A stretch of DNA of 64,000 nt from Poritiphilus flavus. Lineage in GTDB: Bacteria; Bacteroidota; Bacteroidia; Flavobacteriales; Flavobacteriaceae. The stretch lies in NCBI RefSeq assembly GCF_009901585.1, contig NZ_WXYO01000007.1, forward strand, positions 372,001-436,000. The letters are read 5' to 3'. The position numbers and the translations under genes are program-made. The notes under the pieces are model-generated. The model was not told the DNA's origin. It did no database searches and saw nothing but the letters and a program-made list of their open reading frames with translations. Position 1 is the first letter of the stretch; each line of letters begins with the position of its first letter. Shown here one piece after another: positions 1-64,000 of the stretch.

Positions 1-40
1 TACATTTTAGACCGGCACTCACCTATCGAACCAATTATTG

Positions 41-814
41 TTATAACTCACGGATCTTCATATTGCGGAACCAAGCCTCAAAATACCAGTTCTGAAGCGC
101 GATTTTTCCTTTTGTAGCCTTTCCAAAAGCCGGGGCGTCCTTAAAACCGGAGCTGGCAATCTTAGTTGTCCAGGCTGGTGACCTTAGATCTTCTTCCGCG
201 GTCAGCTTTCCATTGAGGTAAAATTGGATCTTTCCATCTTGCTGAATGATCCTGGCGGTATTCCATTGTCCGGTAGGATTGGCCTCAACCTGGTTCAACT
301 GAGGGGATATACCCCAGAGGCAACCGGGGCGTTTTAAAGGTGTTTTTGTATCCATATGTGCAGGCTCCAGGAGTTGGTATTCCGGTCCGGTCTGATAGGT
401 AGCCTTATACCGCGGAGACTCCTGTACATTGATAAAAACACCTCCGTTTCCGCGCAGGGCCATCTGCCATTCAAATACTAGCTCGTAATCTTCGTATTCT
501 TTATCGGTAACCAAATCCCCAAAGACTTTAGATTCATCGGTAGCATTGCAAAAAATAGTGCCTTCCCGTACTTCCCAGGCCGAAAATCGGGTGGAGTCCG
601 GCTTATTGAAAAGATGCCAGCCGTCAAGGCTTTTACCGTCAAAAAGTAAGGTCCAACCCTGCTCTTTTTCAATATCGTGTAATTGATTGTGCACCTTGTT
701 TTTAATGGCAAGTTCCTTGGAACGTTCAATCTGGAATTTGTCTTTTTTGTCCGTCTTGCAAGAGACCCCTATTAGTAGTGGAATCAGTAATAGGAATAGG
801 AAATTTCGAATCAT
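41..814 (-). CDS. DUF1080 (3-keto-disaccharide hydrolase-like) lipoprotein
   Basis: A 257-residue exported lipoprotein. The N-terminus is a short hydrophobic signal ending in a lipobox (LIGVSC, Cys19), so it should be membrane anchored. From about residue 54 to the end it matches the DUF1080 family, recognised from the opening WTLLFDGKSLDGW and the later GGVF/NVQESPRY and GPEYQLL segments. DUF1080 domains are concanavalin-like jelly rolls, and some members hydrolyse 3-keto-glycosides; the substrate here is unknown. The gene stands alone, 148 nt or more from its neighbour, next to other secreted proteins. Family confidence is high, catalytic role inferred. Confidence 0.85.
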   Translation of the reverse strand: MIRNFLFLLLIPLLIGVSCKTDKKDKFQIERSKELAIKNKVHNQLHDIEKEQGWTLLFDGKSLDGWHLFNKPDSTRFSAWEVREGTIFCNATDESKVFGDLVTDKEYEDYELVFEWQMALRGNGGVFINVQESPRYKATYQTGPEYQLLEPAHMDTKTPLKRPGCLWGISPQLNQVEANPTGQWNTARIIQQDGKIQFYLNGKLTAEEDLRSPAWTTKIASSGFKDAPAFGKATKGKIALQNWYFEAWFRNMKIREL

Positions 815-961
815 TGTTTATTAATATCGTTGAGATGGTTTATGGTTAGGTTGAACCATCAAATCCTGATTTCTTCATGCAATCAAAATTCTTTGGGACT
901 CCTAAAATAGCAAAATTGTCCACCATCTCGCTGAAACTGGCAAACATCCGCAGGATAATCG

Positions 962-1255
962 CTAAAACGTGGAATTCATCATAACATAGCCTGCAATAAG
1001 GTTTGCAAGGATAAACGCAATTCCAAATATGTATTTAAACCTAGGTTTTATCGCAATGAGGACCACATAAACAAGCAATGATAATAAGCCTATTAATCCT
1101 GGAATAATGATGTATATAAAACCACCATGGCCAGAACTTGGAGAAATGTCTGCCATTAAAGCAATGGAAATTGAAAGGATTATAGAAATGAATATTAAGG
1201 CTATGAAGGTCATGCTGACTTCATCAAAACTTTTTGGTGGTTGTTTTGTATTCAT
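962..1255 (-). CDS. small three-helix membrane protein, unknown
   Basis: A 97-residue protein beginning MNTKQPP, with three hydrophobic segments (roughly residues 16-35, 46-66 and 73-93) and little else. I chose the ATG at 1255; the frame could also begin at the ATG at 1279 or a TTG at 1291, adding 8 to 12 residues. I do not recognise a family. It lies between two exported proteins on the same strand without obvious coupling. Confidence 0.6.
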   Translation of the reverse strand: MNTKQPPKSFDEVSMTFIALIFISIILSISIALMADISPSSGHGGFIYIIIPGLIGLLSLLVYVVLIAIKPRFKYIFGIAFILANLIAGYVMMNSTF

Positions 1256-1361
1256 TGGTTGTATCTTCCTAAGAACCATAAGCCCGCCCAATTAGAAACC
1301 AAGTCCTTCAGACAGGCTTTCCACTATACCTTGAGAAAATCTGTAAAAATAATTCCAAATA

Positions 1362-4300
1362 TTATCTGGTCTTCCCTACCGAGATCTGCGGGATGCTTTC
1401 AGTTTTAGTGTTGATTCCTTTAATATCCGTATTTATGATCTTATTCAAGCTACTGCTCGCGTCGTTCACCTCCCCCTTTAATTGTACCAATCTTGCAATC
1501 TGTGGTTGAGTGGGTTTGGCGGTGGCGCTGTTAACGGCACGCATCAAAGAACGGATCTCTTCGCGCAGTCTTGGTCTTTGACGATAGGTCATAGCCGGAG
1601 GTGGCCTTTTTAAAATATCATCCTGGAAATCAGAAATGCGCTTCATAGCCGTTTTGATATCCTCAAACAAAGATTTGTCAACGCCCGGGCCTTCGCTATG
1701 TTCCAATTTGTTCTTCAACTCTTTTAATTGAGATTTATAAGTGCTGGTATTGTTGATCATAGTATTTGTTTGTGACAAAAGCTCCCGAAGTTCCAGCAGT
1801 GTATTTGTTTTAGAGTCATAGTCCTGGGGTGTAAGATCCATTCTGGGATCAGCGCGAACTTCAACGGATGTTTCTTGCACCTCTCCATTCACCTTCAATC
1901 TCGCCATGTAGGTTCCAGGCGAAACAAAAGGATACATGGGGCCGGAATAGAACCCTCCTCCTGTATCATTTTCCAGTTTTGTGGCAGCCTCATGGCCCAG
2001 ATCCCAAACGATTCTGTTTATGCCTTTTTTCGCCGTGGAGTCTTGCAAAGTGCGGATAACGTTCTTAGAAGCGTCCACAATCTCCACAGTTATTGGTTCC
2101 TTTTGGTCTTGAGCAAGGTAATAGTTGATATTGGCCCCATATTCAGGATTTTTGGCGCTATAATGACGATCTCCCAAATTTTCCAACCTCCAGAACATAT
2201 GCCATAGAGTAGCTCTCCGGACAGGGAATAGATGAGTGGATTTCCCTTTGGTATCCGTTATTTCCTGAAGCGGTCTGATATCGTCCAAAATCCAGGCGCC
2301 CCTTCCATGGGTCCCGACAATCAGATCCCGGTCCCTGGCTTGAATTCTTAGATCTCGCACTGAGACATTCGGGAGGTTATTATTGATTTTGGTCCAGTTC
2401 TGTCCCTTATCCCAGCTTGCGAATATCCCATGCTCCATTCCTGCATATAAGAGGTTTGGATGGATAGGGTCCTGCCTTACCACCTTTACATAATCGTCCT
2501 GAGGAAGACCATTGCTTATCCTGGTCCAGGATTTTCCATAATCTGAAGTCATAAAAGCGTGCGGCCTAAAGTCGTCCGATCTATGCTGATCTACGGTTAC
2601 AAAAGCCGTACCCGCATCGTGTTCCGAGGCGTGTATTTTAGATACCCAGGCAAAAGCAGGCAGTCCCTTGATCCGATCTTTGAGATTGGTCCAGCTCACT
2701 CCCCCATCCCGGGTTAATTGAATGTTACCATCGTCAGTGCCAACCCATATTACCCCCTTTTCTACAGGAGATTCATCAATGTATAGTATGGTACAATGGA
2801 ATTCAGCCGCGGTATTGTCCTGATAGATCTCTCCACCGGAAGTCTTTTGTTTGGATTTATCATTGGTTGTAAGATCTCCACTAATTTCTTCCCAGGAATG
2901 TCCTCTGTCAGTCGACTTGAAAACCACATTTCCTCCCGTATAAACCGTATTGTTATCATGTGGTGAAATAAGGATGGGAGCATCCCAATTAAAGCGGTAC
3001 TTGTGATTTTCAATGGCATCTCCGGCAGATCCTACGATTTTCGGATAGGGATGTATGTTCCTCACATTGCCATGGCGGGAATCCACATGAAAGATTACAC
3101 CTCCTTGCAGGTTGGCATAGACCTCATGCTCGCTTCCGGGGATAGGTACGGCATAATAGCCATCCCCATATGCCAGCCCCTTCCAATGTCTTTTCAATAT
3201 TCCGGCGGTATATAAGGAATTGCTTGGGCCAACCCAGGTGCCATTGTCCTGTAATCCCCCGTAGACATTATAGGGATCCTTGTTGTCTATGAAGATCTGA
3301 TAGAATTGAGACAATTCTACATTATTGATGATTTCCCAGCTGTCTCCGCCGTCATGAGATATCTGATACCCACCATCGCTTCCATTCAGGATATGATTGG
3401 AGTTGGTGGGGTCTATCCAAAGCGCCTGATGATCTCCATGCACCGTTGTGGCAATCCGTTCCCAGGTTTTACCTCCATCAACGGATCTGCTGAGCCTGCC
3501 GGAAATTGAAAAGAGAATATCAGGATTGTTTGGGTCTACCCTTACATCACTGTAATAGAAAGGGCGGAAGTTGATATTGGGGTCGTCGTTCACCATGACC
3601 CAGTTATCTCCGCGATCATCAGACCGGAAGGCCGTTCCCCCACCCTGAAACTCAGTCATCAGGTAGATGATGTTCGGCTGGCTTTGAGCAATATGGATCC
3701 CTGGTCTTGCCATTGGGGTTTCGGGTAATCCCTTCATTATCTTTTTCCAGGTCTCTCCCCCATCCATAGTTCGGTAAACAGCGGTTTCCTTACCCCCATC
3801 ATCAAAACGCCAGGGTTTACGCCTAAAAGTCCACATACCCGCATACATAATCCTCGGGTTGCTCCTATCCATAGCGATATCCGCACAACCGGTGTCCTCA
3901 TCTATGTATAATATTTTATCCCAACTTTTACCGCCATCTGTAGTTTTAAACACCCCTCTTTCCGGATTTGCTCCCCACTCCTTCCCCAGTGCGCAAACGC
4001 AGGCAACATCCGGGTTGTTGGGGTCTACTACGATCCGCTTTATTCTTTCCGTTTCCTTCAGCCCTAGATGCACCCAGCTTTTCCCTGCATCTACCGAGCG
4101 GTAAACTCCCCATCCGTAACCCACACTGTTTCTGGGATCACCTTCCCCGGTACCTACCCAAAGCACATTGTGATCTGAGGGGGCTATGGTTAAGGCGCCG
4201 ATGGAATAGGCGCGCTGCCCTTCAAAAATGGGTGTAAAGTCCACTCCCCCATTGGTAGTCTTAAAAATCCCTCCATCTGCTCCGGATACGTAAAAGGTGC

Positions 4301-4472
4301 TGGCATCCCCTGGGATACCGTCAATATCGGTCACTCTACCTCCCATATTGGCCGGACCAATGGCCCGCCATTCATAAGATTTTAGGGCTTCGGCATGAGA
4401 GTTATTCTGGGAGAACAGTGGACAAGTCAATAGAAAGGCCCCCACTACCGGGAGCATCACGGAAAGTCTCAT
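1362..4472 (-). CDS. secreted BNR/VPS10-like beta-propeller repeat protein
   Basis: A 1036-residue protein with a cleavable signal peptide (about residues 1-21, ending PLFSQ). Residues about 30-760 hold many repeats of the BNR/sortilin type: S/TxDGGxxW or TTDGGKSW-like Asp boxes (TTNGGVDF, SVDAGKSW, TTDGGKSW, TMDGGETW, SDDRGDNW, SVDGGKTW, STDRGHSW, TRDGGVSW and more), each preceded by a DPxNPxxxY-type turn. These predict one or two large beta-propellers. The C-terminal about 280 residues form a beta-rich segment followed by a helical, probably coiled-coil tail. Such proteins are abundant in marine Bacteroidota and are annotated as sortilin-like or glycosyl-hydrolase-like, but catalytic activity is unproven. 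Confidence 0.85.
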   Translation of the reverse strand: MRLSVMLPVVGAFLLTCPLFSQNNSHAEALKSYEWRAIGPANMGGRVTDIDGIPGDASTFYVSGADGGIFKTTNGGVDFTPIFEGQRAYSIGALTIAPSDHNVLWVGTGEGDPRNSVGYGWGVYRSVDAGKSWVHLGLKETERIKRIVVDPNNPDVACVCALGKEWGANPERGVFKTTDGGKSWDKILYIDEDTGCADIAMDRSNPRIMYAGMWTFRRKPWRFDDGGKETAVYRTMDGGETWKKIMKGLPETPMARPGIHIAQSQPNIIYLMTEFQGGGTAFRSDDRGDNWVMVNDDPNINFRPFYYSDVRVDPNNPDILFSISGRLSRSVDGGKTWERIATTVHGDHQALWIDPTNSNHILNGSDGGYQISHDGGDSWEIINNVELSQFYQIFIDNKDPYNVYGGLQDNGTWVGPSNSLYTAGILKRHWKGLAYGDGYYAVPIPGSEHEVYANLQGGVIFHVDSRHGNVRNIHPYPKIVGSAGDAIENHKYRFNWDAPILISPHDNNTVYTGGNVVFKSTDRGHSWEEISGDLTTNDKSKQKTSGGEIYQDNTAAEFHCTILYIDESPVEKGVIWVGTDDGNIQLTRDGGVSWTNLKDRIKGLPAFAWVSKIHASEHDAGTAFVTVDQHRSDDFRPHAFMTSDYGKSWTRISNGLPQDDYVKVVRQDPIHPNLLYAGMEHGIFASWDKGQNWTKINNNLPNVSVRDLRIQARDRDLIVGTHGRGAWILDDIRPLQEITDTKGKSTHLFPVRRATLWHMFWRLENLGDRHYSAKNPEYGANINYYLAQDQKEPITVEIVDASKNVIRTLQDSTAKKGINRIVWDLGHEAATKLENDTGGGFYSGPMYPFVSPGTYMARLKVNGEVQETSVEVRADPRMDLTPQDYDSKTNTLLELRELLSQTNTMINNTSTYKSQLKELKNKLEHSEGPGVDKSLFEDIKTAMKRISDFQDDILKRPPPAMTYRQRPRLREEIRSLMRAVNSATAKPTQPQIARLVQLKGEVNDASSSLNKIINTDIKGINTKTESIPQISVGKTR

Positions 4473-4687
4473 AATGGATTGAATTAGTCAGTTGAAAATA
4501 ATAGACAAAATAGCCAAAAAACTAGAGATATGGAAAAGAATTGGCAAGGGGCAAACTGTATTATATGAAGTGCCCAAGTACATCCGAATAATTCCATTTG
4601 CTACTTCTGTCAAAGGACATTCTGACATCTCTTAAAATCATCCTCTGGATAATCACTTCCGGAATTTAGAAATATAGTCTAAAAGAC

Positions 4688-4730
4688 TGATACACATCAT
4701 TGTAAGCCAGCGTTTTCAGGAATAGTTTTG
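4688..4730 (+). promoter_or_regulatory. CRP/FNR-type palindrome plus -7 element, outer-membrane protein gene
   Basis: TGATACACATCA at 4688-4699 is followed 23 nt later by a perfect -7 element TAGTTTTG at 4723-4730. A TTG at 4700-4702 lies 20 nt upstream of the -7 and could be a -33 element. The same spacing recurs in 13 other promoters of this window. The ATG is at 4752, so the TTG at 4728 inside the -7 cannot be the start. Confidence 0.7.
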
Positions 4731-4751
4731 AACATCAAAAACCTGAAAATC

Positions 4752-5303
4752 ATGAGAACGCTAACATTCCTTTTCTTCATTTTGTCTTTGACCTTTATAA
4801 CTGCGCAAGAGACCGATCAGCAATCGAGAAAAACAACTGTAGGATTTGAATTGGATGCGGTACCATATATATTCCAGGGATATTATGGTTCGGTCTGGGT
4901 AGGTCATGATCATTTTAGATACAGGGCTGTAATTACAAAAATAGATACCCCGGACTTTATCCTGGAAGACGGTTTTACCAATAATGAAATGAGGGTCTAT
5001 GCGGCAATTGTAGATTACTTTTTTAAACCCGACTTCCAAGGTTGGTGGATAGGACCTGGTCTGGAGTATTGGGACGCGAGTATACAGACCGACGCGGAAT
5101 TGGAAACCGCGGAATACAGCAATACTATATTCACCCTTGGCGGAGGATATGTGTGGAAATTTCACAAGAATTTTTATTTGAATCCCTGGGTGGCTGGACA
5201 CTTTAGGATTGCAGGCGATAAGGATGTTAGGGTAGATCAAAGCATATATGAAACTCCGTTATTCATACCGGAGGTTTCCGTAAAGTTAGGCTGGCATTTC
5301 TAA
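4752..5303 (+). CDS. secreted beta-rich protein, probable outer-membrane beta-barrel
   Basis: A 183-residue protein starting at MRTLTF, with a signal peptide of about 19 residues ending in ITAQ. The mature part is made of alternating aromatic/hydrophobic beta strands (GYYGSVWVGHDHFRYRAVI, FTLGGGYVWKFHKNFYLNPW) and ends in a strand finishing with KLGWHF, a typical C-terminal Phe beta-signal of outer-membrane barrels. The start is fixed by the promoter at 4688-4730, which puts the -7 element over the earlier TTG. Followed after 16 nt by a small membrane protein gene, probably co-transcribed. Function unknown. Confidence 0.75.
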   Translation: MRTLTFLFFILSLTFITAQETDQQSRKTTVGFELDAVPYIFQGYYGSVWVGHDHFRYRAVITKIDTPDFILEDGFTNNEMRVYAAIVDYFFKPDFQGWWIGPGLEYWDASIQTDAELETAEYSNTIFTLGGGYVWKFHKNFYLNPWVAGHFRIAGDKDVRVDQSIYETPLFIPEVSVKLGWHF

Positions 5304-5319
5304 ATTAATATGCAGCTTA

Positions 5320-5709
5320 ATGAGAAAGGCGACTAATATATTAGGGCTAATTCAGGCTTTCGTTGCATTGGGTGCCATTCCTGCCGGACTTGCTGTTTTA
5401 GTCGATCCCAGTGGAACAGACATAGGGGCGCCTTTAGAATTGTTACGGCACTCCCCTTTCCAAAACTTTCTTATCCCCGGGCTTTTCCTTTTCATAGTTA
5501 ATGGCCTCTTTAATGTTGTTGGTGCATGGTCTTCTTTCACCGGCAAACCATATGCCGGGAAGCTGGGCTTTTGGCTGGGCTTGTTTTTGGTAGCCTGGAT
5601 AGTTATTCAAGTTTATTTTATCCGTTCCATCCACTTTTTACATCTATTGTATTTGGCGATCGGATTCCTCGAAATAAGTATTGCTCATAGAATTAATTCA
5701 AGGAAATAA
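5320..5709 (+). CDS. four-helix membrane protein, unknown
   Basis: A 129-residue protein with four predicted membrane segments (about residues 7-27, 47-70, 78-98 and 103-123). The N-terminal helix leads into AGLAVLVDPSGTDIG. I do not recognise a characterised family. It begins 16 nt after the upstream outer-membrane protein gene, suggesting one transcript. A broken, much shorter relative of this gene lies at 45598-45702, sharing the ATNILGLI.AF.ALG pattern. Confidence 0.7.
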   Translation: MRKATNILGLIQAFVALGAIPAGLAVLVDPSGTDIGAPLELLRHSPFQNFLIPGLFLFIVNGLFNVVGAWSSFTGKPYAGKLGFWLGLFLVAWIVIQVYFIRSIHFLHLLYLAIGFLEISIAHRINSRK

Positions 5710-5857
5710 ACGTCGTACAACAAAATACCTGGACATCTCCCCTATTAATTGGCTACTGTTTTATAACACATCCCATCCCCAATAATTGACACTTCAGTCA
5801 GAAAATATTTAATGAAGTCAGCTAATGTTGGAACTTTAGAACGCAAAACTTTCTATC

Positions 5858-6490
5858 ATGAAGCTTTTGATCATCGGCGGAACGGGCAAAACCGGCAGAA
5901 AATTAATTGAGCAAGGCCTTACGCAAGGGCACTACATCACCGCTGTCGTTCGAAAACCCGGAAAACTAAAAATCAAATCCCCGAATTTAAGCCTTGTAAA
6001 AGGGGACGTACTTATAGCAGAAAGTATAGAGGATGCCTTTAAAGATCAGGATGCCGTACTTTCTGCCTTAGGCCACAAACGATTCTTTATCAAAACAACC
6101 ATTCTCTCCAGAGGCACAAGAAATATCATAGCCGCAATGCGCAAAAATGGAGTTAAGCGATTTATTTGTATTACTTCTCTGGGTATAAATGACAGTAGAT
6201 TTAAGCTCGGGTTATACTATACGCTATTTACCATTCCTGTAATTCTGTTTTTCTACTTTTTAGACAAATCCAAACAGGAGAAATTAATCATGGAAAGTGA
6301 TTTGGATTGGACCATAGTGCGCCCCGGTCAATTGACTAACGGAAAACTAAGAACAAATTATTATCATGGTGTGAAAGCGGGGCATTATGTTTTAACCAAA
6401 ATGATCTCCCGTGCCAGTGTGGCCCATTTTATGCTGGAAAATTTGGGATCCGATCAGTATCTGCACCAGGCAGTTGGGGTAACGAATTGA
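5858..6490 (+). CDS. NAD(P)-binding NmrA/SDR-like reductase
   Basis: A 210-residue atypical short-chain dehydrogenase fold. The N-terminal dinucleotide motif GGTGKTGRKL is at residues 7-16, followed by VVRKPGKL (NADP-preferring basic residues), KGDV and ALGHKRF. There is no classical YxxxK pair, as is usual for NAD(P)H-binding atypical SDRs. A hydrophobic stretch at about 130-145 (TLFTIPVILFFYFLD) may contact the membrane. WTIVRPGQLT is the conserved C-terminal motif. It has its own transcript, with no partner visible. Confidence 0.8.
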   Translation: MKLLIIGGTGKTGRKLIEQGLTQGHYITAVVRKPGKLKIKSPNLSLVKGDVLIAESIEDAFKDQDAVLSALGHKRFFIKTTILSRGTRNIIAAMRKNGVKRFICITSLGINDSRFKLGLYYTLFTIPVILFFYFLDKSKQEKLIMESDLDWTIVRPGQLTNGKLRTNYYHGVKAGHYVLTKMISRASVAHFMLENLGSDQYLHQAVGVTN

Positions 6491-6690
6491 CCCAGTGCAA
6501 CTGTATTTATTAGAACTTCTAAATTTGAGCCTAGCAAAACATTACACCACCACAAATAAGCGCGAATACTCTAAAAATGATACCTTTGGTCTTTATTTAT
6601 ACTACTTAATTGTGGCCTAAATGTTAAAACCCCAAAGCGAAACAATTTAGCGCTGAAAAACAAGTTAGGAGTAAACAAATCGCTCATACC

Positions 6691-7566
6691 ATGCTAAACC
6701 TACGACCGCCTCTTAAGTATCTTTTTGTTTCAACTATATTGGGTTCTCTTTTGTTTTCTTGTAGTAACGAAAATGGGGATTCTGAGACAAGCATAATAAC
6801 AAAAACTGCGAATATTAGTTTTTCTGAGACTTCTTCGACCGGTTTTGAGGGAGGGGTTACCACTTACAGCTCCAATACGGACCCTCAAAGTAAAAATTCA
6901 GACTCCGAGTTCTTTATTTCTCAGTACCCACTTGCAGAGTATCGAAAAATTTATGAGGTAGAATACGATTCTGTAGTCACTGTTGAACTGGATACCATTA
7001 CTATGGATACGCTGTCCGTAAATGTAGAAGTGGTGGAGTTGTCCAGGGAATTCACAGGGGAAGTCATAAAGGGAAACCTATGGGCGCCCTATGAGCAATA
7101 CTATGTTTCGGAACTGTATGTGGGAGTTCCACAAGCTGTTTTGGATACGGTTCAGAGAATTGAAATACTGGCAGATGTAACGGATAGCTTAGCCGATGAG
7201 CCTGCAAGAGGCGGGATCTCCATTTCCCTTCGGAATCCGGATATTGACGTAAACTATTTTCTATATGACAGTTATTTTGAGATGGATTCCTCACTCTACG
7301 TCAAATCCGATGAAGTACCGGTCTACAATGATAATGGAGAGGTAGAAAGTTATACTTCCGGTTTGATTCTGCCTTTGTTCAGGCTGCATCACCAATCGGA
7401 CGATGTTACACAACCGCTTACCAGATCTTTTAGAATGGAAATAAGGCTCGGAGAGACCAGTTTCTTCGCGGATTTCTCTGTTTATTTCGTATCCGCGGAA
7501 GTCTGGGGCAATCGGAATTGCTGGTTGCACCAGGTACCTGAATGCCGGGATTATTTTGAGGAGTAA
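6691..7566 (+). CDS. lipoprotein of unknown function
   Basis: A 291-residue protein with a lipoprotein signal (hydrophobic segment then LLFSC, Cys24), followed by a low-complexity Ser/Asn/Asp linker and a beta-rich acidic domain. The end (CWLHQVPECRDYF) has two Cys that could form a disulphide. I recognise no family. TACCTTTG at 6581-6588 could be its -7 element, but it lies 100 nt upstream and has no partner box. Confidence 0.65.
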   Translation: MLNLRPPLKYLFVSTILGSLLFSCSNENGDSETSIITKTANISFSETSSTGFEGGVTTYSSNTDPQSKNSDSEFFISQYPLAEYRKIYEVEYDSVVTVELDTITMDTLSVNVEVVELSREFTGEVIKGNLWAPYEQYYVSELYVGVPQAVLDTVQRIEILADVTDSLADEPARGGISISLRNPDIDVNYFLYDSYFEMDSSLYVKSDEVPVYNDNGEVESYTSGLILPLFRLHHQSDDVTQPLTRSFRMEIRLGETSFFADFSVYFVSAEVWGNRNCWLHQVPECRDYFEE

Positions 7567-7611
7567 TTATCGTTTATCGCATTTTACTTATAAGTCCTGC
7601 TGATTTGGCGT

Positions 7612-9366
7612 TCAATGATTATATGGGACATAATTAGACCATTCCCAGGGCGTATACTGGTCTGCAAATGTGTAATTCAATAATTCTTTAAAGATACTTT
7701 CGCCATTTTCGGAATTGGTCATAATTAGGATCCCTTTGCCGGATTCCGGGAAAATAAGGGAATAGTGTTGAAATCCACTGCCATTACCTCCCTTAGAAAA
7801 TCCTTGCCCATAAGGGGTTTCCAGGGAAAGCCACCCCAAGCCACAGCTTAGATTGATGTTATCGTATTTATTGGTAGTCTTTGCTGCATCCGGTCCAAAG
7901 TGTTTTAAGGAATGAATTCTTATCTGTGGACTGAAAATTTCCTTATACGAAGATTCACTGAGAATCTCCTGATTGAGAACAGCCGTTAAAAACTTGATGT
8001 AATCCTCGGCTGTGGTTTCCAACGTACTTCCTGCCCTTGGTTCATTGTCTATGTCTTTGTTATAGTTCTTTCCGTTCTTCATGTGTCCGTAGGCAAAATC
8101 TTCTTCGAATCTGCTTTGCCATTGGTAGGCAGAATTCTTCATTTGCAAGGGTTCAAAAATAATTTCCTGGGCAAGTTCTTCCAGGCCCTTTCCTGTTATC
8201 TTTTCCAAAACCACCTGCAGGTAGACAAAACCTTCGCCACTGTAACCGTATTTGGTGCCCGGAGGAAAGAGGACTTTCAATTTTTTGTCCGGCTCAAAGA
8301 ACCTCCAATTTGGAAATCCGGTGGTATGTGCCAAACACATTCTGGCGGTTATCTTAGGATATAGACTGTCATTTTTCAGATCCGAATAATCATCATGCCA
8401 GCGGGTTAAGGGTTCATATTCATAGATTCTCTTGGGAAGATAAGACTCCAGAGGCGTGTCCAGATCAATAACTTTATCTTCTACTAATTTCATCACCAAC
8501 ACGCTAAAGACCGCTTTGCTCAGTGAAGCTCCATAGATATTTGTGGAATCTGTCAGGACCAATTTATTCGGAAAGTCTTTGTATCCTACGATATTTTTAT
8601 AGACGGCTTGCTTATTATCAAATATGGCAACCGCCATTCCGTGTACGTTTGCTTCGCTCGCCAGTTGTTGGATCTTAAGCGTTATGGAATCTTTGGAGAT
8701 CAAACTTCCATCCAGACGTTCTATTTGTGGCTTAGGCTCTGAAGTACAATTGCTAAAAGCCAAAATCAGTAAAAACAAAGCAACTGTGTTTATGGATTCA
8801 ATCGGTTTGAATTTTAAAAAAGGTATAGCTAATGGGTAGTAGCATTTTTCACTTCGAATCACATAAATGATGTTGAACATCACAATGACAATAATAATGG
8901 GTATGGTAGCGATAAATATGAAGAAGCCCCATTTTTCTACAGTAACCAGACTGATAAAAGACAGGAAAAAGAGTAATAATGCGGTAATCTGAAAATTAAT
9001 AACCTTAACCCCATGCTGATTATAAACGGGATTGCCCTCTCTTTTATGGATCCAGATGAAAAGCGGAAGAAGAACATTGCATAGGGGTATAAAAAGCCCG
9101 ATTAGCGGAGTCGCGTGCAGCAACAAAAGCCATTTTTTCTTGATGGTTTCTTCTTTTGGATTTTCTAAAGGGAGTAACTCGTTTACCTCAATGTCCAGAG
9201 CCACCGCCAGCAGTTTTAGGGTATTCAGGTGAGGATTAACTTCGGCATTTTCTATACGTTGAATGGTGCGAACCGTAACACTGGCTTTGTTGGATAATTC
9301 TTCCTGAGAAAGTCCTTTACTTTTTCTGTGAAACTTTAATCTTTCGGCAAGCGATGTATTGGGCAT
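7612..9366 (-). CDS. XRE HTH - membrane - beta-lactamase-type serine hydrolase fusion
   Basis: A 584-residue protein from the ATG at 9366. Order: a cytoplasmic XRE-type helix-turn-helix (about residues 4-64, GLSQEELSNKASVTVRTIQRIE), four membrane helices of DUF4870-like appearance (about 78-180), then a hydrophobic stretch ending in a lipobox-like LAFSNC (about residue 207), then a class C beta-lactamase/DD-peptidase-like domain. The serine motif is SLSK (SxxK), the second motif is YSG rather than YxN, and the KTG equivalent is SKGGNGSG. It could be a one-component sensor with an extracytoplasmic penicillin-binding-like domain. It could also be an HTH-membrane gene fused in frame to a lipoprotein hydrolase gene. 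Reading continuity is clear; mechanism is inferred. Confidence 0.8.
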   Translation of the reverse strand: MPNTSLAERLKFHRKSKGLSQEELSNKASVTVRTIQRIENAEVNPHLNTLKLLAVALDIEVNELLPLENPKEETIKKKWLLLLHATPLIGLFIPLCNVLLPLFIWIHKREGNPVYNQHGVKVINFQITALLLFFLSFISLVTVEKWGFFIFIATIPIIIVIVMFNIIYVIRSEKCYYPLAIPFLKFKPIESINTVALFLLILAFSNCTSEPKPQIERLDGSLISKDSITLKIQQLASEANVHGMAVAIFDNKQAVYKNIVGYKDFPNKLVLTDSTNIYGASLSKAVFSVLVMKLVEDKVIDLDTPLESYLPKRIYEYEPLTRWHDDYSDLKNDSLYPKITARMCLAHTTGFPNWRFFEPDKKLKVLFPPGTKYGYSGEGFVYLQVVLEKITGKGLEELAQEIIFEPLQMKNSAYQWQSRFEEDFAYGHMKNGKNYNKDIDNEPRAGSTLETTAEDYIKFLTAVLNQEILSESSYKEIFSPQIRIHSLKHFGPDAAKTTNKYDNINLSCGLGWLSLETPYGQGFSKGGNGSGFQHYSLIFPESGKGILIMTNSENGESIFKELLNYTFADQYTPWEWSNYVPYNH

Positions 9367-9471
9367 GAATATCAGTTTTACTTCTAAAGCAAATGTATTC
9401 AATACCGCTTGCATTTCTTACGACATTTAGATGTCATGTTTATGTCATTGCTCTTAAAACCGAATCATTCC

Positions 9472-11454
9472 TTATGGGTTTATTGAAACAAATCCTGGTA
9501 GAACATGTTCCGCAATGATTTGCAACATACCGTTACCGTCGTTGTTATGACCAGTGGCTACAACGATTAGATCCAGCTCGTCTATTTGAACAATATACTG
9601 GCCTCCCCCACCCTGGGCAGATGCGCTGTAATAGCTTTTATTGCCATGTTTAAGGTCTGCATTCCAAAAGAAATAGCCGTATCCCTGCTTAGATACATCT
9701 TTGCCGCCGCCAAATACATCATCGTCTCCGGTAAGTAGTATTCTGCTGGTTGCTTTAGCGATATAGTCCTCCGGAATCAGCTGTTCGCCATTCCATTTGC
9801 CTTTATTCCTGACCAGTATACCTAATTTAGCCATATCCCTGGAGGTTACGCTGGATCTCCATCCTGATGCAGGCAAGCCATATTCGGTTTCCCACTTGTA
9901 ATTTGTAATACCTAATTTATCAAAGAGTTCATTTTTGATAAAATCTTCGGCAGTACCGGGTACAACAGCCTCAATAACTTGCATCACGAAGGGTGGATTG
10001 AAGTTCCCATATTTGAATTCCTGAGACTTTGGAGTAATTGGCGCGCTATGTTCAAGAACGGCCTGAACGATCTTTTGGCCGGTTAAACTATTGTCTTCCC
10101 TGAATTCTTTCCACTTGTCTTCAGGAATGCCTAACCCACCCTGCATGGTTAAGGCTTTATTAAGAGTGATTTTTTCTACACCTTCTGGAAATTTTGAGGA
10201 ATCCAGCTCTTTGAGAAAGCTCACTACGGGCTTGTTCAGATCATCCATACTCAAATACCCCAGCTGTATAGCACGGCCTAGCAACAAACTGGTCATGGCT
10301 TTGGTAGCAGAGGCCTGAGGGTGTGCCACATTGCTGCGGCCACGTCTGAAATAGGATTCAAAGAGCAGCTTGTCTTTGTGGATAATAAGAAAGCTATCGA
10401 AGATGCTATCCTGACTTTTAGCAATCTCCCGGGCCAGCTTAAGAATCGCTGCTTTATCGCCACCATCCTTGCCCAATTCCCCTACTGAAAGTCCGTCTTT
10501 TCGGTCCTCAGGAGTTGGATTAATATATGCCTGATTTAGTAGTGGGGTTTTAGAAGCAAATTCATCAGTATTAAAGGTAGAACCGTCCTTTATTGCGGTG
10601 GATAGCCAGGCTATGCTGCGTATGGCGGTCATAGGAAAGCCGGATTCATGATTTCCTTCAATCACTTCCTTATGTATAGCCAAGCCTACATCTCTTCTTT
10701 TCCTCAGTAAGCTATAAAAATCCTCGATAGACTTAGCTGCGTCCTCTTCTAACGTGCCATAAGAAAGGAACACATTGGCATTTAAGCTATTGTTTTTATC
10801 TGTACGGGAGGCATTAAATTTAGAATAAAGTTCAGATAGATAGGGAACTTCGTTTTTTATAGATGGACTACCAATAATGTAGTTGTCAAAAGTTTGAGGT
10901 TGCGTTAACAAGATATAAGCCCCAAATTCTCCACCCAGTGAGTAACCAAAATAGGTGCGGCTGTCCGGATCTGTGCGATAGTTATTGTCTACGTATTTAA
11001 TGACATCATTCTTTATAAACTCCAGATGTTTGCTGGCTTGCCCTAGTTGATATTTGGCTTGGATCTCAGGATTGTCATGTTCCTTCATGCTGTAGTCCCG
11101 AAACCGGCTAACATGCTTTCCCCGCTCTTTTAAAAGATCTTCGTTGATGTCTAATTGCCAGGAAATACCAACCAAGATCACATCTTTTAGCATATATTCG
11201 GTAGCCGCTGATAGTACTTCTATATGCCAAATGGCATCTGTGTAATAGATAACGGGATAGGCTACGTCTGTATTCTCTGAATACCCTTCCGGCAGCTTTA
11301 TATAAAGTTCATAGTTTTTGTTTGCTTTGGTATCTTTTATTGGGATAACCTGTGTATGCGCTAATTCGAAGGTGTTGTTTGCGTTATTTTCTTGAGTAAA
11401 AGCAAGCTGTGACGAGATGGCAAAAACCAGTAGTAGTAACTTCTTTATATTCAT
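9472..11454 (-). CDS. secreted esterase - beta-lactamase-type hydrolase fusion
   Basis: A 660-residue exported protein; the ATG at 11454 precedes a good signal peptide (MNIKKLLLLVFAISSQLAFTQ), whereas longer starts would bury it. Residues about 25-280 form an alpha/beta-hydrolase esterase of the Fes/IroE-like class, with the nucleophile elbow GYSLGGEFG. Residues about 330-650 form a serine beta-lactamase-like domain with SATK (SxxK), YGN (YxN) and a Gly-rich QGGGG near the KTG position. Two hydrolases on one chain suggest sequential cleavage of an ester- and amide-bearing substrate, but none is identified. It lies 105 nt upstream of another serine hydrolase gene on the same strand. Confidence 0.8.
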   Translation of the reverse strand: MNIKKLLLLVFAISSQLAFTQENNANNTFELAHTQVIPIKDTKANKNYELYIKLPEGYSENTDVAYPVIYYTDAIWHIEVLSAATEYMLKDVILVGISWQLDINEDLLKERGKHVSRFRDYSMKEHDNPEIQAKYQLGQASKHLEFIKNDVIKYVDNNYRTDPDSRTYFGYSLGGEFGAYILLTQPQTFDNYIIGSPSIKNEVPYLSELYSKFNASRTDKNNSLNANVFLSYGTLEEDAAKSIEDFYSLLRKRRDVGLAIHKEVIEGNHESGFPMTAIRSIAWLSTAIKDGSTFNTDEFASKTPLLNQAYINPTPEDRKDGLSVGELGKDGGDKAAILKLAREIAKSQDSIFDSFLIIHKDKLLFESYFRRGRSNVAHPQASATKAMTSLLLGRAIQLGYLSMDDLNKPVVSFLKELDSSKFPEGVEKITLNKALTMQGGLGIPEDKWKEFREDNSLTGQKIVQAVLEHSAPITPKSQEFKYGNFNPPFVMQVIEAVVPGTAEDFIKNELFDKLGITNYKWETEYGLPASGWRSSVTSRDMAKLGILVRNKGKWNGEQLIPEDYIAKATSRILLTGDDDVFGGGKDVSKQGYGYFFWNADLKHGNKSYYSASAQGGGGQYIVQIDELDLIVVATGHNNDGNGMLQIIAEHVLPGFVSINP

Positions 11455-11676
11455 CTTCTCTTTTTTATATTTCCTTGATCTGATGGCTGGCAAGCCTTTG
11501 TTTCCATAAATTTTGGCTAAAACTAGCGCATAAATGTCGTCAAAATCTTTAAACAGGATCAACGGAAGAATTAAATGACAAAAGCATTTCGTCATTGATT
11601 TAAGGCTTTCGTACGGAAATTGAAGTGTCTTGAATTTCAGGATAGTATCTTTGATAGGTTTTTAACAAAAGCACTT

Positions 11677-12669
11677 ATGCTAAAAAAGTCTTTGAGGAAT
11701 ACCATACTCATAAATGTTGGCGCCTTTATATTGTTCGCCATGCTTGAAATATCAGGTAGTTGGTTATTCAAAGATCAATATGATAGTGCTTCTGCCTTTT
11801 ACCTATGGCAACTGAGCTTTGCTGTGGTCATTATGGTGGTCATATGGATCAACCATTTTATTCTTATCCCGATATTCTACGATAAGCGAAGGTATTTTCT
11901 ATATGGCATTCTGCTGATCGGTAGCATGTTTCTTGGCGCTTATTTAAAGATATACAAGTCGCCCAGCGTAGTTGGTTTTTATAAGATGTTCTTTTATCTG
12001 ATCTATACCACCGGAACGGGTATGGCTGCTTTCTTTCTGAGAAGGAATATGCTCATCCAAAGTGAGAATGCTGAGAAAGAAAAACTGCAAAAAGAGATGG
12101 AGCTCAATTACCTGAAGGAGCAGGTAAATCCGCATTTTCTATTTAATTCGCTAAACAGCATATACTCACTTTCCAGGCAGAAATCCCCCGAAACTCCTGA
12201 GGTTGTCATGCAGCTATCAGAGTTAATGCGATATCAGTTAGAGAGTTCTAAAAAAGACAGTGTTTTATTAAAAGAGGAGCTTGAGTTTTTGGAAAATTAC
12301 CTTTTACTGGAAGAAAAAAGGCTGAGTAAACGCTGTAAAGTTGAATTTTTAATAGAAGGAGCGCTAATGGGTTTAAGGATCTCCCCCATGTTACTGATCC
12401 CCTTCGTAGAAAACGCCCTTAAGCACGGCGCCCAAAGTACCAATGAAGAGAGTACTATTGATATTTCTGCTGCTGTAAAGAATAACACCCTTCATTTTTC
12501 TGTAGTGAATTCCAAGCCTTCCACGGTTGTTGAATCTGAAAGAAAGGGGCTGGGGCTTGAAAACGTAAAAAGGCGTTTAAACCTGTTATATCCCAATGCT
12601 CATGAATTGGAAATTGAGGATAAGGAAAAAGAATATCGCGTAAATTTAGCTATTGATTTAACCGTTTAG
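11677..12669 (+). CDS. LytS-type sensor histidine kinase
   Basis: A 330-residue kinase from the ATG at 11677 (MLKKSLRNT). It has four N-terminal membrane helices (about residues 8-125), a short coiled coil (EKEKLQKEMELNYLKEQ), then the His_kinase box VNPHFLFNSLN with the phospho-accepting His, and a HATPase domain with the N box LLIPFVENALKHG and GLGLENVKRRL. It lacks a PAS or other ligand domain, so sensing is probably by the membrane helices. The response regulator gene follows 12 nt downstream, a standard LytS/LytTR pair. It is divergent from the esterase fusion gene, so that gene may be a target (inference). Confidence 0.9.
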   Translation: MLKKSLRNTILINVGAFILFAMLEISGSWLFKDQYDSASAFYLWQLSFAVVIMVVIWINHFILIPIFYDKRRYFLYGILLIGSMFLGAYLKIYKSPSVVGFYKMFFYLIYTTGTGMAAFFLRRNMLIQSENAEKEKLQKEMELNYLKEQVNPHFLFNSLNSIYSLSRQKSPETPEVVMQLSELMRYQLESSKKDSVLLKEELEFLENYLLLEEKRLSKRCKVEFLIEGALMGLRISPMLLIPFVENALKHGAQSTNEESTIDISAAVKNNTLHFSVVNSKPSTVVESERKGLGLENVKRRLNLLYPNAHELEIEDKEKEYRVNLAIDLTV

Positions 12670-12681
12670 ACCATAGAGTTG

Positions 12682-13377
12682 ATGCTAAAAATTGCCATCA
12701 TAGATGATGAAGAACTGGCTCGTAAAGTCCTAGAAGACTATTGTTCTAAAATAGACAACTTTGAACTGGTCTTGAGCACTGGCAACCCATTGGAATTCAT
12801 CAATTTCACTCAGCAAAACGAAGTTGATCTCATCTTTCTGGATATACAAATGCCAGAACTCAATGGTATGGAAATTTTGCGTTCGCTAATACATCCACCA
12901 AAGGTTATTTTAACTACAGCTTATTCTGAGTATGCCTTGGAAAGCTATAATTACGATGTGGTAGATTATTTGCTGAAACCCATTAAAATTGAACGCTTTT
13001 TAAAGGCGATTAACAAGGTTGCAGCATCAAAAATTACACCAACAGAAAAAGATAATGGGAATGAAGGGCTGCAAATAAAGCACGATGGTGTCCCGGTCAA
13101 TATCCCTTTTAAATCCATCCAGTACATCCAGAGTTTCGGGAATTATTTGAAAATATTCACCGATTCCAGAATGTACCTTATCACAGAAACGCTAATTAAC
13201 ATCAGCACCCTGTTATCCGAAAATTTCCAGCGCACCCACAAATCCTATATTGCCAATCTGGACAGGGTTTCCAAGGCAAGCAAAACCCATTTGCTCATTG
13301 AAAACAACAAAGTCCCGGTTAGTGCAACCTTTAAGGTTTTGGTTTTTAAGAAGTTGGAGGGGTTAACTAAACTATGA
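12682..13377 (+). CDS. LytTR-family response regulator
   Basis: A 231-residue two-domain regulator from the ATG at 12682. The receiver domain (about 1-120) has the acidic pair DDEE, the phosphorylated Asp in FLDIQMPELNG, the Thr in LTTAYSEYAL and the Lys in DYLLKPI. The LytTR DNA-binding domain (about 130-230) carries IQYIQSFGNYLKI and RTHKSYIANL. It is translated directly after its kinase. Family assignment is secure; targets are unknown. Confidence 0.92.
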   Translation: MLKIAIIDDEELARKVLEDYCSKIDNFELVLSTGNPLEFINFTQQNEVDLIFLDIQMPELNGMEILRSLIHPPKVILTTAYSEYALESYNYDVVDYLLKPIKIERFLKAINKVAASKITPTEKDNGNEGLQIKHDGVPVNIPFKSIQYIQSFGNYLKIFTDSRMYLITETLINISTLLSENFQRTHKSYIANLDRVSKASKTHLLIENNKVPVSATFKVLVFKKLEGLTKL

Positions 13378-13515
13378 AGTACTAAATTCTATTTTAAATT
13401 GTTGGTGATACGCTCCTATCCTTCTTTGCAAAAGGCTGTCGTTGGCTGGTATTTTCTTCAAATCAAACGACTTCATTATTTTAGGTTTGATCGATAGAAT
13501 AGTGAAATTTACTTC

Positions 13516-14163
13516 CTAACTACTTACGTTTGCTAACCTTCTCACCGTTTTTACGAAACTATCTCCGAATTGGACCGCACGGTATTGACTTAAAAACATC
13601 AAACCTGACAGAATTGATCCTAGAATCCACTTGTCATTATAAAAACTCAATATTGATGCGATTAATGAAGCGGTATAAATAGATTTAAATAGATCGTTCA
13701 ATGCATACCAATAATTTGCAGAATCAAAATCATCTTTAATTTGCAACCTAGCACAGTCTTCCCAGAAATGCTCAACATTATTCCATGTACCATTTTCATT
13801 AATTTCTTTGATTACCGCATTTACGACCTTCACTCGATACATAAAAAAATGAAGTATTATTCTCATCCATTCGATTAATCGAAACCTCCTTAATCGATTT
13901 TTATTTAGAAATTCATGAAATTCCTTGTAAACCTTTAGTGATAAAAATCCTACTCCATGTAAAATGTGGCCAAGAATATAAACTAATGGAACCAGTATTA
14001 TCCCCAACAGAGTAGCAAATCCATCTAAGAATTCATAATTCTTGAAAAAGTCACTGACTATTTTCAAGATTAAATCAAAATATACTACATCCATCAGAAG
14101 TACAAAAAATGACCCTGATGAAAAATAAACAAGAAAATCTCTAAGTGTGAATCTGGCAGTCAT
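13516..14163 (-). CDS. membrane protein at the end of the putative defence operon
   Basis: A 215-residue protein with two N-terminal membrane segments (about residues 12-35 and 48-72), a basic cytoplasmic-looking middle (KNRLRRFRLIEW), and two further segments near 158-200. I recognise no family. It lies 139 nt downstream of the methylase gene on the same strand, with similar AT-rich codon use. It may be the last gene of that cluster or an independent neighbour. Membrane proteins with a soluble middle domain often act as effectors in phage defence, but that is only an analogy. Confidence 0.6.
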   Translation of the reverse strand: MTARFTLRDFLVYFSSGSFFVLLMDVVYFDLILKIVSDFFKNYEFLDGFATLLGIILVPLVYILGHILHGVGFLSLKVYKEFHEFLNKNRLRRFRLIEWMRIILHFFMYRVKVVNAVIKEINENGTWNNVEHFWEDCARLQIKDDFDSANYWYALNDLFKSIYTASLIASILSFYNDKWILGSILSGLMFLSQYRAVQFGDSFVKTVRRLANVSS

Positions 14164-14302
14164 ATGGAACTAGTGTCTGGGATTGGTAGTAGCATAATAT
14201 ACTAGAATTGGGTGCACATCTCCTTCCATATATTTTGGTTTAACAGGAGCCACAATTCTTTCATCGGCTTTTAGTCCTGGGTTCAATTATCATTGACATG
14301 GT

Positions 14303-15220
14303 CTACCTTTCAGGATTCAGTTTGTTATTCTCTATTTCTTTATCACTGAGAATTATAGGTGCTTTTGTTTTGTTCATGGATTTAGTAAAATGTTCATTCA
14401 TCCATAAAACTTCTGTTCTTTTTTTTGATTGGCCATTTGCACCTTGGGTGGTAACTTCAAACTCCTTCATAGTCCAACCTTTCTTTTCTGTTAATAGTTC
14501 CGCATACAGCTCATTTGAATAACCACTTAAAAAAATCATAGATTTGGATCTGCAGGCCACGTTTAACAAGTCCAAGTGAAAGTTAGGATCATTTGCCTCA
14601 TTTTGGTAACCATTAATTCTATCTGCCAAATAAGGAGGATCTAAATAAATAAGAGTTGCAGGACGATTGACAAATCTTTCCATTAGCTTTTTAGCATCCT
14701 TTTGTTCTATTCTGATGTTCTTAAGCCTTTCAACAACCTTATCTAGCCTCTCAGGCAAATTATTCCAACGGTTTACCCTTGCTTCTCTCTCATTTCGAAC
14801 GTAAGAATCCGAATATGAAAAGCCTCCCTTACTTGAGCCAAAGGAACCATTTATTGCCATCATAGCTTTAACCAAAAACTGACGAGCTTTTTCCAAATCA
14901 TTTAACTTTTCGTTGCTTTCTCTTGCCAAAATTAACTCTACTTCGGCGTACGGGGTCAATTCCACTTGTTTTTTAAGCCTTTTGGAATTATTACGTAGTT
15001 GCCTAAAAAGATTAACTATTTCACCGTCAATATCATTTATAATTTCAATTGGTGCCGGGGGTTTTGCCAAGGTAACGGCAGCGGAACCACAAAAAGCATC
15101 AACCCAACAATTGTGGGGCGGTAAGTCCTTACAAAGTTCAATGGCTAGTTTGTTTTTTGAACCAAAGTATCCAAATGGAGGACGAATTTTTTTATATGTC
15201 TTTTTAGTTTTAGTGCTCAA
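14303..15220 (-). CDS. D12-class DNA adenine N6-methyltransferase
   Basis: A 305-residue Dam-like D12 methylase. The N-terminal FGYFGSKNKLA (about 16-26) and DAFCGSAAV (41-49) form the AdoMet pocket, and the catalytic DPPY is at 194-197 within LIYLDPPY. The alpha-class order (FxGxK before DPPY) is kept, so it should methylate adenine N6; the recognition sequence is unknown. The only available start is a TTG at 15220, since a stop lies two codons upstream. It follows the helicase gene by 10 nt in a four-gene operon. No restriction nuclease is next to it, so it probably provides self-marking for that operon (inference). Confidence 0.9.
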   Translation of the reverse strand: MSTKTKKTYKKIRPPFGYFGSKNKLAIELCKDLPPHNCWVDAFCGSAAVTLAKPPAPIEIINDIDGEIVNLFRQLRNNSKRLKKQVELTPYAEVELILARESNEKLNDLEKARQFLVKAMMAINGSFGSSKGGFSYSDSYVRNEREARVNRWNNLPERLDKVVERLKNIRIEQKDAKKLMERFVNRPATLIYLDPPYLADRINGYQNEANDPNFHLDLLNVACRSKSMIFLSGYSNELYAELLTEKKGWTMKEFEVTTQGANGQSKKRTEVLWMNEHFTKSMNKTKAPIILSDKEIENNKLNPER

Positions 15221-15230
15221 TTTCTATATT

Positions 15231-17111
15231 TTAAAATAATCTATTGTAAGCTTCCAAATCTTCATCCCCTGTAGTCATGTCAAGTGAATAAATTCCAAAT
15301 TCCTCTTCAATTATGCTATACATTTTTTCTGCTTTACGATTAAGGTTGTCAAAAATATCTATATCAATAGTACTTCTGTATTGCAAAAAGTAATAATTAG
15401 ATTTTTTTAATTCTGAGCCACCGACTCTATGAATCCTATCCAATGACTGTAGATATTGAGCACAGTTATAAGATAAGTCATAATAAATGGCGTCTTGACA
15501 AGTCTTATGTAAAGAGATTGATTCAGCACAAGCCGCCGGATTTGCTATTAATATATCTAAACCGCTATTCTCATCAACGAACTCATTTCTGATTTGTTCT
15601 CTACTATTTACTATTGTCTCCGACTCTTTTTCTATTGGGGTGCCGCCGTAAATAATTTTACATCTCATCGAGTTACTTAAAAGATGTTTTTCTATAAGCC
15701 TTAAAGTGCCAATAAAGTTAGACCATATGACAACCTTCTTTCTATCCCTTTGAAATCCTTTTACTAAATCAATAAGTTTTAAGATTTTGGCCGGAATCTC
15801 AATATTTTCATATTGAAATACAATTTGCTTTAGTTCCGACCTATCTTCCAAAATGTCTTCTTCATAGTCTTCAATTGATGAACTAATTAAGGCTGTGTTA
15901 GATGCCGCCTGCCTTAGCCGTATCATCCTTCCTCTATATAATTTTGAGACAAATTCAATGTTATCTATGTAGTCGGTTCTAGAATAGTCTTCAATTCTAT
16001 TCTTTATGGCCTTATAAATCTTTCTTTCATACGGATTCATATCCACCATTATTGGAGGAAAAAAGACTTGTTCTTCTAGTCCTAATTCGGATTTTCTTAC
16101 CCTATAGAAAAGCGGATTAATTTTATCTTTTATGATTGCCCCTGCTTCTTCATATAGACCGTTATTTTCTAAATTTTGAATTCTAATTTTTGCATCTTCA
16201 TCAATAGGACTTTTGTAAGGCCATAAAAAATCAAAAAGATTAAAAGAGTCCATAAAACTTTTAGGCATTGGTGTACCTGTCAACACACAACGATATTTAG
16301 TTAATGAGCTTAAGCTTAAAACAGCATTGGCCCATTGGCCTTCTATTCTCTTGATGTAATGGGCCTCATCAATCACTAAAAAGACATCTATTCCGTTTTG
16401 GTCGAACAAATGTTTAACATTGTCTAGGTCAAATAAAAGAGTTTGAAAGGATGTCAAATATAACTCTGAACTATTCTCTGTCGTATCGAAATAATTTAAT
16501 TGTCGCTTTTCCCTTGATCCTCCGGCTAATACTTTTGAATCTGGAACTTTACCCAAAACCATTTCAAACTCTGATCGCCAAGGTCCGAAACTTGCTAATG
16601 GACCAACAACAAATAATGTATTGACCTTGCCTTCATCCTTTAGTTTAGCGTATACACTAAGCACTACAGATGTTTTGCCACTACCGGGTACAGAAAAATT
16701 TGCGCCGTTCTTTATTATATAAAGATGATATGCCGCCTTTACTTGATGAGCTTTCAAAGGCCTTAACAATATTCCAGACAATGATTGAATAAACATATGG
16801 TATTCTTCAACATCAAAAGAACCATTTTTGAAATTTAGAGCTCGCTCTTTTAATATTCTAAAATCTTTGTCATGCTCTTTGTGTTCATCAACTATATTCA
16901 AACACTTTGGACATAGCTCATAAATGATATTTTCATTATCCAAATAATCCGTTATTTCAACTATTAAACTGTGATTGTCCTTACCACTAGAAACATAGTC
17001 TCCGTCGCCGTTTCTGAAAAAGCCCATATACTCGATATTACCTAGTTGATGACCTTCTAATTCAATAAAATCCTGGATGACGACGATATTTGAACAAATT
17101 GAAATTTTCAC
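15231..17111 (-). CDS. SNF2-type DEAH helicase/translocase
   Basis: A 626-residue superfamily 2 ATPase. The N-terminal about 110 residues include a CPKC motif (67-70) that could bind metal with nearby His residues. A Q-motif-like KAHQVKAA is at 120-127, Walker A VPGSGKTS at 141-148, and Walker B/DEAH VIDEAH at 246-251. Motif III-like TGTPMP follows, and the C-terminal helicase lobe ends with motif VI SLDRIHRVGG near residue 560. Start is GTG at 17111, 4 nt after the ParB-like gene. There is no fused nuclease. It is likely the DNA-scanning motor of the operon. Confidence 0.88.
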   Translation of the reverse strand: MKISICSNIVVIQDFIELEGHQLGNIEYMGFFRNGDGDYVSSGKDNHSLIVEITDYLDNENIIYELCPKCLNIVDEHKEHDKDFRILKERALNFKNGSFDVEEYHMFIQSLSGILLRPLKAHQVKAAYHLYIIKNGANFSVPGSGKTSVVLSVYAKLKDEGKVNTLFVVGPLASFGPWRSEFEMVLGKVPDSKVLAGGSREKRQLNYFDTTENSSELYLTSFQTLLFDLDNVKHLFDQNGIDVFLVIDEAHYIKRIEGQWANAVLSLSSLTKYRCVLTGTPMPKSFMDSFNLFDFLWPYKSPIDEDAKIRIQNLENNGLYEEAGAIIKDKINPLFYRVRKSELGLEEQVFFPPIMVDMNPYERKIYKAIKNRIEDYSRTDYIDNIEFVSKLYRGRMIRLRQAASNTALISSSIEDYEEDILEDRSELKQIVFQYENIEIPAKILKLIDLVKGFQRDRKKVVIWSNFIGTLRLIEKHLLSNSMRCKIIYGGTPIEKESETIVNSREQIRNEFVDENSGLDILIANPAACAESISLHKTCQDAIYYDLSYNCAQYLQSLDRIHRVGGSELKKSNYYFLQYRSTIDIDIFDNLNRKAEKMYSIIEEEFGIYSLDMTTGDEDLEAYNRLF

Positions 17112-17115
17112 AATA

Positions 17116-18495
17116 CTATTTATGATTTTTCATAAGAGAATAAATCTCCTTTTTTATTTCATCTGCTTTTTGAGCTACCTGTTCGGCCATTCTTAAACTA
17201 GGTTTAAGTTTTGCCTTTCCTATAGCTTGTAAGTTCATATTTTCATGATTAAGCTTTGCAAGAGCAGCTTTAAGTAATTCAAAAGGTGTTTCACTTTCCT
17301 TTTTTCCTAAATAAATGTTATAGGATTTTCTTACTCTATGAACTATATCCTCTTCATTCTTTCTATACCATTGCAAATCTTTAATAACTGCATCTTTTGC
17401 ATCTTTTGTTGTCTCACCATAGGACTTCAATTTTATCTCATCCCTTAATCTTAGTAATTCCTCTTTTGAACTTGGATTATTAAGAAGTTTAGGAATTAGT
17501 CGCATTAATTCATGCGATTTCTTATCAACTCCTTGAATCTTTTGTGACCTTATCAGTTTAAAGGCAACATCTTCCACATCTCCTCTTTCACTTTTAGAAA
17601 TTCCTAATTTGTGTAGACGTTGTGGATCTCTCAAGTACTTGTCAATACTTTTGTAATAATCTATAAATGCCTGCCATTGACCTTTGTTTGAGCCCTTAGC
17701 CGTTGCGATAGTATTATATAACCCATTTCGACCCAATCTATCAAGATATTTGTCTATACATTCCAGTGGTTTTAAAAAATCTTCTTCAATCTGCCTAATT
17801 TTCTTCCTTTTCTCCGTTGTAGAAAGCATATTAAAGGTTGCATCATAAGACAGCTGTTCTTCGATTGACATTCCATTATCTAATTTTCTTCTAATGGAGA
17901 TCGCCTTATCAAAATTGGTATATTCTGACTTGCCGTGAGTGTGGAACTGGTAAGCACTTTCAATTTGCTCAATTTCATAGTACGTAGGAGGAGTCTCATC
18001 ATCTTCATTCTTCTTTCTACCTGGAAGAACTACCACTTCCATTGTTCTATATCTGGACTCAGAGGGATATTCTATTGACAATAATTCTAGTGCCATTTTT
18101 CTCCTATTGCCATTGATAAGAAATCCATCACAAGTAATTACAGCAGGTTCATCTTGTCCCCTATCCACAATTGTTCTTTTCAATTCTTTTGTTCTTTCAA
18201 CGTCCTTTGCTCTTAAAAACCCTCTTATAATTTCCTGACCAAAATCAGTTGCTTCCACAAGTTTACCTTTCTTATGTTCATATGAATGAATGTCAGAAGC
18301 AATTCTTCCGTTATCTTTTCGAAATTTTAAATATATCGTAGGTATAGAATATACTTGTCTTTCAATATTTCTTCTCCTATCATCTCTAAAATATATTGGT
18401 CTAGTTTTACCTCTAACTTTAGTTTTGTTTTCTTCAATTTCCTTCACCAAAGAATCGATTATTACTCTTGGTTTATTTGCATCAATATTTTCCAT
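17116..18495 (-). CDS. ParB/Srx-like protein
   Basis: A 459-residue protein. Residues about 80-140 resemble the ParB/sulfiredoxin fold, best seen in RGQDEPAVITCDG followed by INGNRRKMAL at 127-136, corresponding to the GxRR nucleotide-binding motif of ParB-family proteins. The remaining about 300 residues are helical, charged and unrecognised. Chromosomal ParB proteins bind CTP, and ParB-like domains also occur linked to DNA methylases on mobile elements, so a DNA or nucleotide role is likely. It sits between the nucleosidase-like and helicase genes with 17 and 4 nt gaps. Fold assignment is moderate; function is not established. Confidence 0.65.
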   Translation of the reverse strand: MENIDANKPRVIIDSLVKEIEENKTKVRGKTRPIYFRDDRRRNIERQVYSIPTIYLKFRKDNGRIASDIHSYEHKKGKLVEATDFGQEIIRGFLRAKDVERTKELKRTIVDRGQDEPAVITCDGFLINGNRRKMALELLSIEYPSESRYRTMEVVVLPGRKKNEDDETPPTYYEIEQIESAYQFHTHGKSEYTNFDKAISIRRKLDNGMSIEEQLSYDATFNMLSTTEKRKKIRQIEEDFLKPLECIDKYLDRLGRNGLYNTIATAKGSNKGQWQAFIDYYKSIDKYLRDPQRLHKLGISKSERGDVEDVAFKLIRSQKIQGVDKKSHELMRLIPKLLNNPSSKEELLRLRDEIKLKSYGETTKDAKDAVIKDLQWYRKNEEDIVHRVRKSYNIYLGKKESETPFELLKAALAKLNHENMNLQAIGKAKLKPSLRMAEQVAQKADEIKKEIYSLMKNHK

Positions 18496-18512
18496 AATCT
18501 ATTTTTCTAGAT

Positions 18513-19286
18513 TTATATTTTGAGTTTTGAAAGAACCTCAAAGGCAAATGCACTGGCATTAACAGAAGCCAATTCTTGATACCGATCTTCTTTATTATCT
18601 AGCATATCCGAAATTCCTCTGACGATAAGACCTAGGACACCTTCATTGTCCTCTATGGCTTTATAAAATCCATAGCCCTCCATTTCAATCGCTGCAGTAT
18701 CGTTATAGTGTGACCTTAATAGTTCTGCAACTTCTGACTGAGAGTCTGCAACAACTTTTTCTCCAGCAGCAATTGGCTTAACCACGGCTTTTGGATTGTT
18801 ATATATATCATCTGGTTTTTTTATTCTTATTTTCCAATCATTTTTCCTTGCAACGGCCATCGCTCGTTGCAGCATGGCATAAGACGACTTTCCTGACTCC
18901 GGTCTTGCTAACATTTTACCACTTTTAATTTTTCCATGCTCGTAAGCATATGCTCTTTCAGCGACGACAATATCGCCAAATGTTATGTCATCCTTGAAAC
19001 CACCTGCAATACCAACGAATAATACGACTCTAGGTTTGAAGTAATCAATTGCCCGTTCAGTTTCTAAGCAACATTTAATATTACCAGCCCCTACTTGTGC
19101 CACACCAACCTCCCAAGATCTTTCTTCTCCATCAAAAAACCCCTTTTCATATACGGTTCCTTTCGGATGAGTGATCTCAACAACATCTCGTAAATGCTCG
19201 CATATAGAAGTAAACTCAATTGGAATAGCAGTTATGATTACTGCTTTTAGCAGAATTTCTTCTTGTTCATCCAAACTTTTAGACAT
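18513..19286 (-). CDS. PNP/MTAN-superfamily nucleosidase or phosphorylase
   Basis: A 257-residue protein of the purine nucleoside phosphorylase/MTA-SAH nucleosidase superfamily. Visible motifs are ITAIPIEF near the start (MTAN-like Glu), VGIAGGFKDDITFGDIVVA at about 90-110, AIEMEGYGF (ribose-binding Met-Glu) near 196-204, and IVRGISDMLD with the Asp general acid near residue 224. The active site looks intact. Members of this superfamily serve as effectors in several anti-phage systems, where some cleave ATP or related nucleotides. It is the first gene of the four-gene operon, so it is the likeliest toxic effector. A housekeeping role is less likely given the setting. Confidence 0.85.
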   Translation of the reverse strand: MSKSLDEQEEILLKAVIITAIPIEFTSICEHLRDVVEITHPKGTVYEKGFFDGEERSWEVGVAQVGAGNIKCCLETERAIDYFKPRVVLFVGIAGGFKDDITFGDIVVAERAYAYEHGKIKSGKMLARPESGKSSYAMLQRAMAVARKNDWKIRIKKPDDIYNNPKAVVKPIAAGEKVVADSQSEVAELLRSHYNDTAAIEMEGYGFYKAIEDNEGVLGLIVRGISDMLDNKEDRYQELASVNASAFAFEVLSKLKI

Positions 19287-19347
19287 AATTATTTAGTCAG
19301 AAGCAATTTCTTAGGTAAGTAGGAATTCGATATTTAAGGGACCAATT

Positions 19348-19355
19348 CAAAAATA
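19348..19355 (-). promoter_or_regulatory. possible -7 element of the PNP-ParB-SNF2-methylase operon
   Basis: CAAAAATA on the plus strand reads TATTTTTG on the minus strand, a full match to TANNTTTG, 62 nt upstream of the nucleosidase start. I found no -33 box at the expected distance, so this is a weak call; CAAAAGTA at 19408-19415 (TACTTTTG) is an alternative. Confidence 0.35.
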
Positions 19356-19741
19356 TATTTTTAACACGAAAAGTATTAAGTGAGTCTTAGAATATTACCT
19401 TAATTATCAAAAGTACCTAATGCTATGTTTATGACTTAATTCTTTGTGGATACAGGTAATTCATGAGTATCCATATCCAGTATTTCGGTTATTGTTTTAG
19501 GTCTTTGAGATGAGTACCGGTTAATGGTAGGAACTTAAATCAAAGATCACAAAATGGGAACTCTTTAATGGTCTCTTTTCGGGGAAAGTAAAGTGTAGGC
19601 AGGCAATCGTTTGGAGTACTTAAATATATAAACTGCAAGGATTTTGCAGTTATACATAAACCATAGAATTTGTATGGGTTTTATACAATTGAGGATTTGA
19701 TAGGGTATAAATTTATACCTCTGCGAAAAAACTAACCCCGG

Positions 19742-19803
19742 GCTGGTGCGAGCGTCACGCTCGTGCCCACAAAGGTTTGCCTTAACGACATGCTCGCGCC
19801 AGC
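19742..19803. repeat. REP-like GC-rich double palindrome
   Basis: GCTGGTGCGAGC at 19742-19753 is mirrored by GCTCGCGCCAGC at 19792-19803 (11 of 12 positions pair). Inside, 19745-19754 and 19758-19767 form a 10-bp stem, including two G-T pairs, around a TCA loop. The GC content contrasts sharply with the surrounding AT-rich DNA. This is the shape of a dispersed REP element, but only this copy is seen in the window. Confidence 0.5.
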
Positions 19804-19927
19804 AGGAAGCCGTGGATAGTAGACAATTTCTTCTTACCTAAAACTTAAAACTTACAACCTACAATTGAACTTAAGCTTAATCTTAAACTTCCAAAATATG
19901 GGTCCGTAGTAAGTCTTGATATAGCTT

Positions 19928-21376
19928 CTACTTGCTGAGATTCGTTTCTACCCTAAGTTCCGGGAAGTGTGTTTTTGAAAGCTCAATATCTTGCTTTCCT
20001 TTCAAATAGCGATCCCAAAAATTGAGTATTGCGGTATTCATGATTTCCATGACTCGCTCACCTTCTAAGTCACCAGATTGCCCATAATATTTAAGAATAG
20101 GCCAGATAACTGCTAAATCGGTCAAATCTGCATGCCGTGTTCCGGTCAGATGGCATTCATAATAGTATGCTTTGCTTTGTAAAAACTGGAAGTCGTTCAT
20201 TCCTACTCCGTCCTCGCTGCTTAACATCATAAAAGGCACCTTCAGGCTATCTTTCTGAGTTGTCCCATACTGTAGGCCGTCTATGTTTATTCCTGCTGTT
20301 ATACGCTGGTCCACAATACACATTTCTCCCGCCGTAGCCCCTCCTATGGACATGCCCATTACCCCTATTTTCGAGGCATCGATGACGGGAATTCGACCAT
20401 CGAATTTTGAGGGACTAGAAAGTAACCAATTCAGTACAAATTGGTTGTCTTTCGTCCACTCAACTACCGTTTCATTTATAGCGTCCGCCTTTTCCAGGGA
20501 AGTAAGCAGTACTTTTGCCCGTGTCGCTCTGTCATCAAGGGAGGCCATTTTTTTCCGGGCCTCTTCTATGGGCCTGGAAGCTTCGGCAATCCATTGCATG
20601 CCCTTTTGAAAATTTTCAAAGCTTGTGACGAACTCAGGGAGTATTACCCGACCCCGCCCAAGATCAACACGAATGCTTTCATAAGGATGCCCTATGCTTG
20701 CCACAATATAACCGTGACTTGCCAAGTGCTCCATCAGCAAAGTGTTTTGAGAAGCAAACATTTGAAGGCCGTGATTGAACAGAATGAGCGGGCGAGAACC
20801 CTGAGCCGGCCTTAGGTTCGGAAAGGAATGCGTACTGATCTCCTGTAAATAATTGGTAAAAAAGCTTATTACATCCCTTTCTCCCGAATAAAGCCCGGAC
20901 CATAAAGTGCTTGCCTTCGTCATGGGACCGGGAACAGCTGGATACCATATTTCTAACAGTAATGCTCTTTTGTCATTTGGGTCTTTGGTATGATGCTCTT
21001 CCCTTTCTTTGTTTAAGATTGTCACCGAGGTATGCCCTACCGCATACTTCCCGATGGGCTCATCCAATTTCAGTATGGGCATGGTAGAAGAATAGAAGGC
21101 AGAGGTCACCAAAAGCACCAAGGCCAGAAGAAATCCCAAAATTCTAAAAAACAAATAAGCGGTCGATCTCTTGAAGAACAAGAGCCCTAAAACAACCAAT
21201 ACCACATAGATAAAAACCATTTGCCATCTTACTACTTCAAATATCATGTGAAGTATAAATATGCCCAGACTGGCCTGGATAAGTCGTAATTGGATATTTC
21301 TACGCTCACCCAAAAAGCAAATGACCACAAGCAATGCCAGGGTACTGAATAATAGTACAAGCTCTAAAAATTGCAT
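19928..21376 (-). CDS. membrane-anchored alpha/beta hydrolase (PAF-acetylhydrolase/dienelactone hydrolase-like)
   Basis: A 482-residue protein. The N-terminal about 98 residues contain three or four membrane helices, and residues about 100-480 form an exported alpha/beta hydrolase. The nucleophile elbow is GMSIGGA (Ser343), preceded by an oxyanion-type LFNHGLQ at 199-205. The probable catalytic His is in GTRHADLTDL, with an Asp/Glu before it (SSEDGVG). The overall pattern resembles bacterial PAF-acetylhydrolase-like enzymes. It is divergent from an AraC-type regulator gene 200 nt away, which may control it. Confidence 0.8.
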   Translation of the reverse strand: MQFLELVLLFSTLALLVVICFLGERRNIQLRLIQASLGIFILHMIFEVVRWQMVFIYVVLVVLGLLFFKRSTAYLFFRILGFLLALVLLVTSAFYSSTMPILKLDEPIGKYAVGHTSVTILNKEREEHHTKDPNDKRALLLEIWYPAVPGPMTKASTLWSGLYSGERDVISFFTNYLQEISTHSFPNLRPAQGSRPLILFNHGLQMFASQNTLLMEHLASHGYIVASIGHPYESIRVDLGRGRVILPEFVTSFENFQKGMQWIAEASRPIEEARKKMASLDDRATRAKVLLTSLEKADAINETVVEWTKDNQFVLNWLLSSPSKFDGRIPVIDASKIGVMGMSIGGATAGEMCIVDQRITAGINIDGLQYGTTQKDSLKVPFMMLSSEDGVGMNDFQFLQSKAYYYECHLTGTRHADLTDLAVIWPILKYYGQSGDLEGERVMEIMNTAILNFWDRYLKGKQDIELSKTHFPELRVETNLSK

Positions 21377-21576
21377 GATCGGAGTTTTACAAGATCTTTG
21401 CTAAACCTACAAGGAGGAGGCCTTTATTGAAAACTTCAATTTTAAAGCCAATTCCCGCTATATTCGTTTTCAATTGAATAAAGGAAATAAACGATCTACA
21501 GCTTTAGGTATTGATTTATGATTTAGTACCAGATTGTGTACCTTGAAGGAGTGATATACTTGAAATAAATCAGATT

Positions 21577-22617
21577 ATGTGGCCGAGTATTATTAATGCG
21601 CTTTCGCTTACCGCTGCGATAATACTGGTTTTTATCCTCAGTATTTTACCTGCCCGGAGAGGTGGCCGAAACCTGTATCTTCTGGTGCTGTTGGTTTACC
21701 TGATCATTCATCTTACAGGTGGACTACTTATGCTGATAGGGGTTTTGAGCTTAAGTCTTTACGCCATGTTTTCCCTGTCAGTTGTCGTGCTCTATGGTCC
21801 AACCTTTTATTTCTACATAAGAAGATTTCACAACTTGCCCACCAAAGGTTACCTGTGGCACGTGGTAGCTATTGAATTAGTCCTGTGGTCCCTATTTATT
21901 ATGCATGGGCTGAATATCCTGGAAACCCCTCAATGGTTTTACAATCTGTATTACACTACCGTACTGTTGGTATACTTTGTAGGAGCCATAAGGATCAGGC
22001 TGTTTGTTCCCCTGGGAAAAGGGAGGGACTGGATGAAAACCACAGCCTTTGGCTTCGGGATCCTCATACTTCTTTACATCATCGAATCAATCTGGATGAG
22101 TATTGATTTTGATTCGATCAGCAGCATAGTCGTGATCAATGCTACGGTTTATAACCTGTTTTGCTTTGCCTTTTTACTTATTGCCATAAAACAGATAATT
22201 ATCAGGCCTGAAACCTTTTCCGATATGAGGGTAAGAATTCCATATAGGAGAAGTGAATTAGGAGATGTTCAGTCTGAATTGGATTTAATCAAATCCTTCG
22301 TTTCGCGCCAAAAAGAATACAAGAACCCCAATCTGGATCGTGCTAAAATTTCGGACGCCACGGGCCTGACCTCTCATCGTATTTCCGAAATCATCAACGG
22401 TAGCTTTGGAAAGAATTTTAATGATTGGCTTAACGACCACAGGGTCACGGAGGCAAAATTACACCTGACTAATTCCAAATTGAGCATTAAAGAGATCTGT
22501 TATGAGGTTGGTTTTAATTCCAAATCAGTATTCAATAAAGCTTTTAAAAAACGAACAGGTTTAACGCCTTCCGAATACCGGCTTGCAGATCCTGAAAAAA
22601 AACGGGAGTCAATGTGA
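21577..22617 (+). CDS. membrane-anchored AraC-family transcriptional regulator
   Basis: A 346-residue regulator. The first about 210 residues carry six or seven membrane helices, and the last about 100 residues are an AraC/XylS double helix-turn-helix: ISDATGLTSHRISEIING, then LSIKEICYEVGFNSKSVFNKAFKKRTGLTPSEYR. This architecture (polytopic sensor fused to AraC HTH) is common in Flavobacteriia. It is transcribed away from the alpha/beta hydrolase gene at 19928-21376, a probable target. Confidence 0.88.
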   Translation: MWPSIINALSLTAAIILVFILSILPARRGGRNLYLLVLLVYLIIHLTGGLLMLIGVLSLSLYAMFSLSVVVLYGPTFYFYIRRFHNLPTKGYLWHVVAIELVLWSLFIMHGLNILETPQWFYNLYYTTVLLVYFVGAIRIRLFVPLGKGRDWMKTTAFGFGILILLYIIESIWMSIDFDSISSIVVINATVYNLFCFAFLLIAIKQIIIRPETFSDMRVRIPYRRSELGDVQSELDLIKSFVSRQKEYKNPNLDRAKISDATGLTSHRISEIINGSFGKNFNDWLNDHRVTEAKLHLTNSKLSIKEICYEVGFNSKSVFNKAFKKRTGLTPSEYRLADPEKKRESM

Positions 22618-22699
22618 TTGGTTATTTGAACCTTCTGCAATTTGTCTATAAAGCGAAGCGGTCTTCGTCGCAATGGCGGCAGTGCACAAATAGTAGTTG

Positions 22700-23614
22700 C
22701 TACTCCCAGCTGTCCATCAATTCCACAACATACGGATCTACTTCAGTAGCCAGTTTTTCTCTAAATTCTTCTTCGGTTAACTTGTCCTTGTATGATTCAT
22801 CGTATTTGATCAGAAAATCATTCAGGGGTTTTAGAATTGAGTTTCCCAAAGAGTCGATAAGCATTTGCCCGGCTTTGGTAAATCTCATTTGGTATTGACC
22901 GTAATTTGCCGGATCCATGGTGAAGTAATTCGTATCAAAATCCTCCAGAGTGCTGTACTGCAATGCTGGTGGAGGGTTTTCCAGGCTAAAATCAACCAAA
23001 TGCATAACATATTGTAATTCTTCGGGTCTTTTGGTCTTGTAGAAGGCATATAATCCCATATTCGCATGGATTTCCTCCAGCCATCTGCTCATGGAATAGC
23101 CTTCCTGATTCTTTGGATCCTGGAAATTATGGGTAAGTTCATGGATGGAAAGTTTATCAAAAAAAAGTCCCATGTCTAGTTCTCCCTCATCGTTGATATA
23201 CGTTCTGATCAGATCGACCGTCATTTCCTCTGGCATACTTTTAATCATTTCTCCATAACCCAGGGCCATTTCATTTTTTTCCGTTCCTACGATAAGATTC
23301 CCCTTATAATATTCCGGCATGCCTACCACGGGGGAATAAGCATTTTTCTCCCAGTCTTCTCCGGCAACTACCAGTAGGCAAAATTCCTCTTTCGGCCCCA
23401 TGATTTTTGAAAGGAATTCATAGGCCTCATGCACTAAGGCAGTTTGTTTCTCAGCATGATCTATTGCCCCATTGCTGTATAATGTTTTAAAGGAGTGAGT
23501 TGTTTCCAGTTCCGTAAGGCCGACATGCCTGGACTGGTCTGTTGTAATTTTCTCTTTGGTGGAATTACACGAAAGCAAAAAGGTTCCCGCGAATACTAAT
23601 AGCAACTGTCTCAT
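22700..23614 (-). CDS. lipoprotein with HExxH metallopeptidase motif
   Basis: A 304-residue lipoprotein (lipobox FLLSC, Cys16). An HELTH motif at 158-162 within LSIHELTHNFQD, followed by a conserved EIHANMGLY about 22 residues later, fits a zincin-like active site with a downstream Glu or His ligand. The chain ends in ELMDSWE. I do not recognise the family by name. It is convergent with the upstream AraC gene and monocistronic. Zinc binding is inferred from the motif only. Confidence 0.7.
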   Translation of the reverse strand: MRQLLLVFAGTFLLSCNSTKEKITTDQSRHVGLTELETTHSFKTLYSNGAIDHAEKQTALVHEAYEFLSKIMGPKEEFCLLVVAGEDWEKNAYSPVVGMPEYYKGNLIVGTEKNEMALGYGEMIKSMPEEMTVDLIRTYINDEGELDMGLFFDKLSIHELTHNFQDPKNQEGYSMSRWLEEIHANMGLYAFYKTKRPEELQYVMHLVDFSLENPPPALQYSTLEDFDTNYFTMDPANYGQYQMRFTKAGQMLIDSLGNSILKPLNDFLIKYDESYKDKLTEEEFREKLATEVDPYVVELMDSWE

Positions 23615-23864
23615 AGTAGTGGTTTATTTAGCTACCATAGAGGGAACGAAAAATATGGTTCGCATTGTCAAGACCCTAATTTAGAAAAAATAAGAAGGAG
23701 GAATGAATGGATTCAAAGGAAAACTTCATTTTGGGCAGGAGCTAGTTTGTTTTTTGTTGATTGGCTGCGTCATTTAGGTGAATGCCCTTAGAATTAAGGC
23801 ACCAGGAGCAATAATAAGGCCTATATAGAATAGGACTCCCATTGATCGATGGATTTTAAGTCAT

Positions 23865-24593
23865 TCAATTGGCCAATAGTGTCTTTAGCTTTGTCGTTTC
23901 CAGCGTGATTATCTCGTACATTTCAGATTGAAACTCAAATAGTTTTAGGCTTTCAACCAGGGAATTATTAAGTATTTTAATTTGTACAGATTCAATATCC
24001 TTCTGCCATATTTTGGTATCCTCTCGTACCCTGTCCGATAGTCCGGTCAAAATAACCAAATCAAAATTCTTTTTTATTTCTTGCTCGTATAATGCAACGT
24101 CCTGGATAGTTGAAGCTTCATAAAAAGCATATTGTTCGTGTACATTTTTCAGTTTCAATATAGCCAACCTTTCAGATTCCGGAAAAAGTGCCAAATTACC
24201 CGTTGTTATAAGGTCTTCTATCGTATATGCATTCGTGTAAAAAGCTCTTTTTGAGGTATTGACACTATCCATCTTTTGTAGTAAAACTTCGGGTTTAGGA
24301 TTCTCTGAATTGTAATAGTCAAAGTATTTTTTTATCGATTGCTTTTTCTTTTCGTTTGATACGTTTAATGACTTAATTCTCATCAAATCAGCCTGGAGTT
24401 CCGCAATAAGATTTTCTTCATAGGATTTCAGTAAAGAGAGTTTTTTTCTGTTCTCATTCCAATTATTAATCTGTATTGCTATCAGAATACCGATGACCAC
24501 AAGAATAATTTCACCAATCGCGTACAAAAGATATTTGCTTAACCTGTTGTTGGTCAGGCTTTTTTCGCGGATTTTTCTGAAGAGCTTTATCAT
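23865..24593 (-). CDS. DUF6090-family inner-membrane protein
   Basis: A 242-residue protein from the ATG at 24593 (MIKLFRKIREKSL). The N-terminal pattern of basic stretch, LSKYLLYAIGEIILVVIGILIAIQINNWNE and then a long coiled coil is the hallmark of DUF6090 proteins, which occur in many copies in Flavobacteriia. It has one membrane helix near 22-44 and a periplasmic helical domain. Function is unknown. It is followed upstream by an NTF2-like lipoprotein gene on the same strand, 72 nt away. Confidence 0.85.
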   Translation of the reverse strand: MIKLFRKIREKSLTNNRLSKYLLYAIGEIILVVIGILIAIQINNWNENRKKLSLLKSYEENLIAELQADLMRIKSLNVSNEKKKQSIKKYFDYYNSENPKPEVLLQKMDSVNTSKRAFYTNAYTIEDLITTGNLALFPESERLAILKLKNVHEQYAFYEASTIQDVALYEQEIKKNFDLVILTGLSDRVREDTKIWQKDIESVQIKILNNSLVESLKLFEFQSEMYEIITLETTKLKTLLAN

Positions 24594-24665
24594 TAGCCAG
24601 AAGTTGGACAAAATGGTGGACCAGGCCTTATCCAATATTACGCTTAAACATTATTGATACCTATT

Positions 24666-25166
24666 TTATTTTCTTTCAGCATAAATATCTGTCCACATAG
24701 ACCTCCATATTTTCCAGGTTTTGTCCGTTTGCTTTCTATACACTGTGGTGTTTATACCTTTTTGCAACATTCCAAAGCTGATAGTATCTTTTTGGTAAGT
24801 CCAATCCAGTAATGAAGTGTGGCTAGACACCGCCAGAGTGTCCATTACTTCCAGACTTATTAGTTCCGTTTTGTATTCATTTATGATTGTTTTTGAGCTG
24901 TCTTTCGGAAACCAGAACATCCGTATGTTTGACTTTCCTTCTATGGGTTTTAGCCTGTTGGGTTGAATTCTGGCATTTTCTTCTAAAAGACCCATTACCT
25001 TTTCCTCGTCCATTTCCAGCCAGCCATTGACATAATCCGTATGCATTTGTTTTATTTCCAGATGGTTTGAATCGATTGCCTCCTCCGACTTTGGAGAATT
25101 ACAGCTCCAAATTAGTACTGCCATCAAAGTTGGGATTAGTAATGTTCTTAAAGTAAATCGTGTCAT
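24666..25166 (-). CDS. SnoaL/NTF2-like lipoprotein
   Basis: A 166-residue lipoprotein (lipobox LIWSC, Cys22). The mature part reads as an NTF2-like cone: a first helix (MHTDYVNGWLEMDEEKVMGLLEENARIQPN), PIEGKSNIRMFWFP, then antiparallel strands ending TWKIWRSMWTDIY. This resembles DUF4440/SnoaL-like proteins. These bind small hydrophobic ligands or act as weak enzymes; no substrate is suggested by context. Confidence 0.7.
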   Translation of the reverse strand: MTRFTLRTLLIPTLMAVLIWSCNSPKSEEAIDSNHLEIKQMHTDYVNGWLEMDEEKVMGLLEENARIQPNRLKPIEGKSNIRMFWFPKDSSKTIINEYKTELISLEVMDTLAVSSHTSLLDWTYQKDTISFGMLQKGINTTVYRKQTDKTWKIWRSMWTDIYAERK

Positions 25167-25807
25167 TTGTTCCTTATTATCAATTGAGGGGTAGCGTATA
25201 TGTTATCAAATTACGAAAATGTCCTTTATGATGCTTTTTCCTTATTACGATAAACAAGATGATAGTTAGCTATACACGCCTTCCAATGCTAAGAAGAATG
25301 GGTTGTAAATGAATGTGCTTCTTCCCTTACGCTTTCCGAAAATTATTAAAACGTTCCTTCATTTATTGTATACGTCTTATGAAGAAGTTTTCAATGAACT
25401 GCATTATCAACTTTTGCCTTCATACTCCGATAAGTAATGAAGAAGGTCTCCTCTCTGCTCAGATAACCAGATAGCCAAATCTCGGCAAACCAAGATTAAG
25501 AAATAAGAGATATTGGTTAAACATGTAAATATGTGATAAAGTGGGAAGGAAACAAATTGTTCTTTATTCATTTTCTTTGCTTGTCCAAAGAAAACGAATC
25601 AAAAGAAAAGACACTTTTTACAAGGTATTTTTATCCCGAATTCTCGGGATAAAACCGACTCAGTTTTCTAAATTTTCTCCAAGGCTTCGAAAATTTTAAA
25701 CGAAAACTTCGCCTATACTGCGTAAAAAGGAATTCCTCACCTTAAAATTTGGACGTAAAGAGATGCTTTCTCAACAGTTGCTAAAACAAACTATTGGTAT
25801 GGGTATG
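25167..25807. other. 641-nt intergenic region, possible dispersed repeat
   Basis: I see no supported gene. From about 25555 to 25790 there is a purine-rich TTTGCTTGTCCAAAGAAAA-type stretch, then a strong hairpin (25629-25654), then CTTCG-rich sequence. The look is that of the non-coding repeat units scattered in flavobacterial genomes, but I cannot confirm other copies. Confidence 0.4.
25629..25654. repeat. 11-bp inverted repeat with 4-nt loop
   Basis: TTTTATCCCGA at 25629-25639 and TCGGGATAAAA at 25644-25654 are perfect reverse complements around ATTC. The T-rich and A-rich ends make it a possible bidirectional terminator, between genes that both read on the minus strand (25166 start side, 25808 stop side); it lies 150 nt past the cyclase stop. 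Confidence 0.5.
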
Positions 25808-26905
25808 CTATTGATTGAGCTTGACTTGATGAACACTAAACAAACCTATGGTCTGATTGCGCCCCCTTAATTGAACCTCCCCTAAGGATTTGAAATCATA
25901 ACGACCTTTGGATTTCATAGCATTCAGGAAAACGTCTGAAACCAGCAATTCTGCCTCGTACTGATTGCATAGACTTTGAATCCGGGCTGTGGTATTCAAG
26001 GTATCACCCGTAAAAACGATATCTTTTTTGAGCAATCCAATCTCGCCGGTGGTCACCTTTCCATAATGAAGGCCAGCTTTAAAGGTAGGAGCAACATTGT
26101 ACTTAGCAAGATATTTTGGGTGTTGCTCGCTTAAGGCTTTCTTCATATCAAAAAAACAGTCCAAAGCGCTCTTTGCAAAATCATTTTTTGCCTTCCAGGT
26201 CACTACAATTTCGTCCCCCACGTACTGATAGATTTCCCCGCCACATTTAAGAATGGGTTGGGAAATATCGTCATAATACTCCTTGAGCATTTCAAAATAT
26301 CTGATATTACCCAGTCTTTCCGCATGCGCGGTGGAGGATTTCATATCGAGGAACATAAATACCCTGTATTCCGACTTCGGCTGATGATATTTGCCCGTAA
26401 AGAAGTTATAAGAAACAGACTGGCCCATATTATCACTTACTTCTTTATAGAACAAACAGATCACAATAGCCAGGGAGTAGAAGCAGATAATACTCCAAAA
26501 AGCAAAATTGCTAAAGAAGGCCAGCACAAAACTCCAAACTGTAGCGCTGAATGGGCTCAATCCCTGGTTAACCGAATGGCCAAGGACAATTATGATCAGG
26601 GCGGCAACTATGATTGCAAAGGTATAAACCACGGATTTGAAAAAGATCTTTTCAAAAAAGCTCCTATTCTTAAACCAGTTGTTTACATAAAGTACCTCAA
26701 AACTTCCAATAGTAAGTCCTACGGCAAGAGAGGTTAAAACAGATATTATAATATTTGCATCGTATGGATTTCCGGTTGAAGGATACACCGGATGATCACC
26801 CAAAATGCCTTTTTCCATTATTACGTGGATGGCGCTAAAAACCGCTGGAATTATACCAAAGGGAAGAATTTGAAAAAGTAACCTTCTTTGTTTATTCGAT
26901 AACAA
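25808..26905 (-). CDS. membrane-bound class III adenylate/guanylate cyclase
   Basis: A 365-residue protein with four membrane helices in residues about 10-152 and a class III cyclase domain at about 180-350. The two metal-binding Asp are visible in FLDMKSS (Asp187) and YVGDEIVV (Asp231), and the C-terminal part has the GLHYGKVTTGEIG and FTGDTLNTTARIQ motifs. It should make cAMP or cGMP at the inner membrane. A cyclic-nucleotide messenger is of interest because a CRP/FNR-type motif is repeated in this window, but no link is shown. Confidence 0.88.
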   Translation of the reverse strand: MLSNKQRRLLFQILPFGIIPAVFSAIHVIMEKGILGDHPVYPSTGNPYDANIIISVLTSLAVGLTIGSFEVLYVNNWFKNRSFFEKIFFKSVVYTFAIIVAALIIIVLGHSVNQGLSPFSATVWSFVLAFFSNFAFWSIICFYSLAIVICLFYKEVSDNMGQSVSYNFFTGKYHQPKSEYRVFMFLDMKSSTAHAERLGNIRYFEMLKEYYDDISQPILKCGGEIYQYVGDEIVVTWKAKNDFAKSALDCFFDMKKALSEQHPKYLAKYNVAPTFKAGLHYGKVTTGEIGLLKKDIVFTGDTLNTTARIQSLCNQYEAELLVSDVFLNAMKSKGRYDFKSLGEVQLRGRNQTIGLFSVHQVKLNQ

Positions 26906-27304
26906 ACCTTAGCAGTTTTTTTGAGTACATCATAGTGGTATATGATGTGTGACCCTAATTTAACACATTTCGCTTAGGTAACGGCTTTAGTTTAAGTGTT
27001 GAGTGTTAAGTTTTAGTTGTTAGATTATATAGCATAAACCAATCCAACACTTAAGATCTAATAGGTGATTGTAGTGCGTTGATGATTGTCAGTTCTCTGC
27101 CTTGTACTTCTTAAATGCGCTTATACCTAATCGCTTTTTTGCATGCGATGTATACTATCTCGCTACCATGCATGGGTACTTATTGGGACATCAGCAAACT
27201 TCTTGCTAGGAGAAAAACGGATATTTAAACACAACAAAAATATATTTCGGCACATACGGTATCTCTCACATAACGACCTTTGTACGTAGCAATAATAAAA
27301 GCAT
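26906..27304. other. 399-nt intergenic region with low-complexity tract
   Basis: No gene is supported. About 26989-27060 repeats GTTGAGTGTTAAGTTTTAG-type words, the complement of the tract near 19838-19892. GACCTTTG at 27275-27282 is a possible -7 element for the reductase gene at 27305. Confidence 0.4.
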
Positions 27305-28207
27305 ATGAAAATTACACTAACAGGGTCTTTGGGGAGAATTGGGACGCCCTTGGCTCAGATACTGCTCAAAGAAAGACATAAGGTTACAATAATCAGCAGT
27401 AATCCTTCCAGAAGAAAAGAGATAAAGGAGTTGGGAGCAGTAGCCGCTATTGGCAAACTACAGGATATCGATTTTTTGACCTCCAGTTTTACAGGTGCCG
27501 ATGTGGTATACACAATGTCTCCTCCGGCTAATTATTTTGACCATGATCTTGACTTGCCTGGCTATTTCAAAGAACTTGGAAATACCTTTGCCGAAGCTGT
27601 ACGCATAAGCGGTGTTAGGCGTGTTGTTAATCTCAGTAGTATAGGTGCACATTTGGATGAGGGTAATGGGATTTTGGAAGGCACATACCTTGTGGAACAA
27701 AGCCTTGATAGTTTAGCGGAAAATGTGGCCGTCACGCACATTAGGCCAACGGAGATCTATTACAACCTATTCCAATTCGTGCCTTTGATAAAGGAACAAG
27801 GGATAATAGGAAGCAACCTTGCAGCGGATAATGTTAACGCATGGGTATCTCCAAAAGATATAGCCAAATGTGTTGCGGAGGAGATCAATACACACTCATC
27901 ATACGGAAGAAAGGTGAGATACGTTACCAGTGAAGAGCTGACCTATGGAGAATTGGTCAGGATCTTGGGCACGGCAATCGGTAAGCCAGACCTAAAATGG
28001 GTAATGATTACAGATGATCAGATGTTGCAAAGTCTTGAAAGCACTGGAATGCAACCAGCAATTGCCAGGGGAATGGTGGAAATGTATGCTGCCATCCGCA
28101 GTGGATTGTTGTATGAAGATTATAAATTGCACAGACCCGAGCTCCTTGGCAAGGTTAAAATGAAAGATTTTGCCCAAGAGTTCGCAGCGGTTTACAACGA
28201 AGAATAG
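27305..28207 (+). CDS. NmrA-family NAD(P)-binding oxidoreductase
   Basis: A 300-residue atypical SDR. The N-terminus has TGSLGRIGTPLAQILL (dinucleotide motif) and ISSNPSRRKEIKELG (basic residues favouring NADP). VVNLSSIGAH and VTHIRPTEIYYN are NmrA-like, as is YVTSEELTYGELVRILGTAIG in the C-terminal lobe. It may be a quinone or nitroreductase-type enzyme or a redox sensor. An AraC regulator gene starts 8 nt downstream, so the two are probably co-transcribed. Confidence 0.85.
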   Translation: MKITLTGSLGRIGTPLAQILLKERHKVTIISSNPSRRKEIKELGAVAAIGKLQDIDFLTSSFTGADVVYTMSPPANYFDHDLDLPGYFKELGNTFAEAVRISGVRRVVNLSSIGAHLDEGNGILEGTYLVEQSLDSLAENVAVTHIRPTEIYYNLFQFVPLIKEQGIIGSNLAADNVNAWVSPKDIAKCVAEEINTHSSYGRKVRYVTSEELTYGELVRILGTAIGKPDLKWVMITDDQMLQSLESTGMQPAIARGMVEMYAAIRSGLLYEDYKLHRPELLGKVKMKDFAQEFAAVYNEE

Positions 28208-28215
28208 TATTTACT

Positions 28216-29121
28216 ATGCAACCCTATAGATTTAAGACAATCGGTCAATACCATAGCTTCCGGGGACTTCCCGGGCCGTCACATCCGTTGATAAGTGTCT
28301 TCCGTATTGAGGAAATTACCTCGCTAAATGATGATGAACCAGAGCATCTTATCCAGGACTTCTTTTCCATTGCACTGAAATCAAATGTGAGCGGAACCCT
28401 GATATATGGGCAGCGCGAGTATGATTTTGACAAGGGAAGTATGGTCTTTATCGCGCCAAATCAGGTGTATTCCATTCGGGGAACAAAGGATCTGACCCAT
28501 TCGGGATGGCTTCTGTTAATTCATCCCGATCTCTTTTGGGATACTTCTCTTGCCGCCAGGATTAAAATGTATGAATATTTTGGGTATGCGGTGAACGAGG
28601 CCCTTCACCTCTCGGAACAGGAGGAGAAAACCATTGTTGCTGTCTTAAAAGGCATCCAGGAAGAATGCGGATTAAATATCGATAAGTTCAGCAAGCCGGT
28701 AATCATTTCACGTATAGAAACCTTGCTGAACTATGCCGATAGGTTTTACCATCGCCAGTTCATAACAAGGGAAAAGGAAAATCATGAAATCCTGGCCCGA
28801 TTGGAAACCATACTGAATAATCATTTCAGTAGTAGTGAATTGGCCACCAAGGGCTTGCCCACAGTCCTGGACATCTCCGAATCCCTGAACCTTTCACCAA
28901 ACTATTTAAGCGGTTTGCTGAAGGTGCTGACTGGAAAGAGCACTCAACAGCACATCCATGATAAACTCATTGAGAGGGCAAAGGAAAAATTAGCCATAAG
29001 CGAATCGACTATCAGTGAAATCGCATTTCAGTTGGGGTTTGACTATCCACAGTCGTTCAGTAAGTTCTTTAAATCAAAAACCAACCTCACGCCTACCGAG
29101 TTTAGACAATCCTTCAATTGA
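28216..29121 (+). CDS. AraC-family transcriptional regulator
   Basis: A 301-residue soluble regulator: an N-terminal cupin-like ligand domain (about 1-180, with FYGQREYDFDKGSMVFIAPNQ-like strands) and a C-terminal AraC double HTH (SLNLSPNYLSGLLKVLTGKSTQQ, then STISEIAFQLGFDYPQSFSKFFK). It is a full-length paralogue of the protein at 30112-31017, sharing FFGYAVNEAL-type and FITREKENHE-type blocks. It follows an NmrA reductase by 8 nt and precedes an SDR gene by 112 nt. Confidence 0.9.
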   Translation: MQPYRFKTIGQYHSFRGLPGPSHPLISVFRIEEITSLNDDEPEHLIQDFFSIALKSNVSGTLIYGQREYDFDKGSMVFIAPNQVYSIRGTKDLTHSGWLLLIHPDLFWDTSLAARIKMYEYFGYAVNEALHLSEQEEKTIVAVLKGIQEECGLNIDKFSKPVIISRIETLLNYADRFYHRQFITREKENHEILARLETILNNHFSSSELATKGLPTVLDISESLNLSPNYLSGLLKVLTGKSTQQHIHDKLIERAKEKLAISESTISEIAFQLGFDYPQSFSKFFKSKTNLTPTEFRQSFN

Positions 29122-29233
29122 CCGTAGATATAATCTAAAAAGTAGATTTGGCTATGCATTCCAGGGATTTGGAAAGGTATTAATGCAAGGAATTCAAAAC
29201 CTTTGTAGCGTAAGTTTTAAACCTTGATACAAT

Positions 29234-30073
29234 ATGGATTTAAAAAAAGTGTGGTTCGTCACCGGAGCATCCAAAGGCTTGGGATTAAATTTGGTTAAGA
29301 AGTTATTGGATAGCGGCTACCGGGTTGCGGCCACCTCCAGAAACAAGCAGGCTCTAATTACAGGTATTGGCGAGAAAAATAAGGATTTCCTGCCCATTTC
29401 AATGGACTTGGGTCAGAACGCAAGTGTAAAACGTTCCATAGAGGAAGTTATCTCTCATTTTGGGACAATAGATGTTGTGGTTAACAATGCAGGCTACAGC
29501 CAGATTGGGACTTTGGAGGAGTTGACAGATCAGGAAGTAAAGAACAATTATAATGTAAATGTGTTCGGTTCTCTGAACGTTATTCGCAATGTAACACCTT
29601 TAATGAGAGCAAAGCGGTCTGGGCATTTTTTCAACATTTCGTCCATAGGCGGTTATGTGGGGAACTTTGCAGGTTTCGGTATCTACTGCTCTACAAAGTT
29701 TGCAGTGGCGGGCCTTACGGAAGCCCTTTCTGAGGAGATGAAACCTTTTGGTGTATATACCACCTTGGTCTATCCTGGATATTTTAGAACCAACTTCCTG
29801 TCCAAAGGCTCAGTCAAGACACCAGCGAACCCTGTAGTGGAATATAAAGCCGCCCGTGACATGGAACAGGCACACTTAAAAGAAATTGACGGCAACCAGC
29901 CTAATGACCCGGAAAAGGCAGCAGACGTGCTAATCACCCTAAGCGAAATGGAAAACCCGCCAGTTCATTTCTTTATGGGTGAAGATGCCCACCAGTTCGC
30001 GGGCAAGAAAATAGAGACCATTCAAAAGGCCCTTAAGGATAACAAAGTTTTGGGTACTTCAACCGGATTTTAA
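29234..30073 (+). CDS. classical short-chain dehydrogenase/reductase
   Basis: A 279-residue SDR with TGASKGLG (NADP motif) near residue 9, NNAG at about 86, a catalytic Ser in NISSIGG and YCSTK (YxxxK) near 155. This is the full catalytic set. It resembles the retinol-dehydrogenase-like SDRs often controlled by AraC regulators. It sits between two paralogous AraC genes on the same strand. The substrate is unknown. Confidence 0.9.
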   Translation: MDLKKVWFVTGASKGLGLNLVKKLLDSGYRVAATSRNKQALITGIGEKNKDFLPISMDLGQNASVKRSIEEVISHFGTIDVVVNNAGYSQIGTLEELTDQEVKNNYNVNVFGSLNVIRNVTPLMRAKRSGHFFNISSIGGYVGNFAGFGIYCSTKFAVAGLTEALSEEMKPFGVYTTLVYPGYFRTNFLSKGSVKTPANPVVEYKAARDMEQAHLKEIDGNQPNDPEKAADVLITLSEMENPPVHFFMGEDAHQFAGKKIETIQKALKDNKVLGTSTGF

Positions 30074-30111
30074 ATCTTTATCCTAAAGACGCATCTCTGT
30101 AAAATAAGAAA

Positions 30112-31017
30112 ATGTACCGATTCAAAACCATAAGCGATTTTCACCAATATGGCAATTTACCAAAACCGGAACATCCTTTGATCAGCCTCGTGGATTATGG
30201 AAAGGTGAGTTATCCTGCGGATGACCATCAAATCAAATGGGTTCAGGAGTTTTATTCTATTGGCCTGAAACGGAACGTAAGCGCCAAGTTCAACTATGGA
30301 CAGCAGCAATATGATTTTGACGAAGGGGTACTTACATTTGTTGCGCCACAACAGGTTCTAACGGTTAAAGTGAACCAAAATATAAAGACCGAAGCATCCG
30401 GTTGGCTCCTGCTTGTCCATCCGGACTTTTTTTGGGGCACTTCCCTGGCCAAGACCATCAAGAACTATGATTTCTTTGGTTATGCTGTCAACGAGGCGCT
30501 ATTCCTTTCTGAAAAGGAGGAAAGGATCATAGACGATCTGTTACGGAATATCCAAAGGGAGTACCAGTCTAATATGGACAAGTTCAGTGAAAACATCATT
30601 GTCTCCCAAATAGAGCTTTTGCTCAATTACGGAGAACGCTATTACGAACGCCAATTCATTACGCGCAAAATTACCAATCACCAGGTGCTGATTAAACTTG
30701 AGGAAATCTTGAACGGCCATTTTAAAAAAGAAAACACGCTTTCCAGGGGTATCCCAACTGTTGTTGAGATTGCCAGGCACTTGAACCTTTCTCCAAACTA
30801 CCTAAGTGCATTGTTGAAGGCAGTGAGTGGACAGAGTACGCAACAGCACATTCATAATAAATTGATAGAAATAGCCAAGGAAAAACTTTCCACTACGGAA
30901 CTCAGTGTAAGCGAAATTGCCTTTGAGCTGGGTTTTGAACACCCTACCTCCTTCTCTAAGCTGTTCAAGAACAAAACGAACGTTTCGCCTATGGCCTTTA
31001 GACAAACCCTCAATTGA
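30112..31017 (+). CDS. AraC-family transcriptional regulator (paralogue)
   Basis: A 301-residue AraC regulator colinear with the one at 28216-29121. It has the same N-terminal effector domain, FFGYAVNEALFLSEKEE block, and HTHs (HLNLSPNYLSALLKAVSGQSTQQ and ELSVSEIAFELGFEHPTSFSKLFK). It begins 38 nt after the SDR gene and its end almost touches the following hydrolase gene. The pair probably arose by local duplication. Confidence 0.9.
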   Translation: MYRFKTISDFHQYGNLPKPEHPLISLVDYGKVSYPADDHQIKWVQEFYSIGLKRNVSAKFNYGQQQYDFDEGVLTFVAPQQVLTVKVNQNIKTEASGWLLLVHPDFFWGTSLAKTIKNYDFFGYAVNEALFLSEKEERIIDDLLRNIQREYQSNMDKFSENIIVSQIELLLNYGERYYERQFITRKITNHQVLIKLEEILNGHFKKENTLSRGIPTVVEIARHLNLSPNYLSALLKAVSGQSTQQHIHNKLIEIAKEKLSTTELSVSEIAFELGFEHPTSFSKLFKNKTNVSPMAFRQTLN

Positions 31018-31025
31018 AAACAGCA

Positions 31026-31898
31026 ATGAAGAAAATACTATACACATTTCCGTTACTGTTTTGTACCACTTGCTTTTCCCTGATACATGCACAAACTATG
31101 AAAACAATAAACATCAAAATCAACGGCGAAAACTTAGTCTATTACGATAGTGAAAAAGGGGACACTACCCTACTCTTCATCCACGGGGCTTTTATAAACA
31201 AGGAATATTGGAATGAACAACTGTCTCACTTTTCCAAAACTTATAGGGTCTTGGCGGTGGATTTAGCGGGGCACGGAAACTCCTCCCATTACCGTACAGA
31301 TTGGACCGTACAGGAATATGGCAGGGATATCAGCGAATTTATCAAAAAGCTTTCGCTCCGTAACGTAGTCTTGATTGGACATTCCTTTGGTTCGGATGTG
31401 ATGCTCGAAACTGTAGCTCTTGATCCTGCCCAAATCATTGGATTGATAGAAGTTGATCATATGAAAAGTGTTGGTGTTGAAGTGCCACAGGAAACTATAG
31501 AACATTTAATAGCGAATTTAAGGACCGATTTTGCAAATACCTGTGAACAATTTGCGAGGCAGGCATTATTGTCCGAAGGCACTGATCCCGGACTGGTTGC
31601 AAGATTATTAAAGGACTACCGAGAAATGAATCCGGAAGTGGGTATACCCCTTATTGAAAACACCTTTACTTACACCAAAAGAGAGACCGAGCTTTTAAGG
31701 GGACTTAATTTGAAGTTGCACCTAATCCATGTGGACTATATGCCCACAAGCGAGGAAAATCTAAGGAAATATCTCGCCGGCAACTATCAATTGCATAAAA
31801 TAAGTGGAAGTTGCCATTATCCGATGCTTGAGAATCCGATCGAATTCAATGTGCTCCTGGAACAAATTCTATCAACCATCGAGGATAAGCAGCGGTAA
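31026..31898 (+). CDS. secreted alpha/beta hydrolase
   Basis: A 290-residue hydrolase from the ATG at 31026, which gives a good signal peptide (MKKILYTFPLLFCTTCFSLIHAQ). The oxyanion region is LFIHGAF, the nucleophile elbow GHSFGSDV, and the catalytic His is in GSCHYPMLENP near the C-terminus. This is a classical peptidase S33-like or haloalkane-dehalogenase-like fold. It is the last gene of the AraC/SDR cluster, 8 nt after the regulator. Confidence 0.85.
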   Translation: MKKILYTFPLLFCTTCFSLIHAQTMKTINIKINGENLVYYDSEKGDTTLLFIHGAFINKEYWNEQLSHFSKTYRVLAVDLAGHGNSSHYRTDWTVQEYGRDISEFIKKLSLRNVVLIGHSFGSDVMLETVALDPAQIIGLIEVDHMKSVGVEVPQETIEHLIANLRTDFANTCEQFARQALLSEGTDPGLVARLLKDYREMNPEVGIPLIENTFTYTKRETELLRGLNLKLHLIHVDYMPTSEENLRKYLAGNYQLHKISGSCHYPMLENPIEFNVLLEQILSTIEDKQR

Positions 31899-31937
31899 AA
31901 TTTGGGTGAATAATGAAATCCTATTAAGGCTAGTACA

Positions 31938-32396
31938 ATGTATCAATCACTCATAATAATCCATTCTGTAACCCGCTGGCTTGTGCTGTTAAGTCTTGTT
32001 TACGCAATTTATAGAGCTTATAGAGGATACTTTAAAAATTTGACCTTCTCAAAAGTCGATAACTCCATTCGTCATTGGACGGCTACCTTTGCCCATATAC
32101 AACTTATGATCGGAATTTTACTTTATACCCAAAGCCCTATAATAAAATACTTTTGGAATAATCTTGATGCTGCAATATCCAGTCTTGACACCACTTTTTT
32201 TGGTGTTATACACCTGATCCTCATGCTAACCGCAATTGTTGTATTGACTATCGGTTCTGCTAAGGCAAAAAGAAGATCTATCGACAAGGAAAAATTCAGA
32301 ATCATGTTGGTATGGTTCTCAATTGCCCTGATCATCATTTTTGTTGCAATTCCCTGGCCATTTTCGCCCATGGCCAATAGACCTTACTTCAGATAA
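31938..32396 (+). CDS. four-helix membrane protein, cytochrome-b561-like in shape
   Basis: A 152-residue protein with four membrane helices (about 4-25, 46-66, 84-106, 121-140). IIHSVTRWLVLLSLVYAIYR opens the chain and further His residues occur in RHWTATFAHIQL and GVIHLILM. Several membrane-embedded His make heme b binding possible. I do not recognise a named family. It precedes a DUF3817 protein by 2 nt, so they are likely one transcript. Confidence 0.6.
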   Translation: MYQSLIIIHSVTRWLVLLSLVYAIYRAYRGYFKNLTFSKVDNSIRHWTATFAHIQLMIGILLYTQSPIIKYFWNNLDAAISSLDTTFFGVIHLILMLTAIVVLTIGSAKAKRRSIDKEKFRIMLVWFSIALIIIFVAIPWPFSPMANRPYFR

Positions 32397-32398
32397 TC

Positions 32399-32701
32399 AT
32401 GTTAGATATGTTCAAGACAAATGTCGGAAGGCTTCGAATCCTGGGCTTTTTTGAAGGTATTTCTCTTATTATTCTAATATTCGTTGCCACTCCTATGAAA
32501 TACTGTTTCGCAAATCCAGGTTGGACCAAATTAATTGGACCAGTGCATGGGGCGCTTTTCCTTCTTTATGCGATCAATGCACTTAGCGTTAGCGTTGAGC
32601 GTAATTGGAAATTCTGGACAACAACATGGAAAGTTATTATGGCTAGTTTTATCCCATTTGGAACGTTTTACATTGACAAAAAGATATTAAGCAAGCTTTA
32701 A
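32399..32701 (+). CDS. DUF3817 membrane protein
   Basis: A 100-residue protein matching DUF3817. It has GRLRILGFFEGISLIILIFVATPMKY, then GPVHGALFLLYAI and ASFIPFGTFYIDKKI. Three membrane helices are predicted. These small proteins are often found near integral membrane enzymes; function is unknown. It starts 2 nt after the upstream membrane protein gene. Confidence 0.85.
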   Translation: MLDMFKTNVGRLRILGFFEGISLIILIFVATPMKYCFANPGWTKLIGPVHGALFLLYAINALSVSVERNWKFWTTTWKVIMASFIPFGTFYIDKKILSKL

Positions 32702-32829
32702 TTATCAAAAAGGTCCTGGAAGATCTGTTCATCTTATTTACTATACATCTGCATTTTTTTACTGTATTATTTTCTTTGATTTTAGAATCTTGATTACAAG
32801 CGCCGGGCCTGTGGACGACTTGATTGGAA

Positions 32830-32872
32830 TGACCTACATCATAGGTTTGCCTTCAGACTTCCTATAGTTTTG
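32830..32872 (+). promoter_or_regulatory. CRP/FNR-type palindrome plus -7 element, AhpD-like gene
   Basis: TGACCTACATCA at 32830-32841, then 23 nt, then a perfect -7 element TAGTTTTG at 32865-32872. The predicted transcript starts near 32877, about 67 nt before the ATG at 32944. Confidence 0.7.
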
Positions 32873-32943
32873 AACAGTTTTACATGGTCAGTGAAACTAT
32901 TTCACAAGAGCAAAAGCATTTTATTTCCTAAAACCCATATATC

Positions 32944-33297
32944 ATGATTAAAGACTATTCAAAACACTATAACGACCTCGCTAAACTTATGGAGGATCTA
33001 GGGACCAAAGTCCCTACAACGATGAAGGGGTTTAATGACCTTCATAAATCAGCCATATCGGATGGAGTACTGACTTCCAAGACCAAAGAGCTCATCGCAT
33101 TGGGTATAGCTATTACGGTACGCTGCGATGGTTGTATCGCCTTTCATGTGCATGACGCCCTGAAATCAGGTGCGAGTTCTGAAGAGATTTTAGAAACTAT
33201 CGGTGTGGCTATACTCATGGGCGGAGGACCGGCCCTTGTGTACGGATGCGAAGCCCTGGAAGCTCTGAGACAGTTCATGGTTTTAGAGCAACACTAG
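32944..33297 (+). CDS. AhpD/carboxymuconolactone decarboxylase-family protein
   Basis: A 117-residue CMD/AhpD-like protein. The redox motif is RCDGCIAFHVHDAL, the canonical CxxCxxxH of AhpD peroxidase partners, followed by GASSEEILETIGVAILMGGGPALVYG. It is of full length for the family. It probably acts as a thiol-dependent antioxidant. Its promoter carries the TGA-N6-TCA box, so it belongs to the putative stress regulon. Confidence 0.9.
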   Translation: MIKDYSKHYNDLAKLMEDLGTKVPTTMKGFNDLHKSAISDGVLTSKTKELIALGIAITVRCDGCIAFHVHDALKSGASSEEILETIGVAILMGGGPALVYGCEALEALRQFMVLEQH

Positions 33298-33348
33298 CTC
33301 ATAATTACAGGACCTTGTAATTGGAAAGTTCTAAAACATAAAATCGGA

Positions 33349-33379
33349 AGAGGTGAGAAAACCTACAAATTTCACCTCT
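33349..33379 (+). terminator. hairpin after AhpD-like gene
   Basis: AGAGGTGA at 33349-33356 pairs with TCACCTCT at 33372-33379 around a 15-nt loop, followed by GTTGTTT. The position 50 nt past the stop suits a terminator; the U tract is weak. Confidence 0.4.
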
Positions 33380-33459
33380 GTTGTTTATAGCGTTAAGAAC
33401 GAGGCTGAAATGGTGTATTAATTGATATTTCATCCAGTGTTATAATGGCCTTAATTCAG

Positions 33460-33467
33460 TATTTTTG
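33460..33467 (+). promoter_or_regulatory. possible -7 element for the ExoIII gene
   Basis: TATTTTTG fully matches TANNTTTG, 32 nt before the ATG at 33500. No TGA-N6-TCA box lies at the regulon spacing and no clear -33 box is seen. Confidence 0.45.
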
Positions 33468-33499
33468 AATTAAGGCTAAATTCATTGACACAGAAAAAC

Positions 33500-34264
33500 A
33501 TGAAAATCATTTCATGGAACGTAAACGGTATACGGGCCATCGTTAAAAAGGATTTTTACAGATCCATCGAAAAGATAGCTCCTGATATTCTTTGTTTGCA
33601 GGAGACCAAGGCTCAGGATGAGGAGGTTATCACGGCATTGTCTCCCCTTAATGGCTATCATAATAATTACAACGCTGCTGATAGAAAGGGGTATTCCGGC
33701 ACTGCCCTGCTAAGCAAAGAATTACCAGTAAAGGTAACACAAGATATGGGTGTTGCTGAACACGATACCGAAGGCAGGATACAATGTGCTGAATACGAAA
33801 GTTTTTATCTGGTTAACGTATATGTGCCCAATTCGGGCCAACAGCTGCTTCGCCTGGACTACCGCAAAACATGGGATGCAGATTTTTTAATGTACCTAAA
33901 AGACCTGGAAAAAACGAAGCCCGTAATTGTTTGTGGGGATTTTAATGTGGCGCACAGAGCCATTGACCTAAAGAACGATAAGGCCAACTACAACAAAACA
34001 GCCGGATACACCCAAATTGAGATTGATGGTATGGATAATTTTCTATCAGCAGGATTTGTGGATTCATTCCGACATTTTCATCCGGAAAAAGTCGCCTACA
34101 CCTATTGGAGTTACCGATTTAAAGCACGTGAACGAAATACCGGATGGCGCATCGATTATTTTTTGGTCAGCAATTCTTTGGTTGACAGAATTAGCTCTGT
34201 AGAGATATTATCGGAGTATTACGGATCTGACCATTGCCCGATCAGCTTGAACATTGAGCCATAA
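33500..34264 (+). CDS. xth: exodeoxyribonuclease III family AP endonuclease
   Basis: A 254-residue ExoIII/Ape1-type nuclease. Motifs: SWNVNGIRA at the start, LQETKAQ (metal-binding Glu), VNVYVPNSG, CGDFNVAH, and TGWRIDYFL plus SDHCPI at the C-terminus, so the whole catalytic set is present. The ATG at 33500 is preferred over an upstream TTG because it starts directly at the first strand. It repairs abasic sites. It precedes the BON and LigD-type polymerase genes but has a separate promoter. Confidence 0.93.
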   Translation: MKIISWNVNGIRAIVKKDFYRSIEKIAPDILCLQETKAQDEEVITALSPLNGYHNNYNAADRKGYSGTALLSKELPVKVTQDMGVAEHDTEGRIQCAEYESFYLVNVYVPNSGQQLLRLDYRKTWDADFLMYLKDLEKTKPVIVCGDFNVAHRAIDLKNDKANYNKTAGYTQIEIDGMDNFLSAGFVDSFRHFHPEKVAYTYWSYRFKARERNTGWRIDYFLVSNSLVDRISSVEILSEYYGSDHCPISLNIEP

Positions 34265-34291
34265 TTGGTTACCCTTAAATTCAAAGTGCCC

Positions 34292-34334
34292 TGATGCAGA
34301 TCATTACTGGGCTTCTTCCGTCGTAGTATTTTTG
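34292..34334 (+). promoter_or_regulatory. CRP/FNR-type palindrome plus -7 element, BON/LigD-polymerase operon
   Basis: TGATGCAGATCA at 34292-34303 is a TGAT-N4-ATCA palindrome, the FNR-like form. A perfect -7 element TATTTTTG follows at 34327-34334 after 23 nt. Predicted start near 34339, 34 nt before the ATG. Confidence 0.72.
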
Positions 34335-34372
34335 TGTATAACTGGTAAGTACTAAACAAAAAATTAGTTATC

Positions 34373-35044
34373 ATGAAATCAGATGCACAGATCAAACAGG
34401 ATATTTTGGACGAACTGGTATTTCTACCCGATATCGACGAGACTCAAATCGGTGTTATCGTTGAAGATGGTATAGTAACCCTTACAGGTTTTGTAGATGC
34501 CTACCCCAAAAAATTAGCCGCGGAAAAAGCCGTCAAGAGTGTTTCGGGGGTAAAAGCCGTGGCTGAGGACATTGAAGTTAAATATGGCGACGACTATAAG
34601 AAAACAGACAAGGAAATTGCAAAGGCCGCGGTAAGCGCCCTGGAATGGAACGCCACGGTACCCAAGGAAAAGATAATGGTAAAGGTAGACAACGGCCATA
34701 TTTATCTCACCGGAAGCCTCCCCTGGGCCTATCAAAGAAATGCGGCGAAACGGACGGTAGAAAACCTTTTGGGAGTAAAAGGGGTTATCAACAACATTGA
34801 GCTTGCCCCAACTATTTTACCCGGTGACATTTCTGAAGATATCAAAAATGCTCTTGAACGATCCGCAGAGCTTGAGGCGAAGGGCATACGCGTACAGGTA
34901 GACGGCAGCACGGTACAGTTAAAAGGCAGGGTACATTCGCACCACGAAAAGAAATTGGCCGAAAGAGCTGCATACAAGGCCCCAGGGGTAACCCAGGTAC
35001 AAAACGATATTGTAGTACAGCTCTACCCTGAGTTTGTCGATTAA
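34373..35044 (+). CDS. three-BON-domain protein
   Basis: A 223-residue soluble protein with three successive BON domains (about 3-70, 77-145, 150-220), each showing the IxVxVxxGxVxLxGxV and VxGVxxVxNxI pattern. It lacks a signal peptide, unlike OsmY, so it is probably cytoplasmic. BON domains bind phospholipids or are stress-associated. It is translated 9 nt before the LigD-type polymerase gene and its promoter carries the regulon box. Confidence 0.88.
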   Translation: MKSDAQIKQDILDELVFLPDIDETQIGVIVEDGIVTLTGFVDAYPKKLAAEKAVKSVSGVKAVAEDIEVKYGDDYKKTDKEIAKAAVSALEWNATVPKEKIMVKVDNGHIYLTGSLPWAYQRNAAKRTVENLLGVKGVINNIELAPTILPGDISEDIKNALERSAELEAKGIRVQVDGSTVQLKGRVHSHHEKKLAERAAYKAPGVTQVQNDIVVQLYPEFVD

Positions 35045-35053
35045 GCCCACGGT

Positions 35054-35950
35054 TTGATATCCTGGGAGAAAATACCGCATAGCGATAAGATACTATTTCC
35101 TGAATCTGGAATTACTAAAGGTGAGCTTGCAACCTATTACGACGCTGTGGCAAACAATATGTTGCCCTATCTCAGTGACCGTCCGCTTACATTACACCGA
35201 TTTCCCAATGGTATCAGCAGGGAAGGATTCTTTCAAAAAAACGCTTCAAAATATTTTCCTGATTGGATAAAGACGGCCAAAATAAGAAAGAAAAATGGTT
35301 GGGTGAATCATGTCATTTGCGACCGTAAAGAGACTTTGTTGTATCTGGTGAGCCAAGGCACCATTACCTTCCATATCGCGCTTAGTACGCTTGATAAACT
35401 GGACTATCCGGATAAAATGATATTCGACCTTGATCCACCCGAAACTAATTTTGATATGGTCGTGGAAGGGGCCAAAATTGTCCGGAGTTTTCTGGAAAAC
35501 AAATTGGGCCTAAAAACTTTTGTTATGACCACTGGATCCAGAGGCTTGCATGTTGTCGTGCCCCTGGACAGAACCGAAAATTTTAATGTGATCCATGATC
35601 TTGCCAAAGGAATTGCCAAACATCTTGCCAGTGAAAATCCCGAAAAATTGACAACCGCGATTCGAAAAGATCAGCGAAAGGGAAGACTCTTTTTGGACTA
35701 TCTTAGGAATTCCTACGCCCAGACCAGTGTTTGTCCATTTTCTGTACGGGCAGTGGAAAATGCTCCGGTGGCTACTACCCTACGGTGGGGCGAACTGGAA
35801 GATAAGGGCCTAAATGCCCAAACCTATAATATTAGCAATATTTTCGGAAGATTAAGAGAAATGGGGAACCCTTGGGAAGATTTTGAAAAATTTACCGGTT
35901 GCATTACCGAACCCCAAAGGATTTTATGGGATCTAGGTCAAAACATATAA
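35054..35950 (+). CDS. stand-alone LigD-type polymerase/primase
   Basis: A 298-residue protein that is essentially one LigD PolDom: SDKILFPESGITKGELATYY, RPLTLHRFPNGI, the catalytic DLDPP at MIFDLDPPE, TGSRGLHVVVPL, FLDYLRNSYAQT and APVATTLRWGEL. No ligase or phosphoesterase domain, and no Ku gene, is visible nearby. The start is a TTG at 35054, with a stop 10 nt upstream, 9 nt after the BON gene. It may extend or fill DNA ends in stress. The IS1595-type element is inserted 29 nt after its stop. Confidence 0.88.
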   Translation: MISWEKIPHSDKILFPESGITKGELATYYDAVANNMLPYLSDRPLTLHRFPNGISREGFFQKNASKYFPDWIKTAKIRKKNGWVNHVICDRKETLLYLVSQGTITFHIALSTLDKLDYPDKMIFDLDPPETNFDMVVEGAKIVRSFLENKLGLKTFVMTTGSRGLHVVVPLDRTENFNVIHDLAKGIAKHLASENPEKLTTAIRKDQRKGRLFLDYLRNSYAQTSVCPFSVRAVENAPVATTLRWGELEDKGLNAQTYNISNIFGRLREMGNPWEDFEKFTGCITEPQRILWDLGQNI

Positions 35951-35971
35951 CGGCAACAGTGCCTTGGAGAA

Positions 35972-35979
35972 ATAAATAA
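35972..35979. repeat. left copy of 8-bp target duplication
   Basis: ATAAATAA, repeated exactly at 39136-39143 on the other side of the element. Confidence 0.85.
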
Positions 35980-36004
35980 GGTAACTATATACTTGTATAA
36001 CCCA
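35980..36004. repeat. left terminal inverted repeat of the IS1595-type element
   Basis: Begins GGTAACTATATAC and ends TAACCCA, matching the right end in inverted orientation at about 21 of 25 positions. Confidence 0.88.
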
Positions 36005-36039
36005 ATTTGATTATATCTGAACTATAAATCATTTTAAAA

Positions 36040-36995
36040 ATGGATAAATCTCAGCAAATAAAGGGTTTCAAAGGCATTTTAGAGTTAATCAAATATTTTG
36101 ACACAGAAGAAAAGTGCGCGGAATATTTAGCTTTCCAACGATGGGGTGATAACCCAATCTGCCCACATTGCAATCATGACAAAATCTATGAACTTAAAGG
36201 TAAGAACAAAAGATTTAAGTGTGCTTCGTGTAGGAAGCAATTGAGCGTTCGAGTAGGAACGATTTTCGAAGACAGTAAAATTAAACTGCAAAAATGGTTT
36301 ACTGCAATATGGCTAGTCACTTCTCATAAAAGGGCATATCCTCGCTTCAATTGCACAGGGATTTGAATGTAACACAAAAAACCGCGTGGTTTATGCTGCA
36401 ACGGATCAGATATGCGCTTTCATACGATTTTACAGATTCCTTGGATGGTGAAGTTGAAGTTGACGAAACTTATGTGGGTGGAAAGAATAAGAATCGACAC
36501 GGCAATAAGAAAATGCCAAACTCGCAAGGACGTAGTGCAATTGACAAAACCCCTGTAGTAGGTATGGTTCAACGTTCCGGCCTTCTAACTGCATCAACCG
36601 TGAAGGACGTTAAGGCAGAAACCTTGATCCAAGAGATTATTAAAAAAGTCCGTGAATCCGCCAAAATATATACCGATGAATGGTTGGGCTATAATGGACC
36701 GAAAAGAATATATGACCATTCAATTGTCAAACACAATAAAGGGGAGTATGTGAATGGTCGTATTCACACAAATACCATCGAGGGATTTTGGTCATTACTA
36801 AAAAGAGGCATATTTGGCATTTATCATTTTGCTTCTAAAAAACACCTGCAAAATATGTTGATGAGTTTGTTTTTAGGTATAACACTAGAGGCATCTCAGA
36901 ATCATTTAGGTTTGAATTCTACTTGTCTAATTGCGAGAGGAAACTGGATTACAAAACCCTTATTGGAAGGTAAATTTGCCCCAAAGTTGGCATAA
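36040..36995 (+). pseudogene. ISXO2-like transposase, frameshifted
   Basis: The N-terminal part (36040-36366) has a zinc ribbon (CPHC then CASC) and reads into KWFTAIWLVTSHK, after which the frame goes wrong. The rest (from about 36327 in the -1 frame) continues as GISSLQLHRDLNVTQKTAWFMLQRIR and carries the catalytic-type segments VDETYVGG, YTDEWLGY and NTIEGFWSLLKRGIFGIYH. One missing A in the AAAA run near 36327 would restore the frame. No classical slippery heptamer is in register, so I treat it as a mutation or sequencing error rather than programmed frameshifting. Confidence 0.85.
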
Positions 36996-37042
36996 AAGCA
37001 TTTTTTGCTTAATTTTGTAGGGTAAATTTACCCTAAAATTGG
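36969..37042 (+). promoter_or_regulatory. tandem near-repeats with palindromic core, possible operator
   Basis: GGGTAAATTTACCC at 37020-37033 is a perfect 14-bp palindrome directly before the TTG start of the HTH-ImmA/IrrE gene. A near-copy, GGTAAATTTGCCC, lies 52 nt upstream at the end of the transposase gene; the similarity extends through AAA.TTGG. Such a spaced pair is a natural operator for the HTH protein itself, which would then be autoregulated (inference). Confidence 0.5.
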
Positions 37043-38271
37043 AAAAATTAGATATAACCCGCCTTTTAGACAAGTCATTTTCTGAAGATTATGAACCCGT
37101 TGATCTTCTTAAACTCTTTGAGAAAAAATCAAAGGAATATGGATTTAGCACAACTCACGCAAGGGAGCTTTTAGGAATAGAGCGTAAATCATTAATGCCT
37201 ATACTTGAAGGAACCGCTAAACAGCCAAATCTCATAAATGTCCTTAAGATAGCGGATTACCTTGAGATTGACTTCAATGTTATGCTGGCCAGTTTGGTAG
37301 CAAAGCAAAGTCCAGAGAATGTGCAAAAGCTTACAGAGGCTCGAAAAGCATCTTTTGTAGCGAAAAACTTTGATGTTGACAGGCTGTATTCAGAGGGATT
37401 CTTGACGACAAAAACCGATACTAATACAATCATTGATAGAATATTGACCTTTTTTGGTTTTGAGACATTAGCGGATTATGAAAATTTGATCGACAGAGTT
37501 TCTTTGGCCGTTTTTAGCAAGTCAAAAAGGAGTTTTGTTGACAAGATGCGTCACTTTTCAGTCAATGCCGCCTTTCATATCTTCGAAACCATAGACAATC
37601 CCAATGAATATCATAGAGAAGCTTTGCTGGATCTGATGCCGAAGATAAAACCTTATTGCCAGGATGTTGAAAATGGTCTTTTTATTGTTTGTAAAGCATT
37701 GTATAATCATGGGGTTACAGTAATATTTCAAAATCATTTAACCACCTCACAGCTAAGGGGTGCAACTTTTTTTGTTAAGGACAAACCGTGCATCGTGCTT
37801 ACAGACCTCTTTAAGAGATATCCAACAATTTGGTGGGCGTTGTTGCACGAGCTTTACCATGTACTTTTTGATGAAGAGGATGTTAAGAAAAGTGGCTATC
37901 ACCTATCAGGAGAGGATCAGATAACCTTAATAGATGAAGAGGCTCCAAATGAATTTGCAAGCGATTATTTTGTTGACAAGGCAGAACTAAATTTTATACG
38001 GCCCAGAATTTTTGAAGAGTATTTGGTAAGAAATTTTGCTAAAAAAATCAAAGTACATCCGTCATTTATCTATGCAAAGTTTCAGCATCACATGAAAGAA
38101 GTCGAAGGAAAAGATTTCTATGGCGCATTCAGGACTGAATTTCCTGATTATAAGAAGGCTGTGGCGAGATTGAATCCCATATCTTGGAAGGAGGATTATT
38201 CGATTCCCGCTATAGCCAAAAGATTAAAAGAGATTTTTGATTTAAAAGAAGAATATGGAAAAAAAGAATAA
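37039..38271 (+). CDS. HTH - ImmA/IrrE-family metallopeptidase
   Basis: A 410-residue protein. The N-terminal part (about 35-90) is an XRE-like HTH (STTHARELLGIERKSLMPILEG). The C-terminal half has the ImmA/IrrE zinc motif HELYH at 270-274 and the downstream EEAPNEFASDYF segment supplying the third ligand. Related proteases cleave repressors to activate mobile elements or stress genes. It starts at a TTG (a TAG stop lies 18 nt upstream) and overlaps the next gene by 17 nt. It is cargo of the IS1595-type element. Confidence 0.85.
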   Translation: MEKLDITRLLDKSFSEDYEPVDLLKLFEKKSKEYGFSTTHARELLGIERKSLMPILEGTAKQPNLINVLKIADYLEIDFNVMLASLVAKQSPENVQKLTEARKASFVAKNFDVDRLYSEGFLTTKTDTNTIIDRILTFFGFETLADYENLIDRVSLAVFSKSKRSFVDKMRHFSVNAAFHIFETIDNPNEYHREALLDLMPKIKPYCQDVENGLFIVCKALYNHGVTVIFQNHLTTSQLRGATFFVKDKPCIVLTDLFKRYPTIWWALLHELYHVLFDEEDVKKSGYHLSGEDQITLIDEEAPNEFASDYFVDKAELNFIRPRIFEEYLVRNFAKKIKVHPSFIYAKFQHHMKEVEGKDFYGAFRTEFPDYKKAVARLNPISWKEDYSIPAIAKRLKEIFDLKEEYGKKE

Positions 38272-38809
38272 AACCAGAAAGGAAATTGACGAAAAGAAGC
38301 ATCTGGAAAAGCTCAAAATTCTACAAGATGCGAAGGCTTCTAAAGAAAAGCAACTTACCATTGATCTGGGTACTCATTCAATTGAGGAAATTGACAGACT
38401 AAAAGAAATTCTTAATAAGCATTTTGACGACCCCGAAGAAAAGTATCAGTTGTATTATAAAGGTATTAGAAAAGTTTTAATGCAATTTCTGCCAAAGGGA
38501 AAGTCGTTTGCTGAAGAACGTCAAATAATCTATGATGAGAAGAACATTTTTCTAAATAGAGGGAAGGCGAAAAGCAAAGACGGTGTAAGAGGAAGCGATG
38601 GAAGAATGACTTTTAATGACGACATGAATGTTATGGCCGATTTAGTCTCAGATTGGGTAATGACCTCCCAAGACCCCGTAGATTTATACCAGAGGTTATT
38701 TGACCTTAATGAAAAGTATGGTTATCCGCATCAGGAATATGATGATAGTAGCGCTTCATTTCACACGGCAATGAAGAAGATAGCGAAAGTTCCAAAGCCA
38801 AAAGACTAG
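38255..38809 (+). CDS. unknown cargo protein of the IS1595-type element
   Basis: A 184-residue, highly charged protein without membrane segments. It starts with a Lys/Glu-rich helix (MEKKNKTRKEIDEKKHLEKLK) and has an SIEEIDRLKEILNKHFDDP helical region and a GSDGRMTFNDDMNVMADLVSDW segment. I recognise no family. The ATG lies inside the end of the metallopeptidase gene, so translation is coupled. It could be the protease's substrate, partner or antidote. Confidence 0.7.
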   Translation: MEKKNKTRKEIDEKKHLEKLKILQDAKASKEKQLTIDLGTHSIEEIDRLKEILNKHFDDPEEKYQLYYKGIRKVLMQFLPKGKSFAEERQIIYDEKNIFLNRGKAKSKDGVRGSDGRMTFNDDMNVMADLVSDWVMTSQDPVDLYQRLFDLNEKYGYPHQEYDDSSASFHTAMKKIAKVPKPKD

Positions 38810-38812
38810 GTT

Positions 38813-39094
38813 ATGGAATTAGATTTTTGCTCACCACAGGCATGGCTGATATTGATCTTTGCATTAATACCTATAATTGGCCTGATTTTAGGTTTTAGGA
38901 ATAGAACACGTTATAACCCACCTAAAGGTCTTGGCAAACGATTTATACAGTTGATGTCGGTTGTACTTGTTTTGCCCATAATAGCTATCCTTTCCATTCT
39001 TGGGATTATTGAAGCTCAACTCTTAGGTGGATTGCTGGGCGCAATAATCGGATACACCCTTTCAGATTTAGCGAAAGACGAAAAAGACGAATGA
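38813..39094 (+). CDS. small membrane protein, cargo of the IS1595-type element
   Basis: A 93-residue protein with two or three membrane helices (about 10-27, 43-62, 67-83) and an acidic tail (KDEKDE). It starts 3 nt after the previous gene and stops 16 nt before the right inverted repeat. I recognise no family. Confidence 0.65.
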   Translation: MELDFCSPQAWLILIFALIPIIGLILGFRNRTRYNPPKGLGKRFIQLMSVVLVLPIIAILSILGIIEAQLLGGLLGAIIGYTLSDLAKDEKDE

Positions 39095-39110
39095 TATTTT
39101 TTTGACCTTA

Positions 39111-39135
39111 TGGGTTATTATTGTATATAGTTACC
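39111..39135. repeat. right terminal inverted repeat of the IS1595-type element
   Basis: Reads TGGGTTA... to ...GTATATAGTTACC on the plus strand, the reverse complement of the left end with a four-to-five-base central difference. Confidence 0.88.
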
Positions 39136-39143
39136 ATAAATAA
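39136..39143. repeat. right copy of 8-bp target duplication
   Basis: ATAAATAA, identical to 35972-35979; its perfect state suggests a recent insertion. Confidence 0.85.
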
Positions 39144-39233
39144 TTAGGTTAGTACACCAAAATAGATGACCCATCGTAAGCCGGTACCCAAAAGCCTGTC
39201 GCTGAGCTTTATGCCATTACAGACCTGGCTATG

Positions 39234-39719
39234 CTATTCATTGATAATATCTTCAAGAATATTCGACTCATAGAGGTTGCCCCTGACAATAAGCAGATAA
39301 CTGCCCTCAGCCAATGCCTTAATAATCCGGTTGGTCTGATATAAGGAAATTCCCAAACCTCTAAAAATATCGTACGGACCAATTGAAATTGCACCAAGTG
39401 ATTTTCCCTCTACTTCATGAAGAAAGGTCGGGACCAGGAAGCCGATAATAAATATGTTGCCGATTTCAGGATTGTAAAGAAAGTCTATGTCCGGGCGGGC
39501 ACCTGTTAAATCTATCCAAAGGTTTTCCATGTAGGGGATTTTGTGACCTTTTTCCGTCTCCAGGGCGAACCGCTTGTCCAGTATTCCAAGAATGGAGATT
39601 TCTAAATTCTGAAAGTTATTGCACCTTAGGGTTTTTAAAGTCTTATCTATATCTTTTATTTGGGAGTACACTTTAAAAGTCACTCTCTTTTGTTCCGTTT
39701 TTGGGACGTTTATCATCAT
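39234..39719 (-). CDS. unknown 161-residue protein of the stress regulon
   Basis: A soluble alpha/beta protein (MMINVPKTEQKRVTFKVYSQIKD...). The second half reads PTFLHEVEGKSLGAISIGPYDIFRGLGIS... and ends in a strand SYLLIVRGN, faintly recalling general-stress-protein domains such as DUF1269/YflT-like folds, but I would not assign it. Its minus-strand promoter carries the regulon box at 39826-39837, so a stress role is inferred from regulation rather than from sequence. Confidence 0.65.
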   Translation of the reverse strand: MMINVPKTEQKRVTFKVYSQIKDIDKTLKTLRCNNFQNLEISILGILDKRFALETEKGHKIPYMENLWIDLTGARPDIDFLYNPEIGNIFIIGFLVPTFLHEVEGKSLGAISIGPYDIFRGLGISLYQTNRIIKALAEGSYLLIVRGNLYESNILEDIINE

Positions 39720-40154
39720 AAATGCATTTTAAGGAAATCTTAGTTTGTAAGTCAGTGAGTTCCCAAAACCATAAGATCTCGGGGCTGATCCCTGGAAAGG
39801 TACTATAGGGTTGCTACAACAGCACTGACCTGGGTCATTGAGATTAAAATCCGCGTTCGGCAGTTTAAGTTTAGTGGAGCTGGAAGTAATGTGATAGGAA
39901 CAAACTTAGATGAAATAAATTTTGGGGATGGGATCTTACATACGGAGACGGCCCCATACGACAAAATTTGGATAGCATTGGCTCTACTAACCTAATTCAG
40001 TGATTTGCTGTTATTCACTGCTGTTGGAGAGGACAATATTTCGCGGTCCCCCAAAGGATTATACCTTCAAGTAGGCAGGTATAAGAAAGCATGCCACTTA
40101 GGGAATTTCTGGACGCATGGTAGAGGCCGTGGAAACAAATCGTTATATCACCTA
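39720..40154. other. 435-nt intergenic region
   Basis: Holds the regulon box of the 39234-39719 gene near 39795-39837. I see no gene in the rest; a 62-codon plus-strand frame at 40005-40193 has no visible family or signal and I reject it. Confidence 0.5.
39795..39837 (-). promoter_or_regulatory. CRP/FNR-type palindrome plus -7 element, 161-residue protein gene
   Basis: TGACCTGGGTCA at 39826-39837 (a TGACC-N2-GGTCA palindrome). On the minus strand, after 23 nt, comes TACCTTTC (39802-39795), one mismatch to TANNTTTG. Confidence 0.65.
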
Positions 40155-40664
40155 TTACAGGAAATTTCCGTTTTCATCCACCTTTACCCTTAGGACCTTT
40201 TCCTCGTTCTCCAATTTAATCTTGTATATTTTGGTTACTCCCTTGTCTTCATGGTACCTCACCAAATAAATATCTTTGGTGATCTTCCAGTTGGGAAACC
40301 TTTCCTGTATCGCTTTCCTTACCGATTTTGTAAGTGATACATCCCTGAAACGCTCAGCGGTTAGTATAATTTTGCCATCCTTATCATAGGCAGCCAGGAT
40401 CCTACCCTCTGGAATATAAAAGTTGATGTGGTACAGGCCGTAATCGTCCTGATAGTATTCGGAACCCTTGACGTCAAAAGCGGCTACCTTACGTTCCAAC
40501 ATCTCCACAGGCACAGGGCCTGGTTCTTCCGAGGCCAGACTATGCAAGTACTTATAATTGGTTGCATAGACTACTACTTCCGAAAGCTCTTCCGTTTTTA
40601 TGTCCTGACCAAAGGTTTGGACAGTGAGTCCAATGGCAATTAAACCTAATATAATTTTCTTCAT
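40155..40664 (-). CDS. secreted PepSY-like protein
   Basis: A 169-residue protein with a cleavable signal peptide (MKKIILGLIAIGLTVQTFGQ). The mature part is a duplicated strand-helix unit like the periplasmic PepSY/beta-lactamase-inhibitor-like fold: AAYDKDGKIILTAERF...VRKAIQERFPNWKITKDIYLVRYHE, then TKIYKIKLENEEKVLRVKVDENG. Function is unknown. It is transcribed divergently from the pyridoxamine-oxidase-like gene, and each has its own regulon box. Confidence 0.7.
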   Translation of the reverse strand: MKKIILGLIAIGLTVQTFGQDIKTEELSEVVVYATNYKYLHSLASEEPGPVPVEMLERKVAAFDVKGSEYYQDDYGLYHINFYIPEGRILAAYDKDGKIILTAERFRDVSLTKSVRKAIQERFPNWKITKDIYLVRYHEDKGVTKIYKIKLENEEKVLRVKVDENGNFL

Positions 40665-40725
40665 GACAATGATATTTATGTTATCGAATAATCTTGTTAT
40701 AGTCCCTTTTTTGGAATTACAAGGT

Positions 40726-40768
40726 CAAAAATATTGTGCTTTAAAGACAGTTCAAATGACCTGGCTCA
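40726..40768 (-). promoter_or_regulatory. CRP/FNR-type palindrome plus -7 element, PepSY-like gene
   Basis: TGACCTGGCTCA at 40757-40768; after 23 nt on the minus strand comes the perfect -7 element TATTTTTG (40733-40726). Predicted start near 40721, 57 nt before the ATG. Confidence 0.7.
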
Positions 40769-40910
40769 TTACAGCTCGTTTAGGCCGCCCCATCCTCTTT
40801 AAATTCTTCTTATGGCCTGGTTCACAAGTAATCGTTTTCTTGCGATCGGGCATAAAATGAAGCAACGCCTGGTCCCAATACAGAAAGTGCAATAATCCAG
40901 GGTTATGGAC

Positions 40911-40953
40911 TGACTATCGTCATGAAACAGCTTTACAGTGCGGTTTATCTTTA
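40911..40953 (+). promoter_or_regulatory. CRP/FNR-type palindrome plus -7 element, FMN-binding protein gene
   Basis: TGACTATCGTCA at 40911-40922; after 23 nt comes TATCTTTA at 40946-40953, one mismatch to TANNTTTG. The ATG is at 40988. Confidence 0.62.
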
Positions 40954-40987
40954 TAGAAAACATTGGCGAGATACATAATATATCATT

Positions 40988-41449
40988 ATGATAAAGGATC
41001 TGGATCAAACCAAATGCATGGAACTACTGCGCAACAACTATATTGGGCGCCTTGCATTCGTTCAGGGCAAAAGCCCATATATAATCCCCATTACCTATTA
41101 TTATCATGATCGGGATGCCAGGAGTATCATTAGTTATTCCGCAGAGGGACATAAAATCCGGGCTATGCGAAAAAATACCTCGGTTTCCCTGGAGGTCGAT
41201 GAAATTGAATCCGTCAGCAAATGGAAGTCTGTACTGGTGCACGGGCAGTTTGAGGAACTTGAGGGAATTGATGCCAAGAGTCAGTTGCACGAATTCGTGA
41301 AAGGCGTAAAGAGCATTATCAACAAAAAGGAAGAAAAGCAGCTGCAGTTTATCCATGAGTTTTCCAGCAAACTGATTTCCATAGGGCCCCCGCCGGTGGT
41401 TTATCGCATAAAGATCGTTGAGATAACCGGGAAGGTTCGGGAAGAATGA
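40988..41449 (+). CDS. pyridoxamine 5'-phosphate oxidase-like FMN-binding protein
   Basis: A 153-residue split-barrel flavin-binding protein: LLRNNYIGRLAFVQGKSPYIIPITYYYHDRDARSIISYSAEGHKIRAMRKN...VSLEVDEIESVSKWKSVLVHGQFEEL. It matches the Nim/PNPOx-like family of small flavoproteins rather than PdxH. Likely an oxygen- or nitro-compound-reactive flavin/F420-like reductase. It has a regulon promoter and lies 117 nt before PEP synthase. Confidence 0.87.
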   Translation: MIKDLDQTKCMELLRNNYIGRLAFVQGKSPYIIPITYYYHDRDARSIISYSAEGHKIRAMRKNTSVSLEVDEIESVSKWKSVLVHGQFEELEGIDAKSQLHEFVKGVKSIINKKEEKQLQFIHEFSSKLISIGPPPVVYRIKIVEITGKVREE

Positions 41450-41505
41450 CACCAGGCCATCACTTTCATAGATCAACACCCTGATCTCTCATTCCGCACT
41501 CTCAC

Positions 41506-41548
41506 TGATCCTGATCATTGGTTGCCTACGCGGATCACAGGAATTTTG
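41506..41548 (+). promoter_or_regulatory. CRP/FNR-type palindrome plus -7 element, PEP synthase gene
   Basis: TGATCCTGATCA at 41506-41517; after 23 nt comes GAATTTTG at 41541-41548, one mismatch to TANNTTTG. The predicted start, near 41553, lies after a TTG at 41518, so the coding start is the ATG at 41566. Confidence 0.65.
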
Positions 41549-41565
41549 AATTTCAAGACAACGTC

Positions 41566-43974
41566 ATGAAAAATTACCTCTTACGCTTTGACCAAATAGA
41601 CATAAACGATGTGCACCTCGTTGGTGGCAAGAACGCCTCTTTGGGCGAAATGTTCCAAAAACTAGTTCCGAAGGGCGTTCAAGTGCCCGATGGATTTGCG
41701 ACTACCTCGGATGCCTATTGGCTCTTTTTGGAGGAAGCCGGAATAAAAGATGAAATAGCCCTGCACATCAAAAGGCTGGATAAAAAGGAGTTTTCTAATC
41801 TAAGGGAGGTCGGAAAGTCCATTCGGGATACCATTGCCAAAGCGGATTTTCCACAGACAATCAAAGATGCCGTAAAAGTAGGTTATGACGGTCTGGTGAG
41901 AAAGTATGGGAAGGAAATTTCCCTGGCCGTTCGCAGTAGTGCAACCGCGGAAGATCTGCCAACAGCCAGTTTCGCAGGACAGCTGGAGACCTTCCTCAAC
42001 GTAAAAGGCTATGGGGAGCTGATCGCTGCTTGCCACAAATGTTATGCCTCCCTATTTACAGATCGTGCCATAAAATACCGTGAGGACCTTGGTTTTGACC
42101 AGACGAAAGTCGCACTTTCCATAGGGGTGCAACTGATGGTTCGCGCAGATCTGGCATGTTCAGGGGTAAACTTTACCCTGGACCCGGAAACCGGTTTTAA
42201 AGATGTGGTTTTGATCTCCGGTGTTTGGGGCCTTGGGGAGAACATCGTACAGGGCAATGTCAATCCCGATGATTTTTATGTATTCAAGCCTAGTTTGAAG
42301 AAAGGCATGCCACAGCCCATTGTTTCCCGAAGAATGGGAAGCAAGAAAAAGACCATGGTCTATGATGCTTCCGGAAGTGGTACCGTAAATCTTGATACGC
42401 CTCCTGAAAAACAGGAAAAATATGTGCTGACCGATAAAGAGGTGCTGAAATTGGCGGAATGGTCTATGACCATTGAAGACCACTATCAAAGACCGATGGA
42501 TATAGAATGGGCGAAAGACGGTAAAACTAACGAACTGTTTATCGTTCAAGCAAGGCCCGAAACGGTACAGAGTGCCATAAAGGATAAATTCAAAATAACC
42601 ACCTATACCTTGCTGGAGAAGAGCAAGGCGATCACCAAGGGCATGGGCCTTGGCAATAAAATTGCCGCGGGCACAGCAAGAGTACTGCATTCCCCCGAAG
42701 AATCCGACAGATTAAGGAAAGGGCAGATTCTGATAACAGAAAAGACCGACCCGGATTGGGACCCAATCCTTAAAAAAGCTGCCGGGATCGTTACCGACCG
42801 TGGTGGGCGAACAAGCCATGCAGCCATCGTTGCTCGGGAGCTGGGCGCTGCGGCCATTGTCGGCACCAAGGATGCTACAAGGACCATCAAGGATGAACAG
42901 GAGATAACCATTTCCTGCGCCGAGGGCGACACGGGTATCGTTTATGAAGGCCGGTTGAAATGGGAAGAAAAAGAAGTGGATACCTCATTACTTAAAAAAC
43001 CCAGGACACGACCCCTGCTCATTCTCGCAGACCCGGACCAGGCCTTTAAACTGTCATTCTATCCTGCACAGGGCATCGGTTTGATGCGGTTGGAGTTTGT
43101 CATCACCAACTCCATACAGATACATCCCATGGCATTGAAGCATTTTGATAAGCTAGCCAAGGTTTCGGTCAGACAAAAAATTGAAGAACTGACCCATCAC
43201 TATCCCAATAAGGAGAACTATTTCGTCCACAAACTGGCGGAGGGCGTGGGTACCATCGCGGCTGCGTTCTATCCCAGGGAAGTGATCGTGAGAATGAGCG
43301 ATTTCAAGTCCAATGAATATGCCAATTTGATCGGAGGTAATGAATTTGAGCCCTTGGAAAGTAATCCTATGATCGGCTTCAGGGGCGCTTCGCGTTATTA
43401 CGACCCAAAATATGAAGATGGTTTTGCCATGGAATGCAAGGCATTAAAAATGGTCCGGGAAGATATGGGCTTAACAAATGTGAAGGTCATGATCCCTTTC
43501 TGTCGCACCTTGAAAGAAGCGCAAAAGGTAATCGATGTGATGAAGGACAATGGCATAAGAAGAGGTGACAATGGACTTGAGCTCTACATGATGACCGAGA
43601 TCCCCAATAACGTAATTCTGGCCGAGGAGTTCGCGAAATACTTTGATGGTTTCTCCATTGGTTCAAACGACCTTACCCAATTGACCTTGGGAGTAGACCG
43701 CGATTCCGAACTATTGAGCGACATTTTCGATGTCAACGACCCTGGGGTCAAAAAAATGATCTCAATGGTCATTGCCTCGGCAAAGAGCAGCCAAACCAAA
43801 ATCGGGCTTTGCGGACAGGCTCCGAGTGATGATCCTGAGTTCGCAAAATTTCTTGTCAAACAAGGGATCGATTCTATTTCCTTCAATGCTGATGCCTTGC
43901 TACAAGGCATCGAGAACATCAATGATGCGGAGCTGGCCTTGGTGAGTTTCGGAATGGAAACGAGTGATAATTGA
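41566..43974 (+). CDS. ppsA: phosphoenolpyruvate synthase
   Basis: An 802-residue PEP synthase (pyruvate, water dikinase). The N-terminal ATP-grasp domain has VGGKNASLGEM and AVRSSATAEDLPTASFAGQ. The phospho-His domain has the catalytic TDRGGRTSHAAIVARELG. The C-terminal PEP/pyruvate barrel has GLMRLEFVI and the conserved GLCGQAPSDDPEF. Length is as expected. It makes PEP from pyruvate and ATP with release of AMP and phosphate. The ATG at 41566 is supported by the promoter at 41506-41548. Its place in a stress regulon suggests a metabolic switch. Confidence 0.95.
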   Translation: MKNYLLRFDQIDINDVHLVGGKNASLGEMFQKLVPKGVQVPDGFATTSDAYWLFLEEAGIKDEIALHIKRLDKKEFSNLREVGKSIRDTIAKADFPQTIKDAVKVGYDGLVRKYGKEISLAVRSSATAEDLPTASFAGQLETFLNVKGYGELIAACHKCYASLFTDRAIKYREDLGFDQTKVALSIGVQLMVRADLACSGVNFTLDPETGFKDVVLISGVWGLGENIVQGNVNPDDFYVFKPSLKKGMPQPIVSRRMGSKKKTMVYDASGSGTVNLDTPPEKQEKYVLTDKEVLKLAEWSMTIEDHYQRPMDIEWAKDGKTNELFIVQARPETVQSAIKDKFKITTYTLLEKSKAITKGMGLGNKIAAGTARVLHSPEESDRLRKGQILITEKTDPDWDPILKKAAGIVTDRGGRTSHAAIVARELGAAAIVGTKDATRTIKDEQEITISCAEGDTGIVYEGRLKWEEKEVDTSLLKKPRTRPLLILADPDQAFKLSFYPAQGIGLMRLEFVITNSIQIHPMALKHFDKLAKVSVRQKIEELTHHYPNKENYFVHKLAEGVGTIAAAFYPREVIVRMSDFKSNEYANLIGGNEFEPLESNPMIGFRGASRYYDPKYEDGFAMECKALKMVREDMGLTNVKVMIPFCRTLKEAQKVIDVMKDNGIRRGDNGLELYMMTEIPNNVILAEEFAKYFDGFSIGSNDLTQLTLGVDRDSELLSDIFDVNDPGVKKMISMVIASAKSSQTKIGLCGQAPSDDPEFAKFLVKQGIDSISFNADALLQGIENINDAELALVSFGMETSDN

Positions 43975-44098
43975 TACAAAGGTGGATAATAAGCAAATAA
44001 TCAGCGTTTGGCACTACAGGCGCAAGCTTTAGGACTGAAGCATAGGTTTATAAATCAGCCGACTGAAATACCTCAGGCTAGAGCACAATTGGCAGACT

Positions 44099-45586
44099 AT
44101 GGAAACTAAAAAAATCCTCATTATAGGTAGTGGTATTGCAGGCCTTTCAGCAGGCATTTATGCACAAAAAAATGGTTTTGACACCACCATTGTGGAAATG
44201 CATGAAAGAGCTGGCGGACAATTAACCGCATGGGATAGAGGCAATTACCGATTTGATTATTGTTTGCATTGGTTAATCGGCACGGATCACGGAGTTTATA
44301 ATGATATGTGGTGGGAAACCGGTGCAATCAATGAAGACGTGGAAATAATTAACCACAAGGCCTTTGTCCATATGGAAGATGAGGAACATGGCGAATTCTA
44401 TATCTATAATGATTTGGAGGAATGGAAATCCTATTTGATCAAAATGGCACCTGAAGATGAGAAAGGCATTACCAAAATGATAGGAATGATGCGAAAAGGA
44501 GATCGTGTTGATCAATTTGAAGATCCGCCCGGTATGCGTACATTTTCTGATTATCTAAAATCTCTTTGGCAAATGGGAAGCTTTTTCACTACAATGCTTA
44601 AATACAAAAACGAAAGTAGTAAAGAGCTTTTGGACAGTTTGAGAATTTCCAATCCCCATTTAAGGTTTTTCTTAGAAAACCTTTATAGCACACCAGATTT
44701 TTCAGCTCTGGGGTTTATCCTCATGTTCGGGTGGTTCAATGCTAAAAATGCGGGTTACCTGAAAGGTGGTTCTTTGGAGATGAGCAAACGAATGGCTAAG
44801 AAGTTTCAATCTGAAGGAGGCAAATTCCTTTTCAATTCAAGGGTCAAAGAAATTATTGTGAAAGATGATGAGGCAGAGGGCATTATCCTCGAAAATGGCA
44901 ACAAAATATTTGCTGACCATATTATTTCGGCTTGCGATGGACGAACGGTCTTATTTAATATGCTCAAAGGGAAATATTTGAATGAACAATTAAAATACGC
45001 TTATGAAAACTGGCCATTACTAACGCCTATGGTACTGGTCAGCTTTGGAGTGAACAAGGTCATCCAACCAAAATGCCATACTACCAATTACTTTGTCAAA
45101 GAACCTATATCCGTGGGTAAGACCAAAATAACTCGTTACCAGATTATGCATCGAACCTCCTACGACCCTACTTTTGCCCCTGATCATAAGAGTACCATAC
45201 AATTGTATTTTGATTCCCCCTGGGAGATATGGAAAGATCTAAAGGCAGATGCTTACCTGGACGAAAAAGAAGCAGTCCGGAAAAAGGCAATTGAATTGAT
45301 TGAAAAACACTACCCAGGTGTTGGTGAAAAAATTGAGGAAATTGACATTGCCACTCCTAAAACCACTGTGCGCTATACGGGAGTTTGGAATGGGGCATAT
45401 GAAGGATTTACCCCCAGAGGAAACATCATGGAAGCACTACCCATGAAATTAGATGGGTTAGATAGATTCACCATGGTCGGCCAGTGGCTTTTTCCTGGTG
45501 GTGGGCTGCCGCCCTCTGCTCTAAGCGGAAAATGGGCAATTCAAATGATCTGTAAGGATGAAAAACGGAAATTCGAAATAACTTAA
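44099..45586 (+). CDS. phytoene desaturase-like FAD-dependent oxidoreductase
   Basis: A 495-residue flavoprotein of the CrtI/carotenoid-isomerase family. The N-terminal dinucleotide motif is IGSGIAGLSAG, with VEMHERAGG (second FAD contact), and the C-terminal motif is MVGQWLFPGGGLPPSALSG. It is probably an isoprenoid or lipid dehydrogenase; genuine carotenoid genes are not next to it. It lies 124 nt after PEP synthase. A TGA-N6-TCA word at 44064-44075 is too close to the start to fit the regulon spacing. Confidence 0.85.
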   Translation: METKKILIIGSGIAGLSAGIYAQKNGFDTTIVEMHERAGGQLTAWDRGNYRFDYCLHWLIGTDHGVYNDMWWETGAINEDVEIINHKAFVHMEDEEHGEFYIYNDLEEWKSYLIKMAPEDEKGITKMIGMMRKGDRVDQFEDPPGMRTFSDYLKSLWQMGSFFTTMLKYKNESSKELLDSLRISNPHLRFFLENLYSTPDFSALGFILMFGWFNAKNAGYLKGGSLEMSKRMAKKFQSEGGKFLFNSRVKEIIVKDDEAEGIILENGNKIFADHIISACDGRTVLFNMLKGKYLNEQLKYAYENWPLLTPMVLVSFGVNKVIQPKCHTTNYFVKEPISVGKTKITRYQIMHRTSYDPTFAPDHKSTIQLYFDSPWEIWKDLKADAYLDEKEAVRKKAIELIEKHYPGVGEKIEEIDIATPKTTVRYTGVWNGAYEGFTPRGNIMEALPMKLDGLDRFTMVGQWLFPGGGLPPSALSGKWAIQMICKDEKRKFEIT

Positions 45587-45597
45587 CACAAAGCCTA

Positions 45598-45702
45598 ATG
45601 AGAAGCAACCGAGGTATTAGACCTAATTTTGGCCTTTGCAGCATTAGGAATCATTTTTGCTGGACCTTCTATGATCATTGACCCTCAGGGGTTAGAGCAT
45701 TG
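45598..45702 (+). pseudogene. remnant of a four-helix membrane protein gene
   Basis: From 45602 the second frame reads EATEVLDLILAFAALGII, then FAGPSMIIDPQG, and stops at 45702. This aligns with residues 3-33 of the membrane protein at 5320-5709 (ATNILGLIQAFVALGAI, then GLAVLVDPSG). The ATG at 45598 is out of frame with it, and the three remaining helices are missing. It is best read as a decayed second copy. Confidence 0.6.
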
Positions 45703-45800
45703 AACTTATGGAACTCCGAACTAACTAAGTTTACCATTAGCACGACCAATATTGGGGAAGCGAAAACCCACTTCTTGTTTCGGCCTCCGCACATGCAACG

Positions 45801-45843
45801 TGATTTCAATCATTTCGCACCTTTGAGGCAATGACTTCCTTTG
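45801..45843 (+). promoter_or_regulatory. CRP/FNR-type palindrome plus -7 element, HtrA-like protease gene
   Basis: TGATTTCAATCA at 45801-45812; after 23 nt comes TTCCTTTG at 45836-45843, one mismatch to TANNTTTG. The ATG is at 45863. Confidence 0.63.
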
Positions 45844-45862
45844 TAGTTGAGCGTTCCTAATA

Positions 45863-46927
45863 ATGAAGCTGAAAACAAAATATAAATTACTCGCGATCTA
45901 CCTGGCGTTTGTCTGGTTCCCATACAGCTCTGCCCAAAGCATAAGCGAGCTTTATGAGAGGGCCAATACTTCTGTTGTTCTGATAAAAACATTGCAACCT
46001 GAGATTTTGGGCAAAGGTCGTATGAAGACCACAGTAATGGTGGAAGGTCTCGGTTCAGGCTTTGTGGTTTCCGAAAAAGGCACGGTTATGACGGCTTCCC
46101 ATATCGTGCAAACAGCGTCATTGATCAGCGTGGTATTTTCGGATGGAGAGGAACTACCAGCTAAAGTGATAGGTTCTTACCCTATGGCCGATGTGGCATT
46201 GCTGCAGCTTACTAAGTTAAAAAGCACTCCGCTCACCGCGGTGACCATGGCCGACTCTGACATGGTAAAAATTGGGGACAGGATTTTTCTGATCGGTGCT
46301 CCATTTGGCTTGGGACATTCCCTTTCCGTTGGATATGTGAGTGGTAAGTATTCCAGAAAAAGCGTGTCAAGCGGGTTTTTAACAACGGAATTCATCCAAA
46401 CAGATGCTGCCGTGAACGAAGGTAGTTCCGGTGCCCCCTTGTTCAATATGAACGGTGAGGTTATTGGGATTGCAAGCTTCATCCTAAGTCATTCCGATGG
46501 ATTTCAGGGGATATCCTTTGCAGCTACTTCCAATATTGCACAAAAATTATTGGGCGAAGGGCAGGTCATTTGGACAGGGATCGATGCATATTTCGTTTCC
46601 GGACCGTTGGCAGAGATACTCAACCTTCCGCAATCGGCCGGTATCCTGGTAAAAAAGGTGGCCCCATATTCCCTGGGTGATGCACTTGGCCTATGTGGCG
46701 GTAACTACAGGATCTCGTTGGATGGCGAAACCTTGATGGTCGGGGGGGATGTTATACTGGCAGTGGAAAACATCAACTTGACAAATGAGTCAAAAATTCT
46801 CAATGCCTGGTCTTACCTACAAGAACTAAAACAGGGGCAAAAAGTCAAAGTTACCATCTTAAGAAAAGGTGAGGTTATGGAGCTGTCCGCCCATGTCCCT
46901 GAGCTCCCTGAGAAACCTATGAAATAG
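45863..46927 (+). CDS. HtrA/DegP-type serine protease with PDZ-like domain
   Basis: A 354-residue exported protease with a signal peptide (about residues 1-25). The catalytic triad is visible: His80 in TASHIV, Asp110 in MADVALL and Ser189 in NEGSSGAPLFN. Residues about 245-350 form one degenerate PDZ-like domain. This is shorter than DegP with two PDZ domains. It degrades or refolds damaged envelope proteins. The regulon box in its promoter agrees with a stress function. Confidence 0.88.
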   Translation: MKLKTKYKLLAIYLAFVWFPYSSAQSISELYERANTSVVLIKTLQPEILGKGRMKTTVMVEGLGSGFVVSEKGTVMTASHIVQTASLISVVFSDGEELPAKVIGSYPMADVALLQLTKLKSTPLTAVTMADSDMVKIGDRIFLIGAPFGLGHSLSVGYVSGKYSRKSVSSGFLTTEFIQTDAAVNEGSSGAPLFNMNGEVIGIASFILSHSDGFQGISFAATSNIAQKLLGEGQVIWTGIDAYFVSGPLAEILNLPQSAGILVKKVAPYSLGDALGLCGGNYRISLDGETLMVGGDVILAVENINLTNESKILNAWSYLQELKQGQKVKVTILRKGEVMELSAHVPELPEKPMK

Positions 46928-47014
46928 CATCTAACTCGTATTTGCTGTATTTATAAGCCCATAAGTAGTAATGATCATTTATTCCAATCAAATTGCTAAA
47001 TAGTCCACCTCTCA

Positions 47015-47707
47015 TTATAAAAGCCTGAATCTTTCACCAACTTTGAAAACAATTCTTTTGACTATTTCTTCCGGTACCTCCAAAATCCAGGATATTTCAG
47101 AAGTGTTCTGTTGCCCGAATACGATTAACTCGACTATCAATTTACTTCTTTTGGGTATAGTATTGTACAGCAACCCCAATAACTTCCTTTTTTCATCCGA
47201 TAGTAAGGAAGCTTCATCAAGTTCAAAATTTTGTACCAGTTGCTTTTCCAAAGAATCGTTCAAAACAATTTCCGGGGACCAGCCCTGTTTTTGAATGTAA
47301 GAGATATCGTCCAATTCATCCATAAGGATCCGGTCACCCTCCGCATCGGTGGTGAATTCCTCGCTCAAAGTCTTCAATTCCCCTTTCAAAAGGGCATGGG
47401 TGTTGACCTCATCAGGCACTTCCTCTTCTTGTTTCGCCGCTATCCTTTGAAGCGCTTTTTTGAAGAGTCCTCTTCGCAACTCGTTTTCGTTCATTTGCCC
47501 TGAAAACTCCCTAAAAGTTTCCAGATAAACCTCGTCAAGGATCTCGTCCGGATCATAAAACCGCTTATCCAGTAAGGCTTGGTCCTCAGCGGTTTGTAGG
47601 CTGCCCGCCACAAATTTTTTCAACCCGGGAACAAGCTCTTCAAGTTTCTTATAAAACTGTGTGAAATCATCTTCCTTCTTATGCTTTTGTAGTGCCTTGG
47701 TCGTCAT
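47015..47707 (-). CDS. divergent sigma-70-like protein
   Basis: A 230-residue protein. The segment FYDPDEILDEVYLETFREF (about 50-68) resembles sigma region 2.1-2.2, and the C-terminal SKLIVELIVFGQQNTSEISWILEVPEEIVKRIVFKVGERFRLL resembles a region 4 HTH. The middle is acidic and longer than in ECF sigma factors. It could be a sigma factor or a sigma mimic controlling stress genes. Its promoter carries the regulon box and it is divergent from a PAS histidine kinase gene. Confidence 0.6.
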   Translation of the reverse strand: MTTKALQKHKKEDDFTQFYKKLEELVPGLKKFVAGSLQTAEDQALLDKRFYDPDEILDEVYLETFREFSGQMNENELRRGLFKKALQRIAAKQEEEVPDEVNTHALLKGELKTLSEEFTTDAEGDRILMDELDDISYIQKQGWSPEIVLNDSLEKQLVQNFELDEASLLSDEKRKLLGLLYNTIPKRSKLIVELIVFGQQNTSEISWILEVPEEIVKRIVFKVGERFRLL

Positions 47708-48026
47708 GTGAATTTGAATTAAACGTTAATCAAAACCTTCGCCTTAGTGATCCCAAAATCGGCTGTAGTAAATCTATGATCTTATCTTCCTGATACCAAT
47801 GATTCATATCAGCTTCTATTACCGGAAAATCGGCCAATAGACCGACAAAGAAATTTCTGTTAAAGTACCTATGAAAGTCCTTACTTTTTTATAAATTTAA
47901 GAGACTCCCATCGTCTAGATTACAAAGTAAGTTGATTCAACTAATCAATTTAGGATCAATCTTTTATACTGCTTTCTGATCGTATAGCGAAGAATACGCG
48001 TAATACTGAAACTAATTTTGTTGTTC
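47708..48026. other. 319-nt divergent promoter region
   Basis: Holds the regulon promoter of the sigma-like gene (47769-47811) and, on the plus strand, TAATTTTG at 48013-48020 only 6 nt before the kinase ATG at 48027. Confidence 0.5.
47769..47811 (-). promoter_or_regulatory. CRP/FNR-type palindrome plus -7 element, sigma-like gene
   Basis: TGATTCATATCA at 47800-47811; after 23 nt on the minus strand comes TAGATTTA (47776-47769), one mismatch to TANNTTTG. The ATG is at 47707. Confidence 0.63.
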
Positions 48027-50831
48027 ATGGAACAACCAACAACCAATAATCCAACCTCCACCAGGCCCTTTTCCTTAGCACTCAAAATAGCGGTAATCGA
48101 CAAAAATGGAAAAGTTCTTACCACTAATCGGGCTTGGGCACAATTGGTAAAAAAACGTGGTAACCCCAATCTTTGTGCAGTCGATATAGGCGACAATTAC
48201 CTCTCGGTATGTAGAAAAATGGCAAGTTCGGGGAATGGACATGCACAACGGATAATCGGGGGAATGGAATCCGTAATCTCGCGCAAACAGGACGAGTTCT
48301 ATCTGGAGTACCCCTGTATCATTGGAAATGAAGAGCATTGGTTTGCCATGACCATAAAACCCCTTGGCTATTCAAAGTCGCAGACCACGATCATTCAGGA
48401 AGATATCACCGAAAAGAAGCGATTCCAGTATTATCTTAACTCCATCAAGGTACATCAGGACCGACGGGATGTTGCCAGTGAGAGGCTAGGCAGCTTTGAA
48501 TTGAATTTAGTGGACAATACCACTCAATGGTCTGATGAGCATTATAGAATATTTGGTCTGGAACCCCAATCGGAGAAAATGACCTATGAGAGGTTCATGG
48601 AATTGGTCCATCCAGCCTATTTGGGAAAGGTTAACCATTCCATGGAACAATTGATCAGGCACAGGAAGGAAGTAGAACTGTACTTTGGAATAAAACTCAG
48701 TGATGGGGCATTAAAATATGTTTATGGAAAAGCATGGCCAAGTAAGGAATCCGAAGGGAATGTCACCAGGATCTCAGGAACCGTACAGGAGCTTACCGAA
48801 GACTTTGGTAAAGAAATAAGTATCAAGGACGAAACCCTTCACCATTCACATACTGCAATCGCGATGAGCGATCTTAGGGGAATTATCACCTATGCCAACC
48901 CGGCCTTTGTTAGACTTTGGGGGTTTGCCAGCGAAAGTGAGATACTAGGCTTATCCAACGGTGAACTAGGAGGATCGCGGGAGAAAATCACCGAAATCAT
49001 GGATGCCGTCCGAAAATCCGGGAGCTGGTATGGGAAGGACAGGGCTAAGAAGAAGGACGGAACCCTGTTCGACATATATCTGACTGCGAACCTTGTCAAG
49101 GATTCCAGGGGTCGCCCTCTATGCGTAACTGCCTCCTTTATCGATATCACGGAACAAGAGAAGGCTAAGAAAGAGCTACTCGATACCGGTGCGAAGGCTG
49201 AAATACTTTTCGATTATTCACCCATAATTATCTGGGAAGAAGACTTCTCCGAGGTCAAGGATTTTGTCGACCAATTAAGGGAAAAGGGAGTGAACGATTT
49301 CAGGCGGTATTTTGAAGCAGCCCCGTGCGAAGTCAAAAGACTCGCTTCTTTGGTTCGGGTAACCCAGGCAAACCAGATGAGCCTTGATTTCTACGGAGCA
49401 AGTTCGCTGGAGGAACTGAGGACCAATTTGCCGAATAGATTCCTGGACGATTCCTGGGATGTGTTCAAGGAAGAACTTATTGCTTTGGCGGAAGGGCAAT
49501 GGCAGTTCGATTCTGAAATACGGGTGAAGACAGCACATGGCGACATAAAGCATTTGTCGATGTGCCTGGCCGTTCCCCCACAGTTTATAGATAGCTTGAA
49601 AACGGTCCTGGTATCATTTGTTGATATTACAAAAATCAAGGAGAATGAGAGGGTTCTAAAGGAAAAGGAACGCCAAATCAAGGAATACGCCAGCCAATTG
49701 GAAGAAAAAGTGGCCCAACGTACCAAAGAACTCAGGTTCAGCGAGGCCAAGCTAATCGAGGCGAACAAACTGGCCAAGATCGGGCATTGGAGCCTTGATG
49801 ATTCTCAGGAAGGGGTAAAGTGGTCCGAAGGGCTATACGAAATCTATGGTCTGGAAAAGAACACCCCAATATCAAAGGAAGTATTCTTTGAAAAAATTCG
49901 TTTTGAAGATCCCGAAGATATTTCCAGGAGAATTGAGGCCATCAACCGTGGTGAATCCATGGGCGACATCGAATACGGCATCATTGACGCCAAAGGGAAC
50001 GAAAAATATATCAGGTCCATCCATAGGCCACCAATTGATAACGGCAATGGGAAAGGAAAAACTCAATTTGGAGTGATTCAGGATATTACCCGACAAAAAT
50101 CTGTTGAAAACCAATTGGTCAATGCGCTCAAGAAGGAACAGGAACTTAACGAGCTAAAATCTCATTTTGTTTCCATGGCGTCCCATGAGTTCAGAACCCC
50201 CTTAGCCGCAATCCTCTCTTCCCTCAATTTAATTGGGAAGTATAAGGACATCGGGGCTCTTGATAAACAGGAGAAGCATATCCAACGTATCAAAAAATCC
50301 GTCAGTAATATGGCAACCCTTCTCGATGATTTTCTTTCACTTGAGAAAATGGAGTCCGGTAAGACCAGAACGAATCCCATGGAACTTAATCTTACGGAAT
50401 ACATTGAGGATATACTGTTGGAGGTCCAACCATGGCAAAAGGAAGGACAGCGGGTAGTTCATATGCATACCGGGCACACGGGTGTAAATATCGACCCACA
50501 TTTGACCAAAAATGTATTACTCAATCTTTTGTCCAATGCACTAAAGTATTCCCCACAGGAATCCACGGTATACTTGTCTACACAAAACCATGGAGAAAAA
50601 TTGACCATTCAGGTCAAAGATGAGGGTATGGGGATTCCTGAGAAAGAGCAAAAGAACCTTTTCTCCCGCTTTTTTCGTGCAAGCAATGCACATCAAATAG
50701 GCGGAACAGGACTCGGACTTACCATCGTTAAACTTTACCTCGAACTTATGGGTGGTGAGATTGACTTTGCAAGCGAGGAAGGGAAAGGAACAACTTTCAA
50801 GGTTATGATCCCGGTAATAGCAAACATTTAG
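48027..50831 (+). CDS. multi-PAS sensor histidine kinase
   Basis: A 934-residue soluble kinase from the ATG at 48027. It has several PAS/PAC modules (near residues 15-130, 150-260, 270-390 and 580-690; ITYANPAFVRLWGF and DITEQEKAKKEL are typical) and coiled-coil linkers (KEKERQIKEYASQLEEKVAQRTKEL). The HisKA box is SMASHEFRTPLAAILSSL, followed by a HATPase with NLLSNALKYS, KDEGMGIPEKE and GTGLGLTIVK. There are no membrane helices and no receiver domain, so it needs a separate partner. It probably senses a cytoplasmic redox, light or gas signal. Confidence 0.92.
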   Translation: MEQPTTNNPTSTRPFSLALKIAVIDKNGKVLTTNRAWAQLVKKRGNPNLCAVDIGDNYLSVCRKMASSGNGHAQRIIGGMESVISRKQDEFYLEYPCIIGNEEHWFAMTIKPLGYSKSQTTIIQEDITEKKRFQYYLNSIKVHQDRRDVASERLGSFELNLVDNTTQWSDEHYRIFGLEPQSEKMTYERFMELVHPAYLGKVNHSMEQLIRHRKEVELYFGIKLSDGALKYVYGKAWPSKESEGNVTRISGTVQELTEDFGKEISIKDETLHHSHTAIAMSDLRGIITYANPAFVRLWGFASESEILGLSNGELGGSREKITEIMDAVRKSGSWYGKDRAKKKDGTLFDIYLTANLVKDSRGRPLCVTASFIDITEQEKAKKELLDTGAKAEILFDYSPIIIWEEDFSEVKDFVDQLREKGVNDFRRYFEAAPCEVKRLASLVRVTQANQMSLDFYGASSLEELRTNLPNRFLDDSWDVFKEELIALAEGQWQFDSEIRVKTAHGDIKHLSMCLAVPPQFIDSLKTVLVSFVDITKIKENERVLKEKERQIKEYASQLEEKVAQRTKELRFSEAKLIEANKLAKIGHWSLDDSQEGVKWSEGLYEIYGLEKNTPISKEVFFEKIRFEDPEDISRRIEAINRGESMGDIEYGIIDAKGNEKYIRSIHRPPIDNGNGKGKTQFGVIQDITRQKSVENQLVNALKKEQELNELKSHFVSMASHEFRTPLAAILSSLNLIGKYKDIGALDKQEKHIQRIKKSVSNMATLLDDFLSLEKMESGKTRTNPMELNLTEYIEDILLEVQPWQKEGQRVVHMHTGHTGVNIDPHLTKNVLLNLLSNALKYSPQESTVYLSTQNHGEKLTIQVKDEGMGIPEKEQKNLFSRFFRASNAHQIGGTGLGLTIVKLYLELMGGEIDFASEEGKGTTFKVMIPVIANI

Positions 50832-51140
50832 GACAATACTCTAAGATTGGATGTTCCCGATCCTGATGAGGCTTCTCCAATAAATACAAGGATCTGTATG
50901 AGATCCGGATAACAGCCTTCGGAATTGTTGGTGAATTTGAACTTCACGATATTAAGGGCTCAAGGGAAGGGTCAGAGATCCAATTATTGTGGCCCCTGGG
51001 AAACAAAGCAAAAAACTATAATCTATATTCATGCAGGTCACCCAAAAAAGTGGCGCAACTGACAAAAGTCATTTGCGGAAATAGGCCTTCCAAGTACCTT
51101 GGACAATAAATAATTATTCGCTTAAATAAAACCAAGTATC
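50832..51140. other. 309-nt intergenic region
   Basis: Contains the regulon promoter of the YtxH operon at its end (51060-51102). I see nothing else. Confidence 0.5.
51060..51102 (+). promoter_or_regulatory. CRP/FNR-type palindrome plus -7 element, YtxH operon
   Basis: TGACAAAAGTCA at 51060-51071; TTTG follows at 51072-51075 and, 19 nt later, TACCTTGG at 51095-51102. Thus a -33/-7 pair and an activator box at -41.5 both fit. The ATG is at 51141. Confidence 0.7.
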
Positions 51141-51470
51141 ATGACAGACAATAGTGGAAATATTTTGTTAGCACTCTTAACCGGAGCAGCCATAGGAGCA
51201 GGAATAGGTATCTTGTACGCGCCGGACGAAGGCAAAGAAACCCGAAGGAAGATCAAACGAAAAGTCGAGGACACCAGCCATGACATCGCAGAACGTATTT
51301 CGCACGCCAAAGAAGAGTTGACCAAGTCAGCCAGTGAAAAAAAGGACAAATTCAATAGAAAATTGGATGAAGCAATCTCGACCATGAGCTATAAAGCAGA
51401 CGAGATTATTGAGAACTTGGAGCGTAAACTGGAAGAACTGAAAAAGAAAAACGCCCAATTACAAAAATAA
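51141..51470 (+). CDS. YtxH-domain protein
   Basis: A 109-residue protein with an N-terminal hydrophobic Gly/Ala-rich segment (ILLALLTGAAIGAGIGILYAPDEGKETR), the YtxH/GvpT-like hallmark, followed by a long charged coiled coil. These are general-stress membrane-associated proteins. It is the first gene of a three-gene operon, 6 nt before the next. The regulon box lies upstream. Confidence 0.9.
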   Translation: MTDNSGNILLALLTGAAIGAGIGILYAPDEGKETRRKIKRKVEDTSHDIAERISHAKEELTKSASEKKDKFNRKLDEAISTMSYKADEIIENLERKLEELKKKNAQLQK

Positions 51471-51476
51471 ATCTCT

Positions 51477-51821
51477 ATGGTCCTTGACGAATTAAAAAAA
51501 GACCTCACGGCAGCCGATGCCGATTTGAGGTCTTATTTCGAAAATAGCGAGGAATACCTAAAGCTAAGAGTATTTAAGGTGCTCATGCGCGCGATAACCT
51601 CTGGCGCCAAGGTATTGCTGGTGGGCTCCGTTGCGCTTTTAACATTGTTTCTTTTATCCCTTGCAACATCCTTTGGCATCGGGCAATTGTTAAACAATAC
51701 ATTCTATGGATTTTTGATCACAGGTGGGTTCTTTATTTTGGTAACAGCAGTTTGCTATTACTTCAGGAACAGAGTGAATGGCCCTCTGCTACGCCGCTTT
51801 TCATCTTATTACTTTGATTAA
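51477..51821 (+). CDS. holin-like (phage holin superfamily III/DUF1469-like) membrane protein
   Basis: A 114-residue protein with an amphipathic N-terminal helix and two membrane helices (about 40-66 and 74-96): KLRVFKVLMRAITSGAKVLLVGSVALLTLFLLSLATSFGIGQLL...FFILVTAVCYYFRNRV. This pattern is common among YtxH-linked proteins that bend or cap membranes. It sits between YtxH and DUF6327-like genes with 6 and 2 nt gaps. Confidence 0.75.
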   Translation: MVLDELKKDLTAADADLRSYFENSEEYLKLRVFKVLMRAITSGAKVLLVGSVALLTLFLLSLATSFGIGQLLNNTFYGFLITGGFFILVTAVCYYFRNRVNGPLLRRFSSYYFD

Positions 51822-51823
51822 CT

Positions 51824-52066
51824 ATGGCGCCGATTACGTACAATAATTTTGAGGAGATAGACCAACGTCTAGAAATTTTGAGACTTCAAAGAGAAATCAG
51901 CAAAGAAAATCTCAAGTACAACCTGCACCATGCCAAGTCGAATTTCTATCCAACACAACTCGTAGGTGGGTTGAGTGGAGCAGTTCAAAAAATGGCATTG
52001 GTCTATGCTATCAGATTCCTATCGCGGATTTTTCGAAAACGAGATAAGGTCAAAGTTTTAGACTGA
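51824..52066 (+). CDS. DUF6327-like small protein
   Basis: An 80-residue protein starting MAPITYNNFEEIDQRLEILRLQREISKENLKYNLHHAKSNFYP, then a hydrophobic patch (QLVGGLSGAVQKMALVYAIRFLSRIF) and a basic tail. It resembles the DUF6327 family, which accompanies YtxH proteins in Bacteroidota. It follows the previous gene by 2 nt. Function is unknown. Confidence 0.7.
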   Translation: MAPITYNNFEEIDQRLEILRLQREISKENLKYNLHHAKSNFYPTQLVGGLSGAVQKMALVYAIRFLSRIFRKRDKVKVLD

Positions 52067-52294
52067 TTCCTTTATGGTTATTCAGCCTCCACAGGAACTA
52101 TGGCATACAAAAATCCTTAAATCAGCCTACCTTCTACCTTTTCCCAATTGATAATTTTCAATATATTTTGAAGGTACTCTCCCCTTCTATTCTGATATTT
52201 AAGATAATAGATACAGTCTGCTCCGAGAATTTACGTTTCTTCATGATCAAACTGCTTAGCTAATCGTTTAAGATTGAATGTTCCTTAAGCTCGT

Positions 52295-53242
52295 CTAGTT
52301 CTTAGGTCCATAGTTGTAGATATCTTGTAATACTTGTTCACGGCCTAAAGAATCTTTGATATTTAAGTCATACCGAATGTTTATCTCAGTTCCTATAGGA
52401 GCGTGATAATAAATAACCCAGGCATCGGCCTCCCTGGTACCAATGCAACCGTTGGAAGAGGCTTTTCCCAGCGACTTGGGGTTAGTTGTGGGGTGAATCA
52501 ATTGTCCGTTTCGAACTCCGTTGATCTCCGTTTCAATCCAGGGGATTTGTGGCATCAGGGTGGTCTTTTCGTCATCACGTTTTGTGAGATAAAATTGTTT
52601 CCCGTCCACGGGGTTGTAAAAAACCGGATAGCGTCTGTAATCCACTATTTCCCCTTTTCCAGGTTTCGTGCGTAAATCAGTAATACGGCCTCCCATTTTC
52701 AGGTAGCGTTTTCGATTTTGTCCCACTCTGATCGGAAATGTGTACAACAACACCGAGTCCTCATAGATGCGGAGTTTAAACTCGGGTATGTTCAAATCGA
52801 TAATGGTTCTCTTTATCCTATTCAATAGTTGAACCGCAGCCAGCGAATCCGGAATTAAGATAGAATCAGTGGGCCTAAATACGATAAGCTGTTTTTGGTC
52901 ATATACAAATGAATCGCGCGACTTCATCCGGTAATAGTCAGTATTTGCCAGAGTATCAATAATCCATGGGTTAGCACGGACCAAGAGATGTTCCGATAGC
53001 GGATAGGTGGTAATCGAATCATAGGAAACCACCAATGAATCAATGTAATTGAAATAGTCGCGCACAAGAACCGTATCCATAGGCATAGTCCATGCCTTTG
53101 AATGTTTTAGTTTAAAATGGCCTCGACCCTTTTCACTGGTGGTAGTACCAATTTTGATATCACCGTGCACATGATTCCCCTTCAGCAAAGAGGCCAGCAA
53201 TACAACTATAAAAAATAGGGTGATTTTCAGGAAGGTCTTCAT
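52295..53242 (-). CDS. L,D-transpeptidase (YkuD-type)
   Basis: A 315-residue exported protein (signal peptide about 1-22). The C-terminal catalytic domain has His250 in QLIHPTTNPKSLG and Cys266 in SSNGCIGTRE, which is the YkuD HxxxxxxxxxxSxGCxR pattern in slightly altered form. It crosslinks peptidoglycan or attaches proteins, a typical stationary-phase activity. Its minus-strand promoter holds the regulon box at 53413-53424. Confidence 0.9.
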   Translation of the reverse strand: MKTFLKITLFFIVVLLASLLKGNHVHGDIKIGTTTSEKGRGHFKLKHSKAWTMPMDTVLVRDYFNYIDSLVVSYDSITTYPLSEHLLVRANPWIIDTLANTDYYRMKSRDSFVYDQKQLIVFRPTDSILIPDSLAAVQLLNRIKRTIIDLNIPEFKLRIYEDSVLLYTFPIRVGQNRKRYLKMGGRITDLRTKPGKGEIVDYRRYPVFYNPVDGKQFYLTKRDDEKTTLMPQIPWIETEINGVRNGQLIHPTTNPKSLGKASSNGCIGTREADAWVIYYHAPIGTEINIRYDLNIKDSLGREQVLQDIYNYGPKN

Positions 53243-53381
53243 CTGTTACGGGGCTATTTTAATCTCGAAGTATCATCAACGATGCATATCGCTTTGATTA
53301 CTCTTTTACCAGCTCAATTTATTTCGCCAGGGACATTTGCGCGATCGTCGAATTTCGGAACCTCGAATTTGCCATAGACAC

Positions 53382-53424
53382 CTAAATTATCCTGATGAAC
53401 GTTTTTAACCAATGATTTGGGTCA
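53382..53424 (-). promoter_or_regulatory. CRP/FNR-type palindrome plus -7 element, L,D-transpeptidase gene
   Basis: TGATTTGGGTCA at 53413-53424; after 23 nt on the minus strand comes TAATTTAG (53389-53382), one mismatch to TANNTTTG. The ATG is at 53242. Confidence 0.6.
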
Positions 53425-53496
53425 TTCTCGTAACTGCAAATAGATTGGTTATAGCCAAAGCCCTTAGTCCTTTGAAGTATTATGTGATGATAGCAC

Positions 53497-54626
53497 TTAC
53501 TTTTTACGCTCCTCAAAAAATAAATTAAAAAGACGATACTTGTCTTCGTCGAATTGGCTAAGAAAAACGCCCTTTTTCCGGGAGAGTCCATCCTCTAACA
53601 AATAGCTCAACGGTTCTGTAAGTTTAAAACTTCTGAAAATTTCCTTTGAAATAGCTAATATTGGCAATGCCAAAATCATCCCCGCAATACCCCATATGAT
53701 TCCCCCAACGAAAAGACCCAGAATAATAAAAAAGGGATTGATCTTGATGCTTGGCCCCATGACATTGGGTGAAATGATGTTTCCCTCGATTTGCTGTACG
53801 GCAATATAGAGCACTACTACCCCTACGGGTTGCCATAGATTATCGGATACCATCAACATATAGAAAAAAGGTAAAATACCACCTATTGAGGTACCGACAT
53901 AGGGAATAATCTCTAAAAAACCAGCCAGAAAACCCCAAAAGTATGGGTACGGAACCCCAATCAGCCACAAGCCCGTGCCAATTAACAGACCTAAAATTAG
54001 AATGACAAGGCCCTGACCGATCAAATAGCGTTTGGCCAGCATTTGAATTTCTTCCAAGACCTGTATAACCCTTCTCCGATTCTTCGGTTTAATTTGAGCC
54101 AGAAAAAAATTCTTGAAAGCAGTACGATACAACAACATAAAATAGGTGATTACGACAACCAGCCCTATATTGGCCAAAATATAACCTGTGGATTGTACAC
54201 TTTCCTGAATCAATTTGATCGGAACATCCGAAGCCGCAATAATATTATCAGATATCCATTGAGATGTTGATTCGGCATCAAGATTAAACTTCTGACCTGC
54301 CCAATCGAATAAGGAGGCCGAAATTTCGTTCAACCTCCCTCGAACTGAAGGGAGATCATTGAAAAGAATTCGTGATTGATTGAAAAAGAAAAAAAGAACT
54401 CCGCACAATGGAATCACCGCCACCAGGTACGCAATAAAGATGGAAAGAATACGACTAGGTACCTTTCGTTCAAAAAAAGCAACTATGGGTTTTAGCATTA
54501 AGGCAAAAAAAAAGCGAACAGCAATGGAGCGATGATGACCTGACCGACAATAAGTATCCAAATTATCGCGGTAACTATGAATATCAGATAAAAAACATTC
54601 GCCAGATTGAGGGTATATCTTTGCAT
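53497..54626 (-). pseudogene. AI-2E-family permease, frameshifted near the N-terminus
   Basis: The AI-2E transporter family (PerM/UPF0118) is clear from KPIVAFFERKVPSR, the eight-helix pattern and LIGTGLWLIGVPYPYFWGFLAGFLEIIPYVGTSIGGILP. A natural start at the ATG at 54626 gives MQRYTLNLANVFYLIFIV, then a hydrophobic helix to APLLFAFF. The frame then breaks at an A9/T9 run at 54505-54513; one more T restores FFFALMLKP. Downstream of the break the frame is open to the stop. The break may be phase variation, a mutation or a homopolymer error. TerB lies 77 nt upstream on the same strand. Confidence 0.75.
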
Positions 54627-54702
54627 ACTTTAAATTCCTGGTAGCCCGTAATGATGGTCTTACTTTAGGTCACTTTAGTTTTTATCGGCAATTACTATTG
54701 AT

Positions 54703-55092
54703 CTAGGCAGGCTTCTTGAATTGTTCGACACATTTTTCAAGCTCTTCCTTTGCTCTGGTACTGGTAAAACCAAGGCCTAAGGCATATTTATATATTAACT
54801 TTCGTTCTTCAATATCGATTTCATAATCGGCATAAATAATGGCGCAAAGATCATGGAGCCTTTCTATACGTTCTTCCAAACTATAAGGTGGGATCAACGG
54901 ATATTTTTCAGGATGTTTCAGTATGTCCTTGGTCTCATCTTTAGAAACATCAAGCTTAAAGGCTAACCGCTTTAAAACAGCCTTTTCTTCCTTATTTATT
55001 GAGCCGTCTGCGTTCGCCAACTTTACTATGGCCGCAAAATGGGCGATGTTGCTCTGGTGTTCTCCCGAACTATATATATCTGATATCGACAT
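54703..55092 (-). CDS. TerB-family protein
   Basis: A 129-residue TerB/tellurite-resistance-like helical protein: AAIVKLANADGSINKEEKAVLKRLAFKLDVSKDE near the start and YADYEIDIEERKLIYKYALGLGF later, the paired acidic metal-binding loops of the family. Related proteins join membrane-stress complexes. The regulon promoter lies at 55232-55274, and a perfect 18-nt palindrome lies in the leader at 55128-55145. Confidence 0.88.
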   Translation of the reverse strand: MSISDIYSSGEHQSNIAHFAAIVKLANADGSINKEEKAVLKRLAFKLDVSKDETKDILKHPEKYPLIPPYSLEERIERLHDLCAIIYADYEIDIEERKLIYKYALGLGFTSTRAKEELEKCVEQFKKPA

Positions 55093-55127
55093 AGTATTTT
55101 ATTTTAGTCTCAAATCCAATTTTAATC

Positions 55128-55145
55128 TGAGAATTACGATTCTCA
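55128..55145. repeat. perfect inverted repeat in the TerB leader
   Basis: TGAGAAT and ATTCTCA flank TACG. It lies 36 nt upstream of the TerB start and downstream of the predicted transcript start, so it can act as an RNA hairpin or operator. Confidence 0.5.
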
Positions 55146-55231
55146 AATAATAGATTACTCAAGTTTTTACCTTTTAAATTCCTAATAAAACTCTTCAACA
55201 TGTTCCTTGAGTCGTTATTCATAATAGTAAC

Positions 55232-55274
55232 GAAATCTATGCTATCCAGGGATTATTTGAAATGATCAAAATCA
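55232..55274 (-). promoter_or_regulatory. CRP/FNR-type palindrome plus -7 element, TerB gene
   Basis: TGATCAAAATCA at 55263-55274 overlaps the last codon of the alcohol dehydrogenase gene. After 23 nt on the minus strand comes TAGATTTC (55239-55232), one mismatch to TANNTTTG. Confidence 0.58.
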
Positions 55275-56318
55275 GTCTGTACAGCTGGTTTTATAAACCT
55301 GCAGAACCTTTGCCCCCCGAACATGCTTTTCTTTTAGTTCCAACAAGGCCTTGTTCGCTTCTTTAAGCGGAAATAGTTGAAATTGGGGTTTTATTTTGGC
55401 CTGAGCTGCTAACTGCAGAAAATCCGCCACATCAATCGAAGTTACATTGGCCACGGTCTTGATTTCTTTCTCCAGCCACAGATGGTCCTGGTAACGAAGT
55501 TTTGCCAGATAATCCTTATCGCCCTCTTCCTTGCGGATGGCATTAATGACCAGTCTGCCGCCTTTTTCAAGATGGGCAAGGGCTTCCACCATGGGCTTCC
55601 ACGCAGGAGTGGTGTCTATAATGGCCTGTAATTTTTCAGGGGGAACGTCTGTTGTATCTCCGGCCCAGACTGCTCCCAGTTCTTCGGCAAACCGCCTTTC
55701 CTCCTCCTTTCTGGCAAAAACATAGATCTTCGTGTTAGGATAGCGGAATTTCACCATTTTTAGCACCAGATGGGCAGAGGCACCAAAGCCGGTGAGCCCT
55801 AAAGTATCACCACCCTTTATTTGGGTAAGCTGAACGGAGCGGTACCCAATAGCTCCGGCGCACAATAAAGGAGCGGCCTCGGCATCACTAAAGAATTCGG
55901 GAATGGCATGGGCATATTTTTCCGGAACGGTCATATATTCGGCATAACCTCCATTAACATCTTTTCCGGTGGCCAGGAAGTCGTCGCAAAGATTTTCATT
56001 ACCTTCTTTGCAAAATCGGCAAGTGCCACAGGCAGAGAATATCCAGGCCACCCCTACTCTATCACCCATCGTAAATTTGGAAGTGACGTTTCCCAATTTT
56101 TCCACCGTCCCCACAACCTGATGTCCCAATACCACCGGCAGCTTTGGAGGCGGAAGCCTACCCTCGATCTCATCAAGCTCGGTATGGCAGACGCCACAGA
56201 CAGAGACCTTAATAAGAACTTCGCCCGCCTGGGGCTCCGGAACGGGGATTTCGACCCATTCCAAAGGATGCTTGTTTTCCTCAAGGGACGCTATTTTATG
56301 GAGCATCATCGCTTTCAT
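55272..56318 (-). CDS. zinc-dependent alcohol dehydrogenase
   Basis: A 348-residue medium-chain Zn alcohol dehydrogenase. Catalytic zinc: SVCGVCHTELDEIEG and GHQVVGTVEKLG. Structural zinc: ACGTCRFCKEGNENLC (four Cys). The nucleotide-binding Gly motif is GLTGFGASAHL. It probably reduces or oxidises short-chain aldehydes or alcohols. A regulon box is 240 nt upstream, which agrees with fermentative or dormancy-associated induction. Confidence 0.93.
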   Translation of the reverse strand: MKAMMLHKIASLEENKHPLEWVEIPVPEPQAGEVLIKVSVCGVCHTELDEIEGRLPPPKLPVVLGHQVVGTVEKLGNVTSKFTMGDRVGVAWIFSACGTCRFCKEGNENLCDDFLATGKDVNGGYAEYMTVPEKYAHAIPEFFSDAEAAPLLCAGAIGYRSVQLTQIKGGDTLGLTGFGASAHLVLKMVKFRYPNTKIYVFARKEEERRFAEELGAVWAGDTTDVPPEKLQAIIDTTPAWKPMVEALAHLEKGGRLVINAIRKEEGDKDYLAKLRYQDHLWLEKEIKTVANVTSIDVADFLQLAAQAKIKPQFQLFPLKEANKALLELKEKHVRGAKVLQVYKTSCTD

Positions 56319-56677
56319 CTTAGTATTGTTTCATACCAGATCTAACCGTTTTCTTGTTTTAGGACTCCTTGCAATCACAATCCCGAAATTAACCTGGTGC
56401 AGATCCAACTGTATTGTTATACCCCAGATTTCTATGGTATTTTATTTCGAGTGGAGTTGGGCGTGGGTCAAGGCCTTCGCTCGCAGTTGCTGATAAAGTC
56501 AATGTTAGGTTTGTAATAGTGGTTTAAAAGTAGGGTCCAAAAACAACCTTAACAATGAGCTGAATCATAATGGAGTAGCATTAATGAACAAATACCGAAA
56601 TTGGTGACAGCAACGTCACGAAAATAGCGGAAGAAACCTTATCTTTCAGAATTGGCAACTAAATATTGATAGCAGAA
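56319..56677. other. 359-nt intergenic region
   Basis: Holds the regulon promoter of the alcohol dehydrogenase at 56525-56567, and GTGAC-N6-GTCAC at about 56604-56620, an inverted repeat with a different half-site spacing. I see no gene. Confidence 0.5.
56525..56567 (-). promoter_or_regulatory. CRP/FNR-type palindrome plus -7 element, alcohol dehydrogenase gene
   Basis: TGAGCTGAATCA at 56556-56567; after 23 nt on the minus strand comes TACTTTTA (56532-56525), one mismatch to TANNTTTG. The leader to the ATG at 56318 would be about 200 nt. Confidence 0.58.
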
Positions 56678-57712
56678 TCAAATATTCAAGCTATTCATGT
56701 AACTATTCATCAATTTCAGATATTTTTCAACTTCCTGTAATGCCTTCGTTTTAATCGTATCACTCTTGGCGCTGATCGCTCTCAGACTATTGACCTTGGC
56801 CCTGACATTAGCCCGATAGCCTTTGTAAAAAATAAACAGTTGGTATTCTTCAGCGGTGCGCATGGTAGAAAAATTAATGTTGTAGAACCTGATACACAGA
56901 TCTGAAAGTTCTTTTTTACCGAAAGCATCGAGATCCATACAGAGAAAGGCCACCTCGTTCAATACATCGATTTGGCGATAGTCATCATTGAACTCCAGGC
57001 AATCGAAAGGTTGGGGTTCTGGCAATAAAAAGATATTCCGGGAATGAAGGTCACCATGGCAATCTCTAAAAAAACCTAAGCGCAACCTGTCTTTCATCAA
57101 CTTTTTATGTTTTTCAAAAAAAATATCGGAGACCATTAACGCATTATCGATCATCTTGGCACTTTCAGAACCTAATTCTTCTGAGATAAACCGCTTTTCT
57201 GCCTCGAGATCATTGAATTTTTCCTTTAAATCCAGTACGTCCTTTCCGTAGATTACCGCGGCTTTTTTGTGGAAGTCAGCTATCCATTTGGAAAGGTATT
57301 TTATGTCTTGAGGGCCTACCTTATTCTGCTTCAATAGTATGTCCATACGCCTTTTGGAATTCAGCTTGCGCATCTTTAGGGCATACTCGATGGCCATCCC
57401 CGAGTTACCCCCAATCTTAAAGCGACCGTTTACCAAATGGATCGGCAGTACCTCGAGGTAGATGTCTTTGGCAAATCTTTGGTTCAGTTGCAATTCCTTT
57501 TCACAAAAGTATTTTCGCCGCTCGACAGTAGAAAAATCCAAAAAGGAATATTTGATCGGCTTTTTGATCTTATAGACGAACCCGCCTGTAGGGAGGGCAG
57601 GATCATCACACAGAATAACCCATGAGATGTGGGTCTCTATCAATTCCCGATGTCCGGTAGCTTCTGGAAACTCTCCTCCGGAAATCAATTTATCTATTTG
57701 CTCTCGGGTCAT
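56678..57712 (-). CDS. aminoglycoside-phosphotransferase-like kinase
   Basis: A 344-residue protein of the APH/choline-kinase fold. The catalytic loop is HGDLHSRNIFLL at 219-230 and the DFG-equivalent is CLEFNDDYRQID (about 238-249). The N-terminal lobe has VYKIKKPIKYSFLDFSTVERRKYFCEKELQLN. In other bacteria this domain is often fused to a P-loop kinase as one protein; here the P-loop half is the separate gene just upstream (58196-57690), overlapping by 23 nt. The substrate is unknown. Confidence 0.85.
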   Translation of the reverse strand: MTREQIDKLISGGEFPEATGHRELIETHISWVILCDDPALPTGGFVYKIKKPIKYSFLDFSTVERRKYFCEKELQLNQRFAKDIYLEVLPIHLVNGRFKIGGNSGMAIEYALKMRKLNSKRRMDILLKQNKVGPQDIKYLSKWIADFHKKAAVIYGKDVLDLKEKFNDLEAEKRFISEELGSESAKMIDNALMVSDIFFEKHKKLMKDRLRLGFFRDCHGDLHSRNIFLLPEPQPFDCLEFNDDYRQIDVLNEVAFLCMDLDAFGKKELSDLCIRFYNINFSTMRTAEEYQLFIFYKGYRANVRAKVNSLRAISAKSDTIKTKALQEVEKYLKLMNSYMNSLNI

Positions 57713-58196
57713 CTTTTAGGTATTCCATTGCCTTTTGCAGCATTTCATCAATATTACTATTGGTAGATTGTAGGGTCAAATGGGGCTTCGTAAGTGGTTC
57801 CCATTGTTTTCTAATTATTTCGTACACCCCAAAATCGGCCTCGCTGTATGGCCTGTTTTGTTTTAATCGTTCTTTGGTAATTTCCTCATCGGCCCATACC
57901 TCAATGAAAAAAACACTCCCCTTTGTCTTTTGCAAAAACCAATTCCTTATTTCTTTTTTATGGAAAGTAGCATCCAATACAACACTCATTCCCCGGTTCA
58001 TGGCTCCTTGCATACTTTGTAACATCGCATCATAGACCCTGGCTTTTTCCCCTTTGGAATATGTGCGTTTGGAAAATAGTTTTTTCCGCAACTCATCACT
58101 GTTGATGTATTCAGCATCAATGATCCTGGCAAGCCTTATGGCAAAATAGCTTTTTCCCGATCCGGGCAGACCTGAGACAAATACAATCATAATCAA
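57690..58196 (-). CDS. P-loop kinase (AAA_33/gluconokinase-like)
   Basis: A 168-residue P-loop protein: Walker A GLPGSGKS at 9-16, then AEYINSDELRKKLF, VVLDATFHKKEIRNWF and a C-terminal helix. It corresponds to the ATP-binding partner domain seen fused to APH-type kinases elsewhere. It overlaps the APH gene by 23 nt and the CDP-alcohol transferase gene by 4 nt (ATGA-type junction), so translation is coupled. Confidence 0.85.
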   Translation of the reverse strand: MIMIVFVSGLPGSGKSYFAIRLARIIDAEYINSDELRKKLFSKRTYSKGEKARVYDAMLQSMQGAMNRGMSVVLDATFHKKEIRNWFLQKTKGSVFFIEVWADEEITKERLKQNRPYSEADFGVYEIIRKQWEPLTKPHLTLQSTNSNIDEMLQKAMEYLKDDPRANR

Positions 58197-58801
58197 TTGC
58201 TGTTTTGGTTATCCGGACGCGTTCTTTTTCTTCTACTATCTTTCAGCGCCCAGTAGATACCTTTTACATCCTCTACCCAAACATCATACATAAAGATCAG
58301 GGTGATTTCTTCCAAGGTTTCCAATATTCCAATGATAATCATGAGATAGAAAAGCCAATATAGAGGTTCAAAAAAGAGAGTCCCCAGAATGAATACACCC
58401 TGTATTACGGCAGAGGTTTTAGCCAGATAAGTATGAAAGGCCGTGGCCTTGCCGTATTTGGAAAAAGCAATGATGAATTGTACGATATAAGGTGCAAATG
58501 CAATTGCAATGAGCAGCAGGTTTTCTAAGATAAAATCGTTTTCAAAGACCCAAAGCCCGATAAGGCCCATTGTAAAGGTCAGCTGGTCGCCTATTGAATC
58601 CAATTGGGATCCCTTCGCACTGCTTATTTTCAGTTTTCTGGCCAAAAAGCCATCGATGAGATCCGTAGCATAGCTGATGAGCAAAAACCAAGAGAAGAGC
58701 TGTCGCTCATCCAACCAAATCAAAACGAGTAACCATGGTACAGCTGCGATTCGATAAAACGAAAACCAATCGGCAATATTGAAATTTTTGAAAGTTAGCA
58801 T
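58193..58801 (-). CDS. CDP-alcohol phosphatidyltransferase-family protein
   Basis: A 202-residue integral membrane enzyme. The diagnostic motif is complete: D-LI-DG-FL-AR-(8)-G-SQL-D-SIG-D at about residues 47-71 (DLIDGFLARKL...KGSQLDSIGD), with four to six membrane helices around it. It transfers a phospho-alcohol from a CDP donor, as in phospholipid synthesis. The acceptor cannot be read from sequence. It sits between the flavodoxin-like gene (6 nt) and the P-loop kinase gene (4-nt overlap). Confidence 0.9.
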   Translation of the reverse strand: MLTFKNFNIADWFSFYRIAAVPWLLVLIWLDERQLFSWFLLISYATDLIDGFLARKLKISSAKGSQLDSIGDQLTFTMGLIGLWVFENDFILENLLLIAIAFAPYIVQFIIAFSKYGKATAFHTYLAKTSAVIQGVFILGTLFFEPLYWLFYLMIIIGILETLEEITLIFMYDVWVEDVKGIYWALKDSRRKRTRPDNQNSN

Positions 58802-58807
58802 TTGTTT

Positions 58808-59323
58808 TCACCGGTCAAGCAGGCTTTCCAATTTCTTTATGATCTGGCCTGAGTGGACGGAAACATCGGCCAACACGGATTCCCCTGCCAGGCCATCCAC
58901 CCCCTGGATCCTTTTATCCCCCTCACCAGAGGTCGAAAATACAACGAACTTGTCCATATCCTTTTCGTTTTCAGTTATGAACCTGGCCACCACTTCCGGA
59001 GGTTTGTCATATTCCCAGGTGTGCAGGATCAAAATTGCACTATAATGTGAAGTGTTTATTTGTGGTAAACCTGAAACATCGATGACTCTGATGAACACCG
59101 AATCGTTCTTGTAATGGTCAATAATTCTATTTACCAGAGCATTTTTAAACTCACTACCCTGTGTAGCGATGATCAATTTTTCTTCAAGGGTCTCAGTATA
59201 TACTGTGTAAGGTTCTACTGCTTCCATTGAATATTCGTATTTGTACCAAATAGCGAAAAGGAAGAATAGAGCCAGTATACCAATCAATGTCCAAATGATC
59301 TTTTTATACCATTTTCCTTTCAT
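58808..59323 (-). CDS. membrane-anchored flavodoxin-like protein
   Basis: A 171-residue protein with one N-terminal membrane helix (about 9-27) and a flavodoxin-like alpha/beta domain: EEKLIIATQGSEFKNALVNRII, YSAILILHTWEYDKPPEVVARFI, DKFVVFSTSGEG and a C-terminal helix. The phosphate loop (ATQGSEF) is not canonical, so FMN binding is uncertain. It is the first gene of a four-gene operon whose regulon promoter lies about 300 nt upstream. Confidence 0.65.
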   Translation of the reverse strand: MKGKWYKKIIWTLIGILALFFLFAIWYKYEYSMEAVEPYTVYTETLEEKLIIATQGSEFKNALVNRIIDHYKNDSVFIRVIDVSGLPQINTSHYSAILILHTWEYDKPPEVVARFITENEKDMDKFVVFSTSGEGDKRIQGVDGLAGESVLADVSVHSGQIIKKLESLLDR

Positions 59324-59857
59324 GGTGGTTTTTTTATAAAATCAAACTTTACCTTCTTTGAATGTTTGTGAACTTTAGCCAAAAGAATGTCACTTCCTAT
59401 ACTTAGGCTGACAAGATTTCATTCAACCCTCTTACCCAATCAGTATTTTCCAGTTTTTCACCAAATAGAATACTTGTCTATAAGATGGCGCATAAACTTC
59501 GTATGATCCCTATTTTAATGCTCTGTGAGCAAATTAAAATCGTCCTAATGGCCGAAATCCTATAATTCAGGTTCACGATTTTTATTTCCTTTTATCACTA
59601 CTATTTACTTACTAACTTCAACACATAAAATTAGCGGTGGGAGCCACTATTGAAAATGACAAAGGTCATGCTGGTAATAGCCTTGAATGATCGTGGTTAT
59701 TTTCACGCCAGGTCCGCTCTGTAACTTACAAGCAAGCCAATGCTTCCCCAATGCCGGTAAACCAGGTCAATTCATGATATGTCTCTATGCTTACATATGG
59801 CTCTTCTCGTATTAAGTTTTATTTTAGTGATCAGCGATCCTGGCAAAGTAGATAAGG
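59324..59857. other. 534-nt intergenic region
   Basis: Contains the regulon promoter of the minus-strand operon at 59626-59668. I see no supported gene and no other clear element. Confidence 0.5.
59626..59668 (-). promoter_or_regulatory. CRP/FNR-type palindrome plus -7 element, flavodoxin/CDP-alcohol transferase/kinase operon
   Basis: TGACAAAGGTCA at 59657-59668; after 23 nt on the minus strand comes TAATTTTA (59633-59626), one mismatch to TANNTTTG. The leader to the first ATG at 59323 would be about 300 nt, the longest of the set. Confidence 0.55.
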
Positions 59858-60760
59858 TTGGAATATATAGATACCATTTCTGATTATTGCAGGCATATCA
59901 ATGTGCCGCTTCCCAAACACGAGGAGTTTCTCTGCCGGACCTTCGATGAAAATATGGCCACGGTTAAACGCAAAGTAGCGCCATTTAAGCATGAGTTTTA
60001 TGCTATCGGCCTTTTGTTCCAGGGAACCGCCCACAACTGGCATGGGATTGAAGCCATGGATGCCAATATTATCTTCAATTCTCCCTATCAATTGATATCA
60101 TGGGACATTGAAAATGATTGGAGCGGCTACTATCTGATGTTTTCCCAGGACTATCTTATGCAGTGCCATTTTGCCGAAACATTTCTGTTAGACTTTCCTT
60201 TTTTAAAACTGGATGAAGTCAGGCCTATTACCGTACCCAAAGACAAGGTTGAATTCCTTCATCGAAAATTCAAACAGATCTACGAGGAATACGATAGTGA
60301 CAATCCGGATAAATTCAATTTCATAGAAAGCTATGTGAATCTATTGTTATTGAGTATCAAGCGATTCTCGGCAAATTCTCAGAAAGATCTTGGCGCTTCG
60401 GAGAACAACAGGACGGCAGACCTTACCCTGGTCTCCCGCTATCAGTCCTTGATAGATACAAGCTTAAACAACGAAAGAATTAACGCTAAAGGTTTTACTA
60501 CTTCGTACTACGCCGAACAACTGGCCATTCATCCGAATCACTTGAACGCCGTGGTTAAGAGAATAACCGGTTCCACGGCCAAACAACTGATCCAGGAAAA
60601 GATTATCCTCACGGCTAAATCCTTGCTTGGCAGAACAGATCTTAGCATTAAGGAAATTGCATATCGCTTAGGTTATGAGGAAGCCACCCACTTCAGTAGT
60701 TTCTTTAAACGGTACACCAATTTCACCCCTGGTCAGTATAAAACGCTCAATAGCCCATAA
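59858..60760 (+). CDS. AraC-family transcriptional regulator
   Basis: A 300-residue regulator with an N-terminal cupin-like domain (about 20-130) and a C-terminal AraC double HTH: TTSYYAEQLAIHPNHLNAVVKRITG and LSIKEIAYRLGYEEATHFSSFFKRYTNFTPGQYK. The only start compatible with full length is a TTG at 59858, with an in-frame stop three codons upstream. It precedes an alpha/beta hydrolase and two SDR genes, which it may control. Confidence 0.88.
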   Translation: MEYIDTISDYCRHINVPLPKHEEFLCRTFDENMATVKRKVAPFKHEFYAIGLLFQGTAHNWHGIEAMDANIIFNSPYQLISWDIENDWSGYYLMFSQDYLMQCHFAETFLLDFPFLKLDEVRPITVPKDKVEFLHRKFKQIYEEYDSDNPDKFNFIESYVNLLLLSIKRFSANSQKDLGASENNRTADLTLVSRYQSLIDTSLNNERINAKGFTTSYYAEQLAIHPNHLNAVVKRITGSTAKQLIQEKIILTAKSLLGRTDLSIKEIAYRLGYEEATHFSSFFKRYTNFTPGQYKTLNSP

Positions 60761-60982
60761 TCCTGATTACGCTGCCTTATTCAATGTATTTGCAGCGGGT
60801 AAATCCTCCATAAAGGTCTGTACTTTTCTTTAGCAAAATTCATTGGAAAACCTCAGTTTGCTTAAAATTTCTGCCTATTCTTTGATTTTTGTCATCATCA
60901 CTTTGAAAGCTGTTATCCATAGGCCTGTACTTTACAGGATCTTTGTGTTGACAAAAAAATAGAACTACTAAATCATATCAGC

Positions 60983-62032
60983 ATGAAAAAGACAATTATC
61001 ATTACAGCAATCCTCCTTTCCGGATTGACCACATCAGCAACAGAAATTTACAAATCACAAAATTTAAATGACATGGAAGCAAAACATACTCTCCAAAAGA
61101 ATACAGAATCAACAATTGACCATAGCCTGAAAAACACTGACACCAATGTACAAAAGGTACATTTTCAAAGTGATGGACTCACCCTGGTAGGACATCTATA
61201 CACACCGGATAATTTTGACCAATCCAAAAAATATCCGGCTGTAATCACTGGTGGCTCGCTTACATCGGTTAAAGAACAAATGGCCGGGACTTATGCCCGG
61301 AAATTGGCAGAACAAGGTTTTGTTGCTCTGGCCTTTGACTACAGAAATTATGGTGAAAGTGAGGGACAGCCCAGGCAATATGAAGATCCTCAGCTTAAGT
61401 TAAAGGATTTACAGGCAGCTACTACTTACTTGTTAGCACTTCCCTTTGTGGACCATGTCGGGGCCCTGGGAGTTTGTACCTCCGGAGGCAATGTGGCTTA
61501 TTTGGCGGCCGAAGATGATAGAATAAAAGCCGTAGCCACCGTAGCGGCCTGGTTACCCGATGAAAATACGCTTCCCCTACTCTATGGAAGTCAGGAGAAT
61601 CTGGATGAACTAAGAAGAAAAGGCCAGGAGGCGAAAAAGAAATTCGCAAGTACCGGTGAAACGGATATAATTCTCGCCTACCACAATGAAGACCAGTCAG
61701 CATCGCACGTTGGGCCTATGGAATATTACATGGACAATAACCGTGGCGGAGGTGTTGCCGAATGGAAAAATGAGCTTGCAGTAATGAGTTGGGAAGCCTG
61801 GTTGGATTTCGATCCGATGAGCAAGGCAAAAAACATAACAATTCCTTTTATGATGGTACATTCAGATGGATCTGCTTTGCCTGACAATGCCAAAAGCTTC
61901 TATAATGATCTACAAGGTGAAAAGGAGTTGGTTTGGAGCGATGGATACCATTTTGACTACTATGACCAACCAGCACAAGTAAATGCGGCAGTAGAAAAAG
62001 TAAGTACCTTTTTTGCAGACAAACTAAAATAA
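60983..62032 (+). CDS. secreted alpha/beta hydrolase with Cys-type elbow
   Basis: A 349-residue protein with a signal peptide (about 1-20, GLTTSATEI) and a dienelactone hydrolase/YcjY-like fold. The oxyanion region is VITGGSLTSVKEQ and AFDYRNYGESEG follows. The nucleophile elbow reads LGVCTSGGNV, where Cys takes the place of the usual Ser; the catalytic His is near GYHFDYYDQP. It heads a tight run of genes: SDR 31 nt later, then a second SDR overlapping by 4 nt. Confidence 0.85.
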   Translation: MKKTIIITAILLSGLTTSATEIYKSQNLNDMEAKHTLQKNTESTIDHSLKNTDTNVQKVHFQSDGLTLVGHLYTPDNFDQSKKYPAVITGGSLTSVKEQMAGTYARKLAEQGFVALAFDYRNYGESEGQPRQYEDPQLKLKDLQAATTYLLALPFVDHVGALGVCTSGGNVAYLAAEDDRIKAVATVAAWLPDENTLPLLYGSQENLDELRRKGQEAKKKFASTGETDIILAYHNEDQSASHVGPMEYYMDNNRGGGVAEWKNELAVMSWEAWLDFDPMSKAKNITIPFMMVHSDGSALPDNAKSFYNDLQGEKELVWSDGYHFDYYDQPAQVNAAVEKVSTFFADKLK

Positions 62033-62063
62033 TAGATATCGTTAATCAATAAAAAATAAGAAA

Positions 62064-62918
62064 ATGGAAAATTCAAAAAATAACAAAGTATGGTTTATCA
62101 CCGGAGCTTCTTCTGGCTTTGGAAGAGCAATGGCGGAATACGCAACTTCACAAGGATACAAGGTAGTGGCTACAGCGCGCAGAAAAGAAAAGTTGGATGA
62201 ATTGGCCCAAACCTCCCCGGAACAGATCAAAGCAATTTCAATGGATGTTACCAATCGTGATCAGGTTAAAAAAGGTGTGCAGGAAGCATTAGATGCTTTT
62301 GGGCAAGTAGATGTGCTCATTAACAATGCGGGATACGGCATTGTAGGAGCTCTGGAAGAGACCCCGGAGGAAGAATTCCGCAAGCAAATGGAGACCAATT
62401 TTTTCGGTGCGGTCTCAGTAACTCAGGAACTTTTACCGCAGCTTAGGAAACAAGGCTCTGGCGCTATCGTAAACATGAGTAGTATGGGAGGTAATATGAG
62501 CTTTGGAGGTTTTAGCGCTTACTCCGCTTCTAAGTTTGCTTTAGAGGGCGCTTCGGAAGCCCTGGCACAGGAAGTGGCACCATTCGGAATTAAAACAATG
62601 ATCGTGGAACCCGGGGCTTTCCGTACAGAATTTGCCGGAAGCGCGCTAAAGCATATGCCTAAAATTGAAGCTTATGACGATATTGTTGGAGGTACAAGGG
62701 ATTTTGCCAAAGGTATGGACAGAACACAAGAGGGTGATCCGGTAAAGGCGGCTCAGGCAATTGACAAAGCACTTCAGGCAGAAGACACACCATTGCGTTT
62801 ACAGTTAGGAGCAGATTCCGTAGAGGCCATAAAAACTCATGCAGAACAACTCTTATCAGATCTGGAGCATTGGAAAGAAATCGCTGAGAATACTACCTTT
62901 GATTCCAGCAACTCATGA
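62064..62918 (+). CDS. short-chain dehydrogenase/reductase
   Basis: A 284-residue classical SDR: TGASSGFGRAMAEYA, ATARRKEKLDEL (NADP-type), NNAGYGIVGALEE, MSSMGG (catalytic Ser) and YSASK (YxxxK). It resembles the SDR at 29234-30073 in opening (KVWFxTGAS.G.G) and length. It is followed by a second SDR with a 4-nt ATGA overlap, so both are translated together. Confidence 0.9.
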   Translation: MENSKNNKVWFITGASSGFGRAMAEYATSQGYKVVATARRKEKLDELAQTSPEQIKAISMDVTNRDQVKKGVQEALDAFGQVDVLINNAGYGIVGALEETPEEEFRKQMETNFFGAVSVTQELLPQLRKQGSGAIVNMSSMGGNMSFGGFSAYSASKFALEGASEALAQEVAPFGIKTMIVEPGAFRTEFAGSALKHMPKIEAYDDIVGGTRDFAKGMDRTQEGDPVKAAQAIDKALQAEDTPLRLQLGADSVEAIKTHAEQLLSDLEHWKEIAENTTFDSSNS

Positions 62919-63619
62919 AAATACAAACAAGAATAGCCCTGGTGACCGGTGCCAATAGAGGCATCGGTCACGCGGTGGCAAAAGGCCTGCTTCAAAAAGG
63001 AATAAAGGTTATTGCCACGAGTAGAAAAGAAAGTGACGGTCAGGGGACCGTTGAAAGGCTATCCGCTTTTGGCGATGTAATTTATCAGCAACTGGATGTA
63101 ACCGACATCTCAAGTGTTGAAAACGCTTTTGATTTCGTAAGAACTGAATTCGGCAAGCTCGATATTCTGGTCAATAACGCCGGTATTAATTATGACAGTT
63201 GGCACAATGTCCAAAATGCCGATTTGGACGAAGTACGTGTAACCCTTGAGACAAATACCCTTGGACCCTGGCAAACCATACAAACATTTTTACCACTGTT
63301 GAGAAAAAGCGAATCAGCACGGATTGTGAATGTTAGCAGTGGCGCAGGCAGTTTGTCAAGCCAGACCGGTGGCACTCCAGCTTATAGTTTGTCTAAATTG
63401 GCTTTAAACGGACTCACCTTACAGTTTGCAGGGGCCCTAAAAAAAGACCGTATTTTGGTAAACGCGGTTTGCCCGGGCTGGGTGCGTACGGATATGGGCG
63501 GTAGTGGTGCCACCAGAAGCGTAGAAGAAGGTGCAGATACGATTATTTGGGCAGCTCTTTTGGAAAACGAGAATTTGACAGGCAAGTTTTTTAGGGACAG
63601 AAGAGAAATTGCGTGGTGA
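62915..63619 (+). CDS. short-chain dehydrogenase/reductase
   Basis: A 234-residue SDR resembling carbonyl-reductase types: TGANRGIGHAVAKGL, ATSRKES, DITSVENAF-like NNAGINYD, VSSGAGS (Ser) and YSLSK (YxxxK), then NAVCPGWVRTDMGG. The catalytic set is complete. It overlaps the upstream SDR gene by 4 nt and shares its probable control by the AraC protein at 59858-60760. Confidence 0.9.
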   Translation: MKIQTRIALVTGANRGIGHAVAKGLLQKGIKVIATSRKESDGQGTVERLSAFGDVIYQQLDVTDISSVENAFDFVRTEFGKLDILVNNAGINYDSWHNVQNADLDEVRVTLETNTLGPWQTIQTFLPLLRKSESARIVNVSSGAGSLSSQTGGTPAYSLSKLALNGLTLQFAGALKKDRILVNAVCPGWVRTDMGGSGATRSVEEGADTIIWAALLENENLTGKFFRDRREIAW

Positions 63620-63804
63620 ACAAATAAACAGAACCTTTAAACAGCAAGTATGTTGTATTGCTCCTAATTACCGTTCCGGAAGTCTGTAATACGATTCGAA
63701 AAAATCGATATCTTTAAAACTTCCCGATATACCTGACTCAACCAGAACCCCGAATAATAGAAAGGTACATTCAATCAAAAATTTGGTTCATAAATACAAG
63801 AAAG

Positions 63805-64000
63805 ATGTATTCTTATCTCCTTAAAGTCCTTGTATGCCTTTGTTTGCTCACGGTATCGGTTGAACTCAGGTCACAAATGCAAAAACTGAAGATCTCGGAT
63901 AACAACAGATTCCTGGTCAGGGAAGATGGTGAACCCTTCGTTTGGATGGGGGATACCAACTGGTTCTTTGCAAAACTTTCTCCTTCCATTATTGACAGCA
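63805..64000 (+). CDS. start of a secreted DUF4038-type glycoside hydrolase (partial)
   Basis: From the ATG at 63805 the frame is open to the window edge: MYSYLLKVLVCLCLLTVSVE (signal peptide), then KISDNNRFLVREDGEPFVWMGDTNWFFAKLSPS. This opening FLVREDGEPFVWMGDTNW is the start of the DUF4038/apiosidase-like glycoside hydrolase family. Only the first 65 residues are in the window. Confidence 0.7.
   Translation, partial: MYSYLLKVLVCLCLLTVSVELRSQMQKLKISDNNRFLVREDGEPFVWMGDTNWFFAKLSPSIIDS

Follow-up and report, generated by a model that had tools for sequence, protein, structure and literature searches.

The segment at positions 35980-39135 of the 64,000-nt stretch of Poritiphilus flavus DNA analyzed here (the window) is a complete transporter-type IS1595-family element. 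Among its passengers, an Xre-HTH/M78 gene of the ImmA/IrrE/CapP-like kind (HTH-M78) and the partner gene that follows it form a genuine unit. We regard it as rather probable that this passenger is a self-repressed toxin-antitoxin or defense module, probably triggered by DNA damage or phage, which is carried by the IS1595-family element. IS1595 elements with passenger genes are known as transporter IS (Siguier, Gagnevin, Chandler 2009, cited by PMC3129680 and PMC12561309). The limits of the element are as follows.

35972..35979, left copy of the target duplication, ATAAATAA, 8 bp
35980..36004, plus strand, left terminal inverted repeat, 25 bp, starting GGTAACTATATAC, 21/25 matching the right repeat
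39111..39135, minus strand, right terminal inverted repeat
39136..39143, right copy of the target duplication, ATAAATAA

The initial annotation described an IS1595-type insertion with three passenger genes, 25-bp inverted repeats matching at about 21 positions, a perfect 8-bp duplication on both sides and an insertion site 29 nt past a LigD-type polymerase gene, and all of this is borne out. The last base of the left duplication lies 29 nt past the end of the LigD-type gene at 35054-35950 (LigD_Prim-Pol, E 7.2e-86), and an ISXO2-like domain lies inside the 3156-bp element. A boundary search around the transposase, in which the ends had to start with GG and the 8-bp flanks had to be identical, returned 35980-39135 as its sole result. 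Run at 300 arbitrary positions in 12 loci without a transposase, it made 25 calls at the 14/24 limit, with no placement scoring at least 16/24, while the ends in the window score 20/24. An equal duplication was a condition of this search and is therefore not independent evidence for elements that the search delimited. It could be argued that an IS1595 transposase landed by a resident M78 module and that the ends matched by chance, since the module does occur elsewhere without IS1595. This is extremely improbable given the 20/24 ends with a perfect duplication, the control with no placement at or above 16/24 and five other elements that enclose a like module between their own ends. The DDE_Tnp_IS1595 domain, the zinc ribbon, the GG-starting terminal inverted repeats, the A/T-rich 8-bp duplication and the passengers are all IS1595 features (compare the member described in parts of PMC12561309). 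Unlike that family in general, the copy in the window has a broken transposase and an HTH-M78 and partner passenger with paired operators. A literature search, with most subscription papers outside its range, found no description of an IS1595 element with an HTH-M78 passenger.

Two frameshifts, one near 36325-36340 and one near 36850-36862, split the transposase across three reading frames.

36040..36366, plus strand, first frame, N-terminal zinc ribbon, Zn_ribbon_IS1595 (PF12760), E 1.2e-13, frame lost near 36325-36340
36351..36995, plus strand, second frame, DDE domain, DDE_Tnp_IS1595 (PF12762), E 2.1e-38, frame lost near 36850-36862

The last stretch of the transposase lies in the third frame and stops at 36971-36973, as read by eye over the three frames. 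The second frame scores 156.7 bits on NF033547 (cut-off 75), and the zinc ribbon scores 51.2 bits on PF12760 (cut-off 25.4). The ISXO2-like assignment of the initial annotation stands for the domain, but the two frameshifts had been overlooked; with them the transposase is not intact, which concerns autonomy and not family membership. A second claim, that the insertion is recent, is not supported: the duplication is perfect, but the transposase carries two frameshifts and the search located no empty site. Because the transposase is broken in this way, a recent, active jump is unsupported, and the element would be fixed in place unless helped in trans. The insertion might instead be recent and still mobile, with both frameshifts being sequencing or assembly errors in A-runs. 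The perfect 8-bp duplication, the A-rich runs at both frame losses and the unbroken reading frames of the cargo speak for such errors. We consider this unlikely, as there is only one copy of the element in its own 4.99-Mb genome, and of 12 further pairs of closely spaced ORFs that share a strand in the window, none of the five checked against Pfam resembles a split gene. In the empty-site search, where the genus is represented by the genome of the window only, no DNA match crossed the insertion junction in 39 relatives (40 genomes including its own). Three matches fell outside its own genome: G019 and G210 matched in the transposase, and G008 matched in a gene that lies some 1.1 kb beyond the element on its right side. 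Homologs of a 161-aa gene on the right flank occur in seven other genomes among 120, and in none of these seven (7 short loci, 3 of them enlarged) does a LigD or BON-gene homolog lie beside it.

The cargo follows the transposase on the same strand.

37039..38271, plus strand, putative HTH-M78 metallopeptidase repressor, 410 aa, TTG start, HEXXH (HELYH) at residues 270-274
38255..38809, plus strand, partner protein, 184 aa, 17-nt overlap with the HTH-M78 gene
38813..39094, plus strand, small membrane protein (hydrophobic by eye), 93 aa

These agree with the HTH-ImmA/IrrE metallopeptidase, the 184-residue protein of no assigned family and the small membrane protein listed earlier. The HEXXH ligands H270, E271, and H274 are invariant across 16 aligned rows. 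The HTH domain is detected by sequence (E 5.9e-5), and the Pfam M78 score is 15.2 bits, under the cut-off of 22. The modeled C-terminal half resembles CapP (7t5t, Z 7.5, rmsd 5.7 over 157 residues) and IrrE (3dte, Z 5.8), both below Z 8, a range flagged by the tool as possibly common, and the N-terminal half has a fold resembling HigA, ImmR, and DdrO. The HTH-M78 profile found no relative among viral contigs. On plasmids, 28 records match the protein, all at less than 60% identity and nine over at least 80% of its length; 17 weaker M78 matches were seen besides (E 7e-22 to 7e-11). The partner has no match in Pfam (E 0.1), PADLOC, NCBIfam, PHROGs or phage records, and none in the PDB by sequence (best E 0.5) or by fold at E 0.001; its structure model is poor (pLDDT 66.8). 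A suspected homology to P63C-type partners was not found (hhalign probability 0.2%). The HTH-M78 protein also matches PADLOC RmrA weakly (E 9.9e-5). RmrA and RmrB make up the Rosmer system. Unlike in Rosmer, no PADLOC model matches the other two cargo genes.

The same protein matches PADLOC PD-Lambda-2_B (E 3.7e-16), and the second component of PD-lambda-2 is an Xre-peptidase fusion according to parts of Vassallo 2022 (PMC9519451). In contrast to PD-lambda-2, components A and C do not accompany this match, as neither of the other two cargo genes has any PADLOC match. Another parallel is offered by the COG2856-Xre fusion three-component toxin-antitoxin systems, in which, according to passages of Makarova 2009 (PMC2701414), an Xre HTH is fused to a HEXXH peptidase, shares its operon with a further gene and occurs on mobile elements. 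The window has this fusion, though its Pfam M78 score is below cut-off. The partner differs in its downstream position and in giving no Pfam match to PIN or RelE (E 0.1); a PIN or RelE operon toxin is frequent and not universal in these systems. CapH/CapP and DdrO/PprI (IrrE) pair an HTH repressor with an M78-type protease (parts of PMC13373217, PMC10904395). The HTH-M78 protein would combine both parts, and its C-terminal half may resemble the CapP and IrrE folds, but here repressor and protease are one 410-aa polypeptide.

Upstream of the HTH-M78 gene, a promoter-like sequence sits between two putative operators.

36967..36982, plus strand, putative distal operator AAGGTAAATTTGCCCC, overlapping the third-frame transposase stop
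36987..37017, plus strand, Bacteroidota-type promoter-like sequence, TTG, 20 nt, TAATTTTG
37019..37034, plus strand, putative proximal operator AGGGTAAATTTACCCT, 52 bp from the distal one, pair score reached by 0/200 shuffles

We take 36987..37017 to be promoter-like on the basis of the Bacteroidota-type consensus. The best palindromic operator pair is 52-54 bp apart in all 19 loci that have the partner type of the window and readable upstream DNA; some of these loci are close relatives, so the 19 are not independent of one another. The pair exceeds shuffles in 16 of the 19. The paired putative operators flank the promoter in 19/19, with an operator sequence that varies between clades. Loci of the other partner type have a significant pair in 0/5. 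L033 lacks upstream DNA and was left out, and start codons were set by homology in L025 (5983) and L035 (an inner ATG at 1679, minus strand). The HTH domain would bind both operators, which are separated by one promoter and roughly five turns of the helix, and would silence its own operon. By analogy with CapP and PprI (PMC10904395, PMC13373217), the M78 domain would respond to a signal, most probably single-stranded DNA that arises from damage or as phages replicate, and derepression would follow. The partner would then be the effector or its antidote in a toxin-antitoxin or abortive defense response. Addiction or defense would repay the element for carrying the module, and this proposed payment would explain why intact cargo lies beside a decayed transposase.

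In each of the 25 relative loci examined, the M78 gene is followed by a partner gene, and 12 of these loci were found with the M78 profile alone. Six of the 25, the window included, lie inside separate delimited IS1595 elements with perfect 8-bp duplications.

Window, ATAAATAA
L009, TTTTCCAA
L010, CGTCTATG
L031 (Dokdonia pacifica), TGATATAA
L025, CTTTTTAG
L071, AAACTTTA

In L009 and L031, whose arms are 17/25 alike, the ends came from a motif search and the equal duplication was found afterwards. The transposase of L025 is in the opposite orientation, and L071 has a partner of another type. The suggestion that the same unit moves elsewhere therefore holds in part: transposase, HTH-M78 and partner recur in five other elements, but the 93-aa gene has no relative there or in the other loci of the module. 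L071 likewise has a small hydrophobic third gene. In the transposase tree (17 rows, split or partial copies of L099, L102 (first), and L105 omitted) the carriers need four changes, at least two of them forced, and in the M78 tree (20/25 loci, L033, L039, L040, L118, and L119 omitted) four, at least three forced; one origin appears in 0% of bootstraps in both. The six carriers do not form one clade in either tree, so the link between IS1595 and the pair arose or disappeared on more than one occasion. Placements in both trees are uncertain owing to long branches, the changes may be losses as well as gains, and the scatter of carrier labels is like that of shuffled labels (100/500 shuffles as low in the transposase tree, 65/500 in the M78 tree).

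An unlikely alternative is that the HTH-M78 and partner pair is the control circuit of the element itself, keeping transposition silent and releasing it on DNA damage, as ImmR/ImmA would suggest by analogy with ICEBs1, an analogy discussed in passages of PMC2701414. The distal operator overlaps the transposase stop in the window and begins there in L009, L010, and L031, and in L025 the transposase and M78 genes diverge with the two putative operators in the region common to both. The L025 placement would equally suit control of transposition. Yet at four loci (window, L009, L010, and L031) the operators come after the transposase gene, so that they would not control its promoter there, and the pair is absent from the other delimited IS1595 elements. 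Moreover, it lacks an IS1595 transposase in 19/25 loci in the DNA examined (L033, L035, L038, L039, and L050 end at contig ends), several of which adjoin defense genes. Strong defense-gene neighbors were seen at 7/13 non-IS loci probed, where neighbors were partly hand-picked and the count has no background rate. Of the 13, a set of eight gave strong matches in L011 and L119, weak ones in L029 and L070, and none in L032, L035, L036, and L040.

The proposed self-repressed module may be one case of a wider pattern. Genomes of the family hold 17 IS1595 transposase matches, from which ten elements were delimited, all of 2.9-4.7 kb and none minimal. Some IS1595 elements put one common C-terminal tail on unrelated passengers, among them the RhuM-family protein of L095. 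It is possible, if on balance doubtful, that Bacteroidota IS1595 elements are a modular cargo system with a constant chassis of ends and transposase, that one clade tail-tags its passengers and that HTH-M78 brings a two-operator switch. The chassis would swap stress, phage-regulator, and defense modules (the HTH-M78 pair, Panacea, BRO-N, RhuM, P63C, NYN). In the one clade, the protein encoded behind the transposase would receive an element-specific tail, ELSDFNKKLKKGLxWNPK-like, through which unrelated passengers would be docked to either the transposase or a common host partner. The switch would be the HTH-M78 passenger's own, its 52-54 bp spacing constant and its sequence changing. The partner in the window does not match the common tail (G000), and its other extension also occurs in L032 and L070, both without IS1595, so the tagging idea does not reach as far as the element in the window.

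Where unrelated passengers carry an element-specific tail, this points to a link, physical or regulatory, between the cargo and its mover. The same presumably self-regulated protease-repressor pair has been associated repeatedly with a small family of DDE transposons, which would tie IS1595 elements to the traffic of defense or toxin-antitoxin modules among Bacteroidota. A protein family without assigned function becomes open to direct testing through its conserved partner and the spacing rule of the paired operators.

The window contains one complete element, at positions 35980-39135. It is a genuine IS1595 element with clear boundaries that carries cargo and whose transposase is broken. Its 25-bp ends agree in 21 of 25 bases and each is flanked by ATAAATAA, which confirms the terminal repeats and the perfect 8-bp duplication of the initial annotation. 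Its location 29 nt past the LigD-type polymerase gene also holds. The other neighbour is a 161-aa gene on the opposite strand whose end is ~90 nt away, so the element sits between two convergent genes and interrupts neither. It is present only once in the 4.99-Mb genome, and its GC content is 36.6% vs 40.8% for the window. Its parts are the following.

36971-36973, stop of the third transposase frame
37039-38271 (+), 410-aa HTH-M78 protein
38255-38809 (+), 184-aa partner protein

Both the zinc ribbon and the DDE domain of IS1595 are detected in the transposase, in agreement with its earlier description as an ISXO2-like, IS1595-type enzyme. The protein is spread over three frames, the first until about residue 97, the second until about 36857 and the third until the stop. 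Both frame losses are placed in A-rich runs. The window contains 12 other close same-strand ORF pairs as a control for split genes, and none of the five checked by Pfam resembles one split gene. Despite the A-rich runs, decay is therefore likelier than poor sequence.

The 410-aa protein is an Xre helix-turn-helix fused to an M78 peptidase half. The helix-turn-helix matches PDB chains in sequence (E 5.9e-5), and residues about 18-105 have a fold like HigA, ImmR, and DdrO (all Z < 8). Residues 197-371 have a fold like the M78-type proteases CapP (Z 7.5) and IrrE (Z 5.8), both also at Z < 8. The HEXXH ligands H270, E271, and H274 are invariant in a 16-row alignment. The protein matches the PADLOC model PD-Lambda-2_B (E 3.7e-16); Pfam M78 scores 15.2 bits, under its cut-off of 22.

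HTH-M78 and its partner are a unit. We read 25 loci with HTH-M78 relatives (the window and L009, L010, L011, L025, L027, L029, L031-L040, L050, L068-L072, L118, and L119, where L denotes the locus of a relative), and the partner gene is directly behind HTH-M78 in all 25. It is of the window's kind in 20 and of another kind in five (L050, L071, L072, L118, and L119). The L071 partner, the one tested among these five, has a P63C domain at E 7.3e-7; the remaining four partners can be aligned to this protein. Thirteen loci, including the window, were known or found via the partner. The remaining 12 (L025, L027, L029, L031, L050, L068-L072, L118, and L119) were found by the M78 profile alone, so their partners were not built into the search. 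With the own genome always counted, the partner search matched 4 of 199 family genomes and the partner profile 12 of 395 phylum genomes, while the M78 profile at E 1e-10 matched 27 of 397 family genomes (10 of these at E < 1e-80) and a wider one at E 1e-30 matched 12 of 395 phylum genomes. Seven named loci come from one genome-contig scan, and the genome and contig sample sets overlap. HTH-M78 relatives also occur on 28 plasmid records (e.g., NZ_CP094675.1 and NZ_CP021236.1), six of them from Hymenobacter.

A look for the same ends and cargo in other genomes, as first proposed, found the pair inside five further IS1595 elements. With the window, six of the 25 loci thus hold it within IS1595 ends that are flanked by perfect 8-bp duplications.

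IS1595 elements that carry the pair
Window, 3156 bp
L009, 2954 bp
L010, 4029 bp
L031 (Dokdonia pacifica), 5241 bp
L025, 3855 bp
L071, 3810 bp

No IS1595 transposase was found in the DNA around the other 19 loci, of which L033, L035, L038, L039, and L050 are shortened by contig ends. The six elements score 16 to 24 in the end search, and 300 arbitrary positions gave 25 calls at the loosest limit of 14/24 and none at 16/24 or higher. The carriers require four changes in the transposase tree (17 rows; two forced) and four in the HTH-M78 tree (20 loci; three forced), where a change may be a gain or a loss; one origin appears in 0 bootstrap trees of either. Label shuffles were as low in 100 of 500 and 65 of 500 cases, respectively, so IS carriage is scattered, not clustered. 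Long branches make the exact placement unsure for L025 and L101 in one tree, L035 in the other, and L071 in both. The Dokdonia pacifica element also holds a Panacea antitoxin-like gene and a 128-aa hydrophobic protein (4014-4869). The flanks of the L025 element (4490-4511 and 8365-8390) are mutual inverted repeats, so that the element looks inserted into the loop of a terminator-like hairpin, and a hairpin-like repeat is also found inside each end.

Outside IS1595, the pair often sits among defence genes. Thirteen of the 19 non-IS loci were probed and seven have a strong PADLOC match in their neighbours, which is not a rate, as those of L027, L034, L037, L068, and L069 were picked by eye without a random-locus comparison.

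PADLOC matches in neighbours of the pair outside IS1595
L027, type II methyltransferase, strong
L034, type IIG enzyme and GajA, strong
L037, type III enzyme, strong
L068, PDC-S06, strong
L069, type I enzyme, strong
L011, PDC-M65B, strong
L119, PDC-S54, strong
L070, AbiH, weak (E 5.7e-6)
L029, partial match, weak (E 9.5e-8)

The tested neighbour genes of L032, L035, L036, and L040 gave no PADLOC match. At 5920-7613 of L029 (Aquimarina), an L009-type pair stands without a transposase, with what by eye is a shortened element tail, perhaps the remnant of a lost element.

Across 199 family genomes, 17 transposase matches at E 1e-20 were found in 15 genomes. Ten have defined limits and equal flanking duplications (window, L009, L010, L094 second copy, L098, L100, L101, L102 second copy, L103, and L104) and measure 2.9 to 4.7 kb; none of these is a bare ~1-kb element, with sizes from 700 bp allowed. 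Four of the other seven show ends only under relaxed conditions and three show none, so bare copies are possible among those seven. Cargo domains include Panacea, BRO-N, RhuM, P63C, NYN, and RadC; the extra DNA of L102 holds short frames only. In L094, L095, L096, L097, L098, L101, and L102, a set selected for its visible overlap, the start of the following frame precedes the end of the transposase stop by exactly 8 nt, which suggests translational coupling. Inside one L104 element, a transposase-like frame (8999-9520; E 4.9e-20) overlaps a P63C gene (9507-10409). By eye it has a zinc ribbon and an HTH without a DDE domain, and is possibly a transposase-derived DNA-binding module.

Proteins of unlike families encoded in IS1595 elements have in common an ELSDFNKKLKKGLxWNPK-like C-terminal tail, which is absent from the window's element.

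Proteins with the shared tail
L095, 7074-8189, RhuM protein
L096, 7071-8189, RhuM protein
L097, 8635-9615, P63C protein
L094, 10937-11899, BRO-N protein
L031, 7121-7669, M78 partner
L009 and L010, M78 partner
L098 and L101, short remnants

A tail search of 149 genomes gave nine matches below E 1e-5 (five seeds and four new, two in genome G019 and one each in G088 and G085), each with an IS1595 transposase no more than 3 kb away. Another five, at E 0.016 to 0.04, appear to be chance matches. L031 and L094 match at 81% over 52 bp of tail DNA and at 74% over the last 175 columns and differ in the preceding parts, which suggests a swap of passengers between retained IS1595 ends.

Two palindromic sites, the candidate operators, precede the HTH-M78 gene. 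The spacing of the best pair is 52 to 54 bp in every one of the 19 loci that have upstream DNA and a partner of the window's type, several of them closely related, within a searched range of 45 to 62 bp that was set after the repeats had been seen. In 16 of the 19, no more than 4 of 200 dinucleotide-shuffled sequences reach the pair score; the exceptions are L029 (30/200), L037 (7/200), and L070 (6/200). All five loci whose partner is of the other type fail this test. The sequence varies by clade (GGTAAATTTACC, GTCTCA....TGAGAC, GAGGGTAATTACCCTC, ATTGAAATTTTTCAAA, and others) and the spacing is constant. Directly before the proximal site, 11 of the 19 loci, including the window, have a promoter box of the consensus TAnnTTTG. 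Since a spacing of about 52 bp corresponds to five helical turns, two HTH-M78 dimers could meet on one DNA face across the promoter. The transposase stop and the distal site overlap in the window, and in L009, L010, and L031 the site begins at that stop; hence the whole control region travels with the passenger.

Published work describes analogous systems. Single-stranded DNA activates the CapP and PprI proteases, which cleave their HTH repressors (PMC13373217, PMC10904395). By itself, the Xre-peptidase fusion PD-lambda-2B is toxic, an effect that its partner gene relieves (PMC9519451), and COG2856-Xre fusions are proposed to form three-component toxin-antitoxin circuits (PMC2701414). The novelty of the window's element is its passenger, whose function we infer from these analogies. 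The pair is expected to repress itself and to respond to stress or phage, with toxicity or defence as the outcome; one of the two proteins would harm and the other would guard, in either assignment.
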